This document shows, piece by piece, positions 1 to 64,000 of a stretch of 64,000 nt of DNA. Below the pieces are notes generated by a model. The model was not told the DNA's origin. It did no database searches and saw only the letters and a list, made by a program, of their open reading frames with translations. Numbering within the stretch: the first letter of the stretch is position 1; the number at the start of each line of letters is the position of its first letter. Made by a program: the position numbers and the translations under genes. This DNA comes from Anatilimnocola aggregata (GTDB taxonomy: Bacteria > Planctomycetota > Planctomycetia > Pirellulales > Pirellulaceae), in assembly GCF_007747655.1 (NCBI RefSeq), contig NZ_CP036274.1:6014001-6078000 (forward strand), in the 5' to 3' direction.

Positions 1-153
1 AAAATGCACAGCTGCGGCAGGCTTTACGTCAGAAACTGGACCGGTTTTAGGGGCCGGCGAGCGTTATCGTGAGGTTCTTGGCAGAACGAGCAGGTAGCAG
101 TCAACATTGAGCAGGTAACGATTTCCACACCATCAACGCATCGCTCTCCGTCC

Positions 154-181
154 TTGCGTGAATGACTCAGGCTGCTAGAAT
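154..181 (+). promoter_or_regulatory. Candidate promoter for pyrB
   Basis: The hexamer TTGCGT (154-159) lies 16 bases before TAGAAT (176-181), a plausible -35/-10 pair about 70 bases ahead of the pyrB start. The -10 box has one mismatch to TATAAT and the -35 box is weak. Positions 1-250 otherwise hold no gene I can support. Confidence 0.3.
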
Positions 182-250
182 TCCCGCAATTTTGTACGCC
201 ACTCGCTCTGCTGTTCATCAGCTGGGCACCGACTGAGCCGAGGAAACTGC

Positions 251-1219
251 ATGACCGCCGCCGGGGCCGAATTTGAAACGCTGCCCGCTGTTTGGACCCG
301 CCGTCATTTGCTCGATTTGGAAAGCCTCTCACCCGCTGAATTAACCTGCGTGCTGGACGCCGCCGATCGCTTCAAAGCTGCGACCGACGACTGCCGCCGC
401 AAAATCAGCGTTCTCACCGGCCGCACGCTGGCCAACCTGTTCTTCGAAAACTCGACGCGCACGCGCAACAGCTTTTCCTTGGCGGCCCGCCGCTTGGGGG
501 CCGACACCGTTGAGTTCTCGTCGTCCGGCAGCAGCACCGCCAAGGGCGAAACAGTCATCGACACGGCCAAGAATATTGAGGCCATGAATGTCGATGCCGT
601 GGTGATTCGCCACCGCACACCTGGTTCCCCTTACTTGCTGGCGAAGAATCTCGATTGCGCGATCATCAACGCCGGCGATGGTCCGCACGAGCACCCGACC
701 CAAGGCTTGCTCGATATTCTCACCATTCGGCAGCGCCGCGGCAGTTTGCAGGGACTTACCGTCGCGCTCGTCGGCGATATCGCTCACAGTCGTACCGCTC
801 GGTCGAACATCTGGGGATTGCAGAAGCTCGGGGCGCACGTGATCCTCTGCGGACCACCGACGCTCGTCTCGCGCCGCTGGGAAGAATTCGGGGTGGAAGT
901 CGCCTATCGACTGGATGACATCGTCGAGCGGTGCGACGTCCTCAACCTGCTGCGAATTCAATTCGAACGGCAATACACGCGGCCATTTCCTTCGGTTCGC
1001 GAGTACGCCCTGCTCTATGCCATGAACAGCGAGCGGATGCGGCGAGCGAAGTCGGACATTCTGATCATGGCCCCCGGCCCCATTAACCGCGGCGTTGAAA
1101 TCACGCCCGACGTGGCCGATGGCCCGCAAAGCGTGATCCTCGAGCAAGTCACCAATGGCATCGCCGTCCGCATGGCTGTCCTCTGGCTCACCATGAACAC
1201 CGCACAAACGAACTCCTGA
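251..1219 (+). CDS. pyrB: Aspartate carbamoyltransferase catalytic subunit
   Basis: Catalyses condensation of carbamoyl phosphate and aspartate to carbamoyl aspartate, the committed step of pyrimidine synthesis, in the cytoplasm. The 322-residue protein has the carbamoyl-phosphate loop STRTR (residues 68-72), a lysine in the mobile 80s-type loop (K98 in TAKGE), the HPTQ motif (148-151) and the late PGPINRG segment, so it looks catalytically intact. The start is supported by AGGAA at 241-245. It carries about 20 extra N-terminal residues relative to compact family members. The next gene, 50 bases on, is a dihydroorotase homolog, the usual partner. No pyrI regulatory chain is present. The identification is secure. 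Confidence 0.96.
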
Positions 1220-1269
1220 TCTTCAATTTTTCATCCTGCATTCTGGCTTCTTACTTCTGCATTCCCACC

Positions 1270-2550
1270 ATGCGTTTGCTCATTCAAAACGGCCGCGTCA
1301 TTTGCCCCGATCAGGGTCTCGACCGGGTTATGTCGGTGCTGGTCGAAGATGGTCGGATTGCCGCTCTTGATGCGGAAGGGCGCGGCGATGAGCAAGTCAT
1401 TGATGCCACGGGCAAAGTTGTCGCGCCCGGATTGATCGATATCCACACGCAGCTTCGGGAACCGGGCTGCGAAGAAGACGAAACGATCGCCTCGGGGACT
1501 GCCGCGGCCCTGGCGGGGGGATATACAACGATCGCTTGTCTGCCCGAGACCGATCCGCCGATCGATACCGCAGCCAGCGTCGAATTTGTCCGCCAAAAAG
1601 CAGCCCGCGCGGCCAATTGCAATGTCTTCGTCATCGCTTGCGTCAGCAAAAACAAAGAAGGGAAAGAACTGGCCGAACTTGGCACTCTTTCCGAGGCGGG
1701 GGCGATTGCCTTCAGCGATGGCATGGCCTCGATTCAAAGTAGCGAGCTGCTTCGTCGCGCGCTCGAATACAGCCTGATGTTCGGCAAGCCGATTCTGCAT
1801 CATCCGGAATCGATCGAACTTTCGCGTGGCGGCGTCATGCACGAGGGGAAGACTTCGCTCGTACTGGGTCTCGCCGGCATGCCTGCCGAAGCCGAGGACG
1901 TGATGACCAGCCGCGACATTCGCTTGACAGAAGCGACCCACGGACGGCTGCATCTACTCAATATTTCAAGCGCCGTGAGTATTGAATTGGTTCGGCGCAC
2001 CAAACTGCGCGGGATTCACCTGACCGCCGGTGTCTGTGCGATCAATTTCACGCTGACCGATGAAGAGCTGCGGTCGTTTGATGCCGATTTCAAACTCAAT
2101 CCGCCCCTCCGTTCGCGCGAACATGTCGAGGCCTGCATCGCCGGACTGAAGTTTGGCACCATCGACATCATTTCGGCGGGGCACGCGCCGCGGGCGTCGG
2201 AAAAGAAGATGCAGGAGCTTGATCTGGCCCCGTTCGGCATGAGCAGCCTCGAAACCACGTTACCACTCGTTATCACCAAACTGATCGAGCCCGGCCATCT
2301 CGATTGGATCAGTGCGCTTGCTAAGCTGACCGTGAATCCTGCGAAATTGCTCGGACTAAATAAAGGAACGCTCCGCGTCGGTGCTGATGCGGATCTCACC
2401 ATCATCGATCCGGCAACGCGTTGGACCGTTGATCCCAGCAAGTTCAAATCGAAGAGTTGCAACACTCCACTTGCCGGTTACGCCATGATCGGCCGCGCCA
2501 CCCAGACCATTGTGGGTGGCGAAGTGAAATACGAACGAATTGCCGATTAG
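1270..2550 (+). CDS. pyrC: Dihydroorotase homolog lacking metal and catalytic residues
   Basis: Full-length (426 residues) class I dihydroorotase homolog directly after pyrB. Overall family sequence is well kept: the LREPG segment, the EGKTSLVLGL-like middle, NPPLRS, and the C-terminal GADADLTIIDP. The active-site positions are not. The HxH metal pair is H59-T-Q61. The histidine usually found in the HVSTA strand is N231. The PHH pair is A-I-N (257-259). The catalytic Asp of SDHAPH is G304 (AGHAPR). I infer it cannot hydrolyse dihydroorotate. It may instead be a structural partner of PyrB, as known for the inactive PyrC' of Pseudomonas ATCase. An active dihydroorotase should then be encoded elsewhere. 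No clear Shine-Dalgarno sequence precedes the ATG. Confidence 0.93.
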   Translation: MRLLIQNGRVICPDQGLDRVMSVLVEDGRIAALDAEGRGDEQVIDATGKVVAPGLIDIHTQLREPGCEEDETIASGTAAALAGGYTTIACLPETDPPIDTAASVEFVRQKAARAANCNVFVIACVSKNKEGKELAELGTLSEAGAIAFSDGMASIQSSELLRRALEYSLMFGKPILHHPESIELSRGGVMHEGKTSLVLGLAGMPAEAEDVMTSRDIRLTEATHGRLHLLNISSAVSIELVRRTKLRGIHLTAGVCAINFTLTDEELRSFDADFKLNPPLRSREHVEACIAGLKFGTIDIISAGHAPRASEKKMQELDLAPFGMSSLETTLPLVITKLIEPGHLDWISALAKLTVNPAKLLGLNKGTLRVGADADLTIIDPATRWTVDPSKFKSKSCNTPLAGYAMIGRATQTIVGGEVKYERIAD

Positions 2551-2564
2551 CGCCGAACCGATCG

Positions 2565-3854
2565 CTACCACATTGGAATCGTCAGTTCCTTGCGCGCACC
2601 GGCGCGAAGCACGGTGAGCTTGACGGAATCTTGCGGGCCGTGAGCCAGCCGCATTTGCACCAGAAAGTCCGACTCGGAGAGTGGTTCACTCTTGCCATCG
2701 ACGGCTACGATGACGTCTCCCGCTTTGAGTCCTGCCGCCTGCACCTTCGGTCCACCCTTGCCAAACAGACCTTTCACGACGAGTGCTAGAGTGTCGTCTT
2801 TGATGCCTTGCTTCTCACGTTCGGCCGCGGGGAGTAGCTCGAACTTGACACCCTGACGTAGCCCATACCAGGTCGAAGCGCGCCAGCCGATGTCATACTC
2901 TTTCCAATTGCCGCTGAGCGCGAGTGTCTTATTTAGCGACTTTCCATCGCGGGTCAGAGTTAGCGGTAATTCACTGGTGCTGGGTGTGGAATTAAGAATC
3001 CATTGCACGTCGGCAGTCGAAATCAACGGCTGACCGGCAAGTAAGCTGAGTGTATCGCCGGCTTGAATGCCCGCTTTGTCCGCAGCTGAGCCAGACTGCA
3101 CACTTTTCACCAGCAGCCCATCGGCCGTGTCGAACGTCAGTCCGACGCGATCCGGCATGGGAAAGACGTACAGATCTTCCTTGTTCAGCCGACCCGCCTC
3201 CCACTTGGCCCGTAGGGCAAACTCTTTGACCATGTGGCAATGAATGCAGTTTTGCTTCGTACTGGCAGGCGTGGGCTTGTCGGTTAGACCCGGGGTCTTT
3301 TCGGGAACAGCGTATTCGGGGTCTTTGCCAGTTTTCGCAGCCAGTGCTGACTTGTGCTTGTCAAAGTCCCGGTGCAGGGCCAGGGCTCGTTCAGCCGCTT
3401 TGCTAAATCCTGCCTGCGAAAGAAGAATGTCAGACTGAGCACCCGTGCTGTTGCGAGTGCCATAGCGGCCATAGATCGTCAGATCGGCATTGAGAAACAT
3501 GGCCGACCACGACATATCGTAGTCGTATTGAAAGGTCTTCAGGTCGAGCCCATTCGTCTGAATGACCCGCACGCAGACGAACTGCTTCTCGAGCTTCTCG
3601 AGTTCTGCATCGGGCTGCATGACTTGTTGATCGAGCGTTCGTCCTGGCGGGCACGGCACGCAGCGCAGTACCACCAGCAGCGGTTTGCCGGTGGCCTTCG
3701 CTTCTGCCTTGGCAAGGGGCAGATCGTCATAGATCCAGTGCGGTGCAACATCAATGTCTTTGAGTAGTTCGCCCAGCGGCGATTTCTCGGCCGCTTGAAT
3801 TGAACTGGCGAATAACATCACAATCGAACAGGCCAATAATAGTCTTGAGTGCAT
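2565..3854 (-). CDS. Secreted thioredoxin-fold/PDZ protein (Trx7/PDZ type)
   Basis: A 429-residue exported protein. It has a signal peptide (about residues 1-22, ending SSIQAAE), a thioredoxin-like domain with a CVPC redox motif (C65, C68), a CIHCH motif (203-207) that could bind a c-type heme or metal, and two PDZ-like domains (about 225-310 and 340-425). The layout matches the planctomycete Trx7/PDZ family, some members of which carry selenocysteine at the first redox Cys. Here it is a plain Cys codon. I start at the ATG at 3854, which has AGGAG 8 bases ahead and opens directly into the signal peptide, rather than at the longer frame to 3893. It probably shares an operon with the secreted protein upstream (gap 63 bases). 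The role is likely periplasmic redox chemistry; the substrate is unknown. Confidence 0.85.
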   Translation of the reverse strand: MHSRLLLACSIVMLFASSIQAAEKSPLGELLKDIDVAPHWIYDDLPLAKAEAKATGKPLLVVLRCVPCPPGRTLDQQVMQPDAELEKLEKQFVCVRVIQTNGLDLKTFQYDYDMSWSAMFLNADLTIYGRYGTRNSTGAQSDILLSQAGFSKAAERALALHRDFDKHKSALAAKTGKDPEYAVPEKTPGLTDKPTPASTKQNCIHCHMVKEFALRAKWEAGRLNKEDLYVFPMPDRVGLTFDTADGLLVKSVQSGSAADKAGIQAGDTLSLLAGQPLISTADVQWILNSTPSTSELPLTLTRDGKSLNKTLALSGNWKEYDIGWRASTWYGLRQGVKFELLPAAEREKQGIKDDTLALVVKGLFGKGGPKVQAAGLKAGDVIVAVDGKSEPLSESDFLVQMRLAHGPQDSVKLTVLRAGARKELTIPMW

Positions 3855-3917
3855 CTCAACTGCTCCTGGCTGGCTGAATTGAGGCCGCCCCACCGAGGGA
3901 CGACTCGTTTCGGCTGG

Positions 3918-4481
3918 CTACTCTTTCTTAACGAGAATTTTGGGGAGGTCAGCAACAACTTTGTCGACGGCAGCGGCGGTCAATTCGCCGGCGCGAAAGG
4001 CATGATTCGCTTCGACCTTGAAATCGCGATACAACACCACCGTTACTTCAGCATCTTTCGCCACTTCAAAGCCTTCGGGTCCAGCGACTTCGTAGGTCGA
4101 GACAATCAGTTTCTTTAGACTGTGCTTCTTCGCACTGGCGGCCAATTGCTCTTTCAGCTTGTCATCTTCATTCAAAAATACAACAAAGCTGCCCATTGCC
4201 AGAGCATCGCTGTTTGCAGTCGTCGTTTCCAATTCAGCGAGCAGCTTCCAAAGAGCTTCGCTGGGCTGGCGGGCAAAGACCATCGCGACCGGGCTGACAC
4301 CGTTCTCGCAAACCAGGCAATGTCGCTCGCCGGCATGTTCACCATTCACATTCAGTGGTTCGAAAATGGCAGTGATTTTCTCGCCGGCCTGCAATCCCGA
4401 GCGAACCGGCTCAGCAGCGTATGAGTTGGCCACGAAAATTGCCAACACAAGAACGCTCGCCAATGGTGGCAACTTGGACAT
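3918..4481 (-). CDS. Secreted protein, probable thioredoxin-like fold
   Basis: A 187-residue protein with a clear signal peptide (about 1-22, ending ANSYAAE). It has a CLVC motif at about residue 55, then alternating hydrophobic strands and a charged helix that suggest a thioredoxin/peroxiredoxin-like fold. Near the C-terminus it reads VTVVLYRDFKVEANHAF, typical of planctomycete secreted thioredoxin-like proteins. Only 63 bases separate it from the thioredoxin/PDZ gene on the same strand, so a two-gene redox operon is likely. I do not recognise a named family. Confidence 0.75.
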   Translation of the reverse strand: MSKLPPLASVLVLAIFVANSYAAEPVRSGLQAGEKITAIFEPLNVNGEHAGERHCLVCENGVSPVAMVFARQPSEALWKLLAELETTTANSDALAMGSFVVFLNEDDKLKEQLAASAKKHSLKKLIVSTYEVAGPEGFEVAKDAEVTVVLYRDFKVEANHAFRAGELTAAAVDKVVADLPKILVKKE

Positions 4482-4736
4482 CAGTCGAATTCCTGTTCGT
4501 GGGAAGGGGGGGCGAAAGGCTTTGCAGGCTGCCGATTGTGGACATTGGCAGGTAACATTTCAAGTCGCAAAGTCGAATCGAAGTGAGATCGCGTAAATTC
4601 GCACTCCTGAAAATTAGATACTCGCGGCCGCGATCTTTGCAGCCCGATTTGACCGTCGCACTTTGGTTAGCGAGAATGCGATTGGCTTCGGCCGCCTAAG
4701 TCTCTCCCACCTCGCCGCCAGAAAGTGCCCGCCGCT

Positions 4737-6272
4737 ATGCGACCGTCAGCTCTCCGTTGTTGGAACTTCATGCTATTGCTTTTGGCGATTCTTGGTTGCG
4801 GTGAGATCGTGGCTGCTCAAGAGAAAGCAGCGCGGCCGAACATTCTGTTCATCATGTCGGACGACCATGCTTATCAGGCGATCAGCGCCTATGGCAGCAA
4901 GGTGAACCAGACGCCGAACATCGATCGCCTGGCCAAAGAGGGAATGCGTTTCGACCGCTGCTTTGTGACCAACAGCATCTGCGGACCAGCGCGGGCGGTG
5001 ATTCTTACCGGCAAGTACAGCCACCTGAACGGCTTCACCACGAACAACAATCGATTCAACGGCGCTCAACAAACCGTAGCAAAGTTGCTGCAAGCGGGAG
5101 GCTATCAAACCGCGATGATCGGCAAGTGGCACTTGGTGACCGATCCCACTGGCTTCGATCACTGGAGCGTGCTGCAAGGGCAAGGCCCTTACTACAACCC
5201 GGGAATGAAGACGCCGGCTGGCGTCGTCAAACACACGGGCTATACGACTGACATCATTACCGATCAGGCGCTGGAATGGCTCGAAAAAAATCGCGACACA
5301 AAGAAGCCATTTCTGCTCATGTATCAGCACAAAGCGCCGCATCGCAACTGGCAACCGCCACCGCGCTATCTGGACAAGTACAAGGACGTCAAGATTCCCG
5401 AGCCAGCCAACTTGCTCGACGACTACAAGGGTCGCGGCACACCGGCGCGCGAAAACCAGATGAGCATCGCCAAGCATCTGAGTCCCAACGACCTCAAGCT
5501 GGTGCCCCAGCAGGGTACGAATCCCGAACAACGGGCTGCGCTGACCAAAGCCTATGAAGAAGAGAACAAAAGATTCGCCGAAGCGAAGCTGCAAGGCGAT
5601 GATCTGACCCGCTGGAACTATCAGCGGTATGTGAAAGATTATTTGCGTTGCGTCGACGCCGTCGACGACAACGTGGGCCGCGTACTGAAGTACCTCGATG
5701 ACAGCGGACTCGCGAAGAACACGATTGTTATCTACACCTCCGATCAAGGATGGTACTTAGGCGAACATGGTTGGTACGACAAGCGTTGGATGTACGAAGA
5801 ATCGTTTCGCACGCCGCTGATCGTGCGCTGGCCCGGCAAGATCAAGCCCGGCAGCGTGAACAAAGACCTGGTGATGAATCTCGATTTTCCCGAGACGTTT
5901 CTCGAAATCGCCGGCTTGCCGATCCCTGCCGATATGCAAGGCTGCAGCATCGTGCCGGTCCTGCAAGGGCAGACTCCGGACAACTGGCGCAAGAGCGTCT
6001 ATTACCACTACTACGAGTTTCCGCAGCCGCACCATGTGCATCCACACTACGGCGTCCGCACCGAAAAGCACAAGCTGATTCACTTCTACACAATCAACGA
6101 GTGGGAGCTGTACGACCTGGAAAAAGATCCGAGCGAAATGCAATCTCGCTACATGGATCCCGCTTACGAGCAGATCGTGGCCGACCTCAAGCGGCAGCTA
6201 GAAGAACTGCGCAAGCAGTACAAGGACGACGGTAAGGTGGCCGAATTCGATGAGCTAACACCCAAGCCCTAA
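4737..6272 (+). CDS. Secreted sulfatase (alkaline-phosphatase superfamily)
   Basis: A 511-residue exported sulfatase. After a hydrophobic N-terminus it reads [11 protein letters not shown] (metal-binding Asp pair, about residues 42-43). The core C-G-P-A-R motif (C82, P84, R86) is the site where Cys would be oxidised to formylglycine, with Ala replacing the usual Ser. It is followed by GKWH and a late [17 protein letters not shown] segment. The sequence most resembles N-acetylglucosamine-6-sulfatase/mucin-sulfatase type enzymes, acting on sulfated glycans outside the cytoplasm. A GTG at 4725 is a possible earlier start. I prefer the ATG at 4737 because it opens into the signal sequence. A Cys after LLLLAILG might be lipidated, but the lipobox is poor. 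Confidence 0.92.
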
Positions 6273-6285
6273 CTGCAGAGCAAGG

Positions 6286-6291
6286 TATAAT
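6286..6291 (+). promoter_or_regulatory. Possible -10 box before the toxin-antitoxin pair
   Basis: An exact TATAAT lies 40 bases ahead of the antitoxin ATG. No convincing -35 hexamer is seen at 16-18 bases upstream, so this is only a candidate. Confidence 0.25.
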
Positions 6292-6330
6292 TAAGTGACG
6301 TGGCGAACGTCGATTTGAACGAGGGCAATC

Positions 6331-6585
6331 ATGGTTATTCAACTTACTCCGCAGTTGCAAGCCACTCTGGCAGAAGAGGCCAGTAAGCTGGGTGTCACAC
6401 CCGAGCAACTGGCGATTGCTGCGCTACAGGAGCGATTCCCGGCAAAGACGTCGCTGGTGCTTGCTCCGAATGTTCAGTGGATGGAACCGCAGGATGAATG
6501 GGAACGACGACTCTTTTCCATCGGCAAGGATCTCGGTTTCTCCCCACCTCGTGACTGGTTAACCAGCGAGAATTATTACGAATAA
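6331..6585 (+). CDS. Small antitoxin-like protein
   Basis: An 84-residue protein with an N-terminal helical segment (TPQLQATLAEEASKLGV, then PEQLAIAALQERF) that resembles a ribbon-helix-helix-type DNA-binding half. A more acidic, Trp-rich C-terminal tail (WMEPQDEWERRL) could bind the toxin. Its TAA stop overlaps the ATG of the PIN-domain gene by one base (TAATG), which fits translational coupling. By position and size it is the antitoxin of a VapBC-like module. The family could not be confirmed by sequence alone. Confidence 0.72.
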   Translation: MVIQLTPQLQATLAEEASKLGVTPEQLAIAALQERFPAKTSLVLAPNVQWMEPQDEWERRLFSIGKDLGFSPPRDWLTSENYYE

Positions 6586-7046
6586 TGAGCGTTTTGCTGG
6601 ATACAAGCGTACTTTGCCGTTTAGCGAACAAGGTGGACGTCGATCATGCGATAACGAATGCCGTGCTGATCAAGATCCATCGGCAAGGCGAACGCTCGTG
6701 TATTACGGCACAGAACTTGATCGAATTTCGCAACGTGGCCACGCGACCGACCTCTGTTAACGGTTTGGGGATGAGCGCACACCACGCAGATTTGATGAGC
6801 GAGGATTTTGAGCGCACATTTCACTTCCTTTCCGACATGCCCACGATCTTTACCGCCTGGAAACAACTCGTTACCAATGCCGGGGTCATTGGCAAGCAGG
6901 TCCATGACGCCCGACTGGTGGCAGTCTGCCATGCTCATCAAATCGATCAACTGCTGACGTTCAATGTTGGGCACTTCGCGCGACTCGCTTCGTTTGGTCC
7001 ACCTTTGAAGATTCTCGATCCGCAGTCCTATTCGCCGCCGGCTTGA
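6585..7046 (+). CDS. PIN-domain toxin (VapC-like ribonuclease)
   Basis: A 153-residue PIN-domain protein. The acidic residues expected for Mg2+-dependent RNase activity are in place: D6 in LLDTSVL, E47 in NLIEFRNV, an Asp in the HDARLVAV segment (about 108), and the late LLTFN strand. Proteins of this type cleave tRNA or rRNA when freed from their antitoxin. It is translated from an ATG that overlaps the stop of the upstream antitoxin-like gene. No frameshift or missing motif was seen, so the module looks intact. Confidence 0.85.
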   Translation: MSVLLDTSVLCRLANKVDVDHAITNAVLIKIHRQGERSCITAQNLIEFRNVATRPTSVNGLGMSAHHADLMSEDFERTFHFLSDMPTIFTAWKQLVTNAGVIGKQVHDARLVAVCHAHQIDQLLTFNVGHFARLASFGPPLKILDPQSYSPPA

Positions 7047-7229
7047 TCGCCCCGAGACTCGGCTTTAGTTTATCCGCCCAGCGTTTGCCTTGTCCTTCCC
7101 GCCGAATTCACTCGCGATTCACGCCATTTGCGGCAATAATTGCTTGGCACGGGCGAACTACTGCCAAAGCAACTTAACGATTCCGGCCAGACTTGGCCGG
7201 AAGCACCCGTGATCGCGGGAGAATGAGCC

Positions 7230-7847
7230 ATGACATCTTTGTTTTTGTTTTTTGCCGTCGTCGGTGGAACCGTTCTGATCTGCCAGTTCGTGCTGACCCT
7301 AATCGGTCTGAGCGGCGGCCACGAAATTCCCGATGATCTATCCGTGGACCATGGCGGCGATTTTAGCGATGGTAGCGATCAGGGTGGTGACATCGGCCAC
7401 GGACACTCCGGGGACGCGCACGCGTCAAGTTGGTTGTTCGGCGTACTTTCGTTCCGCACCTTGGTTGCCGCGAGCACGTTTTTCGGATTGGGAGGGCTCG
7501 CCGCCCGCGAAGGGGGCCTGCCATTGCTACCGCAGCTCTTGATTGCTGCAGTTTGCGGCCTAGGGGCAATGTATGGGGTACATTGGATCATGAAATTGAT
7601 CGGTCGCTTGGGAGAGGATGGCACCGTTCGCATTCAGCGAGCGATTGGCCAAGAGGGCACGGTGTACATTCCCATCCCAGGTAGCAGGGCCCAGGCTGGC
7701 AAGATTCAGCTTCGCTTGCAAAACCGGTTGATGGAGTACGCAGCGGTAACCGAAGCGACGGGTCGCCTGGCGACGGGAACCAAGGTCCGCGTGGTCGGTG
7801 TCGCCGGCGATGTGCTGGAAGTCACGCCGTTGCCTAAGTCCGCCTAA
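7230..7847 (+). CDS. NfeD-like membrane protein, flotillin partner
   Basis: A 205-residue membrane protein. It has one N-terminal transmembrane segment (about 3-27), a Gly/Asp/His-rich loop (about 30-70) with repeated HGG/HGDF-like stretches, one or two further membrane segments (about 75-122), and a C-terminal beta-rich domain of the NfeD OB-fold type starting near VRIQRAIGQEGTVYIP. The gene immediately upstream of flotillin usually encodes such a protein (as YuaF with YuaG in Bacillus), and here the flotillin start is 114 bases downstream. GGGAGA 9 bases before the ATG supports the start. It probably helps organise or regulate flotillin membrane microdomains. Confidence 0.82.
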   Translation: MTSLFLFFAVVGGTVLICQFVLTLIGLSGGHEIPDDLSVDHGGDFSDGSDQGGDIGHGHSGDAHASSWLFGVLSFRTLVAASTFFGLGGLAAREGGLPLLPQLLIAAVCGLGAMYGVHWIMKLIGRLGEDGTVRIQRAIGQEGTVYIPIPGSRAQAGKIQLRLQNRLMEYAAVTEATGRLATGTKVRVVGVAGDVLEVTPLPKSA

Positions 7848-7961
7848 CAGCACCGCATGCTGCGGTTTTTCGCAATCTGATTCGCGCTTCTCACGATTCG
7901 GGCTCAACGCTCGCAACTGCGGAAGCGCCGCGCAACGCATACACACAGGGGAGATTGGACC

Positions 7962-9578
7962 ATGTCACACGCACTACTGCTCGCCGACGCCGCGACGGTC
8001 GCTGGCATCATCGGAATCATCATCGTCTTTGTGGCAATCGTGTTTTTCGGTTTCATCATCATGCTGGTCAGGCAGTTTAAACGTTGCCCCAGCAACCGCG
8101 TGCTCGTGATCTATGGTCGCACCGGCAAAGGTGGCCAGGCCAGCAAGACGATCCACGGTGGTGCTGCGTTCGTGTGGCCGCTCGTGCAGGACTATGCCTA
8201 TCTGAGCTTGGAGCCAATCCAGATTGAAGTGCCGCTGCGAGGCGCGTTGTCGTCGGAAAATATCCGCGTGAACGTCCCTAGCGTGTTCACTGTTGCCATC
8301 GATACCAAGCCAGACGTCATGCAGAACGCAGCGGTTCGATTGCTCGGACTGTCGACGCAGGAAGTCCGCAAGCAAGCCGAAGAAATGATCTTTGGTCAAT
8401 TGCGGCAAGTGATCGCTTCGATGGGGATCGAAGAAATCAACCGCGACCGCGATAAGTTCCTCGAACACGTGCAGCACTCGCTCGAGCCGGAACTCGCGAA
8501 GATCGGCCTCCAACTGATTAACGTGAATATCACCGACATCACCGATGAGTCGGGCTATATCGACGCGATCGGCCAAAAGGCTGCGTCGCTGGCCATTCAA
8601 CAGGCCCGCGGTGACGTCGCCGACAACGAAAAGATGGGTGAAACCCGCGTCGCGGCGGCTGAGCGCGATAAGTCGATTCAAGTATCGAATGCTCGCAAGG
8701 AACAAGCGATCGGCACTCGCGAAGCCCAGCGCGATCAGTTGGTGCGCGTTGCCGCTTTGGAAAAAGATCAAGCGGTCGGTGAGAAGCAGGCCGCGTTCGA
8801 GCGCGAAGCTTCGGTGAAAGACGCCGAGCGGCACATGCGTATTCAAGTGGCTGAGGCCGATGCCAGCGCCATCGACGGCGAAAATAGCTCCGCCGCCCGC
8901 GTGGCTGCCTCCGCTGCCGAACTGGCAATTCGCAAAGCCGAAGCCTACGAAAAGGGTGAAGGACGCCGCAAAGAAGCCGAAGCTCACGTTATGGAGATTC
9001 AAAACCGCGCCATGGCCAAGGCTGCCCTTGCCGAGGCTGAACGTGTGGAAGCAGAGCAACGAGCTAAGCTCGAAGCTCCGGCGAAGGCTCAAAAGGCCAA
9101 GCAAATCGTCGATGCCGAAGCGATCGCCGAAAAGCGCCTGATCGAAGCCAAGGCTGAAGCCGATGCGATCTTCCTCAAGCTCGAAGCCGAAGCTCGCGGT
9201 CAGTACGAGATGCTGGCCAAGAAGGGCGAAGGTCTCAAGCAGATCGTCGCGGCTTGCGGTGGCTCGAACCAGGCCTTCCAGATGCTGATGCTCGAACACC
9301 TCGACAACCTGGCCGAAGCTTCGGCCAAGGCGATCTCGAACATCAAGTTCGACAAGGTCGTGGTGTGGGAAGGTGGTGGCGCGAATGGCCGCAGCTCGAC
9401 CGCTGATTTCCTCAGCGGCATGGCCCGCAGCTTGCCGCCGATGATGCAAGTGATGCGCGATATTGGCGGCGTCGAACTGCCCGAATCGCTCGTCAAACTT
9501 GGCACCGACTTGCCATCTGCTGCCGAACCTGTTGTGTCACGCAATGGTGACTCGCCGGCAAAGTCCGCCAAAACCTAA
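7962..9578 (+). CDS. Flotillin family protein (SPFH domain)
   Basis: A 538-residue flotillin. It has an N-terminal membrane segment (about 8-35), a SPFH/prohibitin-type domain (about 40-210), and then a long Ala/Glu/Lys-rich coiled-coil region (about 215-430) with the AEA/EAE repeats typical of flotillins. A C-terminal region follows with an ANGRSSTADFLSGMARSLPP segment. Flotillins scaffold lipid microdomains and influence membrane protein assembly. The pairing with the NfeD-like gene upstream supports the call. The start has GGGGAG 8 bases ahead. Confidence 0.93.
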   Translation: MSHALLLADAATVAGIIGIIIVFVAIVFFGFIIMLVRQFKRCPSNRVLVIYGRTGKGGQASKTIHGGAAFVWPLVQDYAYLSLEPIQIEVPLRGALSSENIRVNVPSVFTVAIDTKPDVMQNAAVRLLGLSTQEVRKQAEEMIFGQLRQVIASMGIEEINRDRDKFLEHVQHSLEPELAKIGLQLINVNITDITDESGYIDAIGQKAASLAIQQARGDVADNEKMGETRVAAAERDKSIQVSNARKEQAIGTREAQRDQLVRVAALEKDQAVGEKQAAFEREASVKDAERHMRIQVAEADASAIDGENSSAARVAASAAELAIRKAEAYEKGEGRRKEAEAHVMEIQNRAMAKAALAEAERVEAEQRAKLEAPAKAQKAKQIVDAEAIAEKRLIEAKAEADAIFLKLEAEARGQYEMLAKKGEGLKQIVAACGGSNQAFQMLMLEHLDNLAEASAKAISNIKFDKVVVWEGGGANGRSSTADFLSGMARSLPPMMQVMRDIGGVELPESLVKLGTDLPSAAEPVVSRNGDSPAKSAKT

Positions 9579-9633
9579 AGCGTCTCCCGCAATTCGCAAC
9601 GTCAGCGCGCGATGATCGCTGACCCAAGCAAAG

Positions 9634-9677
9634 GCCCGCTGCTTCGATACGATCGACGGCGGGCTATTTCATTTTAC
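9634..9677 (+). terminator. Candidate terminator after flotillin
   Basis: An 8-pair stem (9634-9641 with 9657-9664, one G.U pair) and 15-base loop is followed by the T-rich run TATTTCATTTTAC. It overlaps the stop codon of the convergent minus-strand gene, so it could serve as a shared terminator. Confidence 0.5.
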
Positions 9678-10479
9678 TTTCCACACGCCTTACGCACTTG
9701 AGTAGGAAGGCGTGATCTTTGGCATCCCAGGGTTCGCGCAACTCGGATGCCTCCTCATAGAGATCGCGCGCTTCTTCCCAGCTCCCGCTTTGCTCAAACG
9801 CGGACGCTGCTTGTCGCAGTTCATAAGTGCGTGCGCGATTGAGTTCGCCGAGAAGGTGCCGGAGAGACTTCTCGGCTTGTGGCTTGGCGACGGCGTGATC
9901 TTGAACGAGATAGTCCGCAGCCGTGGCAATTCCCGTTTCAATTTCACTCGCCGTTGGTTCTTCGCCGGCCGGCAAGCTGGCGTGATAGAGTTCCACAGCG
10001 CGGATGTATTTCGGTTCGTTCAGCAATCGACCGACGCGAACGTGCTCGGGGGGAAAGAGATAGATGACCAGTGCGACGAAAACCACTAATAGCAGTGTCG
10101 TCACGAACCCCGGCGGAAGGCGATAAATGAGTGGCGTTTTTAACGCGGCGAATTGCTCCTTGCCGAGGATCGCAGTCAGCTGTGCAGACGAAGGCTCGAA
10201 CAAGTTGCCGCCGAAATACAACAGAAAACGGCCGCGCCAATGCCAGAACGAAAATGCTGGCGAAAAGACGTACGCCCGGCGATAAGCAAAGCCCAGCGAC
10301 AGATCAAATCCCGTCTCTGCCTTCAACTCTTCGCGGCGGACCGAATCGAGTTCCATCACGGGAAGGATCGTTTCTTCCCAACCGAAAGAAGGTCCCTCTT
10401 GCTGCGGCTGAGCAACTGCCGCTTGCGGCAGCAGGAGATAGATGAGGAGAAATCCACACAGGCAAAGCGTGCGTATCAT
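9664..10479 (-). CDS. Membrane protein with C-terminal helical region, unknown function
   Basis: A 271-residue protein with a signal peptide or anchor (LCLCGFLLIYLLLPQAAVAQ), an extracytoplasmic segment, and a central transmembrane helix (PPGFVTTLLLVVFVALVIYLF, about 122-142). The C-terminal cytoplasmic-type helical region is reminiscent of a TPR-like repeat (SGSWEEARDLYEEASEL). I take the ATG at 10479 as start: GAGGAG lies at a good distance, and the longer frame would need a TTG. It ends a minus-strand run that begins with the PSCyt/DUF1501 genes, 32 bases after the thioesterase gene. No named family recognised. Confidence 0.7.
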   Translation of the reverse strand: MIRTLCLCGFLLIYLLLPQAAVAQPQQEGPSFGWEETILPVMELDSVRREELKAETGFDLSLGFAYRRAYVFSPAFSFWHWRGRFLLYFGGNLFEPSSAQLTAILGKEQFAALKTPLIYRLPPGFVTTLLLVVFVALVIYLFPPEHVRVGRLLNEPKYIRAVELYHASLPAGEEPTASEIETGIATAADYLVQDHAVAKPQAEKSLRHLLGELNRARTYELRQAASAFEQSGSWEEARDLYEEASELREPWDAKDHAFLLKCVRRVESKMK

Positions 10480-10511
10480 CTCCTCACTCCTCGCGAGCAA
10501 CGTTTTTCCGA

Positions 10512-10961
10512 TCAGCCATCCGCGGCCGAGACAACAAAGGGCAACAGCTTGGCCCGAAACCAGTCAGGAATCGCCACCGATTGCGGCGGCTGGCCCGCGA
10601 TCATCCGGCAGCAGACGCTGGTAATCTCGCCGACGGCCAACTCGCGACCGGCGAGCGCAAAGCGAAACTGATAACTGGCACTCTTCTCGCCCAGCCTGCT
10701 GATGCTAACCTCGATCTCGACGACGTCTTCGTAATGCGCCGGAATGCGAAAGTCGCAGTGGGCATGCACGCGTGGCCAACTCAATTTGCCGCCGCCCGAT
10801 TTCGCAACCTCATCCTGCATGACCACGCTCAGTCCCTGCGAGCGCAACAGATCGTGCTCGGCCTGTTCCATGAATCGGAAGAAGGCCGAGAAGTGCATGA
10901 TGCCTGCGGCATCGGTATCGCTGAACTCAACACGCCGCGTTGTACAAAAGGGAAGACTCAT
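10512..10961 (-). CDS. Acyl-CoA thioesterase, 4HBT/YbgC type
   Basis: A 149-residue hotdog-fold protein with the 4-hydroxybenzoyl-CoA thioesterase signature: VEFSDTDAAGIMHF (residues 11-24) holds the catalytic Asp (D17) and the G-x-x-H-F turn, followed by the FMEQAEHDLL helix. Such enzymes hydrolyse acyl-CoA or aryl-CoA thioesters in the cytoplasm. Its substrate cannot be read from sequence. It sits in a minus-strand run with an FMN split-barrel gene upstream (gap 47). Confidence 0.88.
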   Translation of the reverse strand: MSLPFCTTRRVEFSDTDAAGIMHFSAFFRFMEQAEHDLLRSQGLSVVMQDEVAKSGGGKLSWPRVHAHCDFRIPAHYEDVVEIEVSISRLGEKSASYQFRFALAGRELAVGEITSVCCRMIAGQPPQSVAIPDWFRAKLLPFVVSAADG

Positions 10962-11008
10962 GCCGCGATTGTGAACTGCTCAGGCGATCTTCGCCACCCC
11001 TGATGAAC

Positions 11009-11464
11009 CTACGAACTGGCCCCCAGCGGAACTTCAAAATATTCCAGACTCCACTCCTGCATGTACCGCACCTGTGTCGGGCGTATGCAGTAGACGATCA
11101 GCTGGGGATTATCGAGCGAGCCCAGATACTGCCGCATTAGTGGATTGGCGGCCCAGATTTCGGCGAGTAACGCGCGGTCAGTAACGATTTCGGCCAGCCC
11201 GGTGATGCGGACCTGGTTATGGCCGTCATCCATGTAACAGAGTTCGACGCGCGGATTGGCGGCAATCTCAACGGTCTTGTGATAGGCCCGCAGATTAGCG
11301 ACGAAGATTGTGAAGCCATCGGTCTTTACGGGCGAAACTGGCCGCAAACGCGGCTGGTCGCCATCGAGCGAGGCCAGCATGGGAAAACGATCGGCGGCGA
11401 CTACCTGACGCGCCAGTTCGGGAACTTGCGCGGGATCGATGGGCTGCGGTTGCGGTTTGGTCAT
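11009..11464 (-). CDS. Pyridoxamine 5'-phosphate oxidase-family protein
   Basis: A 151-residue FMN-binding split-barrel protein. Family hallmarks are FPMLASLDGDQPRLRPVSP, FVANLRAYHKTVEIAANPRVELCYM, and the VRITGLAEIV strand. Members of this general-stress-protein-26-like group bind flavin or heme-derived cofactors and reduce small molecules. The true substrate is not predictable here. It is separated by 27 bases from the DUF1501 gene upstream and 47 bases from the thioesterase downstream, so is likely co-transcribed. Confidence 0.85.
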   Translation of the reverse strand: MTKPQPQPIDPAQVPELARQVVAADRFPMLASLDGDQPRLRPVSPVKTDGFTIFVANLRAYHKTVEIAANPRVELCYMDDGHNQVRITGLAEIVTDRALLAEIWAANPLMRQYLGSLDNPQLIVYCIRPTQVRYMQEWSLEYFEVPLGASS

Positions 11465-11491
11465 GGCGGGCTGTACTTGCGGAGAGACGCG

Positions 11492-12931
11492 TCAGGCGAT
11501 GATGTCGTGAATGACATTGCCGAAGTCGAGATCGAGTCGTTTGCGACCGGGAACTTCCATCAGCCGATGATCGAGCCCCAACTGATGTAAGACCGTGGCG
11601 TGAATATCGGTGACATAATGCCGATTCTCGACGGCATGAAAGCCCAGTTCATCGGTGCTGCCGTGGGCAATGCCGCCACGCAGTCCGCCGCCGGCAAGTG
11701 CGACCGAAAAACCATACGGATGATGATCGCGGCCATTGCTCCGCTCGGCCCCCGGCGTGCGGCCGAACTCGGTGCCGATCACTACGATTGTTTCGTCGAG
11801 CAGGCCCCGCTGTTTTAGGTCTTTGATGAGAGCCGCGATCGGTTGATCGACTTCGCCACACAACTTGCTGTGGCCGGCTTGCAGGTTGCTGTGCGCATCC
11901 CAGGCACCAGCCCCGCCGCCACTGCCGTGAAATAGCTGTACGAAGCGGACGCCGCGCTCGACCAGTCGCCGCGCGAGTAGGCACTGCCGACCGAAGGTTT
12001 GTGTCGGCCCTTTCTCCACACCGTAGGAGTTTTTGGTGGCCGACGTTTCCGTTGCCAGATCGACTGCTTCCGGTACCGCTCGCTGCATGTGAAAGGCTAA
12101 CTCGTACGACTTGATGCGCGCGGCCAGGGCGGGATCATCGGGATACTCGACTGCTGCCAGGCGATTGAGCTTGTTCAGGAGCGAGAACTCTCGCTCCTGC
12201 TCTTCGCGAAAGACACCCTTCTCGGGCATTGCAAAGGGGAGTGGCGCGGCGGGATCGGTCGAGAGTTGCACGCCGGCATGAGCGGGACCGAGATAGTTGG
12301 CACCATGTCCCTGCTGACCACCGCAGCAATCGGCCAGCGGAGTACCGAGGACACAATAAGACGGAAGATTGTCATTCAGAGTGCCGAGGCCCCAATCGAC
12401 CCAGGAACCAATGGTGGGAAAGGGGCCTTCGATGGCGTGCCGCCCCGTGTGAAATTGCAGCTGAGCGCCGTGATCGTTGTCGGTCGTCCACATGCTGCGG
12501 ACGATGGCCAGATCGTCGGCACAAGTTCCCAGGTGCGGGAACCAATCGCTCATCAGCAGTCCGCTTTGGCCGCGCGGCTTGTAGCCCACCTGCAACGGGT
12601 AAATGGTCGGTTGGACCTTATGGTTCCCTTCGATGAATTCGCGCAGGTTCCGTTTGAGATACGGAGAATCGAGGACTGTTTTGAAGGGACTTTCGGCGAT
12701 CGTCTTACCAGCGTGCTTGGTCAATTCGGGTTTCGGATCGAAGCTCTCCATGTGGCTCATGCCACCGACCAGAAAAATCCAAATGACATTCTTCGCGCGC
12801 GGCGCTCTCACTAATTTGCGGTGATTGGCTTCCTCACCTCGCACCACGCCCTCGCGGGCCAACATGGCTCCCATTGCCAGGCCGGCGAAGCCCATGCCGA
12901 CATCGGCGAGGAATTGTCGTCGCTTATGCAT
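11492..12931 (-). CDS. DUF1501 family protein, Tat-exported
   Basis: A 479-residue DUF1501 protein (alkaline-phosphatase/sulfatase-like fold), a family greatly expanded in planctomycetes. The N-terminus KRRQFLADVGMGFAGLAMGA is a twin-arginine signal. Internal landmarks are WIFLVGGMSHMESFDPKPEL (about 50), RGVRFVQLFHGSGGGAGAWDAH, and IGTEFGRTPGAERSNGRDHH near the metal site. It lies 14 bases after the PSCyt/DUF1549/DUF1553 gene, the standard pairing in this phylum. The pair is thought to act on complex polysaccharides outside the cytoplasm, but no reaction is established. Confidence 0.93.
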   Translation of the reverse strand: MHKRRQFLADVGMGFAGLAMGAMLAREGVVRGEEANHRKLVRAPRAKNVIWIFLVGGMSHMESFDPKPELTKHAGKTIAESPFKTVLDSPYLKRNLREFIEGNHKVQPTIYPLQVGYKPRGQSGLLMSDWFPHLGTCADDLAIVRSMWTTDNDHGAQLQFHTGRHAIEGPFPTIGSWVDWGLGTLNDNLPSYCVLGTPLADCCGGQQGHGANYLGPAHAGVQLSTDPAAPLPFAMPEKGVFREEQEREFSLLNKLNRLAAVEYPDDPALAARIKSYELAFHMQRAVPEAVDLATETSATKNSYGVEKGPTQTFGRQCLLARRLVERGVRFVQLFHGSGGGAGAWDAHSNLQAGHSKLCGEVDQPIAALIKDLKQRGLLDETIVVIGTEFGRTPGAERSNGRDHHPYGFSVALAGGGLRGGIAHGSTDELGFHAVENRHYVTDIHATVLHQLGLDHRLMEVPGRKRLDLDFGNVIHDIIA

Positions 12932-12945
12932 CGTGCTTCTCGCTT

Positions 12946-15705
12946 TCAGCGGATCGTGACAAAGTCGTTGTGATTGAGCAGGACGTGCATGAGATTTTCG
13001 CGAGCACGCTGCCTGGGGTCGGCAGCCGGAGCGACAGTGCTCACGGTGCCGGCCGAGAATGCGGTCAATGTTTTTTGATCGGCCAACTGAGTCGCTTGCT
13101 CAAGGAGAAACTGCTCACACGTTTGCAGTTCGTCCGCCGTTGGTTCGCGGCAAAGGACGCATTCAAAGGCAGCGGCGATGAACGGAGCTTCGGTCGAGCC
13201 AATCTTTCTGACTGCGTGTTGTTCGCTCAGCTTTTTTGCAAGCAAACGGGCCTGGGCCAGTGAGAGAGGGCTGTTGCTCATCGCCAGAGCCTGTTGCGGG
13301 GCGATGCTTTCGCTGCGGCGATAACATTCGACAACATTCGGGCTATCGAAGACCGCCAGGAACGTCATCTTCTTCTCTTTGGTGTTGCGAAAATACAAGC
13401 TGCGGCGAGGAAGCACAAAACCCTGCGCGGGGTCGAGATCGGGCCCACCGAGCGTCAGGTCGAGCGAACCTGCGAGCGACAGCGTGGCGTCGCGCACGAC
13501 TTCGGCTTCCATCCGTTTGGGATTGGCTCGCCAGTAATAAAGATTGTCAGGATCAATCGACTTGTTCGCGGCAACTACTTCGCCGGCCGCGGAATGCAGT
13601 CGGTAAGTGCGACTCGTGACGATGAGTCGATGCACGTGCTTCATCTTCCAGCCCGAATCCATCAGTTCGACCGCCAGCCAATCGAGCAGCGGTTGATTTG
13701 TTGCCGGTTTGCCGTTCATGCCCAGGTCGAACATGGTCGGCACCAGCGGCGAACCAAAGTGCCGGAGCCAAATGTGATTCACGGCCACACGGGCGGTCAG
13801 CGGATTCTTCTTATCGGTAATCCACTTTGCCAGTGCAAGTCGCCGGCCAGTACTGTTGGCCGGATAGAGGGGCGTGAGTCGCGTATAGTTCTCGTGCGGT
13901 TGCGTGGTTGCCACTCGCGCGGCGTCGATGGCTTTTACGCCGTTCAATACGGCGGTTTCCGCGGCAGCCACTGCTTGCACTGATTTGGCATCCTCAATCT
14001 TTTTGGCTCGGCGTGCGGCGAGCAAGTTGATTTCCAACTGCACAAGGTTCTTCTCGGCAGCGGCGAGTGCGACCATTCGTTCGGCAGCGCCTGCTGCGAG
14101 CGCAAGCTCTTTGGCATTGGCTGCGGGAGGCGAAGAATAGTTGGCAACATCGGCTGCCAAGCGGGCTCGGACGAACAGCAGATTTGCTTCGGCAGCCAAT
14201 TGTGCTTTCTCAGCGAGTGCGCGTTGCAGTTCGGCGTCGGCAATCGCGGTGGGAACCTGCGGCGGCGACGGAGGATCGGCCTTGAATGTGTCAGGAAGTT
14301 GAGTTGCCTGCACCAGGACAGTGGCCAAATGCGAAGTTGCTGTTTTGAGTGCTTCGTACGACTTGGCAAGCTCTGCTTGTGCGGTGGATTCCGTTTCGTC
14401 GCGGACGAATTTTTGCAAACCAGGATAGACCGAGTGATTTGGGAGTGAGACTGGATTCAACGCAAATGGCACATCGCGAAAGACGCGCGGAGTTTGCGGA
14501 GGAAGTGGCTTTTCCTTGACGGGGTCTTTGTCGTTGCCGCGTGTAAATAGGTACGTTGGCGTTTCGGCTTTGGCATCGTAAACACGGACGAGCCCGTCCA
14601 GATTGACGTCCGCCTGTCCGGGCACGCGATCGGTGCGGATCTCAAGCGGCTCAAAGAACGCGCGAAGTTGATAGTACTCCTGCTGCGAGAGTGGATCGTA
14701 CATGTGATCGTGACACCGAGCACAGTTGAACGTCACGCCAAGGAATGCCTTGCCTGTGTGTTCGATTGTGTTATCAAGCCAGGTGTGCCGATTGAACTTG
14801 TACCAGTTGCGCACCAAAAAGCCCGTGGCCCGCAATCGCTGCGGATCGTCCGGCGCCAGTTCATCGGCCGCCAGCATGTCGACGAGCATTTGATCGTAAG
14901 GGCGGTCGGCGTTTAGCGATTCGACAATCCAATCGCGCCACCGCCAGATATGGGGCTTGCTTTCACGAATCTCCTTGCCGTAGCCATCCCAATCGCTGTA
15001 GCGCCAGACGTCCATCCAGTGCCGCCCCCAGCGCTCACCATATTTGGACGAAGCCAGGAGCTGGTCGACGACTTTCTCGTAAGCTTGGGGCGAGTCATCG
15101 GCGAGGAAGGCTTGCAGTTCGGCCGGAGTGGGTGGCAGGCCAATCAGATCGAGATAGATCCGCCGCAGGAGCAGATTCTTTGGTGCATCGCCGACAGGGG
15201 TCAGTTTTAACTCGGCATGTTTCGCAGCCACCAGACGGTCGAGGGGATGATTCGACCAGGCGGAATCAGCGATCGGCGATAGCTCAGGACGAACGGGCGA
15301 AGTGAATGACCAGTGGTCGATCTTGGCTTCTTCTTCGGCCGAAGGAAGCTTCGCGCCGGCATCAATCCACGAACGCAGAGTGCCAATTTGCTCGGGCGTC
15401 AGTGGATCGCCTTCGGGGGGCATTTGCAGATCGCCCGTCTTCATGACCGCAGCCATCAAGCGACTATCGCCACTCTTGCCGGCAACGAAAATCACACCCG
15501 TTTCGCCCCCCTTTTTAATCGCAGCCGCTGAGTCGAGTCGCAAACCGCCTTCCTCCGCTAGCGAACTATGGCAGCGATAGCAGCGGGAGACAAGGATCGG
15601 CTTCACGTCGCGGAGAAAGGTGACTTCGGCCGCTGGTAGCCCGGCTGAACCGGCCAGTAACGCCGCAAGAGTGAGCGAGCAGCGAATGAGGGCGGGGCGT
15701 GTCAT
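12946..15705 (-). CDS. PSCyt1/DUF1549/DUF1553 (PSD1) secreted cytochrome-like protein
   Basis: A 919-residue exported protein with the planctomycete domain order: signal peptide (to about 26), a PSCyt1 c-type cytochrome domain with a CYRCH heme motif (C42, C45, H46), DUF1549 (about 140-350, with the RCHDH motif), a long Ala-rich helical insert (about 450-580), and DUF1553 (about 620-880, NHIWLRHFG). The ATG at 15705 is preferred because it opens the signal peptide. The frame continues upstream to 15798 without plausible protein. It pairs with the DUF1501 gene 14 bases downstream. Its redox role is inferred; the substrate is unknown. Confidence 0.93.
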   Translation of the reverse strand: MTRPALIRCSLTLAALLAGSAGLPAAEVTFLRDVKPILVSRCYRCHSSLAEEGGLRLDSAAAIKKGGETGVIFVAGKSGDSRLMAAVMKTGDLQMPPEGDPLTPEQIGTLRSWIDAGAKLPSAEEEAKIDHWSFTSPVRPELSPIADSAWSNHPLDRLVAAKHAELKLTPVGDAPKNLLLRRIYLDLIGLPPTPAELQAFLADDSPQAYEKVVDQLLASSKYGERWGRHWMDVWRYSDWDGYGKEIRESKPHIWRWRDWIVESLNADRPYDQMLVDMLAADELAPDDPQRLRATGFLVRNWYKFNRHTWLDNTIEHTGKAFLGVTFNCARCHDHMYDPLSQQEYYQLRAFFEPLEIRTDRVPGQADVNLDGLVRVYDAKAETPTYLFTRGNDKDPVKEKPLPPQTPRVFRDVPFALNPVSLPNHSVYPGLQKFVRDETESTAQAELAKSYEALKTATSHLATVLVQATQLPDTFKADPPSPPQVPTAIADAELQRALAEKAQLAAEANLLFVRARLAADVANYSSPPAANAKELALAAGAAERMVALAAAEKNLVQLEINLLAARRAKKIEDAKSVQAVAAAETAVLNGVKAIDAARVATTQPHENYTRLTPLYPANSTGRRLALAKWITDKKNPLTARVAVNHIWLRHFGSPLVPTMFDLGMNGKPATNQPLLDWLAVELMDSGWKMKHVHRLIVTSRTYRLHSAAGEVVAANKSIDPDNLYYWRANPKRMEAEVVRDATLSLAGSLDLTLGGPDLDPAQGFVLPRRSLYFRNTKEKKMTFLAVFDSPNVVECYRRSESIAPQQALAMSNSPLSLAQARLLAKKLSEQHAVRKIGSTEAPFIAAAFECVLCREPTADELQTCEQFLLEQATQLADQKTLTAFSAGTVSTVAPAADPRQRARENLMHVLLNHNDFVTIR

Positions 15706-15843
15706 GTAGGGCTGTTCCTCGGCAGTCAAAACTCTGGCAGCAATTCCCTTGCTCAAGTTGCCTGAAAACATCGTAAGTGCTGAATGGATAAGGCTCAAGC
15801 GAAAAAATCGACGGCCGTTGATGAGTACGTGAAGCGATAAGGC

Positions 15844-16680
15844 TCAGCCTCCCATCGCGCGCTTCAAGAGGATCGCCAACTGAAAGGGAATCAACCAACT
15901 CGAGATAAACCCGAACGACGCCAGGAGCCAGAAAATGGTGACTGAGTTTTCGGACGAATCCAAAATGCCGTCATCAATGGCCTCGCGCATCCGCCGCGCG
16001 GCAACATATGTTGTGAGCAGCGGCGTGAACGCCAGCAGTCCGACTCCCACGATGGAACCAACCAGTGCGATCGGGGCCAGCAGGACTCCCAGTACGCCGG
16101 CGATGATAATCCCAACGATCCAGCTGCCGAGAAAGAAGCCGGCAACCTTCGTCAGCCAGCGCCGCGCGAGGAGCCAGACGATCAACAGCAACATCTGCCA
16201 ACCGATGCAGCAATAGGCGGCGATACTCTCCTGCCGCAGGTTGGGCTGAAACGGCAGCACACGGCTAAAGTTAAAGGCCTGCTCGACCAATTCGCGCTGA
16301 TCCTTGAAGACGAACGGGTCGCAAACCAGGCAGACGATGGGCATTAGCAGGCCCCAAACCAGGTCGAACATGAAGGCCTGACGCCGGTGATTCCCCTCAG
16401 TGCGATGTGGATAATAAACGTTTGTCCAGACCAGCGATGCGACGAACGTAATCGTAGCGCCCCACAAACCGAAGGCTCGAATCAGCCCCAGCATCACGGC
16501 GAGCAGCGTCGTTACGAGCATTAATTCTCGCAGCGAATAGCGGGGCGGAGACGCTACTGCAAATTCGCCGTCGAAGGCAAGTTGCATCGCCTCGTCGATG
16601 GCTCGACGAAACCGCGCTTCGCGAGCAGCCTCGGTTTCGACGGACTCCGAATTGGAATTGGTTTCGAGCGGTTCAGTCAT
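15844..16680 (-). CDS. Polytopic membrane protein, unknown function
   Basis: A 278-residue protein with a charged acidic N-terminus (TNSNSESVETEAARE) and roughly seven hydrophobic segments from residue 50 to the end. These include one Gly-rich double segment (FFLGSWIVGIIIAGVLG, then PIALVGSIVGVGLL). No enzymatic motif is visible. It lies 138 bases ahead of the PSCyt gene on the same strand. It resembles lineage-specific planctomycete membrane proteins. Confidence 0.7.
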   Translation of the reverse strand: MTEPLETNSNSESVETEAAREARFRRAIDEAMQLAFDGEFAVASPPRYSLRELMLVTTLLAVMLGLIRAFGLWGATITFVASLVWTNVYYPHRTEGNHRRQAFMFDLVWGLLMPIVCLVCDPFVFKDQRELVEQAFNFSRVLPFQPNLRQESIAAYCCIGWQMLLLIVWLLARRWLTKVAGFFLGSWIVGIIIAGVLGVLLAPIALVGSIVGVGLLAFTPLLTTYVAARRMREAIDDGILDSSENSVTIFWLLASFGFISSWLIPFQLAILLKRAMGG

Positions 16681-16860
16681 GACGATTTTCGTGCTCTTCA
16701 GGCTCCCCTGATCCTATACGTTGGCAGGCCGGAAGTGTATTCTTAGCGAAAGCCCGGCGAGCAACTTCTGCTGGCTGTCGGCTGATAGATTTGCCGGGTT
16801 TGGCGATCGATTCTGTCTTAGCTGCAGGCTGGCAATTCCCAGCATCAGAAAGTTTCAGTC

Positions 16861-17289
16861 ATGCAATGCCGAGGAGTGCGCGGGGCGACAACGGTGGAGG
16901 CCAACACGCGCGATGAAATCCTCACCAACACGCGCCAGCTCCTCGCGCTGATGATCCGGGCCAACAATATTGACCCGCAGGACGTAGCTAGTGCGATGTT
17001 CAGCGTGACTAGTGACCTGAACGCCGAGTTCCCCGCCCTGGCTGCCCGGCAATTGGGTTGGCTCGATGTTCCCCTGCTCTGCACCTATGAAATTGACGTT
17101 CCCGGTAGCCTGCGCCACTGCGTCCGCATCATGATTCATTGGAACACCGTGGTTCCGCAGCACGAAATCCGGCATATTTACATCAAAGAAGCGACCCGTC
17201 TGCGACCGGACCTCTCCAAACTTCCCCCAGTCGACTTTGCGGACCTGGAGCGCTGGATCGCCGAGCAGATGCAAAACTTCAAACGCTGA
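16861..17289 (+). CDS. aroH: Chorismate mutase, AroH class
   Basis: A 142-residue monofunctional AroH-type chorismate mutase, converting chorismate to prephenate for Phe/Tyr synthesis. The start [13 protein letters not shown] carries the substrate-binding R7. The [10 protein letters not shown] segment holds C74 and E77, and R89 follows in RHCVR, matching the Bacillus AroH active site (R7, C75, E78, R90) offset by one. Length is about 15 residues longer than the Bacillus enzyme. It is isolated from other aromatic genes. No strong Shine-Dalgarno is seen. Confidence 0.93.
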
Positions 17290-17294
17290 AAGAG

Positions 17295-17310
17295 CCGCTA
17301 TCGCTAGCGG
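17295..17310 (+). terminator. Short hairpin after aroH
   Basis: CCGCTA/TAGCGG form a perfect 6-pair stem around a TCGC tetraloop, 5 bases after the aroH stop. An A/T stretch follows but no true T-run, so termination is only possible. Confidence 0.4.
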
Positions 17311-17723
17311 ATTATAACTGCACCCGCCCCTTCCCCTCGCTCACTTTCCCTCTCGCAACGGGCGCGCGGGCAGGTTAAGATATGACGGCTTTAGCGTCTG
17401 CTGTTGCGGTACGATGCGCGAAGCTGGGGAATTTCACTTTCGTGCGGTTGAGTTTGTGAATATCAAGTTCCAACCGCGGCGATAACTTCCCTAGTCCCAG
17501 CTGTCACCACAATCGCGACTCGGCTTAGCGGCCAAACCTGCACGGTTGCTAAGAAGCTAAACAGAGTCCTACCAGGCACTTACACCTGTCGGCGGAGCGC
17601 ATAGGTTGGGCGGGTCGGCATTGCAAAATGCTCCCATGGATGGACGAAGCTCAAATTCAGGGAAGAACGCGTTCGCATCGGCCAGAGGCCAATCGCGAAT
17701 GACACAGCAAGGAGATTTTGCGG
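17311..17723. other. Intergenic, no gene seen
   Basis: About 410 bases between aroH and the DUF1571 gene. Short frames exist on both strands but none has a plausible start, family resemblance or coding bias. AAGGAG at 17709-17714 is the ribosome-binding site of the next gene. Confidence 0.5.
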
Positions 17724-18638
17724 ATGGCTGATCAATCGCTCCTTCGTGGGCTACTCGCTCGTCGCTCATTTTTGCAGGCTCTTAGCATTAGCGGCTTCAG
17801 TGCCGCCATTGCACTTGGCACACCACCCGAATCGCGAGAAGAACTCCGCGAACCAATCTTCCGGGTCTCCAAGGCCAACAACCCCCCCGTGGATGCAGCT
17901 GCCAAAGTTGCTGCTCACCCGCTCGATCCAGCCATCGACCTGGCCAACGAGACACTCATCAAAGTTCAGCGCGAAATCACCGACTACACGGCGATGATCG
18001 TGAAGCGTGAACGGGTGAACGGCAAGCTTGGCAACCACGAATTCATGGAAGCCAAGATTCGCAATCGCAAGATTATCGATGGCAAGCTGGCCCAGCCCCT
18101 TTCGGTTTACCTTAAGTTCGTGAAGCCCGACTCGATGGCCGGCCGCGAAGTCATCTGGGTCGAAGGTGCCAACAATGGCAAGATGCGGGCTCACGAAGGT
18201 GGTGCCACCGGCAAGTTCCTGCCCACGGTTTGGCTCGACCCGAACGGCATTCTGGCCATGCGTGGCCAGTTGCACCCGATTACCGAAATTGGGTTTGAAA
18301 ACCTGGTGGCCAAGCTGATTGAAAAGGGCGAGAAGGATCGCAAGCACAGCGAGTGCGAAGTCGAATTCAAGCCCGGGGCCAAGATCAACGGTCGCGCCTG
18401 CACTGTGCTGCAAGTCAAGCATCCCACACCGCGTCCCCACTTCGAATTTCACATCGCCCAAATCTTCATCGACGACGAAACCAAGCTCCCTGTTCGCTAC
18501 GCGGCCTTTCACTGGCCCACAGATCCCGCCGATAAGCTGGGCCCGGTAATCGAGGAATACACTTACCTCGACGTGAAGTTGAACCCAGGCCTGGTCGATG
18601 CCGACTTCGATCCGAACAACCCGAACTACAACTTCTAA
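17724..18638 (+). CDS. DUF1571 domain protein, exported
   Basis: A 304-residue protein whose N-terminus (LLARRSFLQALSISGFSAAIALG) is a probable Tat-type signal. From about residue 70 it follows the DUF1571 pattern: YTAMIVKRERVNGKLG, a lipoprotein-carrier-like beta fold with KFVKPDSMAGREVIWVEG, and a C-terminal EYTYLDVKLNPGLVDADFD. The family may bind or move hydrophobic ligands at the envelope, by analogy to LolA-like folds; that is inference. The ATG at 17724 has AAGGAG 9 bases ahead and is preferred over a TTG 6 bases upstream. Confidence 0.88.
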   Translation: MADQSLLRGLLARRSFLQALSISGFSAAIALGTPPESREELREPIFRVSKANNPPVDAAAKVAAHPLDPAIDLANETLIKVQREITDYTAMIVKRERVNGKLGNHEFMEAKIRNRKIIDGKLAQPLSVYLKFVKPDSMAGREVIWVEGANNGKMRAHEGGATGKFLPTVWLDPNGILAMRGQLHPITEIGFENLVAKLIEKGEKDRKHSECEVEFKPGAKINGRACTVLQVKHPTPRPHFEFHIAQIFIDDETKLPVRYAAFHWPTDPADKLGPVIEEYTYLDVKLNPGLVDADFDPNNPNYNF

Positions 18639-18646
18639 CAGGTGGA

Positions 18647-18717
18647 GCAGGCCGCTTGCCTGCCATTCTCACCGATATCGCTTGCTGGAAACACCTCGCT
18701 AGACGCTTCCAGCAAGC
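18647..18717 (+). repeat. Two hairpins after the DUF1571 gene
   Basis: GCAGGC/GCCTGC (18647-18663, 5-base loop) is followed by a perfect 11-base inverted repeat, 18680-18690 with 18707-18717 and a 16-base loop. They could end transcription or protect the mRNA end. No T-run follows. Confidence 0.45.
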
Positions 18718-19262
18718 CGCCACGAAGGAATCTTCCTTCCTATCCGTCGCGGGCAACTTCCGCTGGCTACCCTTTTGCGTTCTCACGCCATGACCAGACT
18801 AGTCAATCAACAGTTGTATAATTGTTATGGAGGAGATCATTGCCAATTTGATAGCACGCACACGACACTTGCGACCATTGTTTCAAATTATTCGAAACGA
18901 TGTCGCCAGGAAATAGTGTCGACTAATGGCGAAGTCGCGGCCCTTGTGCTGACGAAAAGAACGACGACCGCGGAGCTTGCGACAGTCAAATTGAATGGAA
19001 CTTTTGGCTCGCGCATCAGGAAACTGATTTTGGAAATTTCCACAAACTTTCAACCACTTGCGCCGACACCAAGCTCCCTAACTGCCTGCCAGGTAAACGA
19101 TTCGCAACTTTGCGACCGTCAAAGCGAACAGTTTGCGCGAATGAGTTTAGTGGAAATTTATTTCGTTCCACTTGCCGGTTTTCGAGATCTAGTTCGCGCT
19201 GGCACTAAGGGGCTACCGAAGTTACTAACGGCCTGGAGCAGGCCGCTAGTCACGAACCAAAT
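18718..19262. other. Intergenic, no convincing gene
   Basis: About 545 bases between the DUF1571 gene and a convergent small membrane protein gene. A plus-strand open frame of 163 codons crosses it. It has no Shine-Dalgarno sequence at its start, no recognisable domain and an unusual composition, and it runs into the stop of the neighbour. A TATAAT-like word sits at 18817-18822 and GGAGGAG shortly after, but no good start follows. I leave it unassigned. Confidence 0.45.
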
Positions 19263-19544
19263 TTAGACCATCGGTCGACGCCGTGAGATCAAACTGAGGA
19301 CAGCGACAAAGAGGGTGGCACCGATGATTGACCAAATGATGGGGAATGTCCTGCCATTAAAATTGATGGCCAGAAAATCTCCCATCCCCAGTGCGCGAGC
19401 CAGGTAAGTGCCGAGTAAGGCACCGATCAGGCCGAGCACGATCGACACGAGGCAGCCGCCATGCGAGTAACCGACAATGGCTTGGGCGAGACTGCCGCAA
19501 ACACCGGCCACGAGGAGCAGGAGCAGGATTTCTAACAGTGACAT
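19263..19544 (-). CDS. GlsB/YeaQ/YmgE-family small membrane protein
   Basis: A 93-residue membrane protein of the transglycosylase-associated family. It has three hydrophobic segments, with the family glycines in the first (LLLLLVAGVCGSLAQAIVGY), the second (CLVSIVLGLIGALLGTYLAR) and the third (IIWSIIGATLFVAVLSLI). Relatives are induced by stress in other bacteria, but their function is unclear. It lies 76 bases downstream of another small membrane protein on the same strand. Confidence 0.85.
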   Translation of the reverse strand: MSLLEILLLLLVAGVCGSLAQAIVGYSHGGCLVSIVLGLIGALLGTYLARALGMGDFLAINFNGRTFPIIWSIIGATLFVAVLSLISRRRPMV

Positions 19545-19620
19545 GGCAGGTCAAAACTTTCTGAGTGAGGTGCGCTTAGTGAGGTGCGAAGGTCATTCGG
19601 AAACAAACCGGGGTTGTAAC

Positions 19621-19845
19621 TTACGAACCGGGCTTGAGGTCGACGTCGCCGGTCAGGCGTTTGACCTCGGCACCGGCCCGGTCAGTATCTGCTTTCAACT
19701 TGTCTTGATCAACGATCAGTTTGATTTCGGAGTTGTTCGTCGTGGGCTGTTGCCGACTCGAGAGAGTCAGATAGCCACGATAAAAGCTGAAACCAATCAC
19801 GAGAACTACGATCAGCAGCAAAAATACTCCAAAACGACTTCGCAC
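19621..19845 (-). CDS. Small single-span membrane protein
   Basis: A 74-residue protein with one N-terminal membrane helix (RFGVFLLLIVVLVIGFSFYRGYL) and a short polar tail rich in Lys/Asp (VDQDKLKADTDRAGAEVKRL). I take the GTG at 19845, which has GAGG 6 bases ahead. A longer version would need a TTG at 19878. Likely in the same transcription unit as the GlsB-like gene. Function unknown. Confidence 0.6.
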   Translation of the reverse strand: MRSRFGVFLLLIVVLVIGFSFYRGYLTLSSRQQPTTNNSEIKLIVDQDKLKADTDRAGAEVKRLTGDVDLKPGS

Positions 19846-19973
19846 GGGACACCTCGATTTCAGCAGGAATGTTGACAAAAAAAACTGCGGGCAACCTCCT
19901 TGGCCATCGAGCCTTGGTCACCCACAGTCTACGTGGATCAAATCAGGCAGTTTCGCAGCGGTTCCACCGCTCG

Positions 19974-22166
19974 TTAGTCGCGACCCTTGCCCTTGCCTTC
20001 GCCACCACCTCCACCCCCCTTACCCTTGCCTTCGTTGCCGCCACCACGGTTAGGTCCGGGGCCAGCAGGTTGAGGATTCGGATGGGGTGCCGGTGCAGCC
20101 TTGGGAGCTTCACGCGGCGGTGCTGGATTCACTCGCTGCGGGCGAGGAGTTTCAGCCTTTGGTGCGGGAGTAGGAGTACGATCAATTCTCGGCCCTGGCT
20201 TCGGCAGATCGGCCTTGGGGGCGCCTGCCTTCGGCATGGGAGTGCGATCAATGCCGGGAGTTGTGCCCGTCTTAGGCGGGTCACGATTATCACGGAGATC
20301 ATTCTGTGGACCGGGACGATCGCGTTCGACCTTTGGACGGTCGGGCGTATCGCGAGGCGTCGCCGGGTCACGCGGCGGATTGCGCAGGTCGTTCAACGGT
20401 CCTGGCAAATCGCGAGCTGACTTCGGTGCATCTTGCGGCAACGTACGTGGATCGGTTCCCCGTTCCGTTGGCTGCTTGGTGCGCGGCACATCTTCGTTAC
20501 GATCCACGGGTGGAGTGAGAGGACGATCAAGCTTTGGTGCGGGAGTATCGGTGCCACGGCCAGGCAGGACATCGCGGCCAGGAACATTGTCTCGGCCAGG
20601 AACATTTTCTCGGCCAGGAACATTGTCTCGGCCAGGAACATTGTCTCGGCCAGGAACATTTTCTCGGCCAGGAACATTTTCTCGGCCAGGAACGTTGTCG
20701 CGGCCAGGAACGTTGTCTCGGCCAGGAACGTTGTCTCGGCCAGGAACGTTGTCTCGGCCAGGAACGTTGTCTCGGCCAGGAACATTGTCTCGGCCAGGAA
20801 CATTGTCTCGGCCAGGCAATTCACGTCCGGGAAGATCGCGGGCGTTTTCACCACGGCCATCGCGACCGGGCTGAGTGTTTTCATCGTTAATTGGCGGCTT
20901 CAGCAGGCGAACGCGATCCGAGCCACGGTCGTCACCCTCGCGACGAGCCGTCTTGTCCGATTCGACCTTAATCCGCTGTTGACGATAGGTGTCGAGATCG
21001 CGAGAAAGCCTGCCGACGTCGCGGCGAGCATCGTCGGTAAGGTTGTTGAACTTCCAGTTGTTGTCCTTCACTTTCGCGAAGTCCTGCACCGTGCCGGCAA
21101 CGAAGGAGTCGCGATTGTCGCCACGCCTTTGCCAATCAGCGTAGGTGCGGGCGGGACGGTCTTCCTCGCGGTCACGCATGTTCTCGTAGCGCGACTCGAC
21201 GCGGCGTTCCCAATCGCGGTCGTCACGATTGTTCCAGCGGCTGTACGAGTAGATCGGGTCATAGCCGTAGCGGCTGTTGTTGAAGGCAAACCAAGGGAGA
21301 ATGCCGCGGCCACGGTAATTGGCTGCGTAGTAATCTCCGAAGTAGTAGTGGCGATACGTGGGCCGCAGGAACAAGTGATCAACGAACGAATTCGTGTTAA
21401 TCACAATCCGCGGCGAGTAGACATAGCCACTGGCCACAGGGCCACGGAAAAAGGCGGGAGCATAGAGGATGCCGCGGCGCTGCAGGTTGTAATCCCAGTA
21501 ACCGTTGACATAGACATAGCCGCGCGGTGTGTAGACATAGTGGGCGTTGGTCCAAATCCAATTCTGGTGACCCTGCGACCAATAACCGGCGCGCCAAACA
21601 TAGCGGTTTTGTTGCCAAACCCAGCTGCCAGGAATCCAAATCTCGGCACCGGTCGGTGCTTGGGTGCTGGGGCCCGCGTCAACTGTTTCGGGAGGGGCTG
21701 GCAGATATTCGGTTTCGGTGACTTTCATATCGGCCCAATAGCCGGGCATCCATTGAAAGCCTTTCGTCACCTGAGCCCAATAGCCGGGAACCCATTCGCG
21801 AGCAGGGGGAACAGCTCGCCAGATGCCACTGATCCAAATGAAATCGTTCCGCTCGTCGTCCCAGCCCCAATAGCCAGGAATCCAAGCGATGTTGTCACCA
21901 GCAGGACGCTGTTCTGGTGGAATCTCTTCGATCATGGCTGGTGGCTCTTTGGCCACGATCAAGCCATCCTCGACGGGAGGTGTCACCGACTGGGCGAAGG
22001 CCTCGTGCACCGGGCCGCGCGTGAGGAGTTCTACATTGTCTTGATTGTCGGTCGCAGCAGCTGCGATTGGCGCAGGATCGCGCGGGAGTTCTTGAGCACG
22101 CGCTGAGTAAGCACTCAGCCACGAAGCGCAGCCGAGAGCGGCGAGCGAGTAGATAACGCGCTTCAT
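19974..22166 (-). CDS. YXWGXW-repeat secreted protein with low-complexity tail
   Basis: A 730-residue exported protein. After the signal peptide (to about residue 24) there are at least six YXWGXW-type repeats (about 90-260, for example WIPGYWGWDD, EWVPGYWAQ, FQWMPGYWAD), a repeat class common in planctomycete surface proteins. A Tyr/Arg-rich stretch (about 290-350) follows, then an array of hexapeptide GR(D/E)NVP repeats, and a Pro/Arg/Asp-rich tail ending in Gly/Lys. It is probably an envelope or matrix protein; the partner is unknown. AGAGG lies 7 bases before the ATG. The array makes the other frames and strand open for long distances, but those are shadows. Confidence 0.88.
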   Translation of the reverse strand: MKRVIYSLAALGCASWLSAYSARAQELPRDPAPIAAAATDNQDNVELLTRGPVHEAFAQSVTPPVEDGLIVAKEPPAMIEEIPPEQRPAGDNIAWIPGYWGWDDERNDFIWISGIWRAVPPAREWVPGYWAQVTKGFQWMPGYWADMKVTETEYLPAPPETVDAGPSTQAPTGAEIWIPGSWVWQQNRYVWRAGYWSQGHQNWIWTNAHYVYTPRGYVYVNGYWDYNLQRRGILYAPAFFRGPVASGYVYSPRIVINTNSFVDHLFLRPTYRHYYFGDYYAANYRGRGILPWFAFNNSRYGYDPIYSYSRWNNRDDRDWERRVESRYENMRDREEDRPARTYADWQRRGDNRDSFVAGTVQDFAKVKDNNWKFNNLTDDARRDVGRLSRDLDTYRQQRIKVESDKTARREGDDRGSDRVRLLKPPINDENTQPGRDGRGENARDLPGRELPGRDNVPGRDNVPGRDNVPGRDNVPGRDNVPGRDNVPGRDNVPGRENVPGRENVPGRDNVPGRDNVPGRENVPGRDNVPGRDVLPGRGTDTPAPKLDRPLTPPVDRNEDVPRTKQPTERGTDPRTLPQDAPKSARDLPGPLNDLRNPPRDPATPRDTPDRPKVERDRPGPQNDLRDNRDPPKTGTTPGIDRTPMPKAGAPKADLPKPGPRIDRTPTPAPKAETPRPQRVNPAPPREAPKAAPAPHPNPQPAGPGPNRGGGNEGKGKGGGGGGEGKGKGRD
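20581..20814 (-). repeat. 13 tandem 18-bp repeats within the YXWGXW gene
   Basis: Thirteen exact-length 18-base units encode the hexapeptide G-R-D/E-N-V-P. There are four unit variants, differing at three positions. One change (Asp to Glu codon) alters the protein; the others are silent. Variants are clustered (for example four identical units in a row, then two of another kind), which suggests expansion by local duplication. Confidence 0.95.
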
Positions 22167-22413
22167 TGGGTTAACCTCTTCCTACGGTGTTCGGTGGTAA
22201 GCCAGTCGCAAAGAAACACTTTCTCCGCGCAACAGGCTGATGAGCGCCGAACAACGCAATTGCTATGCCATGGAGTAATTCCGCGAAGAGTGCGACGTAA
22301 CTCGTTCAAGCCGCGTGCATTAAGGGCGGAGAAAGAAGGCACGCAAGAGTGGCCGTTAGTGGTCGAACGAAGCTCGCCGCGAACGCTTTGCGATCATACA
22401 GGCTTGCAACGGC

Positions 22414-22749
22414 TTAACTGTTATCACCCCAATGACTGGGACGAACGTGCCGATCGACATAATGCACGGGCCAGAAGACAAACTCAGCGACGCGACCGCC
22501 ATGGTGATATTGCCGGGGAAGGCATCGGCCACCTGCGCGAATCTCGAGTGGTCCCGCGTTGTCTGCCAACCAAAGATAACTACCGACATAGATCAGAGGC
22601 ACGCTCACGAAGCCGATGACCACAAGCGCGACTCTAGCCACCCCGGCTCGGTCGGCAGGGGATTCGGAATGAAGAGATTCAAGCGAGTGCCGAGCAGCGC
22701 CTGAGCCTGTGGAATTTGGGGTGGAGGAAGGAGAGTTGAAGGCATTCAT
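22414..22749 (-). CDS. Small membrane protein, planctomycete-type
   Basis: A 111-residue protein with a Ser/Pro-rich N-terminus, one clear membrane helix (VALVVIGFVSVPLIYVGSYLWL, about 42-63), and a C-terminal FWPVHYVDRHVRPSHW segment. Short membrane proteins with an FxPLxxIDRxxRPxxW-like ending recur in planctomycetes, which is the main reason to accept this frame. I use the ATG at 22749; a TTG 12 bases earlier is possible. Function unknown. Confidence 0.55.
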   Translation of the reverse strand: MNAFNSPSSTPNSTGSGAARHSLESLHSESPADRAGVARVALVVIGFVSVPLIYVGSYLWLADNAGPLEIRAGGRCLPRQYHHGGRVAEFVFWPVHYVDRHVRPSHWGDNS

Positions 22750-22878
22750 GGGAAAGTCCAACGTGCCAAGAGATCGGTGTTAACTTGCTAACGATCCAAG
22801 TCGCTGATCGTTACAGAATCGGGCAGAGAGTTGCTTGGAGCGACTTTGAGAACGAGCGATCGCTAACTGACGGTTTGG

Positions 22879-22928
22879 CGCGCACCGCTAAAGCGGTGCG
22901 CGTTCAACAATGAGGATGATTGTTGAAC
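22879..22928. repeat. Two abutting perfect inverted repeats
   Basis: CGCGCACCGCT/AGCGGTGCGCG (22879-22889 and 22892-22902, 2-base loop) is immediately followed by GTTCAACAAT/ATTGTTGAAC (22902-22911 and 22919-22928, 7-base loop). They lie in the 430-base divergent gap (22750-23179) between a small membrane protein and phzF. Nothing else is seen in that gap apart from GTGGAG before phzF. Confidence 0.75.
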
Positions 22929-23179
22929 ATATAGGTTGAATTTGGGTGGTGAGAGATTGCGGCGAAAAGTTGCGTGGGGCTATTCCTATTGCTCCCGCTG
23001 CTCCCGGCGGTAGTGGTCGCTTGGACAGCTTGCCGAATTCGACCGCACCCCACTTCATGACCAGGCCAATAGATCAAATCAGCGCACTTCGCAGAATCGC
23101 CGGGCCGAACCTGCGACTGGCACGGAGTGTCTGCCGGGGATAAGTTATCGCTTCCTTACTCGCCCAGTGGAGAATCTGG

Positions 23180-23974
23180 ATGGCTCGCATTCCGTGTTGG
23201 CAGGTCGACGCATTTACCAATCGACCTTTCGGCGGCAACCCCGCAGCAGTCTGTTGGCTGGAGCAACAGGCCGACGCCCAGTGGATGCAAGCGATGGCTG
23301 CGGAAATGAACCTGGCCGAGACAGCGTTCGTGCGCAAGCTCGACGAAGGATATGAACTGCGGTGGTTCACACCGACGGTTGAAGTCGATCTGTGTGGCCA
23401 CGCCACCTTGGCCTCGGCCCACGCGCTGTGGCAAGCGGGGCTTATTCCCGATGCCGAGCCCACGCATTTTCATACTCGCAGCGGGGTCCTGACTTGCCAA
23501 CGCACCGGTGAGTGGATCGAACTCGATTTTCCCGCGACCCCAGCTGTCGCTGCCACCGCACCGCCCATTCTGGCAGAAGCCTTGGGCGCGCAGCCGGTGT
23601 ATGTCGCCAAGAGCAAGTTCGACTATGTTGCAGTCTACGATTCGGCAACGACCGTTCGTATCCTGCGGCCGGACTTTCGCGCCCTCGGGACGATTCCTGT
23701 GCGGGGAGTTATCGTCACGTCGATCTCTGACGATCCAGCGTTCGATTTTATCGCGCGGTTCTTTGGACCGGCATCGGGAATCGATGAGGATCCTGCGACC
23801 GGATCGGCCTATTGCAGTTTGCTGCCGTATTGGGCCGAGCGCTTGGGCAAAACGGAATGCCGGGCCTATCAAGCTTCCCAGCGCGGCGGAGTGCTGAAAC
23901 TCAGATTGAACGGCGATCGCGTAATCCTGGGTGGGCAGGCAGTCACGATCTGGCAGGGAGAACTGTTGCAATGA
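23180..23974 (+). CDS. PhzF-family isomerase
   Basis: A 264-residue PhzF/DAP-epimerase-fold protein. It starts with WQVDAFTNRPFGGNPAAVC, has the catalytic Glu in LAETAFV (about residue 45), the GHATLASAH motif, and the second-half DEDPATGSAYCSLLPYW and QASQRGG signatures. Family members include the phenazine-biosynthesis isomerase PhzF, but most are of unknown substrate. With no phenazine genes nearby, a phenazine role is unlikely. The ATG has GTGGAG 8 bases ahead. Its stop overlaps the next gene's start (ATGA). Confidence 0.9.
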   Translation: MARIPCWQVDAFTNRPFGGNPAAVCWLEQQADAQWMQAMAAEMNLAETAFVRKLDEGYELRWFTPTVEVDLCGHATLASAHALWQAGLIPDAEPTHFHTRSGVLTCQRTGEWIELDFPATPAVAATAPPILAEALGAQPVYVAKSKFDYVAVYDSATTVRILRPDFRALGTIPVRGVIVTSISDDPAFDFIARFFGPASGIDEDPATGSAYCSLLPYWAERLGKTECRAYQASQRGGVLKLRLNGDRVILGGQAVTIWQGELLQ

Positions 23975-24384
23975 ACGATGCTCTGCTCGACGAAGTTCTG
24001 GCGCTCCTTGCTCAGAATAAGAAGCTGGAAGCGATCAAATTGCTCAAGGAGACTCTCGGACTTGGCTTGCCGGAAGCGAAGCAAGCAATCGATCAACTGC
24101 AGGCCGATAACGCGCAAGCACTGTCCGCTGTGGCAACACCAGGAACGACATCTTGGGAACCCGAAGCCCGTGAGTTGCTAAAGCAGGGGCAGAAGTTGCG
24201 CGCCATCAAGCTCGGCCGCGAACGGACAGGTTGCAATCTGAGAGACGCAAAAGAGAAAGTCGAGAGCCTGGCAGCAGAGCAAGGGATTACTCCAAAACAA
24301 GCTGGCGGCTGCGTTGGCGTTCTGCTGCTGTTAATCGGCTTTCTGGCCATGCTTGGCTCGCTGGGTTGGTCCGCGGTACATTAG
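23971..24384 (+). CDS. Small protein with two L7/L12 C-terminal-like motifs and a membrane anchor
   Basis: A 137-residue protein that starts on an ATG overlapping the phzF stop (ATGA), so it is translationally coupled. Residues 4-42 and 60-100 are two related helix-turn-helix units, each with the pattern (K)AIKLxxExxGxxLxxAK. This is the hallmark of the ribosomal protein L7/L12 C-terminal domain (KLxAIKLVREATGLGLKEAK type). The C-terminus has one membrane helix (CVGVLLLLIGFLAMLGSLGW). Such duplicated L7/L12-like domains appear in bacterial proteins outside the ribosome. The role is unknown. Confidence 0.82.
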   Translation: MNDALLDEVLALLAQNKKLEAIKLLKETLGLGLPEAKQAIDQLQADNAQALSAVATPGTTSWEPEARELLKQGQKLRAIKLGRERTGCNLRDAKEKVESLAAEQGITPKQAGGCVGVLLLLIGFLAMLGSLGWSAVH

Positions 24385-24440
24385 CGATCCGCTGTTAAAT
24401 GACGCAGCCGTTCGTTCTCTCCTCTGATCGGGGTTCGCGC

Positions 24441-26162
24441 ATGAATCGGTTCTCCTATTTTTTCTGGCTCGCGGCGGTCTATGTCGCGACCACGACTCTC
24501 AATATTCATGCTGCCGAGCAGCCGAATATCGTTATCATCATGAGTGACGATATGGGATTTTCGGATCTAGGTTGCTACGGCGGTGAGATTCAAACGCCAA
24601 ATCTCGATTCGTTGGCAGCAGGCGGCGTGAGGTTCACTCAGTTCTATAACACGGCCCGCTGTTGCCCTACGCGGGCCAGCCTGCTGACCGGTTTGTATCC
24701 GCACCAGGCGGGTATCGGCCACATGATGGAAGACCTTGGCAAGCCGGGTTACACCGGCAACCTCAACGCCAATTGCCGCACCATTGCCCAGGTTTTGCAG
24801 CCCGCCGGCTATCGAAGTTATGCAGCTGGCAAGTGGCACGTCACGCGAAATATTACGCCAGATGGCAATCGTTCCAACTGGCCACTGCAGCGCGGCTTTG
24901 ACCGGTTTTATGGAATGCTTTCTGGTGCTGGCAGTTTCTATGATCCGTTCACACTGTGCCGCGATAACCGGCTGATCTCGCCGTTTGCTGACCCGGACTA
25001 CAAGCCGGCAACCTATTACTTCACCGATGCCATTTCGGACCACGCGGTAAGGTTCATTGGCGATCATCAGCGCGACCACGCCCAGCAGCCGCTTTTTCTT
25101 TACGTCACTTACACCGCAGCGCATTGGCCGATGCACGCCCTGCCCGAGGATATCGCCATGTACAAGGGAAAGTATGACCACGGCTATGCAGCGATTCGCC
25201 AAGAACGGCTTGCGAAAGGGGCGAAGCTGGGATTGTTCGATGCCGACCAGGGACTCGCGCCACAGGCGGGCAACTGGGAGCAGGTAAAAAACAAAGAGCG
25301 CGAGATTGCCTGCATGGAAGTCTATGCCGCGATGGTCGATCGCATGGATCAGGGCATTGGCAAGATCATTGCCGAACTGAAACGAACCGGTCGCTTCGAG
25401 AACACGCTTATCTTTTTCCTGCAAGACAATGGCGGTTGCGCCGAACCGATGGGACGTAACCTAGCCGCTGGACGTGACGACGGTCCGCGACAAGACAAGC
25501 CCACGCGGCCGTTAATTGCGGCCGACGTACTCCCCGATCGATTGGTGCCCCAAACTCGCGATGGTTTTCCCGTTCGCCAAGGACCGAACGTCATACCCGG
25601 TCCTGCGGATACTTATATCGGCTACGGCGAAGGTTGGGCCAATGTTTCGAACACGCCATTTCGCGAATACAAGCACTGGGTCCACGAAGGGGGAATCAGC
25701 ACGCCACTCATCGCCCATTGGCCGCAGGGGTTCAATGCCAAAGGTGAGCTGCGCAAAAAGCCCGCGCATCTCATCGACTTGATGGCCACCTGTGTCGACT
25801 ATAGCGGCGCGAAATACCCCAGCGAAGCGACTCCGCTTGAAGGACGCAGCCTGCGCGGCGCGTTATCGGGCAAGCCCATCGAACGCGAAGCTATCTACTG
25901 GGAACACGAAGGAAATCGCGCCGTGCGCGTGGGAGATTGGAAGCTCGTCGCCATGCATGCCCGACCGTGGGAGCTGTACGATTTATCGAAAGATCGAACT
26001 GAGAAAAATGATTTGTCCAAAATAGAAGCAGCCAAAGTGCGCGAAATGTCGGCCATGTACGACGCCTGGGCAGCCCGGGCGAATGTGGCTCCGTGGCCGG
26101 CTAACCCAAACACAGGCAACAAGAAGGGGGGCAATAAAAAGGGGGGAGCGAAGAAACAGTGA
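24441..26162 (+). CDS. Secreted arylsulfatase-type sulfatase
   Basis: A 573-residue exported sulfatase. Signal peptide to about residue 24, metal site PNIVIIMSDDMGFSDLGCYG (Asp pair 36-37), and formylglycine motif C74-C-P-T-R78 with Thr replacing the usual Ser. Then GLYPHQAGIGHM and GKWHVT, and near the C-terminus WEHEGNRAVRVGDWKLV. This matches the large planctomycete arylsulfatase group acting on sulfated polysaccharides in the periplasm. The C-terminus ends in a Gly/Asn/Lys-rich tail (NKKGGNKKGGAKK). I prefer the ATG at 24441 to that at 24399, because it begins the signal sequence. Its stop is one base from the stop of the convergent gene. Confidence 0.92.
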   Translation: MNRFSYFFWLAAVYVATTTLNIHAAEQPNIVIIMSDDMGFSDLGCYGGEIQTPNLDSLAAGGVRFTQFYNTARCCPTRASLLTGLYPHQAGIGHMMEDLGKPGYTGNLNANCRTIAQVLQPAGYRSYAAGKWHVTRNITPDGNRSNWPLQRGFDRFYGMLSGAGSFYDPFTLCRDNRLISPFADPDYKPATYYFTDAISDHAVRFIGDHQRDHAQQPLFLYVTYTAAHWPMHALPEDIAMYKGKYDHGYAAIRQERLAKGAKLGLFDADQGLAPQAGNWEQVKNKEREIACMEVYAAMVDRMDQGIGKIIAELKRTGRFENTLIFFLQDNGGCAEPMGRNLAAGRDDGPRQDKPTRPLIAADVLPDRLVPQTRDGFPVRQGPNVIPGPADTYIGYGEGWANVSNTPFREYKHWVHEGGISTPLIAHWPQGFNAKGELRKKPAHLIDLMATCVDYSGAKYPSEATPLEGRSLRGALSGKPIEREAIYWEHEGNRAVRVGDWKLVAMHARPWELYDLSKDRTEKNDLSKIEAAKVREMSAMYDAWAARANVAPWPANPNTGNKKGGNKKGGAKKQ

Positions 26163-26163
26163 G

Positions 26164-29100
26164 CTACTTTTCTGGCAATGGTCGCCCCGGGAGCTTGCCT
26201 GTCATTTCGCCGGACTTAAGCACCAATTGACCACGTACAAGTACATGGTCGACACCGACCGAATGCTGATGTGGGTCGAGGAACGTCGCCTTCTCAGCAA
26301 TCGCGATCGGATCAAACACGACGAGATCGGCCCAGTTACCAACTGCAATTGTGCCGCGCTCCTTCCAGCCCAGACGCCGCGCGGGCAACTGCGTCATTTT
26401 GTGAATGGCCACTTCTAATTTCAACAGTTTGCGCTCGCGCCCGTAATGTCCCAAGACGCGCGGATAGCAACCATACGATCGCGGGTGCGGATTGTCTTTG
26501 CCAAACGCGAAGACGCTCCCATCGGAGGCAATCGCGGTCAGCGGATGCTGCATCACGCGGTCGACATCGCCGCCCGGGCGATCGTCGAGCGTGTGATTAA
26601 TGCCAATTGCTTCTCGACCCACCAAGTCGACCAGCACTTCCGCCCCACTTCGCACCGTGATCTCACTGCCACGCATGCGCAGAATCTCCGTGAGGTTCTT
26701 TCCCGTCAGCTTTGGATCGTGAGGAGCGCGGGCAACTTGAACCCGCGTTAGAGCCACCGCTGTTTGCTCCGAATTGTCCGGCGTTTGCCCCGCTTCAAAC
26801 AACTTGCGAACGAAGACTTCTTCAACACCGGCGACAATCTGGGCCCGTTCGACTGGATCGGCAATGCGGCGGCGATAAGCTTCGATCCCGCCAGAAAGTG
26901 ATGCCTGCGGCACGTAAAAGGACAAACTGCCACTGCCGGCACCGTACGGATATTGATCCAACGTCACGTCGAGTCCTGCAGCGCGAGCCTCTTCGATTCG
27001 CTGCAACGTGAGACGCGTTAGTCCGAAGGCCGAAGCAGCGGAAATCTTGTGATGGGAAATATGAACGGGAACGCCAGCTTCGCGACCAATCTTGAGTGCT
27101 TCATCAAGGGCCTCGAAGACCTTCGTCCCCTCGTCGCGCATGTGCGTGGCGTAGAAGCCGCCGAACGGGGCAAGTTCCTTCGCTAGTTCGGTAATCTCCT
27201 CCGTAGTTCCGAAGGCACCAGGACTATACGTTAGGCCGGTCGACATGCCCACGGCACCTGCCTGCATCGCCTCTCTAACCAAACGCTTCATCTGGACTAA
27301 TTGTTCAGAGGTCGGCGGTGCATTCAACGTTCCCACTACTTCACGTCGCACGCTGCCATGGCCGATGAGCAGGGCGATATTGGGGCCCGTACCACCGTCG
27401 CGAAGTTTTGCGAAGAACTCGGCCACTTTGGTGGGAGAGCTGCCACAATTCCCACAGACGAGCGTGGTGACACCTTGGCGGATGTAGTTTTCTGCAGCAC
27501 GGAATTCGATAATTCCACTATCTGCGTGACTGTGCAAATCGATGAACCCCGGGCAGACAATTCGCTCAATCGCATCGATTGTTTCCGCGCCGGTCACATC
27601 GTTCAAATTTCCAACTGCCACGATCCGTCCGTCGTCGATCGCCACGTCCGCCCGCAATCCCGGCTTACCGGAGCCATCGATAACCGTTCCATTACGAATG
27701 ACAAGATCGACCGTCGCAGACTTGACAGGTAGCTGAGCCGCTGCTGCCTGCTTATTGGCGGCTTTCTTCCCTGCAACTTTCCATTCGACGATTTGCTGAT
27801 CGGCATCGAGTCGCTTGCGCAGTTTTGCATAGTCGACTTTTTGCACCGGCACCTTATCGTCGATGGCCAGCGACGCAGCAGTCGCGGCGCTTTGACTGGT
27901 GACCATAAACACCGGCTCCATCCGGATGCTGCTGAAAGCGGTGTGACTGGCCGAAAGTGCGAACGTGACGAACAGATTCTCGCACTCCTTTTCGCGAGGC
28001 ACGATCGCAGCGTAGCCAATCGGATAGGGAGGCGCGCCGTCGCGGCCCCCAGCAGTTTTTCCTTCGCGCGTGACGACACCGTCTTTCACAATCCTGCGTA
28101 TCTCGTGCGTATCAGTCCCGTACGAGCCCAAACTCACCGAGTTCGGTGCCGTCGAACGACCGAAAGTGTGATGCTCCGTTATCACCAGGTCGCTGATCAT
28201 TCGCCGCGCTTCGCGAATGTAAAGCTGATGTGGCCAGCCTCCGCTATCTTTGAATTCATCGCGAGGCAAACCAAACTGCTTCATTTCGCCGCGGACCTTT
28301 ACCGGCACGCGCTCGTCTGTCGCCAGAAAATGCAGCAGCCCGCGATGATAGTTTTCGTGCTGCTTGGCGATTTTCTCGCGCTCAGCAAACGATGCTTCGG
28401 GCCATGCCCAAGATGCTCCAGGAAGATTGCCGCCGAATGTCGCTGTGTTGAAATCCCATTTGTTATTCGGCAAGGGATCGTGCTTGCTAAACCAGCGCAG
28501 GTCGACTTCATCGCCGATTTTCGCACACGCAGCCAGAAACCGGGCGACAATCTCGTAACGCTTGGGATCGTAGTCAGCCGGTGGTTCAATCGGCAGTCGA
28601 TCGGCAGCCTTAGTAAGGCAAAGTCGATAACAATAGGCCTGCACTCCCGGTGCAGGTTCGCCGGGAGTGCCGGAATCACCTGCCTCAATGAGTGGCAGCA
28701 GACCGCTTTCAGGCTTGCCGGGCACTCGATACGGATCGAGCGGGAAATCTCGGTCCCAAACGCCCTGTCCTCCTGGCACTCGGCCATGCGGACCAGGACT
28801 CAGGTGGTTCGTGCGGGGGCGGTACTTCTCGTCAAAGTAGATACCGTTATAAGTCTCGTTGTATTTTTTGTTTCCTTCACGGGCGATCGTGTACGTCACA
28901 CCAGCTTTCGCCAGCAGGTCACCTTCGTAGGTAGCATCGATGAACATCTGGCCGCGAATCGAGCGGCCATCTTCGGTGGTCAACTCGACAATACGCGGGC
29001 CGTCCATCCTCACTGCTGCCAGCCGAGCACCGAGTTGGACGGGCACTCCTGCTTCGCGAACCAGTTCGTTAAACACTTCCTCCGCGACATGCGGTTCAAT

Positions 29101-30543
29101 GGAGTAAGCCCCGCCGGTCGCAGGCCCGCCGCCGGCAGCTGTGAAGGCTTTGTCCCACTCAAGCTTTTTGCCGTAGCGGGCCACAAGTCGGGTGAAATAT
29201 TCTCGGGCAATGCCGCCAACGGTGCGCGGGTCGCCGATATCGACAGCGCTCAGCCCACCCGACGTCATGCCCCCCAGATGCTTACCAGGCTCGACGATGA
29301 TTGCCTTCTTTCCCATTCTCGCAGCCTGAACTGCTGCGGCCACACCACCAGAAGTGCCACCGTAAATCACAATATCTGCTTCCAGGGTCGGCGCTGGGGC
29401 GGAAGTAGGAGTGACCTTCGCTAGCGCATCGGTCTCCCGCAAGGTAAAGCGAACGGCAACGACTGAGTGCTTTTCTGCCCCCGGTCGATACTTCACGTAA
29501 GTGGTGGTGACGAATGTCCCATCAGGCAATACTTCCAGCCCCGGATAGCCACAGTCCTTGCCAGCATGGCTGTGCAGCAACTTGATGCGATACTGGCCAT
29601 CTTGCTCGGAGAGGATGTCGTCGTACTTACCCACCCAGGCAACGAAATGACCATTTGTGGGGCTCTTGGGTCCGGTATCGCGAAAGGTAACAACCAGCCG
29701 ACCATCCGGCGCGTACGCGGGCATGTGTCGATCGCCCCAGAGGCCGCGCGGGAGTTTGTTCGACTTCGACCACGTGCGCGCTTCATCGTCGCTGGTGAGG
29801 TAAAGTGCCTCGTGCCTGGCATTTTCTCGCAGCAGGCAAAGCAGCTGTTTGCCGTCGGGCGAGCGTACCAGGGCGGGCTCGCATGGTTTCAGGTCACCCA
29901 GGTCGAGAATGATTCGCCAGTCGGTCCAGGTGAGCCCGCCGTCGTTCGACAAACTTTGGGCAACGATGTTCGATTTCTTGTCCTTGGTTTCACCAGGGCG
30001 GCGAATATTCGTCAGCCCGAGTAGTTGCTTGCCGCCGTCGATGGGAATGATGGTGCAAAACGGCATTACACACTTCAGACCGAGCGATTTCATCGGCGTC
30101 CATGTGGTGCCGTTGTCGACACTATGAGACGAATGCATCGCGCCGTCTGGTCCTTGCCCGGCAAATACGAGCAGACGAGACTTCCCCGCTGGATCCATCA
30201 AACGGTAGATAGTCGGGCAATTTCGAACCGTGCTCCAATTCTCGGGCACAGAGAGCAGGTCGCTCCAGGTCTTTCCCCCATCGTCGCTTCGCTTCATCGG
30301 CCCGCATGGTCCGCCGTGATTGAGCGTCCAAACGGCGAATATCGTCTTTCCGTCGGGCAACAGTACTGTAGTCGGATGCCCTTGATAAGTCTCGCGCGTG
30401 CCGGCCGCTACAATCGTTTGCCGGGCTGTCTCACCAGACAAATCAATCGTTGGCAGTTCCGCGAGCGCAACGGTGGAGATATTCGCGAGCAGAAATGGAA
30501 GCAGTAGGCAATTTGACTGGTGAACTTTGGGAGATTTTGGCAT
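26164..30543 (-). CDS. Three-domain secreted enzyme: sialidase-like, FAD oxidoreductase, D-aminoacylase-like
   Basis: A 1459-residue protein with one signal peptide (about 1-28). Residues 35-368 are a sialidase/BNR-type propeller with Asp-boxes SDDGGKTW (86-93), SVDNGTTW (141-148) and SNDGGLTW (199-206). Residues 389-920 are an FAD-dependent oxidoreductase beginning with the dinucleotide-binding VIYGGTSGGVAAAVQAARMG. Residues 945-1455 are an amidohydrolase of the N-acyl-D-amino-acid deacylase group: HSH (1004-1006), GNCG (C1033), ATHMRDEG (H1134), HISHHK (H1161, H1164) and ASDG (D1341). Ala/Pro- and Ala/Lys-rich linkers join the parts at 371-388 and 921-943. All motifs look intact. Each domain is common alone in planctomycetes; I know of no such triple fusion. 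The true substrate is unknown. Confidence 0.92.
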   Translation of the reverse strand: MPKSPKVHQSNCLLLPFLLANISTVALAELPTIDLSGETARQTIVAAGTRETYQGHPTTVLLPDGKTIFAVWTLNHGGPCGPMKRSDDGGKTWSDLLSVPENWSTVRNCPTIYRLMDPAGKSRLLVFAGQGPDGAMHSSHSVDNGTTWTPMKSLGLKCVMPFCTIIPIDGGKQLLGLTNIRRPGETKDKKSNIVAQSLSNDGGLTWTDWRIILDLGDLKPCEPALVRSPDGKQLLCLLRENARHEALYLTSDDEARTWSKSNKLPRGLWGDRHMPAYAPDGRLVVTFRDTGPKSPTNGHFVAWVGKYDDILSEQDGQYRIKLLHSHAGKDCGYPGLEVLPDGTFVTTTYVKYRPGAEKHSVVAVRFTLRETDALAKVTPTSAPAPTLEADIVIYGGTSGGVAAAVQAARMGKKAIIVEPGKHLGGMTSGGLSAVDIGDPRTVGGIAREYFTRLVARYGKKLEWDKAFTAAGGGPATGGAYSIEPHVAEEVFNELVREAGVPVQLGARLAAVRMDGPRIVELTTEDGRSIRGQMFIDATYEGDLLAKAGVTYTIAREGNKKYNETYNGIYFDEKYRPRTNHLSPGPHGRVPGGQGVWDRDFPLDPYRVPGKPESGLLPLIEAGDSGTPGEPAPGVQAYCYRLCLTKAADRLPIEPPADYDPKRYEIVARFLAACAKIGDEVDLRWFSKHDPLPNNKWDFNTATFGGNLPGASWAWPEASFAEREKIAKQHENYHRGLLHFLATDERVPVKVRGEMKQFGLPRDEFKDSGGWPHQLYIREARRMISDLVITEHHTFGRSTAPNSVSLGSYGTDTHEIRRIVKDGVVTREGKTAGGRDGAPPYPIGYAAIVPREKECENLFVTFALSASHTAFSSIRMEPVFMVTSQSAATAASLAIDDKVPVQKVDYAKLRKRLDADQQIVEWKVAGKKAANKQAAAAQLPVKSATVDLVIRNGTVIDGSGKPGLRADVAIDDGRIVAVGNLNDVTGAETIDAIERIVCPGFIDLHSHADSGIIEFRAAENYIRQGVTTLVCGNCGSSPTKVAEFFAKLRDGGTGPNIALLIGHGSVRREVVGTLNAPPTSEQLVQMKRLVREAMQAGAVGMSTGLTYSPGAFGTTEEITELAKELAPFGGFYATHMRDEGTKVFEALDEALKIGREAGVPVHISHHKISAASAFGLTRLTLQRIEEARAAGLDVTLDQYPYGAGSGSLSFYVPQASLSGGIEAYRRRIADPVERAQIVAGVEEVFVRKLFEAGQTPDNSEQTAVALTRVQVARAPHDPKLTGKNLTEILRMRGSEITVRSGAEVLVDLVGREAIGINHTLDDRPGGDVDRVMQHPLTAIASDGSVFAFGKDNPHPRSYGCYPRVLGHYGRERKLLKLEVAIHKMTQLPARRLGWKERGTIAVGNWADLVVFDPIAIAEKATFLDPHQHSVGVDHVLVRGQLVLKSGEMTGKLPGRPLPEK

Positions 30544-30710
30544 GTGAAAGGAGCAGAGTGGAGTGTAAGCGAATCGATAAAATTGCGACTCGATTATACG
30601 ACGTGGTTACGACAAGATGTGATTATTGCTTGACCTTCTCCAACGCGTCTTTTACGTTTGGCTCGTACCTCAAATTCCCGTCGCTATCAGTTCGTGCGTG
30701 AGAACTCTCC

Positions 30711-31577
30711 ATGCCTCGACCTATCCGTCTACACGTTCTCTTGATCCTTTCACTTTGCGCATTTGTTGGCCAGAGCCTGACACTTTCAGCAGCCGACGAG
30801 ATTCGCGTGCTGAAGGACATGCCATACAAGGCAGAGGCTACGACGGAGTACGAACAGCAACGGTGCAAGCTCGATCTGTACTTGCCGGCGAACGCCAAGA
30901 ATTTTCCGACGATTGTTTGGTTTCATGGCGGAGGATTGCAAGCCGGCAGTAACGACGGAGACGGCGCGCTCGGTCGCCGCTTTGCCAATGACGGCATTGC
31001 GGTGGCCTCAGTAAATTACCGTTTGGATCCTAACGTTAAGTTTCCCGCTTACATCGAGGATGCAGCCGCCGCCTTCAGCTTCGTTCGCAAACAAATTACT
31101 GAGTATGGTGGCTCGCCAGACTCCATTTTTGTCTCTGGTCATTCAGCCGGCGGCTATTTGACGGCGATGATCGGGGCCGATGAAAAGTATCTCGCCAAGC
31201 ATAATCTCAAGCTGCAGGATATAGCCGGGCTGATGCCGATCTCGGGGCAGATGATTACACATTCGACGGTGCGGGCAGAGCGGGGCATTCCTAAGACTCG
31301 CCCCGTCATCGATCAGGCAGCACCGGCCTATTACTCTTCGAGAGAAACTCCCGCATGGCTGCTTATCGTCGGCAGCCAAGACATGGCCTCGCGGGCAGAA
31401 GAGAATCGCTACTTCGGTGCGGCGTTGAAAGCAGCAGGTCACAAGGACGTTACTTACTTGGAAGTAGAAGGACGTAATCACGGTACGATTGGCAATCGGA
31501 TTGGAGAGCCAACCGATACCGTGGCGCTCGCCATGCTCGAATTCATGAAACGGTTACGTCGCCCCGCATCGCCCTGA
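30711..31577 (+). CDS. Secreted alpha/beta-hydrolase esterase
   Basis: A 288-residue exported hydrolase of the BD-FAE/hormone-sensitive-lipase-like group. It has a signal peptide (to about 28), an oxyanion HGGG (72-75), the nucleophile elbow GHSAG (S145), a conserved Asp region near VGSQD, and the catalytic His in GRNHGTI (about 264). It likely removes acyl groups from carbohydrates or small esters outside the cytoplasm. It is divergent from the triple-domain gene (167-base gap) and convergent with the Gfo/Idh/MocA gene. Confidence 0.88.
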   Translation: MPRPIRLHVLLILSLCAFVGQSLTLSAADEIRVLKDMPYKAEATTEYEQQRCKLDLYLPANAKNFPTIVWFHGGGLQAGSNDGDGALGRRFANDGIAVASVNYRLDPNVKFPAYIEDAAAAFSFVRKQITEYGGSPDSIFVSGHSAGGYLTAMIGADEKYLAKHNLKLQDIAGLMPISGQMITHSTVRAERGIPKTRPVIDQAAPAYYSSRETPAWLLIVGSQDMASRAEENRYFGAALKAAGHKDVTYLEVEGRNHGTIGNRIGEPTDTVALAMLEFMKRLRRPASP

Positions 31578-31595
31578 AATAATCAACTTGGAACA

Positions 31596-32582
31596 CTAAG
31601 CTCGCTCGGCACTTGCCGCCAATTTGTCCATCCACCGCTGAACCTGCAGGCCGTCCGCATAAGTAGCCCCGACTGGCACCGGTTGCTCACCTCGGACGAC
31701 CCGGCAGAAGCAGCGCAGTTCTTCCGCCATCATCCCCGTAGGTCCAATCTGGCCAGTGCGTATTTCGAGCGCGAGGGGCCAAGCGGCTTGCTCGGTCCAA
31801 AGTTCAAGAGGGCGTGGATTCGGGTTAATTCTCACGCACCACCCTGCGCCAAAGACCTCGGTTCGATCAAAGCCTCGTGGTGGCATGCCTGCAGGAGTTA
31901 AATACGAAGCCGCGAATGAACCGATGGCTCCGCTGGGCCACTGCAGTTGGGCGATCGCTAGGTCGACTTCGCCACTCGCCGTTCGATGGTACCGCGAGTG
32001 AAACGAGACAGGTTCAGCTCGATTGACGAGCACTTGCGCCATGTAGAGATCGTGAACCATCGCGGCTTGTAACGGATTCTCGCCCGGGAACTTCGCGATG
32101 ATACTGGCTGGCCGATGTCGCACGGAGTCGAGGAACGAGATCGGGCCGAGACGCGCAACCTCTTCGCGCAGTTGCTGGAACTCGCTATTGAACAGAACGA
32201 TGTGCCCCAGCATCAGATTCGCTGAGTCAGGTTGGACAAGAGGAGCAAGGCTCTCTGCTTCTTCCAAATTGTCAGCAATCGGCTTTTCGAGCAGCACTCT
32301 TTTGCCCGCTGTAAGCAAACTTCGAGCCACGGAGACGTGTTCCGCGGTTGTGCAAGCCACAATCCAAGCTTCAGCTGTGGACTCGTGAATGGCTTCGTCG
32401 AGATTTGTCCAGCCGGGAACTCCCGGCAGTTCATCGGCAACGGCATCAATTGACGTTTGTCGCCGAGCGACGAGTCCGACCAGTTCACACTCAGCTAAAC
32501 CTGCCGCAGTGAGCGCGTGCAAGCGCCCGAATCGCCCCAGTCCGACGACACCGATTCTCACAGGCCCCGATTGAGATTGCAT
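31596..32582 (-). CDS. Gfo/Idh/MocA-family oxidoreductase
   Basis: A 328-residue NAD(P)-dependent oxidoreductase. The Rossmann motif is GVVGLGRFGRLHA (about 10-22), then the EKPIA segment carrying the conserved Lys, and a C-terminal sheet domain. Family members oxidise sugars and related polyols; a substrate cannot be assigned. I start at the ATG at 32582, 4 bases after the stop of the molybdopterin oxidoreductase gene, so the two are probably co-translated. A TTG at 32594 would overlap that gene. No signal peptide, so cytoplasmic. Confidence 0.9.
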   Translation of the reverse strand: MQSQSGPVRIGVVGLGRFGRLHALTAAGLAECELVGLVARRQTSIDAVADELPGVPGWTNLDEAIHESTAEAWIVACTTAEHVSVARSLLTAGKRVLLEKPIADNLEEAESLAPLVQPDSANLMLGHIVLFNSEFQQLREEVARLGPISFLDSVRHRPASIIAKFPGENPLQAAMVHDLYMAQVLVNRAEPVSFHSRYHRTASGEVDLAIAQLQWPSGAIGSFAASYLTPAGMPPRGFDRTEVFGAGWCVRINPNPRPLELWTEQAAWPLALEIRTGQIGPTGMMAEELRCFCRVVRGEQPVPVGATYADGLQVQRWMDKLAASAERA

Positions 32583-32586
32583 CACT

Positions 32587-33873
32587 TCAGTCAACTACTT
32601 TGAATTCGACCATTTCGATTGTGGAATGCCCCGATTTGCGAAACGGTCGAGGCATGGGCTGCGCGTGTCCTTGCGCATCGATCGTGCGGCAGCGGAAGAT
32701 GTAGTCACCCTTGGGCAGGCCAGGCAAAACCGCGGCCCAATGCGTATTGGTCAGACGCATGGGCCACGTTTTGGGTGCTCCGCTTTGATCGAAGCCGTGC
32801 GTATCGGGCGGTACCTTTCCTTCGTTCAATCCGCTCCATTGCTTGGGCACCGGCAGGAGCTCGGCATCCATCCACGGGGCTTTTGTGAAGTAGGGATCCC
32901 CTTCAGGCAATGTATCTGCTTCTGAGGCGGCCCAAACTTGCACTTTCTTTAAACCCGAAATGCCCACTTGGGCGTAGCCGGAAACAGGAATCGGCTGACC
33001 TGCCTTCGCCTCGCGCGGCACTGAGATGCTGGCTGCAAATGTCTTGAGCGGGCTATCGACATCGTTGTTTTGCTCGGCATACGTGTCGTTTGCATGCGCG
33101 AGATTTGTGAGCACAACGTGGGTCAGCCACTTGATGGACTTAAAGCCATAGGCTTCTGGCACGACGACTCGCACCGGGCCTCCGCGCTCGGCATCAAGCC
33201 ACTCGCCATTCAGCTTGTAGCAGAGGATGACCGGCGGCAGATCGTACGGGTCTTCGAGGATGCGACCGATCGGCAACGAGCTGCGAAACATCTGCTTGGG
33301 GTCGTCATTGTGATAGCCATAATAAAAGACGCGTCGCAGATTCTCGCGAGGTTGAGTCAACCAAATGACATCCCGCAAGGGCACTCCTTCCCACAGTCCC
33401 ATGCCCAGCGGACAACCCAGATTCAGGCACGTCATTACCTTGGGAAATCGAACCGCATGCTTCTCCGCGAGTTTGAGGAGCGCCTCGAAATTGAGTGCCG
33501 TACCGGCTTCCTTCGTCAGTGGCCTGCCAAGTTTGGCCGGATTGTCTGGGTCCGCCAATACTTCCAGTTGCCAGGTCTCGCGAGTCAAACCGACTTCCCG
33601 TTTCTTTTCGTCCGGCAGCGAATGGGGTAACGGCTTCCCGCGCGAGACATCGCGAAAGTCCACGGAAGGAGTGAAATAAGGCTCCGGGCGAACTCCGGCT
33701 TTTTCAGGCTTGGTTCGCTTGACAGGTGCGGGGGACTGTTTTTCTTCGGTCGGCTTTTCGTCCGCGAAGCCGAAGTTTGCCAATTGGGTTGCGGCGAATC
33801 CCAATGCGCCTGCCTGCAGAAAGAATCGGCGAGTCAGCTCGCGATGTTCGGTCAGAAATGAATCGTGATCCAT
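32587..33873 (-). CDS. Tat-exported molybdopterin oxidoreductase (sulfite-oxidase family)
   Basis: A 428-residue protein. Its N-terminus carries a twin-arginine signal (TRRFFLQAG, R15-R16) that fits export of a folded Mo-cofactor enzyme. The molybdopterin-binding domain spans about 90-260, with WEGVPLRDVIW preceded by TCLNLGCP holding the probable Mo-ligand Cys, and RVVVPEAYGFKSIKWL. A C-terminal Mo-co dimerisation-type domain follows from about 280. The region between signal and domain is Pro/Glu/Lys-rich. It may oxidise sulfite or another small oxyanion; the exact substrate is uncertain. The gene for the Gfo/Idh/MocA protein follows after 4 bases. Confidence 0.88.
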   Translation of the reverse strand: MDHDSFLTEHRELTRRFFLQAGALGFAATQLANFGFADEKPTEEKQSPAPVKRTKPEKAGVRPEPYFTPSVDFRDVSRGKPLPHSLPDEKKREVGLTRETWQLEVLADPDNPAKLGRPLTKEAGTALNFEALLKLAEKHAVRFPKVMTCLNLGCPLGMGLWEGVPLRDVIWLTQPRENLRRVFYYGYHNDDPKQMFRSSLPIGRILEDPYDLPPVILCYKLNGEWLDAERGGPVRVVVPEAYGFKSIKWLTHVVLTNLAHANDTYAEQNNDVDSPLKTFAASISVPREAKAGQPIPVSGYAQVGISGLKKVQVWAASEADTLPEGDPYFTKAPWMDAELLPVPKQWSGLNEGKVPPDTHGFDQSGAPKTWPMRLTNTHWAAVLPGLPKGDYIFRCRTIDAQGHAQPMPRPFRKSGHSTIEMVEFKVVD

Positions 33874-34126
33874 AAGAGCTATGCCGGTGAGTGAGGGTGC
33901 GGCGGACCAGCGGTGAATCTAGCAGCGGGCAATCCAACTTGAAAGTTGCAACAGCCGCTCGGTGCGCTGCAAGACGGTGCTCAAAAGCAACTTTTCCCGT
34001 CGAACTAAGTGTCCGGCGGGCAAAACCAGTTGCTAATCATGCTACCAGCAGCCAGAATCAAGGCTGTGCGCACTCTGGAATTTGCTCTCTCCACGTCTGA
34101 TCCCGGGTCCCAGGAAGAGTCGAGTC

Positions 34127-37100
34127 ATGGCCAAATTGTTGCCTGCAAGTGACACGCAAGCTTTTCTGGATTCTTTGCAAACTAGTCAACTTTTGTCATC
34201 CGAGGCGATGGCTAAGGTCCGCGAGCAGTTCGGCTCGGTCGAGGATGCCAAGATTGCGGCTCGGGATCTGGTCAAGGCTGGCACAATCACGCGGTGGCAA
34301 GCGGGCCAATTGCTGCATCAATTCACAGGCCTTGTGGTTGGAAATTACAAGTTGCTGGATCAGTTGGGCGTGGGCGAAATGGGCCGGGTCTACCTGGCCG
34401 AGCATGTAAAAATGCAGCAGAAAGTGGCCCTCAAGGTGCTCGCGCGGAAGCATACCGCGCAGCCAAACGTACTCCGGCGCATTTTAGCCGAAGCCCGCCG
34501 CGTAGCCGCAATTGAACATCCGCACATCAGCCACATTCAAGATGTAAACCAGGACGGTGAACGGTATTTCATCGTGCTGGAATATGTCGACGGCATAGAC
34601 TTGCAGCGACAAGTGGAACAAAAGGGAAAGCTTTCCGCTGCCCAGGCTTGGAACTTCATACGCCAGGCAGCGACGGGACTGGCTCACGCTCACAGCAAAA
34701 AAGTTGTTCACGGCGGCCTGAAACCCTCGAATCTGCTGACCGACGCCAATGGCACGGTCAAGATTTTGGACTTTGGTCTCGCTCAACTGGCAGTCGGCGA
34801 GGCCAGCGACAACAACGACTCAGTCGACCAGGTTGCAGCGAACGCCAAACTCTACCGCGCACCAGAAGCCGCCAAGCAACCCGCAAGCGCAACCGGCGAC
34901 ATGTATGCCCTGGGTGCCTCGCTCTACTTCTTGCTTACCGGCAAAGCTCCCGCAGCTGGCCCGCAATCGCCAGAGCAACTAACGAAATTGGCGCCAGAAA
35001 CACCGGCCAACCTGGTCGAGCTATGCAGCCGACTTATGTCTGAATCGCCGGCTAACCGTCCGCAAAACGATCAACAGTTGATGGCAGCCATTGAGACTGC
35101 CAAGCCGGGAAGTACCGGTGCGAAATCACCGGCCAAAGAAGTGGCTGCAAAAACCCCGGCACCAAAGCCATCGGCAAATCTACCGAGCGCAAAGGCCAAG
35201 TCCGACGATCTCGTCGCGGCCAAGGCTCCGCCACCACGAACCAAGAAGCCGGTTACCGCCAAGGCATTGCCGGCTGACGATGACAGCTCACCCGTAATTT
35301 CTGCCGCTGCATCACCAACGGAAACCGCTCCCAGCGACACTCCGTTTTCCGGCTTCGCCATTCAAGCTGGTGGTAAAGCGAAGGCTGCGGCAAAGTCAGG
35401 CTCTATGCCGGCCATCACCGCTGCCCCACCGCCACCGAAGAAGGAAAAGGCATCGGCTGCAGCAGAGAAAGCCGAAAAACCAGCCGCGACCGAAAAGGGA
35501 ACTACCAAGGCTGCTAAGGCCGCAAAACCTGCGAAGACCAAAGAAGGTGGCAAGTCGAATCTGCCCCTGATCCTGGCCGGTGGAATCGGCGGCGGCGTGC
35601 TCGCGCTGGGCTTAATCATCGGACTCGTCATGTTCCTGATGGGTGGCAAGGGAGACGACGCCGTCGTCGCCAAAGCTGACCCGGATAAGGAAGTGACTGC
35701 TGAGGCGGCTGGTACCGAATCGAATGGTGAAACAAATCCTGGGGGCGAAGCAAATCCAGATGTGAGTGGTGAAGCTAATCCTGCTATCGCTGTCGAAGCC
35801 AATCCGGCTGTGACAACACCCAACGCTGGCGAAGCCAACCCAGTTGCTCCAGCCGCCGAAGTGAAGCCCGTCGATCCGGCCAAGACAGAGCCCGCCGTCC
35901 CCGCACCAACGGCTGAAACAAAGCCCGCTGAGGCACCACCAGCAACGCCCATGGTCGCGTCGGTCGATCCAAAACCAGAGCCCGAAGCGAAGCCGGAGCC
36001 AAAAACACCGCCAAAGACCACACCTAAGCCAACACCCAAACCAACCCCCAAGCCGGCTCCTCCCGCGAGTCCATTTGCTGGCTTTTCGCCGGCGGTTGCG
36101 TTGCCCAAAGTTGTCACTGACATGACGGAACCGCCCGCTGAAATGTTGGTGCCTGTCGTGTTGGCCCCCTGCAAGGTTCCCGACGAAAACACGGTAATTA
36201 TCGCTTCGATTCGTGGCGGAGAAACCGCCTACAGCAAGGGGAAGATGAAGTTCACGCTCGAATCGGCCAACGGCGGTACTTCGCTCCGCGATTGGGAGTT
36301 TAAGGTCGGTGGAGAATTGACTGAGATGCCGGTGGTGATTGCCACCATGGCGGCCAAGAGCGATCAGCTGACGTTTCAATGGACTGCGGAAGCTGCGAAG
36401 CATCCCGCTGCTCCCTATCTTTGCAATTGCGCGATCGAATTAACTGCCGGCAACGGCAAAGCTGTTGTAGCCCTGCGCGAGTCTTCGACGGTCGAACCCA
36501 TTGCCATTACGATCGATAAACGCAGCCAACCTGCCAAATTCACGATTGACCTTCCTCCCGACCCCAAACAGCTGATGTTCGAGATCACCGCCGTCGAAGG
36601 GGATGTGCCCAAGGTGAAATATGACAGCAAAGAGCTTGTGGCAGACAAATCAACAACCTTCTTCTGGGTCGGAAATGTAGAAACCGAAATGCCCCTCGGA
36701 ATGAAGATCGACACGACAATTCAGAATGGCAAAACGATTCAAGTCATCAGCTTGCCACATTTCAAGCTGGAAGGGGTCAACACCCGCCCCGAGCCGTATG
36801 AGAAGAAGAAGTTGCAGGGACTCGATCAAAATATCAGCCAACAGCTGCAATTTGCCACGGGTGCACTCACTCAGGCAGCAGGGATCAAGGATAAAAAACA
36901 AAAAGAGACGATCACTCTGCAGGCGACCCAAGCTCTTGAGCCACTGCAAAAAGCTAAGGCTCAGCTTGAGCAATTGGCTAATCTGGCGAAGGGGTTGCAG
37001 TCGAACGGTAAAATCCATTTCCGCATTTATTTGAACGCAGATGACTCGAAAGTCGAATTGATGAATTCGGGCGGCGGCGCAGGCGTACCCGCAGCTCCCG

Positions 37101-37138
37101 CCGGTGGTGGCGGGGTCAACAACAAGGCCAAGCTGTAA
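34127..37138 (+). CDS. Transmembrane Ser/Thr kinase-like protein, probable pseudokinase
   Basis: A 1003-residue protein with an N-terminal helical region (1-70), a protein-kinase fold (about 74-325), an Ala/Pro/Lys linker, one membrane helix (about 479-505), a repetitive Glu-Ala-Asn-Pro stretch, a Lys/Pro/Thr-rich stalk, and a C-terminal extracytoplasmic domain of about 320 residues. The kinase part keeps the Gly loop (GVGEMG, 81-86), the ATP lysine K103, DFG (215-217) and APE. The catalytic loop is HGGLKPSN, so the catalytic Asp of HRD is G197. I infer little or no phosphotransfer. AGGAAGAG 8 bases before the ATG supports this start. The ectodomain resembles no family I can name. Confidence 0.9.
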   Translation: MAKLLPASDTQAFLDSLQTSQLLSSEAMAKVREQFGSVEDAKIAARDLVKAGTITRWQAGQLLHQFTGLVVGNYKLLDQLGVGEMGRVYLAEHVKMQQKVALKVLARKHTAQPNVLRRILAEARRVAAIEHPHISHIQDVNQDGERYFIVLEYVDGIDLQRQVEQKGKLSAAQAWNFIRQAATGLAHAHSKKVVHGGLKPSNLLTDANGTVKILDFGLAQLAVGEASDNNDSVDQVAANAKLYRAPEAAKQPASATGDMYALGASLYFLLTGKAPAAGPQSPEQLTKLAPETPANLVELCSRLMSESPANRPQNDQQLMAAIETAKPGSTGAKSPAKEVAAKTPAPKPSANLPSAKAKSDDLVAAKAPPPRTKKPVTAKALPADDDSSPVISAAASPTETAPSDTPFSGFAIQAGGKAKAAAKSGSMPAITAAPPPPKKEKASAAAEKAEKPAATEKGTTKAAKAAKPAKTKEGGKSNLPLILAGGIGGGVLALGLIIGLVMFLMGGKGDDAVVAKADPDKEVTAEAAGTESNGETNPGGEANPDVSGEANPAIAVEANPAVTTPNAGEANPVAPAAEVKPVDPAKTEPAVPAPTAETKPAEAPPATPMVASVDPKPEPEAKPEPKTPPKTTPKPTPKPTPKPAPPASPFAGFSPAVALPKVVTDMTEPPAEMLVPVVLAPCKVPDENTVIIASIRGGETAYSKGKMKFTLESANGGTSLRDWEFKVGGELTEMPVVIATMAAKSDQLTFQWTAEAAKHPAAPYLCNCAIELTAGNGKAVVALRESSTVEPIAITIDKRSQPAKFTIDLPPDPKQLMFEITAVEGDVPKVKYDSKELVADKSTTFFWVGNVETEMPLGMKIDTTIQNGKTIQVISLPHFKLEGVNTRPEPYEKKKLQGLDQNISQQLQFATGALTQAAGIKDKKQKETITLQATQALEPLQKAKAQLEQLANLAKGLQSNGKIHFRIYLNADDSKVELMNSGGGAGVPAAPAGGGGVNNKAKL

Positions 37139-37273
37139 GGTCGACTTCGGTTTCTTGCTTCCTGCCAAATTGACAAGGCAGGGGGTCGTTTGCCAGCAAG
37201 CATCGGTTTAATGAGGACCGGCTTGCAGCGCAAAGTCTTTTGTGGCAATACCTTGCCAGCATCTTTCTGGCCG

Positions 37274-37289
37274 TGGCACAGCCCTTGCA
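37274..37289 (+). promoter_or_regulatory. Sigma-54 (RpoN) promoter motif upstream of groEL
   Basis: TGGCAC, 5 bases, then TTGCA: the exact -24/-12 sigma-54 core, with GG (37275-37276) and GC (37287-37288) separated by the required 10 bases. A transcript would start near 37300, giving a leader of about 190 bases ahead of the groEL GTG. No CIRCE (HrcA) element is visible in this 353-base gap. Confidence 0.65.
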
Positions 37290-37315
37290 TTAATGGGCCG
37301 CATCTGCGGCGGAAC

Positions 37316-37373
37316 TGCCAAATTGGGCCCGGGTCGTGTTTTCGACCCTGAAACGGATGATCCCAGTTTGGCA
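37316..37373 (+). promoter_or_regulatory. Nested stem-loop in the groEL leader
   Basis: The outer arms TGCCAAATTGGG (37316-37327) and CCCAGTTTGGCA (37362-37373) pair over 12 positions with one U.G. Inside lies a perfect 6-pair hairpin GGGTCG/CGACCC (37331-37336, 37343-37348). It falls within the predicted leader RNA, well before AGGAG and the GTG start, so it could stabilise or control the mRNA. Confidence 0.55.
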
Positions 37374-37491
37374 ATCTCGCAGCTGCCCCTTTTACGAAAC
37401 ATTCGGCCGCTGCCAACTGTTAAGCTGGGTCGCGGCCTTCTGGTATTCAGCAAATTAGTTTTCCGTATATCGGCAACAGGAGAATTCCATC

Positions 37492-39180
37492 GTGGCAAAG
37501 CAAATGGTCTTCGATGACGACGCTCGTCAGCCTCTTTTGGCGGGCGTTTCGAAGCTGGCTCGGGCAGTGCGCAGCACGCTCGGCCCCCGCGGTCGTAACG
37601 CGGTGCTCGACAAAGGTTGGGGTTCACCCAAGGTGACAAAGGACGGCGTGACCGTTGCTGAAGACATCGAACTCGACGATCCGTACGAAAATCTGGGCGC
37701 ACAACTGGTCAAAGAAGCCGCCAGCAAGACCAACGAAGTCGCCGGCGATGGCACGACGACGGCCACCGTGCTGTCGGAAGCAATCTTCCGCGAAGGTTTG
37801 AAGATGATCGCCGCCGGTTACGACCCGATGGCTCTCTCGCGCGGCATCGCCAAAGCGGCCGAAGCTGTTTGCGATGAGATCTATGCGATCGCCACCCCGA
37901 TCAGCGAAAAGAACAAGAAGGAATTGCAGCAGATCGCTACGATTGCTGGCAATAACGACCCAACCATCGGGTCTGTGCTCGCCGACGCCTTCCTCAAGGT
38001 TGGCAAAGACGGCGTAATCACGATCGAAGAAGGTCGCGGTGCTGAGACGACCGTCGAAGTCGTCGAAGGTATGCAATTCGATCGCGGCTTCCTCTCTCCC
38101 CACTTCGTCACCAATCAGGACGAAGTCGCGGTCGAGCTCGAAAACTGCTACGTGCTGTTGTACGAAGAAAAGATCTCGAACAACAAGAAGCTGATTCCCT
38201 TGCTCGAAGCCATCAGCAAGGCCAACAAGCCATTGTTGATCGTGGCTGAGGACGTCGAAGGCGAGGCTCTAGCCACACTCGTCGTCAACAAACTGCGCGG
38301 CATTCTGCAAGTTTGTGCCGTCAAGGCCCCCGGTTACGGCGATCGTCGCAAGGCGATCCTCGGCGACATCGGCGTGCTGACCGCTGCCACCCCGATCTTC
38401 AAGGATCTGGGCATTGAATTGGAAAGCGTCAAGATTTCGGACCTCGGCTTCGCCAAAAAGGTGAAGATCACTTCCGAAAACACCGTCTTCGTCGGTGGCA
38501 AAGGAACGAAGCAACAAATCGAAGCTCGGGCCGAACAAATCCGCCGTGAGATCGGTGTCACCGATAGCGAATACGATCGCGAAAAGCTGCAAGAACGCCT
38601 GGCCAAACTGGCCGGTGGTGTGGCTCAGATCAGCTGCGGTGCTGCGACCGAAACCGAAATGAAGGAGCGTAAGTGGCTGCTCGAAGACGGCAAGAATGCC
38701 GTGCAAGCCGCGCTCGAAAGTGGCATCGTCCCTGGTGGTGGTGTGGCCCTCATCCGCGCCGAGAAGTCGATCGACAAGCTTAAGCTTGAAGGCGACGAGA
38801 AGATGGGCGGCCAGATCATTCGCAACGTGCTCGATCAGCCATTGCGAGCAATCGCTCAGAACGCCGGCCTTGATGGCGCGGTGGTCGTCAATCGCGTTCG
38901 CCAGCTGAAAAGCAAGACTGAAGGCTACAACGCCGACACCAACCAGTACGGCGACATGCTCAAGTTCGGTGTGATCGACCCAGCTAAGGTCGTGGCAACC
39001 GCGCTGAAGAACGCGGCCAGCGTCGCGGCTTTGCTGCTCACCACCGAAGCTCTCATCACCGAAATGCCTAAGGAAGGTGGCGACGACGATCATCACGATC
39101 ATCACGACCACGGTGGAATGGGCGGCGGCATGGGAGGTATGGGTGGCATGGACATGGGTGGTATGGGCGGCATGATGTAA
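37492..39180 (+). CDS. groL: Chaperonin GroEL, first copy, with Gly/Met and His-rich tail
   Basis: A 562-residue 60-kDa chaperonin subunit. The ATPase motif [12 protein letters not shown] with its catalytic Asp is present, as are the [10 protein letters not shown] and [11 protein letters not shown] landmarks and [10 protein letters not shown] near the end. The C-terminus is [16 protein letters not shown] and more GGM repeats. The GGM tail is typical of housekeeping GroEL, but the His/Asp stretch is unusual and could bind metal. GTG start with AGGAG 9 bases ahead. It heads groEL-groES-groEL. The N-terminal equatorial segment ([21 protein letters not shown]) is more divergent than in the second copy. 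Confidence 0.97.
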
Positions 39181-39270
39181 GCAATCGCTTACAAAGTGCT
39201 CTGCTTGATTTCGCTCGAATGTCAGTCAATCAAATACAAATTCACACGACTCAGTAGAAGGAATACACAC

Positions 39271-39570
39271 ATGGCCAAGTTGAAGATCCGTCCTCTCGAC
39301 GACAGAGTGGTTGTCAGCCCCCTCGAAGCTGAACAGCGGACTGCTGGCGGTATCGTGCTGCCCGATTCGGCAAAAGAACGACCCCAGCGGGGCACGGTTG
39401 TCGCAGTCGGTCCAGGCAAGCTGCTCGATAGTGGCAAGCGGGCTGAACTGGCGGTTGCCGTCGGCGATCAGGTCATTTACGGCAAGTACGGCGGCACCGA
39501 TATCGAAGTCGGTGGCGACGATGTCAAGGTGCTCCGGGAGAGCGACATCTTGGCGAAGGTCGTCGAGTAA
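39271..39570 (+). CDS. groS: Co-chaperonin GroES
   Basis: A 99-residue co-chaperonin forming the lid of the GroEL chamber. It begins [11 protein letters not shown], has the mobile loop with the hydrophobic GIVLP motif (about 27-31) that binds GroEL, and ends DILAKVV. It lies between two groEL genes (90 and 99 bases). The ATG at 39271 has AAGGA 9 bases ahead. The only groES here must serve at least one, perhaps both, GroEL paralogs. Confidence 0.97.
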
Positions 39571-39669
39571 GGTTGCTTCTGAAATAACCGCCGCGGGCGC
39601 AGCCCTTGAAGCTCCGCCTGCCCATCCCCCTTCCGCAAATCATTCATCACACGTTAGAGGCCTGTAGTC

Positions 39670-41289
39670 GTGGCAAAACAACTGTTATTCGACGATCTCG
39701 CTCGTGCTCGCATGCTCGCGGGCGTCGACAAGCTCGCTAATGCCGTCGCGGTCACCATGGGACCGACCGGTAAGAACGTCATCATCGACAAGTCGTTCGG
39801 TGGCCCAACCGTCACCAAGGACGGCGTGACGGTCGCTAAAGAAATCGAACTCGAAGACCGCTTCGAAAACATGGGAGCCAAGCTGGTGGTCGAAGTCGCT
39901 CAAAAGACTTCGGACCTGGCCGGTGACGGCACCACGACGGCCACCGTGCTCGCGCGGGCCATTTTCAAAGAAGGCCTTCGCAGCGTCGTCGCCGGGAGCA
40001 ATCCCACTGGCATTCGCCGCGGCATTGATAAGGCTGTGGAAGCTGCAACTGCCAAACTGGTCTCTATGGCCAAGAAGGTCACCAGCAAGGAAGAAGTCGC
40101 CAGCGTCGGTGCGATTTCGGCCAACAACGATCAGGCCATCGGCGACCTCCTCGCCGAAGCCCTGCATCGCGTCGGTAAAGACGGCGTGATCACGGTCGAA
40201 GAAGGCAAGACTGCTGATACCAAGGTCGACTACGTCGACGGCATGCAGTTCGATAAGGGCTTTGTCTCGCCCTACTTCATCAACCGCCATGCGTCGATGG
40301 ATTGTTTACTCGAAGACGCTCTGATCCTCATTCACGAGAAGAAGATCAGCAACTTACGCGACCTGGTGCCGATCCTCGAAAAGGTCAGCTCGACCGGCAA
40401 GCCACTGCTGATCATCGCCGAAGATGTCGATGCCGAAGCACTCACCCTGCTCGTCGTCAACAAGCTCCGCGGCGTGCTGAACGTCTGTGCCGTCAAGGCT
40501 CCAGGCTTTGGCGATCGCCGTAAGGCGATGCTGGGCGATATCGCAGTTCTCACCGGCGGTACGCTGATCAGCGATGATCTTGGTTTGCAACTCGAAGCTC
40601 TGTCGCTCGAACACCTGGGTCGCGCCAAAAAGGTCTCGGTTGATAAAAGCAACACGACGATCGTCGAAGGTGCCGGCAAGCGGAACGACATCGACAAGCG
40701 TGTGCAGCAAATCAAGAACCAGATGAACCAGACCGAAAGCGAGTACGACAAGGAGAAGTTCCAAGAGCGTCTCGCCAAGCTCGCTGGCGGTGTGGCTGTC
40801 ATCTCGGTCGGTGCCGAAACCGAAGCCGACATGAAGCAAAAGAAGGCCCGAGTCGAAGATGCGTTGCATGCCACGCGTGCCGCTCTCGAAGAAGGCATTC
40901 TCCCTGGTGGTGGTGTCGCTCTGCTTCGTTGCTCGGACGTGGTCGAAAAGCTCGTCGACACGCTCAAGGGTGACGAAAGCGTGGGTGCCAGCATTATTCT
41001 GCATGCTCTCTCTTCGCCCATGCGGACGATTGTCGACAACGGGGGCCGAGATGGCTCGGTTGTTTGCGACGAAGTGCTGCAAAAGCCCGTTAATATCGGC
41101 TACAACGCCCTGACCGGCGAGTATGTCGATATGTACAAGGCTGGCGTCATCGATCCGGTGAAGGTCGTGCGAACTGCTCTCGGCAATGCCGCGAGCATCG
41201 CTGCTCTCCTCCTCACCACCGAAGCGCTGGTGACCAACCTCGACAAGGACGACAAGGCCAAGCGGTCGGTCGAAGGTTCGATTCGCTAG
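39670..41289 (+). CDS. groL: Chaperonin GroEL, second copy, no GGM tail
   Basis: A 539-residue chaperonin paralog. Its equatorial sequence is close to the general bacterial consensus ([37 protein letters not shown]), and [12 protein letters not shown] is present. The C-terminus stops at [14 protein letters not shown], without the GGM repeats that line the folding chamber floor. It is about 20 residues shorter than the first copy. Multiple GroELs with divided roles are known in planctomycetes and other phyla. Which one is essential here cannot be told. GTG start with AGAGG about 9 bases ahead. A strong terminator follows. Confidence 0.96.
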
Positions 41290-41297
41290 TATCTCTC

Positions 41298-41373
41298 TGA
41301 GCCGGAAGCGTTAGCGCCCGGAGATCAACGAGTAACGACGACGAATCCTCCGGGCGCTGACGCCTCCGGCTCA
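41298..41373. repeat. Long inverted repeat (REP-like) after the second groEL
   Basis: A 26-base arm (41298-41323) pairs with 41348-41373 at 24 of 26 positions as DNA, with a 24-base loop. The core reads CGGAAGCGTTAGCGCCCGG. A similar core occurs at 46724-46800. This looks like a dispersed palindromic element in the 3' region of the groEL unit. Confidence 0.8.
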
Positions 41374-41391
41374 GGTTCACGGTTATGACAC

Positions 41392-41423
41392 GGGCCACTT
41401 CGAAAAGAGGTGGCCCCTTTTTT
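41392..41423 (+). terminator. Rho-independent terminator of the groEL operon
   Basis: A 7-pair GC-rich stem (GGGCCAC/GTGGCCC, 41392-41398 with 41410-41416) and 11-base loop is followed by CTTTTTTGG. It would separate groEL-groES-groEL from the dnaJ group. Confidence 0.85.
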
Positions 41424-41506
41424 GGAGCAAACGGGCGAGTACCAAACTTGCTGGGCAACCTACAATTGCCGAGGCAAGCAAGTCACATCCCTTTGCACGA
41501 AGAATT

Positions 41507-42658
41507 ATGGCGACGATGGCCAAGCGCGATTACTACGAAGTGCTGAGCATCAAGCGCGAGGCGTCCGAAAAGGAAATTGCCACCGCGTATCGCAAGCTCG
41601 CGCTCAAATATCACCCCGATACGAATCCAGGCGATCCGGATTCGATGGAAAAATTCAAAGAAGCGGCCGAAGCCTACGAAGTGCTGGCCGATGCCGAGAA
41701 GCGAGCTCGCTACGATCGGTTCGGTCATGCCGGCGGTGATCAGTTCGGTTCGCAGTTTCAAGATGCCGACGACATCATGGATGCGTTTGGCAGCATCTTT
41801 GGCGACCTGTTTGGTGGCAGTGGCGGTGGTCGCCGCTCGCGTCGTGCCCGGGCCGGCGCGAACTTGCGGGCCGATGTCAAACTCACGCTGGAAGAAGCAG
41901 CCCGCGGTGTGAGCAAGACGGTGGATTTTGCCCGCAGCAAAGTTTGCGAGACTTGCAAAGGGGGCGGCAGCAAACCGGGCTCCTCGAAAACAATGTGCCG
42001 CTACTGCGCCGGTCATGGTCAGGTGGTGCAATCAGCCGGCTTTGTCCGCGTGCAGACGACGTGTCCCCAATGCCGCGGTGCGGGCTCCGTCATTACCGAA
42101 CCATGCACCGATTGTCGCGGCAATGGTTATGTCCAAGAGCGGACCAAGCTCGATGTGGCAATTCCCGCCGGCATCGACGATGGGATGCGCGTTCGTATTC
42201 CCGGTCAGGGTGAACCAAGTCCCGAAGGAGGACCGCCGGGCGACTTATTCTGCTTTATCAGCGTCAAAAAGCACAAGCTGTTCGAGCGCGAGGGGGTGCA
42301 TCTCATTTTGCGTATGCCGATCACGTTCAGCCAATCTGCACTGGGTGCAACGATCGAAGTTCCCACGCTCGATGGTCCACACGATTTGAAGATTCCCGCG
42401 GGCACTGAAGCGGGCGAGGTCTTCCGCGTGCGTGGCAAGGGTTTGGCCGATCCTCGCGGCGGCAGCGGCAAAGGCGATCTGCACGTGCAGACTTACATCG
42501 AAGTGCCGAAAAAGCTCACCGCCCGTCAGCGCGAACTGCTGCAGGAGTTGGCAGAACTCGAACATGCGAATGTGACACCCCACCGCAAGACATTTTTCGA
42601 AACCATCAAGGAGTATTTCAGTCCGCCGACTGCTCCGAGCAAGAAGACCGAGGAATGA
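41507..42658 (+). CDS. dnaJ: Chaperone DnaJ
   Basis: A 383-residue type I DnaJ. The J domain has the HPD motif ([10 protein letters not shown]) and the Gly/Phe-rich linker [15 protein letters not shown]. There are four CxxCxGxG zinc repeats ([32 protein letters not shown]) and the C-terminal substrate-binding domain. It stimulates DnaK ATPase and delivers substrates. No dnaK is in the window. ATG at 41507; an in-frame ATG at 41516 (MAKRDYYEV) is also possible. It lies downstream of a strong terminator, so probably has its own promoter, with TACAAT at 41461-41466 as a possible -10. It is followed after 3 bases by grpE. Confidence 0.96.
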
Positions 42659-42661
42659 TCG

Positions 42662-43201
42662 ATGTCAGCCGAAACTGAAAAACCAACTACCGACTCGTCC
42701 GAAGACACAGTACACAATCCGCTGTTCTCTTCGGGGCCCGAAGCCAAAATCGACCAGCTGCAAGCCGAGCTCAAAAAGGCTCAGGACGAATTACTTCGTC
42801 AGCAAGCGGAGTTCGAGAATTTTCGCAAGCGCAAGGCGCGCGAAATGGAAGAAGAGCGGAAATACACGATTCTCCCCTTCGCCCGCGATCTGCTCCCCGT
42901 CGTCGACAATCTGGAGCGGGCCTTAGATGCCGCAGCCCAAAGTGGCGACACGACCTCGCTGCGCGATGGGGTGAAGATGGTCTCGGCTCAACTAATGAAT
43001 GTTCTGGCCCAGCACCATTGCGAGCGAATCCCTGGCGTTGGTGCGGAATTCGACCCCAACTATCATCAGGCCATTGCGCAGGAAGCGACCAGCGAATACG
43101 CCGCCGGCACCGTTAGCCGCGAAGCGCAGGTAGGCTATAAGTTGTACGACCGCGTCGTGCGCCCTGCTCAGGTCTTTGTTTCCACCGGCCCCGCATCGTA
43201 A
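42662..43201 (+). CDS. grpE: Nucleotide exchange factor GrpE
   Basis: A 179-residue GrpE, promoting ADP release from DnaK. A charged N-terminal coil (IDQLQAELKKAQDELLRQQAEFENFRKRK) is followed by the DNLERAL helix and the beta-domain signature around PNYHQAIAQE and VGYKLYDRVVRPAQV. The start has GAGGA 7 bases ahead, overlapping the dnaJ stop, which is 3 bases upstream. It is in an operon with dnaJ. Confidence 0.94.
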   Translation: MSAETEKPTTDSSEDTVHNPLFSSGPEAKIDQLQAELKKAQDELLRQQAEFENFRKRKAREMEEERKYTILPFARDLLPVVDNLERALDAAAQSGDTTSLRDGVKMVSAQLMNVLAQHHCERIPGVGAEFDPNYHQAIAQEATSEYAAGTVSREAQVGYKLYDRVVRPAQVFVSTGPAS

Positions 43202-43226
43202 CGAACGCTCAGCGAGATTCGAACCA

Positions 43227-43598
43227 ATGCCCACCTACGATTACGAATGCGATGCCTGCGGACACAAGGAAGAAGTCTTTCAAAGCTTCAGCGATCCGCT
43301 GATCGAAAAGTGCCCGAAGTGCAAAAAGAAGAAGTTCCGCCGCCTGTTCGGCGCTGGTGCAGCGGTGATGTTTAAGGGAACCGGCTTCTACACCACCGAC
43401 TATCGCAGCGACTCGTACAAGAAGGCAGCTTCGGCTGATTCCAAGCCGGCTGAATCCTCTGGCGGCTCCTCAGATAGTTCGACCAAGAGCGAAACAAAGC
43501 CCGCAACACCTGCACCTAAATCCGATTCTTCCTCGTCCGGTTCCAGTGGCGGTAGTTCGGGTAGCACAGGTTCCGGCGGCAAGCCCAAGAAGAACTAA
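43227..43598 (+). CDS. FmdB-family zinc-ribbon protein
   Basis: A 123-residue protein. The first about 60 residues are the FmdB/CxxC_CxxC regulatory zinc ribbon: YDYECDACGHKEEVFQSFSDP, then EKCPKCKKKKFRRLFG. A Ser/Gly/Lys-rich low-complexity tail follows. FmdB-like proteins are small putative regulators; their target is unknown. It lies 25 bases after grpE and 12 bases before yacG. Confidence 0.88.
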   Translation: MPTYDYECDACGHKEEVFQSFSDPLIEKCPKCKKKKFRRLFGAGAAVMFKGTGFYTTDYRSDSYKKAASADSKPAESSGGSSDSSTKSETKPATPAPKSDSSSSGSSGGSSGSTGSGGKPKKN

Positions 43599-43610
43599 CC
43601 GGTCAAACGA

Positions 43611-43814
43611 ATGAGCATCATCGTCTGCAGTGTGTGCGAACGAGTCTTCGATACGGCGACATCGACCGCGATGCCGTTTTGCTCGGAACGCTGCAAGACG
43701 ATTGACTTGGGCCGCTGGTTGGGCGAAAAGTACAGCGTGCCTTACGAGCGGACCGAAGACGACGAGGAAGAAGATTCTCCTCCACCGCGCGGTCGAACCA
43801 GTGGCGAAGATTAA
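43611..43814 (+). CDS. yacG: DNA gyrase inhibitor YacG-family zinc protein
   Basis: A 67-residue zinc-finger protein. It has two Cys in CSVCERVFD, two in FCSERC, then KTIDLGRWLGEKY, the YacG signature. In E. coli YacG binds gyrase B and limits its activity. The acidic C-terminus (EDDEEEDSPPP) is common in the family. It closes the dnaJ-grpE-fmdB-like operon and overlaps the 3' end of the convergent membrane gene by 4 bases. Confidence 0.9.
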   Translation: MSIIVCSVCERVFDTATSTAMPFCSERCKTIDLGRWLGEKYSVPYERTEDDEEEDSPPPRGRTSGED

Positions 43815-44485
43815 GCCATCTTCACCGCAGAGTCCGCCACTGCCCAGGGCAATTGCGCGATCGGCCCGCTCGCTCCTATCTTCGCTACCATGGCAATGAG
43901 AATGGTGCCGAAGCGAGTCTCCTGCACGTTGTTCAAGTCGAGTTCAACGTCCAGCAGCCACAAGTCCTCGTCGGTGGTTGCCAGCGGCAATTTCCGGCGG
44001 CGATACGGACGGTAGTGATCGTCGCGCAGAAGGCCATAGATTTCCGCGTAGGCGGGGTCTTCGCTCCCCTCCTCATAAAGCTCGCCCAAGCTGCTTGCCA
44101 ACTTGGCGAGCGCATCAATTGAATACTCGCTTGTCGGACGAAACGTTCCCAAGGCCAGCGCGTGCTTCTGATCCGGACCGATGATGATGCCATGGGCGAG
44201 CAGGGGCTGATAGAGGCCGGGTTGCTGATCGGGATTCTCTCGCATTCCGGTAAATGGTTCGAAGGTCAGGAATGACCAGAGGCATTTCAGGCCATCGCGG
44301 GCCCAGCGAATGCTGACCAGCATGATTACGCCCGCGATCAGCAGAATGCCCCAGCCGAATAGACAGAGGGCAAAGGAGTTACCCAGTTCGTCCCGCACCG
44401 CCTCCGAGGCCGGATGACGGACAAATTGCACCCAATTTTGCCGGAACAGTTCGTCGTTGACTTGGATCGAGTCGTTGGCAGCCAT
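43811..44485 (-). CDS. Membrane-anchored protein, unknown function
   Basis: A 224-residue protein with one strong membrane helix (FALCLFGWGILLIAGVIMLVSI, about 38-59) after a polar N-terminus. The soluble domain holds a PGLYQPLLAHGIIIGPDQKHALALG segment and an acidic EELYEEGSEDPAYAEIYGLL region. No enzymatic motif. It is divergent from the HD-domain gene (91 bases). I recognise no named family. Confidence 0.68.
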   Translation of the reverse strand: MAANDSIQVNDELFRQNWVQFVRHPASEAVRDELGNSFALCLFGWGILLIAGVIMLVSIRWARDGLKCLWSFLTFEPFTGMRENPDQQPGLYQPLLAHGIIIGPDQKHALALGTFRPTSEYSIDALAKLASSLGELYEEGSEDPAYAEIYGLLRDDHYRPYRRRKLPLATTDEDLWLLDVELDLNNVQETRFGTILIAMVAKIGASGPIAQLPWAVADSAVKMA

Positions 44486-44576
44486 GATGTTTTATGGAGG
44501 TTGGATGTCGCGGTCGGTTGCGATTGTTCTATGATAGAGTTCGCATCCAAGCCGGCAGTTTTATCGGACTGATCTT

Positions 44577-45908
<1,332 letters not shown>

Positions 45909-45912
45909 GCCA

Positions 45913-46689
45913 TTAGAAGAACTTTGTGCCCGTGCTGGTCTTGGTATCGCGGGCAGGGGAACTGTTATTGCCGGGAACCTGAATGACCACCGCATGTTCG
46001 TTGCGCTGCAATTGCCGAACGAGCACTGCATCGGCAGCGATGGCCTGTAGTTGAAAAGGCCGCCGCGGCGAGATTCGCAGACCAGTTGAGAGCGAAACTC
46101 CAGGCCGATCTTCAGCGGGCAAGAGCTGCAGTGTTGCCTCCATGAGCGAGTCGAGCGGGGCATCGCCAGCCAGAAACACGGGCTGACCTGCGGCCAGCGC
46201 CCAGAGAAGTTTCTCGCAAACAGAATCGTCGAGTGTTGCCGTGAGCACTTGCTTGCCGTCACCCGAGTTGCTCGACGAACGGCCAACAAGTGAGAACGTG
46301 TCGAGCGATTCGGGCGGTTCCCGTCGCGGTTGCGTACGCCCCGCGCTCCGAAAGGCACGTAGGATGGTAAATGGATTGAACTGAAATGGTTCGAGCGCTT
46401 CGTGTGGCAGAATGAACGAATGTGTATAGACCCGACCGCCCGCGCGGCCGCTGTACTCGCTGCCTGCCAGCTGCGTGTAACCAATGCAGACCAGTTCACC
46501 TTCGAGCGGATGCACATTCACACTGGTGCGACCGAGGCGAGTTTCGAGCGAATCGTGCGCGGGCCCCCAATTGCTCAACTGCTGGGCGAGGTCGTCGTCG
46601 ATGCCGCTGCTGCGCGAGGCAAGTTGATATCCGGCCATGCGCTCGCCGCGCAGGCTGGTGAAGATCGCTTGTTCCACGCGGAAGGTCAT
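45913..46689 (-). CDS. GAP1-N-like GTPase-associated protein
   Basis: A 258-residue protein. It begins VEQAIFTSLRGERMAGYQLASRSSGI and continues LSNWGPAHDSL, with a YTHSFILP strand, resembling the N-terminal domain of GTPase-associated protein 1 (GAP1-N2 type), known from GTPase-centred bacterial conflict systems. Naming rests on pattern memory and should be checked by profile. The rest is diverged, ending in a polar Ser/Thr/Asn tail. It lies last in the minus-strand set, 119 bases after the zinc-ribbon GTPase, with a palindromic element between them. Confidence 0.72.
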   Translation of the reverse strand: MTFRVEQAIFTSLRGERMAGYQLASRSSGIDDDLAQQLSNWGPAHDSLETRLGRTSVNVHPLEGELVCIGYTQLAGSEYSGRAGGRVYTHSFILPHEALEPFQFNPFTILRAFRSAGRTQPRREPPESLDTFSLVGRSSSNSGDGKQVLTATLDDSVCEKLLWALAAGQPVFLAGDAPLDSLMEATLQLLPAEDRPGVSLSTGLRISPRRPFQLQAIAADAVLVRQLQRNEHAVVIQVPGNNSSPARDTKTSTGTKFF

Positions 46690-46723
46690 GAGGAATTACT
46701 TTCCAGCGAGCTACTTTGCCTAG

Positions 46724-46800
46724 GTAGCCCGACGCATCAGCGCGGGAGATTCGCCGATAACATCGTGCTTCAGTTCACCCTCGCTGACGCGTCGGGCTAC
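46724..46800. repeat. Palindromic element between the GTPase and GAP1-like genes
   Basis: A 19-base arm (46724-46742) pairs with 46782-46800 at 18 of 19 positions, with a 39-base loop. The sequence GTAGCCCGACGC(A/G)TCAGCG is similar in style to the element at 41298-41373. It could separate or attenuate transcription between the two genes. Confidence 0.75.
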
Positions 46801-46808
46801 GTGGGGAA

Positions 46809-47714
46809 CTACCGTGCCACTTCTTCCAGCAGCCAGTGGAAGGGCTCGACCACGCCGCGCGGCTCGATTCGCAGCGGGACGTGAACCCGGCCGCGACCTT
46901 CGAGCCGGTAGCCACAGGCACCGGCCACTCCCGCAGCGAAGAAGGCATGCCGTTTCAACCGTTCACGACATTGCACGTATAAGCCTGGCGTATGACGTCG
47001 GGCAAATTGCTGCGGATCGTCAAAGCAGTGATCGCACTGATCGGCCTTGGTGAAGACGAGCGCGACGGCTTTGCTCGCCCAGCCCGTTTTCTTATCGGCT
47101 TGCAGTTCGCACAAGTAGCTGAGCAGCTTCATCGCGCGAAAATCCTCGTCCGCTTCACCGGCCTGACAGCGGAGCGCGTCGATCAGCACGAGTACGCCCG
47201 AGCACTTGCCCAGGAAAGCCCGAATCACCGGGTAAGTATTGGGATGGTCGATCTCTTCCAACAGCGCTTCTCCAGCCAGGTCGGGAAGAATCAATTCCAC
47301 GGGCTTCAGTTTTTTGCGAAGAATTTGACAATGGACCCAGTTCCAGCGATCCGGTTCGTTCGGCGTCTTGGCAGGAAACTCACAGCGGGCCAGCGCGGCC
47401 ATTGTTCGCTCTTGCAAGCCAATCGAGAACGCTCCCCGCGCAAGAAGTTGCAGGTCGTCGCGCCCCTTCGAGAGCATATCGGCCAGCATGCCGAGGTACA
47501 CCGTCTTGCCTGCGCCAGATGAACCGATCGCCGCGACCATCCGTGGATGAATCTTCTGCGAGTTGGCTTGATGGACGAGTGCCATTGGCGCATAGCAATG
47601 TCGGCAAAGCTCTGCATCGAAGTTGTTGCCGCCGCCGCAAATGTAACAGGGGCACGAGACCGTGTACTGAGCCAGGCGATAGGAATCGAGTTCGAGTTGT
47701 CCGGTCGCTCTCAT
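46809..47714 (-). CDS. Zinc-ribbon P-loop GTPase (double-GTPase/TRAFAC type)
   Basis: A 301-residue protein with an N-terminal zinc ribbon (CYIC, 23-26, and CRHC, 37-40) and a GTPase domain. The P-loop is GSSGAGKT (64-71), switch II is DLAGE (145-149), and the guanine-specificity motif is TKAD (222-225). This fits the DO-GTPase2-like group found with GAP1 proteins. It starts on an ATG overlapping the stop of the FGE-like gene (ATGA), so the two are translationally coupled. The zinc ribbon may bind the partner proteins. The function is inferred as signal-gated switching; no biochemistry is known to me. Confidence 0.85.
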   Translation of the reverse strand: MRATGQLELDSYRLAQYTVSCPCYICGGGNNFDAELCRHCYAPMALVHQANSQKIHPRMVAAIGSSGAGKTVYLGMLADMLSKGRDDLQLLARGAFSIGLQERTMAALARCEFPAKTPNEPDRWNWVHCQILRKKLKPVELILPDLAGEALLEEIDHPNTYPVIRAFLGKCSGVLVLIDALRCQAGEADEDFRAMKLLSYLCELQADKKTGWASKAVALVFTKADQCDHCFDDPQQFARRHTPGLYVQCRERLKRHAFFAAGVAGACGYRLEGRGRVHVPLRIEPRGVVEPFHWLLEEVAR

Positions 47715-48916
47715 GCGGCGGCCTCCTGTTCTTCGGTCTCAGACGAATTTTGATAACTGGCGACGTCGCAGAAGCCGACGGCGCAACGAAACCCAATGTT
47801 GTGTTTGCGGGCCAGCGGGCTTTCGCCGCTTTGAAAGTGCAGATGACATTGCGAATCGAAGTAAGTGTCGAACGCGCCGCCGCGGATGCTGCGCATCGGC
47901 GTCGCCGTTTCGATCTTCAAATTAGCCAGATCCCACACTCCAAAGCTGGTGCTGGTCCACTCCCACACGTTGCCAACCAACTCTTGCACCCCACCCACAC
48001 TCGCCCCGAGTGGGCGGCCGAACGTGCTGGTGGTATCGTCACGGCCGCTGCCCCAAACATGAACCAGCGAACGATCCAGCGCATCGCCCCACGGGTAACG
48101 CCGCTGTTGGGGCGGGGCTCCGTCGGCGACGACAGGCCAAGCGCCGGCCTTGACCCACTCGGGATCCGTAGCCAGACGCTTGCCCGCCCAACGGGCATAG
48201 GCGGCCGCTTCATACCAACAAATGCCGACCACCGGATGTTGTCGCTTCTCGTCGGTTGGGTGGCCATGCTTCCAATAACGAGGCCCCGAGAGGCCGCTTG
48301 AATCGACGAAGCCGAGTACTGCGGGCCAGATCGTGGCATCCCACAAGTTCATCTGCTCGTAGCCGCCGTCCTGGACAAAGCGAAGATAGGCTTCGTTCGT
48401 CACGGGGTAGCGATCGAGAAAGTAGCCGTCGACATCGACCGTCCGCTCATTGCGTGCGAGTTCATCTTCGTCCATATCTTCGAAGCGACGGGGCCGCATA
48501 ATTACGGGACCGCCGGGAACGCACGACATGTTCGCATCGAGTGCTTGTTCTGCGGCGTACAGTTGATCGGGCTGCAAATTGTTGGCAATCTGCGGCCTGA
48601 GAAGCAGCGAATAGCGACCTGCTGCCAGCATCTTCTGGACGAGATCACCTTCTGGTTCGGCATCGCGTTCTGCAGCGGCCATCAAACTGGTGAAGGAAGC
48701 AGTCGCATCGGTCGAAGAACCATTCGCCCCTGACTTGCGCCCATAACGATTCCACGCCAGGTAGCCCAGTCCAGCCACCGCGCCCGAGGCACCTGCGGCC
48801 CACTGCTCGCTCTGCCAGGCAAGTGCCAGACATGCGGGGACAGATGCGCCAGCCGCCCACGTGGGCCAACTCACGGGCAAATTGTGCAGAATCTTTGAAT
48901 TCAAAGCCACACTCAT
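47711..48916 (-). CDS. FGE/SUMF1-domain protein with membrane segment
   Basis: A 401-residue protein. N-terminal hydrophobic stretch (about 12-50), charged linker, then a C-terminal formylglycine-generating-enzyme (SUMF1/EgtB/PvdO) fold from about 135: DGYFLDRYPVTNEAYLRFV, HPVVGICWYEAAAYARWAGKRL, GNVWEWTST, RGGAF, and GFRCAVG. Real FGE activates sulfatases, but this gene lies inside a GTPase module, not with a sulfatase, so a ligand-binding or scaffold role is more likely. The ATG at 48916 with GGAG 6 bases ahead is preferred over the ATG at 48928. The gene overlaps the GTPase start (ATGA). Confidence 0.88.
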   Translation of the reverse strand: MSVALNSKILHNLPVSWPTWAAGASVPACLALAWQSEQWAAGASGAVAGLGYLAWNRYGRKSGANGSSTDATASFTSLMAAAERDAEPEGDLVQKMLAAGRYSLLLRPQIANNLQPDQLYAAEQALDANMSCVPGGPVIMRPRRFEDMDEDELARNERTVDVDGYFLDRYPVTNEAYLRFVQDGGYEQMNLWDATIWPAVLGFVDSSGLSGPRYWKHGHPTDEKRQHPVVGICWYEAAAYARWAGKRLATDPEWVKAGAWPVVADGAPPQQRRYPWGDALDRSLVHVWGSGRDDTTSTFGRPLGASVGGVQELVGNVWEWTSTSFGVWDLANLKIETATPMRSIRGGAFDTYFDSQCHLHFQSGESPLARKHNIGFRCAVGFCDVASYQNSSETEEQEAAA

Positions 48917-48943
48917 TGGCAACTCCATGCGGGGTACCAGGAA

Positions 48944-50008
48944 CTATTTCTTCTTCCGCCGCTGGGCAACATCTTTTTGCAGGCGGGCGAACTGAGCCAT
49001 TACAGAGTTCACAACGGGGTCAGCAGGCTGAGCATCGGCACCAGTGCTTTGAGGTGCTGTGGCATTCGGCACCGCCGCAGTGACCTGCGGACCTGTCGGT
49101 GCCAATGCACGTTCGAATGGCTGGCTCTTGCGGCTGAGCGACGAGAGTTGACTCTCAATGACCGACTTGAGTTGCCGCAGTTCGTCGGAAACATCGTCAT
49201 GCTGCTGCGCAAGTTGATCCTGCTGATCGGCAACCACTTCTTGCAGTTCGCAGGCCCGCGTACGGACAAGTTCCAACTCTGTTTCCAGGCGATCGCGTTC
49301 TCGCAGGACTTCGCCATGCGATTTTTCTAGCGACCGCTGTTCTTGCCGCAGCGCTTCGAGTTGCTGCTGCATGTCGCTAAGTTGTTGCGGCAATACACTC
49401 CCCGCACTGTGATCGGCGGAGACGACAGAGACTCGTCCCACGGCATCGGCCAATTCGGTGCGAGTCGACAGTACATCCTGCCGCACAGCGTCGAGTTGCG
49501 AGAGGACGGTCAACCAGGAATCGTCGGAATTGCCGTTGTTGGCCGCAATGTTTCCATCGGCAGTGAAGACAGGCGCTCGGTTTTCCAAGTCGCGAATGCG
49601 CAAGAGCAACTGTTCGCGCTCGGTCAAGGCTAGCGATAGCTGCTGCGCTGTGGTCTCGCGATATCGCTCTTCCCGTTCATTGGCAGCTAGTCGCTCTTGC
49701 TCAATCTGCCCTCGTAACTGCTGCAGTTCCCCAATCGCTGCATCAAGCCGAGCCTCTTGATGTTCGAGTTGATGCGTCAGCCGCCCACTCTCTTTCCGCT
49801 GCTCGGCCAATTGCCGGCCGCGTTCGGCCAGCCGAGAACGCGCGTCGTCGACCTCTGCCATCTTCAGCTGCAATTGATCGCGAAGCTGTTCGACATCGGC
49901 AAAGACGTCATTCATCAAGCGGTCGAAGGAGGTAAACTCTTCGCGCAGTTGCAGCGCAACCGCCCGCAAGGGTTCGCCAGCTGCCGGCTGAAAATTGGAA
50001 ATTGCCAC
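48944..50008 (-). CDS. Long coiled-coil protein
   Basis: A 354-residue protein made mostly of heptad coiled coil (about 20-130 and 195-290; for example LREEFTSFDRLMNDVF, then QLRDQLQLKMAEV, and QQQLEALRQEQRSLEKSH). A less-ordered Ala/Pro/Thr tail ends in a basic RLQKDVAQRRKKK. GTG start. It is first in the set coiled coil - FGE-like - GTPase - GAP1-like, with 27 bases to the FGE-like start. No membrane segment, so probably a cytoplasmic scaffold. I see no known domain. Confidence 0.78.
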   Translation of the reverse strand: MAISNFQPAAGEPLRAVALQLREEFTSFDRLMNDVFADVEQLRDQLQLKMAEVDDARSRLAERGRQLAEQRKESGRLTHQLEHQEARLDAAIGELQQLRGQIEQERLAANEREERYRETTAQQLSLALTEREQLLLRIRDLENRAPVFTADGNIAANNGNSDDSWLTVLSQLDAVRQDVLSTRTELADAVGRVSVVSADHSAGSVLPQQLSDMQQQLEALRQEQRSLEKSHGEVLRERDRLETELELVRTRACELQEVVADQQDQLAQQHDDVSDELRQLKSVIESQLSSLSRKSQPFERALAPTGPQVTAAVPNATAPQSTGADAQPADPVVNSVMAQFARLQKDVAQRRKKK

Positions 50009-50122
50009 GATCGGCCTATCTCAGGGCTATGGACGAAGCGGCGGCCAGCAGGCAGCAGCGACTTCCGAAAACGAGATGAGATCAACTAGAAAAGGTGCGG
50101 CTCTAGTCCGCAACTGAAACGT

Positions 50123-50157
50123 AGGTCAAAAAATGACCTGACGCCAAAGAACTGGCG
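50123..50157. repeat. Two short inverted repeats in the gap before the coiled-coil gene
   Basis: AGGTCA/TGACCT (50123-50128, 50134-50139, A5 loop) and CGCCA/TGGCG (50142-50146, 50153-50157). They lie in the 256-base gap upstream of the coiled-coil gene and could be operator or leader structures. Nothing else is seen in this gap. Confidence 0.4.
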
Positions 50158-50264
50158 GCGAAAGTCAGACCGACGGCGAGAGTAGATGCCTTTGGCAGGC
50201 CGAGAAATTGCTTTCGTTGGGTTGTTCGGATTGCATGACATTCACGTCGCGCACCGGGGATCGC

Positions 50265-50507
50265 CTATTCCGAAGATTCGGGCTGCCAGAGACCTGCCGA
50301 GATTTCCTCACTGGCGCTCATCACGCCAGCGACCTTTTTTAAGCCCGCTAATTGGGCGGCAGAGCACGTGCCGGAAATGACGCCCGTTACCGGCAGCACG
50401 CGTTCAACCTTGAGCCCCTTCGACTCCAATGTTTGGGCTAACTCTTGGATGCGGCCAAGCGCCTCATCCGTCACGGTGATTACGACCGATTTGTCAGCTG
50501 GGGGCAT
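50265..50507 (-). CDS. Free-standing I9-like protease-inhibitor/propeptide domain
   Basis: An 80-residue protein whose whole length resembles the ferredoxin-like I9 propeptide of subtilases: VVITVTDEALGRIQELAQ, KVERVLPVTGVISGTC, LAGLKKVAGVMSASEE. It lies 101 bases downstream of the S8 protease gene on the same strand. The ATG at 50507 has GGAGG 6 bases ahead; an ATG two codons earlier is too close. It may inhibit or refold the neighbouring protease in trans. No signal peptide, in keeping with the protease. Confidence 0.7.
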   Translation of the reverse strand: MPPADKSVVITVTDEALGRIQELAQTLESKGLKVERVLPVTGVISGTCSAAQLAGLKKVAGVMSASEEISAGLWQPESSE

Positions 50508-50608
50508 GTCCATCCTCCGACATGAAGTTCTGCGGCGAGTCACTCTATATTCTAGGGAGCAATGCCCGACAGGGGAAATCTTCACGTCGGAGTGAATGTT
50601 GACCCAGC

Positions 50609-52000
50609 CTATTGCTGCGGTGCCTGGATCAACCCCGCACCGACATCTGCCGACGCGGCACTCAAGGGCAGAGCGTTCTGAACCAGTCGATTCCACAAGG
50701 CAGCTCCCGTGTCGCCAGTTGCCTGCGACCAAAGGGCCGCGATGCCAGCCACATGCGGCGCTGCCATGCTGGTTCCCGGCAGTTTTTCATGTCCGCTGCG
50801 ATAGCTGGAAAACACGGCAACGCCGGGAGCGGCAATATTCACGATCCCGCCGATACCCACCACGGTGCTGCTGCGAGCCGAGAAGGGGGCGATTCGCAGG
50901 TTTGAGTCGACCGCACCAACAGCCACCGAATTGCGCGCATTGGCAGGAGGCTCCACGAAGCCCACATTTCCCGGCCGCTGAGCATTGTTGCCAGCCGCAC
51001 ATACCACCAGCGTACCAGCCGTCGCAGCGCGCTTAATCGCCACTTCAAATTGGTCGACCTTCTGATTCAGGGGAAACCCGAGCGACAACGATGCCACACG
51101 GCAACCCTTGCTAACTGCCCATTCAATGCCCGCAATCACGACACCTGTTGGCGCTTGAGGCCGGGCCGCATTATTAAAGACCTTTCCCACGTGCAGATGG
51201 GCCGCGTGGGCAACACCGTAACGCCGCACACCTGACGCTGGAGTTCGAGCACCGCAGGCGGTTCCTGCGCAATGCGTACCATGTCCGTTAACGTCGTGTA
51301 CAGAAATTCCGGCCATGAACGAACGACTGACAATTGCTCGCCCTGCAAAATCTGGATGCGCCATATTCAGGCCAGTATCCAGAATCGCGATCTTAATGCC
51401 TTGGCCATCATGGGGAGTTGTATCGACCTTCGTCGCTTGTAGTCCCCAAGTGAACTGGGCTGTATCTGCAAACGATGCAGCCGCCAGTGAAGCTGACAAG
51501 TCACTGCCAAAAAACTCTTCATCACCCGCCAGTAACTGATCGCACAACTGATTAACGCCCGATCGGTAGCCGCGAATGTAATCGAGCGAGAGACCACCCG
51601 GCATTGGATTCATCGCATAGGCGATATACTCGGGCTCGACTCTTAAGATCGGGCTATTCGTATCGGTTGTCGATGCACTCAGCCGCGTTGCTGCGTCTAA
51701 ACCCGATACAACGGCCATTCCCAGATGTTCGAAGTGGATCGTCGCCGCATTATCGAGCGATTGCGCCGCAGTGGCACCATCCTCGAAATCGGCTGAGGAA
51801 GCCATCGCGCTCAAACCGGCCTTGTTGCTCAATGTGTTCCTGATCGATGCCGCGCTGTCTCCGCCATCCTTAAAGATAACGATATATCGGCCGGTGGTTT
51901 GCACGTCAGAATTGCCGAGGCTGGTATCGGCAGGTGGCGGCAACGAAACCGGTGGGGCCTGACTCACGCGGGCGGGTCGGACTGCTTTCTTCTTCGCCAT
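50609..52000 (-). CDS. Subtilisin-like S8 protease, no export signal
   Basis: A 463-residue subtilase with an intact triad: D208 (ILDTG), H240 (GHGTHC) and S411 (GTSMAAPHVAG), oxyanion N338 (AAGNN). Residues 37-130 form an I9-type prodomain. The N-terminus (MAKKKAVRPARVSQAPP) is basic and Pro-rich, with no hydrophobic signal, which suggests an intracellular protease or non-Sec export. ATG at 52000 with GAGGT 8 bases ahead. A promoter and 5' hairpin lie upstream. The 80-residue I9-like protein follows. It sits at the head of the minus-strand gene set with the GTPase proteins. Confidence 0.92.
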   Translation of the reverse strand: MAKKKAVRPARVSQAPPVSLPPPADTSLGNSDVQTTGRYIVIFKDGGDSAASIRNTLSNKAGLSAMASSADFEDGATAAQSLDNAATIHFEHLGMAVVSGLDAATRLSASTTDTNSPILRVEPEYIAYAMNPMPGGLSLDYIRGYRSGVNQLCDQLLAGDEEFFGSDLSASLAAASFADTAQFTWGLQATKVDTTPHDGQGIKIAILDTGLNMAHPDFAGRAIVSRSFMAGISVHDVNGHGTHCAGTACGARTPASGVRRYGVAHAAHLHVGKVFNNAARPQAPTGVVIAGIEWAVSKGCRVASLSLGFPLNQKVDQFEVAIKRAATAGTLVVCAAGNNAQRPGNVGFVEPPANARNSVAVGAVDSNLRIAPFSARSSTVVGIGGIVNIAAPGVAVFSSYRSGHEKLPGTSMAAPHVAGIAALWSQATGDTGAALWNRLVQNALPLSAASADVGAGLIQAPQQ

Positions 52001-52072
52001 GATGCACCTCACTGATTGAAAGTAGGGCCGTCGAGGGCCAAGCAATACTACTGACTCACGGAGGCAAACAAC

Positions 52073-52121
52073 GGCCCCCTTTGACCGGGGGCCAATATAA
52101 CCTTGTCATAACACTCGTCAA
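52073..52121 (-). promoter_or_regulatory. Promoter and 5'-end hairpin of the S8 protease gene
   Basis: On the minus strand, TTGACG (52116-52121) and TATATT (52094-52099) are separated by 16 bases, a good sigma-70-type promoter. Transcription would start near 52087. There a perfect 7-pair stem, GGCCCCC/GGGGGCC (52073-52079, 52087-52093) with a 7-base loop, would form the 5' end of the mRNA. Confidence 0.6.
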
Positions 52122-52183
52122 GCTGCGAAAGATAGTATTGCGGCGCAAATATTATAGATATTTATGCCTACTGCCAGCTGATA

Positions 52184-52198
52184 TGACAATGATTGTCA
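52184..52198. promoter_or_regulatory. 7-1-7 palindrome, operator-like
   Basis: TGACAAT-G-ATTGTCA is a perfect inverted repeat with the 7-1-7 spacing of Fur/PerR-family boxes, differing from the Fur core by a symmetric T-to-C change. It lies 63 bases upstream of the promoter of the S8 protease gene, in an A/T-rich stretch. The 360-base gap 52001-52360 contains no gene. Confidence 0.45.
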
Positions 52199-52360
52199 GT
52201 CACTATGGTAATAATAGCTGGAAGTGCTGTTTGACGATCTTACTATTAGCGTGACATCGTTGCGTGCATTTCATGAAGAGCATGAAGCGCAATTTGATTT
52301 TTGGTCACGGCGGGCACAAGAATAGAGGGCAGCCTGCGATCGACTTCCCTGACGGCGATC

Positions 52361-52738
52361 TCAGTCCTGCGGCGCGTCGACGGCGTGCTTCAGCAGGTCT
52401 TCGATATCGACAAATTCCAGGGCCGAGATGTGGGTCGCGGCCAACACCACCGGCGGAGCAACGCCCGCTTCGAGGGCTTCCTTCCAACGTTCGACACACA
52501 AGCACCAACGACTATCGGGCTGCAGTCCCGGAAAGTGATAGTCGGGGTTCGGCGTCGAGAGATCATTCCCCGCCTCATAAGAAAACTCGAGGAAGTCCTC
52601 GGTCATTTGGGCGCAGACCAGGTGCAGGCCCATGTCGTCGACACCCGTCTCGCACTTGCCGGTTCGGAAGAAGCCGGTGCGAGGAGACATGCAGCAGACC
52701 TGCAATGGTCCGCCGAGAACATTCTTGGGGCCCGCCAT
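52361..52738 (-). CDS. DUF2237 family protein
   Basis: A 125-residue DUF2237 protein. The signature reads NVLGGPLQVC, TGFFRTGKCETG, DDMGLHLVCAQMTEDFLEFS, GNDLSTPNP, FPGLQPDSRWCLC, and EAGVAPPVVLAATH. It is widespread in bacteria, but the function is not established. I take the ATG at 52738 rather than a TTG 6 bases earlier. The stop is about 160 bases from the A/T-rich regulatory region of the S8 protease. Confidence 0.93.
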   Translation of the reverse strand: MAGPKNVLGGPLQVCCMSPRTGFFRTGKCETGVDDMGLHLVCAQMTEDFLEFSYEAGNDLSTPNPDYHFPGLQPDSRWCLCVERWKEALEAGVAPPVVLAATHISALEFVDIEDLLKHAVDAPQD

Positions 52739-52850
52739 GAGCAACTCTCGTCCTTGATCGAGGAAACTAACTCAACAAGTTGCGACAAAAATAAAGCCGG
52801 CTGATGGTCAAACCAGCCGGCTGTTTGCTTGCAAGATGATCTCGAGGTGC

Positions 52851-54182
52851 TTAGTTCCACCACAGGTTATTGGTCGTCGCCGATTTGGCTTTGGCTCTGG
52901 TCTCACCGACCGACGCCTTCACTTCGGTCTTGTCGGCAATTTCCCACGAGTTGATGGCCACACCACCCGAAGCCGTGATGATCCAATTATTGCCGCGCTT
53001 GAGCGCGCTGCTTTGGGTCGCAACTTTCTTTGGAGCAGGGAAGCTTTCGATTCCCATCTTGGCCGAAGAGAGTTCCGGCAGTTCGCACTTGGCTTTGGCG
53101 GGCAGGTTTTCTTTGGTGATGAGGGCAGCGACCACGCACATGTCCATGATGTTGCGGAGTTCACCAAAGACTGGTTCTTTCACTGCCAGGTCTTCGTACT
53201 TAGCAGTGAACTGATCGCTCCACTTCTGGGCGACAGGATTGACCTTACCGGTCCCCTTTACGGTGCCAGCGGCGTTATCGACGAATTCGTCTTCGGTCAT
53301 TACCTTCACGCCGGTACCACGCAACTCCCAAGCCAGGCCATCTTCACTGCGGCCCAGAGGTTCGTAATTGCAGGCCATCCACCAGCGGGGCATCATGTTA
53401 TCGAGTTTGCCGGGAATCATGTCGATAAAGCTGGCCAGGCCGCGCACGGGCGACTTGTCGAGCTTCATGCCGATGCGCTTCATTTTGTAGTCGGCTGCAA
53501 CCAACACGCGGGCGAAGTGCGAAGTATCGGGCACGCCACTGACGGTGATCTGTTGGTTGCCCATTGCCTTCTCGATGCCATCGAGCACGGCTGGGTTGTA
53601 TTGGCGCTGAGTGCTCATGTATTGTTCGAAGCGTTGACGACCTTCAGCAGTCGGGTCGATCGAGCAGGAGATGCCACCCTTGCGAGCTTCTTCCACGGTG
53701 CGGAAGGCAACCAGCAGGTCTTCCAGGCTGAGGACCGGGCGACCCGTTGTCACGCCGACCACATTTCCCTTGCCATCCAGTTCCCAGCCTTCACCAGGAC
53801 CAGCGAGGACGATGTCGTTCTGTTCGGGATAGAGAAGCACGTACTGAATGCGCTGAATACCGGCGAGATACTTGATTTCGTCCGGCAACTGGGCGACTTG
53901 ATTCTTATCCGAATCGCGCAGGGCTGCGTTGACCGCCTTGAGTGAGATCTTCCGGAGTTCAACGGGCTTGTTCAACTCGCCCGGAGCCGCGCGAAAGGCC
54001 TGCCCCATTCCTTCGTTCAGCACTTGCAAGCTGAGGTCGGTCGCGTTGTCGAGCACTCCCTCGACATTGATCGAAACACCACCCACCGCGCTGCTGCGGC
54101 CGATGTTATTGCCCGCGTTGGCCACGCTGCAACAGAGCGCAAAAACCAGCAATACTCGCCACAACCGATTACGACGCGACAT
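52851..54182 (-). CDS. DUF1598 family secreted protein
   Basis: A 443-residue exported protein, with a signal peptide (LWRVLLVFALCCSVANAG) followed by the DUF1598 region (about 40-350): GGVSINVEGVLDN, LPDEIKYLAGIQRIQYVLLYPEQNDIVLAGP and SCSIDPT. The rest, with the TVKGTGKVNPVAQKWSDQF segment, is a second conserved part. DUF1598 is a family found mainly in planctomycetes; its function is unknown. The ATG at 54182 with AGGAG 7 bases ahead is preferred over earlier in-frame starts. Confidence 0.88.
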   Translation of the reverse strand: MSRRNRLWRVLLVFALCCSVANAGNNIGRSSAVGGVSINVEGVLDNATDLSLQVLNEGMGQAFRAAPGELNKPVELRKISLKAVNAALRDSDKNQVAQLPDEIKYLAGIQRIQYVLLYPEQNDIVLAGPGEGWELDGKGNVVGVTTGRPVLSLEDLLVAFRTVEEARKGGISCSIDPTAEGRQRFEQYMSTQRQYNPAVLDGIEKAMGNQQITVSGVPDTSHFARVLVAADYKMKRIGMKLDKSPVRGLASFIDMIPGKLDNMMPRWWMACNYEPLGRSEDGLAWELRGTGVKVMTEDEFVDNAAGTVKGTGKVNPVAQKWSDQFTAKYEDLAVKEPVFGELRNIMDMCVVAALITKENLPAKAKCELPELSSAKMGIESFPAPKKVATQSSALKRGNNWIITASGGVAINSWEIADKTEVKASVGETRAKAKSATTNNLWWN

Positions 54183-54619
54183 GAAGTCACTCCTCATCAA
54201 GATCAGTAAAGCCAGACGCGGAGTCTCTCTGTTCCGAAAGAAGTGCGTGCCGGCCCGACAAAACGACACACAACAAAGCCCCTGACGTTGTGGCCATTTC
54301 GCGATGACAGCCGAATAGGAAGCCGCGCAGCTTGCGCCGGAAGCTCCGCTGTCATCAGTGATTAGCATAGTCGGCAAGTCCGCCGGTTGCAAGAAAACTC
54401 GCACCGGATGTGTCCCCGAAGCCTGCTCACAGCCCCCTCCTCACCAATTTGCTGCCCCGTTGTCTGGACGCCCTGATCGACTGGCGCTTGACCCAGCGGG
54501 CCGTTTCCGATAGTTAATACGACTTGCATCTGCTGCCAGCAGTCGTTGGGCGAGCTGCCCGCAGCACCGATGCAATCGTTACCACCGATTTCTCGCCCAT
54601 TGGCCAAGGATTGTGACAC
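54183..54619. other. Divergent intergenic region
   Basis: About 440 bases between the DUF1598 gene and the 53-residue basic-protein gene, with no gene I can support. AAGGA at 54606-54610 is the ribosome-binding site of the latter. Confidence 0.5.
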
Positions 54620-54781
54620 GTGACCATTACGCGCCTCGGATCGAACCCCAAGCTGGCTCAAGGTTGGGATGCCGCTTTTGGCGGTAAGAAGGCAGCCGCT
54701 GCCGGCAAGAAGCAAGAAGCCCCTGCGAAGAAGTCGGCCTCGAAGAAGGCCACCCCGGCCAAGAAGAGCAAGAAGAAGTAA
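54620..54781 (+). CDS. Small basic Lys/Ala-rich protein, planctomycete type
   Basis: A 53-residue protein starting on GTG with AAGGA 9 bases ahead. The N-terminal half reads LGSNPKLAQGWDAAFGGKK, then the rest is a run of Ala/Lys/Ser/Pro (KKSASKKATPAKKSKKK) reminiscent of histone H1-like tails. Short proteins with a GWxxxFGGKK core followed by a Lys-rich tail recur in planctomycetes and are sometimes labelled as sigma-subunit-related, without evidence. It might bind nucleic acid. A longer minus-strand open frame here is a shadow. Confidence 0.8.
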   Translation: MTITRLGSNPKLAQGWDAAFGGKKAAAAGKKQEAPAKKSASKKATPAKKSKKK

Positions 54782-54879
54782 TACCCGGCGACCAGTCAGC
54801 GGGTAATTGTCGGTAACATTTGCGGCGGAATTGCGACTGGAAAGGATATCCCTTCCTCGCAATTCCCGGAGTGCTGGCA

Positions 54880-55656
54880 ATGTCCCGCTATGCTGCCCTG
54901 ATCTATGGCCTGGCCTGTTATGCCCTGTTCGGCGTCGTTTCGATTTGGGCCCTGGCCTTTCTGGGCAATTTTTTGCCGGCAGACTCCGCGTTCGGCAGTT
55001 CTATCGATAGCCCAGCCCGCGGATGGTGGCCTGCTGCGCTCGCAGTGAACGCTCTACTGCTAACCATGTTCGCCGTGCAGCACAGCGTGATGGCCCGTCC
55101 CTGGTTCAAACGCCGCTGGACGAAGCTCATTCCCGAGCCCGTGGAACGAAGCACTTATGTCTTGTTCTCGTGCATTGCCTTGGGGCTGGTCGTGTGGCTC
55201 TGGCAGCCAATCGGTGGAATCGTTTGGCAAGTCAACTCGCCCGCCCTGCGCGCCGCGATCTATGCCTTATACTTCGCCGGCTGGCTGACCATCGTGGCCA
55301 GCAGCTTTTTTATCAACCACTTCGATCTGTTCGGCCTGCGGCAAGTTTGGCTCTACTATCAGGGCCTTCCCTACACCCACCTGCCCTTCGCCACTCCTGG
55401 TCCTTATCGCTTCATTCGTCATCCACTCTACGTCGGCTGGCTCCTCACCTTTTGGGCTGCTCCGACCATGACCTATTCGCACTTGTTTTTCGCGCTGGGA
55501 ACAACTGCTTACATCTTTATTGCCGTGATCTTTGAAGAACGCGACCTGATTGCCCACTTTGGCGAAAGGTATGCCGAGTATCGGAGAAGCACACCGATGC
55601 TGGTGCCAGCACTGCGAACGAATTCATCTCGCACGGAAAAAGCTGTGACGGAATAG
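54880..55656 (+). CDS. mddA: Methanethiol S-methyltransferase-like membrane protein
   Basis: A 258-residue polytopic membrane protein of the NnrU/isoprenylcysteine methyltransferase group. The pattern matches MddA: QHSVMARPWFKRRWTKLIP, ERSTYVLFS, WQPIGGIVW, FFINHFDLFGLRQVW, PGPYRFIRHPLYVGW, GERYAEYRR. MddA converts methanethiol to dimethyl sulfide using S-adenosylmethionine. ATG at 54880 with GGAG 9 bases ahead. It is 98 bases after the basic-protein gene. Substrate assignment is by homology only; relatives with other thiols exist. Confidence 0.82.
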   Translation: MSRYAALIYGLACYALFGVVSIWALAFLGNFLPADSAFGSSIDSPARGWWPAALAVNALLLTMFAVQHSVMARPWFKRRWTKLIPEPVERSTYVLFSCIALGLVVWLWQPIGGIVWQVNSPALRAAIYALYFAGWLTIVASSFFINHFDLFGLRQVWLYYQGLPYTHLPFATPGPYRFIRHPLYVGWLLTFWAAPTMTYSHLFFALGTTAYIFIAVIFEERDLIAHFGERYAEYRRSTPMLVPALRTNSSRTEKAVTE

Positions 55657-55694
55657 GCCGGAATTGTTATGAAAGAAACATAACAGTAAAAGAT

Positions 55695-55713
55695 GACAGG
55701 CAAGATGCCTGTC
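55695..55713. repeat. Short palindromic element
   Basis: GACAGGCA-AGA-TGCCTGTC: a perfect 8-base stem with a 3-base loop, between mddA and the convergent fasciclin gene. Read on the minus strand it encodes RTGILPV-like words that I recall seeing repeatedly in planctomycete intergenic DNA, so this is probably one copy of a dispersed element that may also end transcription. Confidence 0.55.
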
Positions 55714-55800
55714 CTACGTAAAAACCAATCACGCAATCCCTGCGTGTTCGGTTGCAAAAATCAAACGCACTTCACCCCCGTGAAGCGAGATGATCGAGAA

Positions 55801-56304
55801 CTACTGCTTGGGCATCAGCACGGTGTCGACCACGTGGATCACGCCGTTGCTGCAGGCGATGTCGGCCTTGACCACGGTGGCGTCGTTAATCTTCACACCG
55901 TTCGCGGCATTAACCATCACAGCCTGACCTTGCACGGTCTTGGCTTCTTTCACCTTAACGACATCGGCTGCCATCACTTTGCCGGGGACCACGTGATAAG
56001 TGAGAATCGCGACGAGCTTGTCTTTGTTCTCGGGCTTCAGCAGCGATTCAACCGTTCCCTTCGGCAACTTGGCGAAGGCTTCATCGGTTGGGGCGAACAC
56101 GGTGAATGGGCCCGAACCCTTCAGCGTGTCGATCAGGCCGCCGGCCTTCAGCGCCGCGGCCAGCGTCTTAAAGGAACCAGCTGCGACTGCCGTATCGACG
56201 ATGTCCTTCTGTGCGGCAGCCGTCGGTTCGGCAGCGGTGGCCAACGTTGCTGTGGCCAAAAGTGCGAGCGAAAAGAGACCTGCGAACATTCCTGTGCGAT
56301 GCAT
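55801..56304 (-). CDS. Secreted fasciclin-domain protein
   Basis: A 167-residue exported protein: signal peptide ([21 protein letters not shown]) then one fasciclin (FAS1) domain. It shows the H1 and H2 signatures [17 protein letters not shown] and [10 protein letters not shown], and ends [14 protein letters not shown]1 domains mediate adhesion or surface contacts. The ATG at 56304 with AGGAG 8 bases ahead is preferred. Confidence 0.93.
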
Positions 56305-56481
56305 CAGACTAACTCCTGGAAGTGCTTCGTCCGCGCGCGACATCGCAGTGACTGACGACTCGCCAGCCCAATGAATTCCGCGAAGCGGCGGACGAAGATT
56401 CGTCCACTTCGTTCATGAGGATGATAGGGAGCCCGGCTAGCCCCCTGGGTCGAATTTTCAGCAAAAGATGGTGCGGCGCGC

Positions 56482-59400
56482 TTATTCGGCTGCGGGCTTC
56501 GCTTTTTCGCGTGGCACGTAGGCACTGCTATCGACAAGCATGTAGCCAGCCCAGAAGAAAGGATGCTCGGGTTTGAATTCTTCGAGCGTGGCTGGCGCTC
56601 GCAGGCGGCCCTCTTCGCGCGGATCGAGCGACGTACCGCGCAAGAGCGTGATTGCGCGGCGATGCGCATCGGCAGCAGGCAGATGCGGCAGCTCCTGCGA
56701 GTACTCTCGGACGAAGTCCGCTGTGCTGCGGCCGCCGACGCGCCAGCGCGAGAGAAGCATCGAGCGACTACCAGAGGCCATCAGCCCGCAGATCGTCAGG
56801 AACATTTCGTCGCCGTTGCCACCTCTCTTCAAACCATATTCGGCCGGTGAATGAAAGGTCGGAAAAACGAGCTGTTCGGGACAGCCCCAGGGAAGCGTCA
56901 TCCAATCGCTAAGATTCGCCCCCGGTTTGCCGCGGTCGAGTTGCAGCGGCGACCAGCCGAACGGCAGCTTGTCGGTTTCTTCCATGTCGGTGAGCATGAC
57001 CAGCCGATCGAACTGCGTCCCCAACAGGCTGCCCGGAGCCACAGTGTTGCCGGTTAGGACCGTCGAGCCAGGAAGGGCTGTGGCCAGTTGTTCCGCCACG
57101 GCTGCGGCAATTCGCTCGTCTTCGCGCGGTAAGATCTTGCCGGCAACGATCGCAGTTTTTGAAAGTGGCTTCTGGCCGCGTCTGTCGCCGAGCACCAACG
57201 ACATCGTCGGCGCATAGCGAATGTTCAAATGCGAAATGAGCGAGGCACCGGTTTCACTTCCCGGCAACGGCAGCGCTTCGAAGGGGACGTACCACAGAAA
57301 ACTATCAGGGACGATGATCAGCTCTTTGTACTTGGCCCAATCTTCGGCCCCCGCGCCGTTGCTGAGTTTTTTCAAGATCGCTGCAGCTGGCGTCTTCCAA
57401 GCATCGGAGGCGAGATCTTCAACCGGTACCGCTGCATTGCGATCGTACAGCGAAAGCTTTTTAAATAGGTCCATCATTTCGGCCTTCAGTTTGGCCGGCG
57501 ATTCGAGCGTAAAGTAGGCATACTGCTCGTTCGTAAACGCGAATCCATGCAAGTTGCGACTGGTTTGAAAGAACGCCAGCACCAGGCTGCCCGGCGGAAG
57601 GTCCTTCTGCGTATCCTTCACCGCGCGCAAGGGCGGAAACGGTTGATCGGCGGCCGCGCGGGACAGGGCAATTTGATTGAGCAGGTGCTCTTGCCCAGTG
57701 CTGACCTGTCCTAATTGATTAAATAGCTCGAGCTGCTTTTTTTGGTCCGCATCGTCCGGTGGCAACAGCGGCAATTGCTCGAGTGCCGTGCGGGCCGCAG
57801 TGGCCTGTTGATTGAGGGCATCGTAAGCGGCAAAGCGATTCAGCAAGTCTTGCCGCTGTAATTGCGCCGATTCATCGAGCAACTCTTTGGGCGCTTGCAG
57901 TACCCAGCGCAGGGCAAGCAGTCGACCACCGAGAGGTACCACGGAGTGAAACCGATGCCGCCGAATCCGGTCGGCAATTTCCAGGGCTTTTTCGAGTTCT
58001 TTACGCGATAGCGCCAATTCGAACCAATGCTCCATCGGAATGGGATGGGGGGTCGACTGAATGGCAATGACCTCCAAAGGATCAAGTTGCCAATCGCGCG
58101 GTCGCGGCTCACGCAGCACATTCGCATAGAGCAAATCCGCCAGCCGTTCAGTGACTCCACCGGAGGTGAACATGGCGTCGGCCAGGGCGATTTGAAACAG
58201 CCCGGGCGACGCTTTGCGCTGATAGCCGAGGGCCGCGACGAGCGACGTGCCACCACCCAAGTTATTACCTTGAGCCAGTTGAATGCGAGCGGCCTGATAG
58301 TTGATTCGGCAACCCATCGTCCCCTGCAGCGCTTCGCCGCGACCGAGGTTCGAGCGGGCCTGGCCAATAGTCGCGCTGGCATTGTTCAGATCGCCGGTGA
58401 CGAACAGATTCTCGGCAAGACCGGTCAGCAGCGTAACGTTCATCGTCCGCAGGCGTTTTGACTTGGCCCAGGCCGAGGCGGGAACAGCCGGCGCGAAGAC
58501 GCCGGGCTGGCCAGAAATGATGTGCGTCATTTGCGCCTGACGAAAGGCTTCTTCCATGACGTCGAAGCGATCAAACCAGGCAGCCGAGTAAGTCGCTTCC
58601 ATAAAGTAAGTCAGGGCGACGTCGTACTTCTCTTGGTCGAAGGCAATCCGTCCGAGTTCAAGCAGAGCGAGAGACGTGAGCGGATGATCGAGGACGCCGC
58701 CGGCGAGCAAGCCGCGCTGCAATTCCGAAATGGCCTGCACCGATTTGTTGGCACTAGCGAGAGCCAGGCCGTATTGAATTTCGACCAGGCACTGCGCCCA
58801 GTGATTTGGCGGACCAGGACGCCGCGCCAGCGCATCGACCAGCTGTCCAGTGAGAGGATCGTGTTCGCAGGTCGGTCCCATCAATTCGCCACGGCGACGA
58901 ATGGAGACAGCAATGCAGCGGGCAATTTCCAGCACATTCACCGGCCGCAACGAAGGAGGCGCAATCACACCGCCTTGATTGGCCGCTTGCTGATTATCGA
59001 TCCGGCCAAACAGCACCTGGAACTTTTCGGGAAAGCGGCCTATCTTCAGCGGCCTTGTGGGGGCTCCCCACGTAATGGCCACGCGCGGATTATTCTCGGC
59101 ATCGATATTCGGAGGAAACTCGACCCGCAGCAGCCAATCGCGATGAGCGAGGAACAGCTTGCATGCCGAAGTGTACTGATCGAGCGCGTTCGTCAGATCG
59201 CCCATCTGGTTGTACGATTCGCCCATCATCGTGTGATAACAAATCGCATCGACCCAGCGACCTTCAATGCTCACCAATCCGCCACGGGCCGAATCGCGAA
59301 AACCGCGAACGCACGAGGCATAGTCACCGTCGTAATACGGCCCGAACATGGCGAAGTAAACATCGCCCGGCAACGTTCGATTTCCCGTCCCTTGGGCGTG

Positions 59401-59550
59401 CAACGAACGGGGCGCAAAGAAACCAGCGGTCAGGATAAGCAGGGTCACTGCGAAGCCAACGGCGGACCGGGCGCAAGAACGGGAAGAGATTTCGAGCCGG
59501 AACAAATCAAGGATGGCTCGTGCCCGGTTGATTGGCCTGATGGAACTCAT
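56482..59550 (-). CDS. TPR/CHAT-type protein, catalytic residues apparently missing
   Basis: A 1022-residue protein. It has an N-terminal membrane/signal segment (about 30-52), a long alpha-helical region (about 70-650) with TPR-like units (for example QEKYDVALTYFMEATYSAAW), and a C-terminal CHAT/caspase-like domain (about 690-1000): FLWYVPFEALPLPG, RYAPTMSLVLGD, and EMFLTICGLMASGSRSMLLSRW. The positions where CHAT proteases have their His (an HxxxHG-like strand) and Cys (LSACxTG) read LVMLTDMEE and LVFPTFHSPAEYG, so the catalytic pair seems absent. I infer a scaffold rather than a protease. Large CHAT proteins of this form recur in planctomycetes. Confidence 0.75.
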   Translation of the reverse strand: MSSIRPINRARAILDLFRLEISSRSCARSAVGFAVTLLILTAGFFAPRSLHAQGTGNRTLPGDVYFAMFGPYYDGDYASCVRGFRDSARGGLVSIEGRWVDAICYHTMMGESYNQMGDLTNALDQYTSACKLFLAHRDWLLRVEFPPNIDAENNPRVAITWGAPTRPLKIGRFPEKFQVLFGRIDNQQAANQGGVIAPPSLRPVNVLEIARCIAVSIRRRGELMGPTCEHDPLTGQLVDALARRPGPPNHWAQCLVEIQYGLALASANKSVQAISELQRGLLAGGVLDHPLTSLALLELGRIAFDQEKYDVALTYFMEATYSAAWFDRFDVMEEAFRQAQMTHIISGQPGVFAPAVPASAWAKSKRLRTMNVTLLTGLAENLFVTGDLNNASATIGQARSNLGRGEALQGTMGCRINYQAARIQLAQGNNLGGGTSLVAALGYQRKASPGLFQIALADAMFTSGGVTERLADLLYANVLREPRPRDWQLDPLEVIAIQSTPHPIPMEHWFELALSRKELEKALEIADRIRRHRFHSVVPLGGRLLALRWVLQAPKELLDESAQLQRQDLLNRFAAYDALNQQATAARTALEQLPLLPPDDADQKKQLELFNQLGQVSTGQEHLLNQIALSRAAADQPFPPLRAVKDTQKDLPPGSLVLAFFQTSRNLHGFAFTNEQYAYFTLESPAKLKAEMMDLFKKLSLYDRNAAVPVEDLASDAWKTPAAAILKKLSNGAGAEDWAKYKELIIVPDSFLWYVPFEALPLPGSETGASLISHLNIRYAPTMSLVLGDRRGQKPLSKTAIVAGKILPREDERIAAAVAEQLATALPGSTVLTGNTVAPGSLLGTQFDRLVMLTDMEETDKLPFGWSPLQLDRGKPGANLSDWMTLPWGCPEQLVFPTFHSPAEYGLKRGGNGDEMFLTICGLMASGSRSMLLSRWRVGGRSTADFVREYSQELPHLPAADAHRRAITLLRGTSLDPREEGRLRAPATLEEFKPEHPFFWAGYMLVDSSAYVPREKAKPAAE

Positions 59551-59888
59551 TGCCCGTTATCTCCCTCTTCCGCCTATCGAAAAGCCCGTCTTTGATTGTA
59601 CGTTGCCAGCCTAGCGAAAGGACAACTTGCTCGCAAACTTCACAGGCGCGGCAGAGGGTTTAGGGGCTCAAAGTTCTAAGTTTCAGGCCTTAAACTCCCC
59701 GGTTTTGAGTGCGCAGCGGTCAAGACCCGAAACATGTTGATTTTGCCGATTTCACCAGTTGCGCCAATTTTGAACCTTGAACTTCGAACTTGACTTCCCC
59801 TCCTCACGCTCCCCGTCACCGTTTACCATCAGGCCAGCAGTGGTTCATCGGCGCAGGGCCGACGGCGAAGACTTTCAGGAGCGAGACA
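59551..59888. other. Intergenic, no gene seen
   Basis: About 340 bases between the CHAT-type gene and nagB, divergent. An in-frame open extension of nagB reaches 59790, but the GTG at 59889 has AGGAG and fits the family length. Nothing else was found. Confidence 0.5.
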
Positions 59889-60701
59889 GTGCGCGTCATT
59901 ATCGAGTCCGATGCCCAGAGTGCGAGTCGGCGGGGAGCGAACTTTGTTACCGACCTGGTTCGAAAGAAGCCCAACTGCGTCCTCGGCCTGGCCACCGGCA
60001 GCACGCCGCAGAGCATGTACCGCGAGCTGATTCGGCGGCACAAGGAAGAGGGGCTCGACTTCTCGCAGGTTCGCACCTTCAACCTCGATGAATACGTCGG
60101 ACTGGGGCCGGCACATCCGCAGAGCTATCGTTACTTCATGCAGCAGAATCTGTTCGACCACATCAATATTCCACCGGCCCAAACGCACGTCCCCGACGGC
60201 CGCGCCCTCGATTTCGAAACCCACTGCCGCCAGTACGAACAGCTGATCAAAGAATGCGGCGGCATCGATCTGCAAGTGCTGGGCGTGGGGACCGATGGGC
60301 ATATCGCGTTCAATGAACCTGGGTCTTCGCTGGGGAGTCGCACGCGCCTGAAGACGCTGGCCACCGAGACGATTCGGGACAACGCCCGCTTCTTCGGCGG
60401 CGAAGACAAGGTGCCGCGTCTGGCCGTGACGATGGGAGTCGGCACCATTCTCGAATCGCGCCGCTGCTTGTTCCTGGCCTTCGGTCCGCAAAAAGCGATC
60501 GCCGTGCGCGATACGGTCGAAGGACCAATCACCGCCCAAGTTACTGCTTCGGCCCTGCAACTCCATCGCGAAGTGATCGGCGTCTTCGACGAGGCGGCTG
60601 CTCGCTTGCTCGTCCGCCGCGACTACTACGCGGAAGTCGAGCGCGCGCAATGCCTGCTCGAGGCGGGCGAATTTCGCGCGCTGGGCATCGGGGTGCAGTA
60701 A
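59889..60701 (+). CDS. nagB: Glucosamine-6-phosphate deaminase
   Basis: A 270-residue NagB, converting glucosamine 6-phosphate to fructose 6-phosphate and ammonia, in amino-sugar breakdown. Landmarks are GLATGSTPQSMY (phosphate-binding), TFNLDEYVGL (catalytic Asp), VGTDGHIAFNEPGSS (active-site loop) and LAVTMGVGTIL. The GTG at 59889 has AGGAG about 8 bases upstream and gives the family's usual length (266 in E. coli). No nagA is seen nearby. The amidohydrolase part of the triple fusion is 30 kb away and is a different family. Confidence 0.95.
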   Translation: MRVIIESDAQSASRRGANFVTDLVRKKPNCVLGLATGSTPQSMYRELIRRHKEEGLDFSQVRTFNLDEYVGLGPAHPQSYRYFMQQNLFDHINIPPAQTHVPDGRALDFETHCRQYEQLIKECGGIDLQVLGVGTDGHIAFNEPGSSLGSRTRLKTLATETIRDNARFFGGEDKVPRLAVTMGVGTILESRRCLFLAFGPQKAIAVRDTVEGPITAQVTASALQLHREVIGVFDEAAARLLVRRDYYAEVERAQCLLEAGEFRALGIGVQ

Positions 60702-60728
60702 CTGCAATCGAGTTGAGGGCCAGCTGGC

Positions 60729-61013
60729 ATGTTGGGAGCTAAGGTAATCGACACGATTTTTTATACGAATGGCTGGTTAGCCAACCATCCGGAACTCGCA
60801 GCGAGGGGCGAAGGACTGCTGGCTATTCTGGATCCAGCAGAAGTTTCTGACTTGCCTGCGATTGCGGAACGGACAGTAAAAATCTTGAAGCCCGACGGTA
60901 CTGTTTGTTCATTGGAGGTGACGTGCGCCGAGATCCATCATTCCGTCGTAGGGCTATTCTTCGCGGGTAAATCGCCTGAAGACATCCCGCGCCTGTCACG
61001 AATTGAATGGTAA
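60729..61013 (+). CDS. Small protein of unknown function
   Basis: A 94-residue protein 27 bases downstream of nagB, with no recognised domain. It has a hydrophobic stretch (GLLAILDPAEVSDLP) and a VTCAEIHHSVVGLFFAGK segment in the middle. It is probably co-transcribed with nagB. I see no paralog in the window. Confidence 0.5.
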   Translation: MLGAKVIDTIFYTNGWLANHPELAARGEGLLAILDPAEVSDLPAIAERTVKILKPDGTVCSLEVTCAEIHHSVVGLFFAGKSPEDIPRLSRIEW

Positions 61014-61094
61014 TCGGCGTAGGGTCGATAAGGAATGATTGGCCGAGCCGGCCACTTGGTAGCACGCGCACAGCCTAGGTCCGCCGTTTCCCGG

Positions 61095-62087
61095 TTAACT
61101 CTGCCAGGCAACTTCCACTTCAAGTTTCGTCCGTCCACGCAGCAAGGTCATGACGAGGGACGTTGCGTGCGGAATCGAAGTCAGCAGACGATGGATATCG
61201 TCGACGCTGGTCACGAGACGATCATTGATGGCCACAATGATGTCGTCCGAGCGAATGCCGCTCCGCTGAGCAACTCCGCGGGGCATGACTTCGATCACGC
61301 GGACGATTTGATCGGAGAGCAAATCGAACTCGCGAACCAACGCCTTGGGCAATCGTTCGACAGCGGCGGTCACACCTAATTGGCGGCGCCGAACACGACC
61401 ATAAGCGAGAATTTCCGACGCGACCCATTCGGCTGTTTTTCCCGAGACCGCAAACCCGAGGCCCTGTGCGAGGGCAATGATGGCCGTGTTCACACCGACG
61501 ACGCGACCGCGCGAGTCGACGAGTGGCCCGCCACTATTGCCGGGATTAATCGGCGCGGTGTGCTGAATAATGCTTTCAATTAAGCGGCCGTCGTTCCCGC
61601 GCAAGGTACGCCCCGTGGCACTGATGATGCCCGTGGAGACAGTCGAGTGAAGGCCCATGGGACTCCCCATGGCGATCACCAGTTGTCCGACGCGCACCGC
61701 ATCGGAATCGGCCAGTTCCGCCGACGGCAGATCGCTGGCAGCAAGTCGCAACACGGCGATATCGGTCGCCGGATCATCCCCCACGACTTTGGCATCGAGG
61801 CGGTCGCCGTCGTCGGTTTGGGCGATCAACTTTTGGCGGCCGCCGACCACATGGCTGTTCGTAATCGCATAACCGTCGGCCTTGATGATGAACCCCGAGC
61901 CAGAGCCTCCCCCTTCGCCGGTCACGCTGATGACAGCTGGCGAGACTTTCTCGACCACGTTTACAACGGCCTGCGAATAGGCATCGAGCAGGTCACTTTC
62001 GCTGGGGACTGCCCCGGGAGCACGTTCGCGTCCGTCACCTGGATTGCTTGGCCCCGATATTTGTTGATAGGAAATGCGGTCTGACAT
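61095..62087 (-). CDS. HtrA/DegP-type serine protease without signal peptide
   Basis: A 330-residue trypsin-fold protease with a PDZ domain. The catalytic triad is H79 (TNSHVV), D109 (ATDIAVLRL) and S185 (NPGNSGGPL). A PDZ domain occupies about 245-320, with GIRSDDIIVAINDRL. The N-terminus is soluble (RISYQQISGPSNPGDG) with no signal peptide or membrane segment, unlike most DegP/DegS proteins, so it may be cytoplasmic. No sigma-E locus is nearby. Its targets are unknown. Confidence 0.9.
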   Translation of the reverse strand: MSDRISYQQISGPSNPGDGRERAPGAVPSESDLLDAYSQAVVNVVEKVSPAVISVTGEGGGSGSGFIIKADGYAITNSHVVGGRQKLIAQTDDGDRLDAKVVGDDPATDIAVLRLAASDLPSAELADSDAVRVGQLVIAMGSPMGLHSTVSTGIISATGRTLRGNDGRLIESIIQHTAPINPGNSGGPLVDSRGRVVGVNTAIIALAQGLGFAVSGKTAEWVASEILAYGRVRRRQLGVTAAVERLPKALVREFDLLSDQIVRVIEVMPRGVAQRSGIRSDDIIVAINDRLVTSVDDIHRLLTSIPHATSLVMTLLRGRTKLEVEVAWQS

Positions 62088-62294
62088 GGAAGTCCTTTCG
62101 TAGGAGGCTCAGGAATCATAGGCGCGGGTAAATGCTGCGGCAAATTGGACTGAGATGAGGAAGAAGAGCGTCCCGTTGGCTACTGCCGCAAGCGGGACAT
62201 TCCGCGAACTGCTTGTAAGATGGGCCGCGGCCACCGGTAATCACTGACAGTTACCAGTGTCGAATTCAGTCAGTTATTTGCGAAGGAGCCTGTC

Positions 62295-62711
62295 ATGTCT
62301 CAACTAGAGAAAGTCCTCTACACCGCCAAGACACACACGACCGGTGGCCGCGACGGCGCGTCGCGCAGTTCGGACGGACGTCTCGAAGTCACACTGTCGT
62401 CGCCCGGCGCTGCAGGCACGGGCACAAATCCGGAACAGCTATTTGCGGCTGGTTGGTCGGCCTGCTTCATCGGGGCAATGGGAGTGGCTGCCAGCAAGCT
62501 GAAAGTAACCCTGCCAGCTGAGCGGGCCATCGATGCCGAGGTCGATCTCGGGTTGGTCGATGGCGGTTATCAACTTCGCGCTCGTTTGAACGTCAGTTTG
62601 CCAGGCTTAGATCGGGCCGTGGCGCAGGCGATCGTCGACGCGGCCCATCAGATCTGCCCCTATTCCAAGGCGACACGGGGCAACATCGATGTGGCGATCA
62701 CACTTGTCTAA
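62295..62711 (+). CDS. ohr: Organic hydroperoxide resistance protein Ohr
   Basis: A 138-residue Ohr/OsmC-family thiol peroxidase that reduces organic hydroperoxides with lipoylated or dihydrolipoamide partners. It begins LYTAKTHTTGGRDG, holding the active Arg. The catalytic Cys is C57 (WSACFIGA) and the resolving Cys C121 (ICPYSKATRGN). GTNPEQLFAAG precedes the first. No OhrR regulator is adjacent. A shorter OsmC is less likely because of the Ohr-specific GTNPEQLF motif. Confidence 0.93.
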   Translation: MSQLEKVLYTAKTHTTGGRDGASRSSDGRLEVTLSSPGAAGTGTNPEQLFAAGWSACFIGAMGVAASKLKVTLPAERAIDAEVDLGLVDGGYQLRARLNVSLPGLDRAVAQAIVDAAHQICPYSKATRGNIDVAITLV

Positions 62712-62750
62712 TGACGAAATAGGTCGCAGGAAATGGAAACAAGGTTGGAG

Positions 62751-63350
62751 CTACAACGACTCCAGCCAGTCGAGCAGCAAGGTGGGTTCAGCGAGCGAGC
62801 GCAGCACGAGGTCCGCTCCTTCGCGATTTTCGTAAGTGTGCGGATCGACTTCGCCCGTGAGCAACACGGTTCGCGCGCCGGCGGCACGGCCGCACTCAAT
62901 ATCGAAGCGATAGTCGCCGATCATCACAACTTCTGCGGGGTGCACCTGCCACTCGCGGCAGATTTTTTCGATGGGCCACGGATGTGGTTTCACGGGACCA
63001 TCGTCGCGGGTGATGACCTGCGGAAAGTGGAGTCCCACCCCGCGCAGGGTTGCCTCGGTCACCGGCCGGCTGTTGCGGGTGACGATGGCCTGGTGCCATT
63101 GCCGCACTTTCACGGCATGGAGCAGGTCCGCGACGCCGGGCAGCAACTGAGAGCGGGCTGCACCCTCGCGTTCGTGCCGGTCGAGAATTTCCTTACAACG
63201 GGCCGCATGATCTGGGGGTAATTTTGTGAGCGCTTCGAGAATCGCCATCTCTGGCGGTAACTGCATTTCTTCGCGCATCAGATCGAAATCGAGCCGCGAG
63301 TCGACAAGCGTGCCATCGAGATCGAAAATCACACCACGAATTGCCGGCAC
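62751..63350 (-). CDS. HAD-superfamily hydrolase
   Basis: A 199-residue HAD phosphatase. The first motif is FDLDGTLVDS with the nucleophile D10 and acid/base D12. Then IVTRNS (motif II), a KPHPWPI lysine (motif III), and IGDYRFDIECGRAAG (motif IV). It resembles phosphoglycolate-phosphatase-like members with a small helical cap, but its substrate is unknown. GTG start. It is convergent with ohr (39-base gap). Confidence 0.88.
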   Translation of the reverse strand: MPAIRGVIFDLDGTLVDSRLDFDLMREEMQLPPEMAILEALTKLPPDHAARCKEILDRHEREGAARSQLLPGVADLLHAVKVRQWHQAIVTRNSRPVTEATLRGVGLHFPQVITRDDGPVKPHPWPIEKICREWQVHPAEVVMIGDYRFDIECGRAAGARTVLLTGEVDPHTYENREGADLVLRSLAEPTLLLDWLESL

Positions 63351-64000
63351 GTCACAAAATCCTCGCTCAGAATGCTCTCACTTAGTAAGCGATCTATTGT
63401 AGCCAACTGGCAAGATTGTTGGCTGAGTGCAACCAACGCATGCAACGCGAATTGAATAACTTTCCGAATGCGCTGTTGGAGAGCAGTGATTCTCCAGCTG
63501 GCAACGCTAGTTGCCGGATTTGAGCGGCGTGGCTCGCCCGGGCCAAAATAGCACGAAAACTTTCAGCCAAATGTTATTGACAAGTAGTCACGACATAGCA
63601 ATAACTTAACTGGCTGTTTGGCAACCTGGTGGAAGGGGCGTGACTGCGCGGCAAAAACGTTGCGCGTCGTCGCGAGGCATCTGTTCTTGTCATTCGTGGC
63701 AAGCAACGAATCGCCGCGCGTGCGGCACAGAGTTTCATCCATGGGGTTTTTCAACAAACAGGATGAATTCGGAATTGGAAAGTTGGCGCAATTCATTGCT
63801 GTGAAACAGCTTGCTGACAATCTCGCAAAAGGGGGGTGTTGATAAACCTCGTGGTACTACGCCGCGGCTGAATAGCCGACAACAATTGTTCGGCGAGCCC
63901 GACCGCAATCGAGGGGGTGTTCAACAATCGGAGCCATTATTGGGCGGAAAACAGCGTAACTATCGTGTTTCCGCAAGATTTGCTACTAACAATGAGACGG
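63351..64000. other. Gene-poor end of the window
   Basis: About 650 bases with no gene I can support. Short frames on both strands near 63560-63842 lack a family and a good start. An imperfect palindrome spans 63875-63894 (AACAATTGTT at its centre). The 10-mer GTTCAACAAT, which also forms one arm of the hairpins at 22902-22911, occurs at 63919-63928. Confidence 0.4.

Follow-up and report, generated by a model that had tools for sequence, protein, structure and literature searches.

A conserved planctomycete gene module with a Ras-like GTPase, a GAP1 protein and an FGE-fold protein, probably a signalling system

The window analysed here is a stretch of 64,000 nucleotides from the chromosome of Anatilimnocola aggregata. 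As the preliminary description had stated, four open reading frames lie together on its minus strand, coding for a coiled-coil protein, an FGE-fold protein, a GTPase and a GAP1 protein (Table 1), and the ATGA overlap described between the FGE and GTPase genes is real in the sequence. The REP-like palindrome has 87 genomic copies at no more than one mismatch (reversed control: 0) and is missing from the GTPase–GAP1 gap of a congeneric genome; it is a dispersed repeat of the A. aggregata genome rather than a conserved element of the module. Scans for promoters, terminators and RNA families found none, and a plasmid location was rejected, as a search of 72,556 plasmids gave no match. The S8 protease or the HD protein nearby had been proposed as the effector. 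The HD gene is conserved within the genus only, and the S8 gene lacks even that degree of conservation; thus neither of them is a member of the module.

Table 1. Features of the module in the window
Feature	Position	Strand	Remarks
Coiled-coil protein	48944..50008	-	354 aa, GTG start; open reading frame; homologues directly upstream of FGE
FGE/SUMF1-fold protein	47711..48928	-	405 aa; PF03781; family-invariant motifs; predicted catalytically dead
Zinc-ribbon Ras-like GTPase, DO-GTPase family	46809..47714	-	301 aa; PF19975/PF19993; invariant motifs; AF2 model
GTPase P-loop (Walker A) codons, residues 64-71	47502..47525	-	GSSGAGKT in translation
GAP1 protein	45913..46689	-	258 aa; PF20013; AF2 model
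GAP1 Arg82 codon	46444..46446	-	invariant in alignment; candidate catalytic arginine, role inferred
REP-like palindrome between GTPase and GAP1 genes	46724..46800	.	arms 46724-46742 and 46782-46800

The profile searches proposed in the preliminary description bear out its family assignments, since all scores exceed the curated cut-offs of Pfam: the GTPase matches DO-GTPase1/2 (PF19975, E = 2e-12; PF19993, E = 1e-11), the FGE protein matches FGE-sulfatase (PF03781, E = 2.9e-38) and the GAP1 protein matches GAP1-N2 (PF20013, E = 9.4e-16).

The GTPase carries the P-loop GSSGAGKT, the G3 motif DLAGE and the G4 motif TKAD, and the Walker-B glutamate of the DO-GTPases is present (D145-LAG-E149). In 20 aligned homologues the P-loop residues G64, G69, K70 and T71 are invariant, as are the cysteines C23, C26, C37 and C40 of a single CxxC..CxxC zinc ribbon, which confirms the zinc-ribbon GTPase that had been described. 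A sequence profile of the GTPase found nothing above noise among solved structures; the AF2 model (pLDDT 88.9) has a Ras/Arl/Rab fold with Z about 17. The suggestion that this protein would be the switch of the module holds up.

The FGE protein aligns to solved FGE and EgtB, and the motifs GGAFDTYF and RK.NIGFRCA are family-invariant. It had been described as a membrane protein with an FGE/SUMF1 fold. The fold stands, but the window protein has no clear transmembrane helix, only a weak N-terminal hydrophobic stretch (best 19-residue hydropathy 1.14), though such a helix is present in 50 of the 73 clade-1 homologues. An active enzyme, forming formylglycine or, as EgtB and OvsA do, C–S/C–Se bonds and controlled or supplied by the GTPase, is very improbable: although EgtB and OvsA, followed by FGE, are the best relatives among solved structures, the family has not kept the cysteine pair of FGE, with an invariant Asp-Thr-Tyr at its first site and, in 93% of 94 homologues, Ala at its second, and a hydrophobic or short N-terminus stands in place of a DinB-like domain. 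The earlier proposal of an adapter instead of a sulfatase activator agrees with the loss of this pair, and judged from its sequence the FGE-fold protein is best read as a catalytically dead adapter.

The coiled-coil protein ends in a conserved tail, DPVVNSVMAQFARLQKDVAQRRKKK (approximately positions 48947-49021). The tail motif was found in 50 of 79 genes upstream of FGE versus 1.5% of background open reading frames, and by this tail a coiled-coil gene can be recognised upstream of FGE in most module loci.

In the 258 residues of the window GAP1 protein only GAP1-N2 scores; there is no match to GAP1-C, close homologues show a sub-threshold GAP1-M, and the helical C-terminal domain of the long homologues is missing. 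The AF2 model (pLDDT 91.9) consists of a longin-like domain (residues 1 to about 125) and a DENN-like second half (about 138–240). Its best matches in the PDB are DENND10, DENND1A and DENND1B (Z 8.7–9.0 across some 206 residues), with longin domains ranking next; Foldseek places DENND1B:Rab35 (E = 4.6e-5) and DENND1A on top, and the leading VIA matches are mostly longin-containing small-GTPase regulators or longin domains. The DENN match is a structural one only, at Z 9 and an rmsd of about 5 Å: Pfam gives nothing but GAP1-N2, and a profile search against the PDB sequences finds neither DENN nor longin proteins. With this model, the match of GAP1 to the longin-DENN fold of regulators of Rab, Rag and Arf GTPases is a new result; a literature search for longin or DENN together with GAP1 found no prior report, which is not proof of novelty. 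A study from 2012 knew DENN and d-DENN domains only in the DENN module and treated the latter as a eukaryotic GEF module (PMC3521125).

Arg82 of GAP1 is invariant in 64 of 64 homologues and, by the secondary structure that the model shows, falls in the loop that joins longin strands 4 and 5. Arginine-finger GAP activity has been described in a longin-DENN protein, SMCR8 (Arg147; PMC8213707), and NPRL2 Arg78 and FLCN Arg164 are arginine fingers of GTPase GAPs (PMC7464330). The window protein shares with the eukaryotic longin-DENN regulators (DENND1A/1B, FLCN, SMCR8-C9orf72, and the longins of NPRL2/3) a predicted longin plus DENN-like arrangement, the coupling to a Ras-superfamily GTPase and an invariant arginine in the longin domain. 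Unlike them it is bacterial, has no detected sequence similarity and lacks the d-DENN helical domain, and the likeness comes from a predicted model.

The neighbourhood survey that had been suggested shows that the gene order recurs. Among 99 independent module loci, scored only where the flank was sufficient, FGE is directly upstream of the GTPase in 93 of 93 and GAP1 directly downstream in 93 of 96. All named matches are planctomycete except one probably mislabelled MAG, and 34 of the 60 sampled relatives carry the module, with one copy per genome. The distances of FGE and GTPase correlate with r = 0.80 versus 0.37 and 0.49 with RpoB. In the RpoB tree five genomes are in the wrong reading frame; the RpoB distances were taken from the right frame. 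Since the module is missing from about half of the relatives and the GTPase tree disagrees with RpoB, the module is neither essential nor purely vertical, which is also compatible with a role in conflict.

Is the module then a conflict system? The preliminary description offered a new conflict system or a signalling system. The kind of system is not new: Kaur et al. had already in 2020 classed GAP1-N2/DO-GTPase sets of planctomycetes that include FGE-fold ("FGS") proteins among the conflict systems, and the conflict role of this class was proposed from genome context (eLife 9:e52696; PMC7159879). Like these systems, the module has a TRAFAC GTPase that carries a zinc ribbon and the Walker-B glutamate, a GAP1-N2 protein just downstream and, as in the planctomycete cases, an FGE-fold protein. 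A module of this class acting against phages or in self/non-self recognition, and using the FGE-fold protein as its effector or sensor, could claim these shared families and the shared GTPase–GAP1 order, the FGS effectors of planctomycete systems in PMC7159879 as well as the patchy presence and the incongruent gene tree. In our view it is nonetheless unlikely. The module differs in being a constant four-gene set with a single GTPase and a short GAP1 without recognisable GAP1-C. Over the 99 loci the partners stay the same and effectors are never swapped, no recurrent variable effector was found among the clustered neighbours, and FNIII is absent from the module and the flanking proteins scanned in the window. 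The single copy per genome, the neighbourhood with groEL, dnaJ and grpE in the window, and a defence-profile search (PADLOC) with only chance coiled-coil, subtilase and dGTPase/fold matches also argue against it, and canonical GAP1-N2/GYF systems are found in the relatives at separate loci, coexisting with the module. PMC7159879 makes no mention of a longin/DENN fold for GAP1.

The signalling role fits better, as in a sister clade (clade 2) the module is built into a chemosensory operon, which also speaks against conflict. The operon has the order REC, CheW, MCP, CheA, REC-DUF4388, FHA, coiled coil, FGE, GTPase, GAP1. The module stands at the end of such a REC-CheW-MCP-CheA-REC/PATAN-FHA operon in 17 of 18 testable clade-2 loci versus 0 of 49 loci of the window's clade (Fisher 5e-15, no phylogenetic correction). 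This linkage in the sister clade is a new result; here too a literature search, on planctomycete Che classes that include a GTPase, returned no earlier report, which does not prove novelty. Of the 60 relatives, all five clade-2 genomes and a single further genome have DUF4388, and in one genome (G009) REC-PATAN is present and the module absent. The window genome has no DUF4388 or REC-PATAN. A Che link in the window's clade was considered and rejected: three Che clusters are found elsewhere in the genome, none of them orthologous in make-up, and DUF4388 is absent.

We suggest, with a probability of roughly two in three, that the four genes form a conserved planctomycete GTPase signalling module which is membrane-proximal and has GAP1 as regulator and the FGE-fold protein as dead adapter. 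The Ras-like zinc-ribbon GTPase would be the switch. GAP1 would regulate it as a longin-DENN-fold protein, probably in direct contact; a GAP role via the invariant Arg82 is our first choice for the catalytic direction, and a GEF or an effector adapter would be the alternatives. A scaffold, anchored in the membrane in many relatives, may be formed by the dead FGE-fold protein together with the coiled-coil protein, whose conserved C-terminal tail would serve for docking. In clade 2 the module is probably the output arm of the dedicated CheA/MCP array, with the REC-PATAN and FHA proteins as the connection. No array is linked to the module in the window's clade, and the window genome is without REC-PATAN. 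The downstream target might be surface behaviour or cell polarity.

A more specific version of this signalling module, a switch for polarity or surface appendages as in MglA/MglB of Myxococcus xanthus with control by a Frz- or Pil-Chp-like array in clade 2, is possible but less likely than not. Both have a Ras-like GTPase and a longin-related regulator, and clade 2 has in addition a complete dedicated CheA/MCP array with response regulators, including a PATAN one. The reversals by MglA/MglB are driven by the Frz chemosensory system (PMC6785124). Isosphaera pallida, from the clade-2 family Isosphaeraceae, is described as the first known case of a phototactic heterotroph (PMC3072084). Yet MglB is a roadblock homodimer whereas the partner here is GAP1-N2 and longin-DENN-like, the Myxococcus system has no FGE or FHA component, and array linkage is lacking in the window's clade. 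The neighbourhood of the module turned up no pilus or gliding gene, and FliG_C is uninformative, as FliG is present in 57 of the 60 relatives, both with and without the module. Another fold similar to GAP1 is TagF of the type VI secretion system (PDB 9t0n, 6iz8, 2qnu; Z 6.8 over 202 residues), and an FHA protein is also found in the clade-2 operons, but none of the proteins scanned here was recognised as a T6SS component. The TagF pathway is not known to include a GTPase partner.

A tentative proposal, somewhat short of even odds, is that bacteria possess a longin-DENN-type regulator which forms a pair with a Ras-like GTPase, and that in planctomycetes this pair serves a chemosensory array as its output. 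If true, such a pathway would represent GTPase signalling distinct from the MglA/MglB family, and possibly a counterpart in bacteria of the eukaryotic longin-DENN regulators. The listing of GAP1/DO-GTPase sets among the conflict systems does not rest on experiments; should GAP1 be a longin-DENN regulator, this catalogue would have to be read anew, with the sets as pairs of a small GTPase and its regulator. A longin-DENN partner in bacteria would be directly relevant to the origin of eukaryotic GTPase regulation, and the clade-2 operon offers a concrete, testable pathway that leads from a receptor array to a GTPase, in a phylum about whose signalling little is known.

The four minus-strand genes singled out in the preliminary description are present as open reading frames at 45913-50008 of the window (6,014,001-6,078,000 of the 9.0 Mb planctomycete chromosome), as is the ATGA overlap joining the FGE and GTPase genes. 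The Pfam matches of GAP1, the GTPase and the FGE-fold protein each exceed the curated cut-off, and the genome holds one copy of the module.

Features of the module, its surroundings and related loci in other genomes (L, locus of another genome)
Feature	Position	Strand	Description
Coiled coil	48944-50008	minus	ORF
FGE-fold protein	47711-48928	minus	ORF; FGE-sulfatase, E 2.9e-38
GTPase	46809-47714	minus	ORF; DO-GTPase1/2, E 2e-12, 9.7e-12
GAP1	45913-46689	minus	ORF; GAP1-N2, E 9.4e-16
REP-like palindrome	46724-46800		GTAGCCCGACGCRTCAGCG, between GTPase and GAP1 genes
HD/HD_assoc_2 protein	44577-45908	plus	
Single-TM protein	43811-44485	minus	224 aa, no Pfam match
118-aa helical protein	L051:7384-7740, L052:5995-6351		downstream of GTPase
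Canonical GAP1-N2 systems	L207:6078-13580, L208:6176-13862, L206:6349-9217		planctomycete
REC-PATAN (DUF4388) protein	L205:3-1877		clade-2 type, relative G009, no GTPase module alongside

The GTPase carries an invariant zinc ribbon (C23, C26, C37, C40) and further motifs (P-loop G64-T71, D145-LAG-E149, K223/D225); by motif alignment, Glu149 would be the counterpart of Ras Gln61. The 23-mer of the palindrome has 87 genomic copies at ≤1 mismatch and is missing from the corresponding locus of a congeneric genome, thus it is a recent insertion within the operon. The single-TM and HD proteins adjoin the module in the same genus only.

Homologues of the GTPase occur in 34 of the 60 sampled relatives (E ≤ 0.001), and scanning 84,980 species genomes left 80 loci. 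By title these are planctomycete (among them Blastopirellula marina, Singulisphaera acidiphila, Tautonia sociabilis and Roseimaritima sediminicola), bar one named just 'bacterium' and one 'Nealsonbacteria' bin that is probably mislabelled. Among 99 independent module loci, FGE lies directly upstream of the GTPase in 93/93 and GAP1 directly downstream in 93/96 with enough flank, the latter count taking in a few loci (L051, L052) that hold just the 118-aa protein. The same genes thus recur, and the four form one unit. The 118-aa proteins match the C-terminal part of long GAP1 only, and GAP1 appears to be a two-part protein that can be split. Most loci have upstream of FGE a coiled-coil gene, variable in length and sequence, with a C-terminal tail of consensus ~SVMAQFxxLQ+DxxxRR in clade 1 (the window's GTPase clade) and QFQQLRREI in its sister clade 2. 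The tail motif was defined after viewing some sequences, so that its presence in 50/79 genes upstream of FGE versus 1.5% of random ORFs is descriptive. In many clade-1 loci (noted at L038, L041, L044, L063, L067, L095, L109 and L119) carA, for the carbamoyl-phosphate synthase small subunit, is a conserved neighbour on the opposite strand just downstream of GAP1; a functional link is not obvious.

The FGE protein has an FGE/EgtB-like fold. Its catalytic cysteine pair is not conserved: the first site is an invariant Asp-Thr-Tyr and the second is Ala in 93%, Cys361 of the window's protein being an exception. We take it, from these residues, to be a pseudo-enzyme serving as a binding module, which is close to the sensor or adapter first proposed.

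For the GTPase (model pLDDT 88.9) the predicted fold is that of Ras/Arl/Rab proteins (Z ~17, rmsd 2.5-3 Å over ~165 residues). In the GAP1 model (pLDDT 91.9) residues 3-115 follow the bbabbbaa strand/helix order of longin domains, and a second alpha/beta half follows. Foldseek gave two matches at E <0.001, DENND1B and DENND1A, both in Rab35 complexes. VIA ranked DENND10 (Z 9.0), DENND1A (8.8) and DENND1B (8.7) first over ~206 residues, then a Lokiarchaeal longin (6.9), TagF (6.8) and FLCN and FNIP chains, later GATOR1 longins, Lst4, Sec22b, SEDL and Ykt6; the FLCN-complex rows (rmsd >30 Å) are left out as evidence. Since models without a true match commonly reach a best Z of 7-8 in VIA, a Z of 9 by itself is modest. 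We found no sequence similarity backing the match; a longin-DENN fold is nevertheless a credible prediction because the family list is consistent and the partner is a Ras-like GTPase. Arg82, invariant in 64 sequences, lies in the model in a longin-part loop between strands 4 and 5 and might be equivalent to the arginine finger used by longin GAPs (PMC8213707, PMC7464330). Given its fold similarity to GAP1, the T6SS regulator TagF (PDB 9t0n, 202 residues) could be a further member of this longin-DENN-like group.

DO-GTPase/GAP1 systems were defined, and a conflict role proposed, by Kaur et al. 2020 (PMC7159879), who already noted planctomycete GAP1-N2 systems with FGE-fold (FGS) effectors or GYF proteins. 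In the relatives, canonical GYF-type sets (GTPase, GAP1 with GAP1-M above cut-off, a 975-aa protein, GYF_2) occupy loci separate from the module. We therefore class the module as a variant of an already described kind. The canonical systems of L206, L207 and L208 have a zinc-ribbon GTPase and a long GAP1 with GAP1-M, the latter two also a ~970-aa protein without Pfam match and a GYF-like protein. As far as the literature searched shows, the invariant four-gene composition, the predicted longin-DENN fold of GAP1 and the chemosensory operon of clade 2 are new.

In the GTPase tree Isosphaeraceae and some Pirellulaceae form this separate clade (support 100/100), and the window's own family has members in both. 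RpoB distances fail to split the clades (0.25 within clade 2, 0.22 between); those of the GTPase are 0.52 and 0.64. The split probably goes back to ancient paralogy or to transfer. Distances of FGE and of the GTPase correlate with each other (r=0.80) and more weakly with RpoB (0.37, 0.49).

In clade 2 the module ends an operon, which in L155 and four further genomes (L154, L156, L157, L158) runs REC, small helical protein, CheW, two-TM MCP, CheA (Hpt-HATPase-CheW-REC), REC-PATAN, FHA-coiled coil, coiled coil, FGE, GTPase, GAP1. By tblastn, CheA and/or REC-PATAN lie upstream in 17/18 clade-2 loci that have 5 kb or more of preceding sequence versus 0/49 of clade 1 (Fisher 5e-15, relatedness of loci uncorrected). 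Among the 60 relatives DUF4388 occurs in the five clade-2 genomes and in G009, which lacks the module and may have lost it. The window's genome has no DUF4388 and three other Che clusters, unlike the clade-2 operon in make-up. Transmembrane helices are predicted at the FGE N-terminus in 50/73 clade-1 and 0/20 clade-2 proteins; the window's own falls under the hydropathy threshold. On one reading, clade 2 would draw its membrane anchor from the receptor array and clade 1 from FGE.

The preliminary description had left conflict and signalling side by side. That the module is a conflict system is unlikely, although its patchy presence and a gene tree at odds with RpoB keep this alternative alive; constant partners, a single copy and integration into the Che operon favour signalling. 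We favour a mechanism in which the GTPase would be the switch, GAP1 its regulator and FGE/coiled coil the scaffold for both, with input in clade 2 from the chemosensory array.
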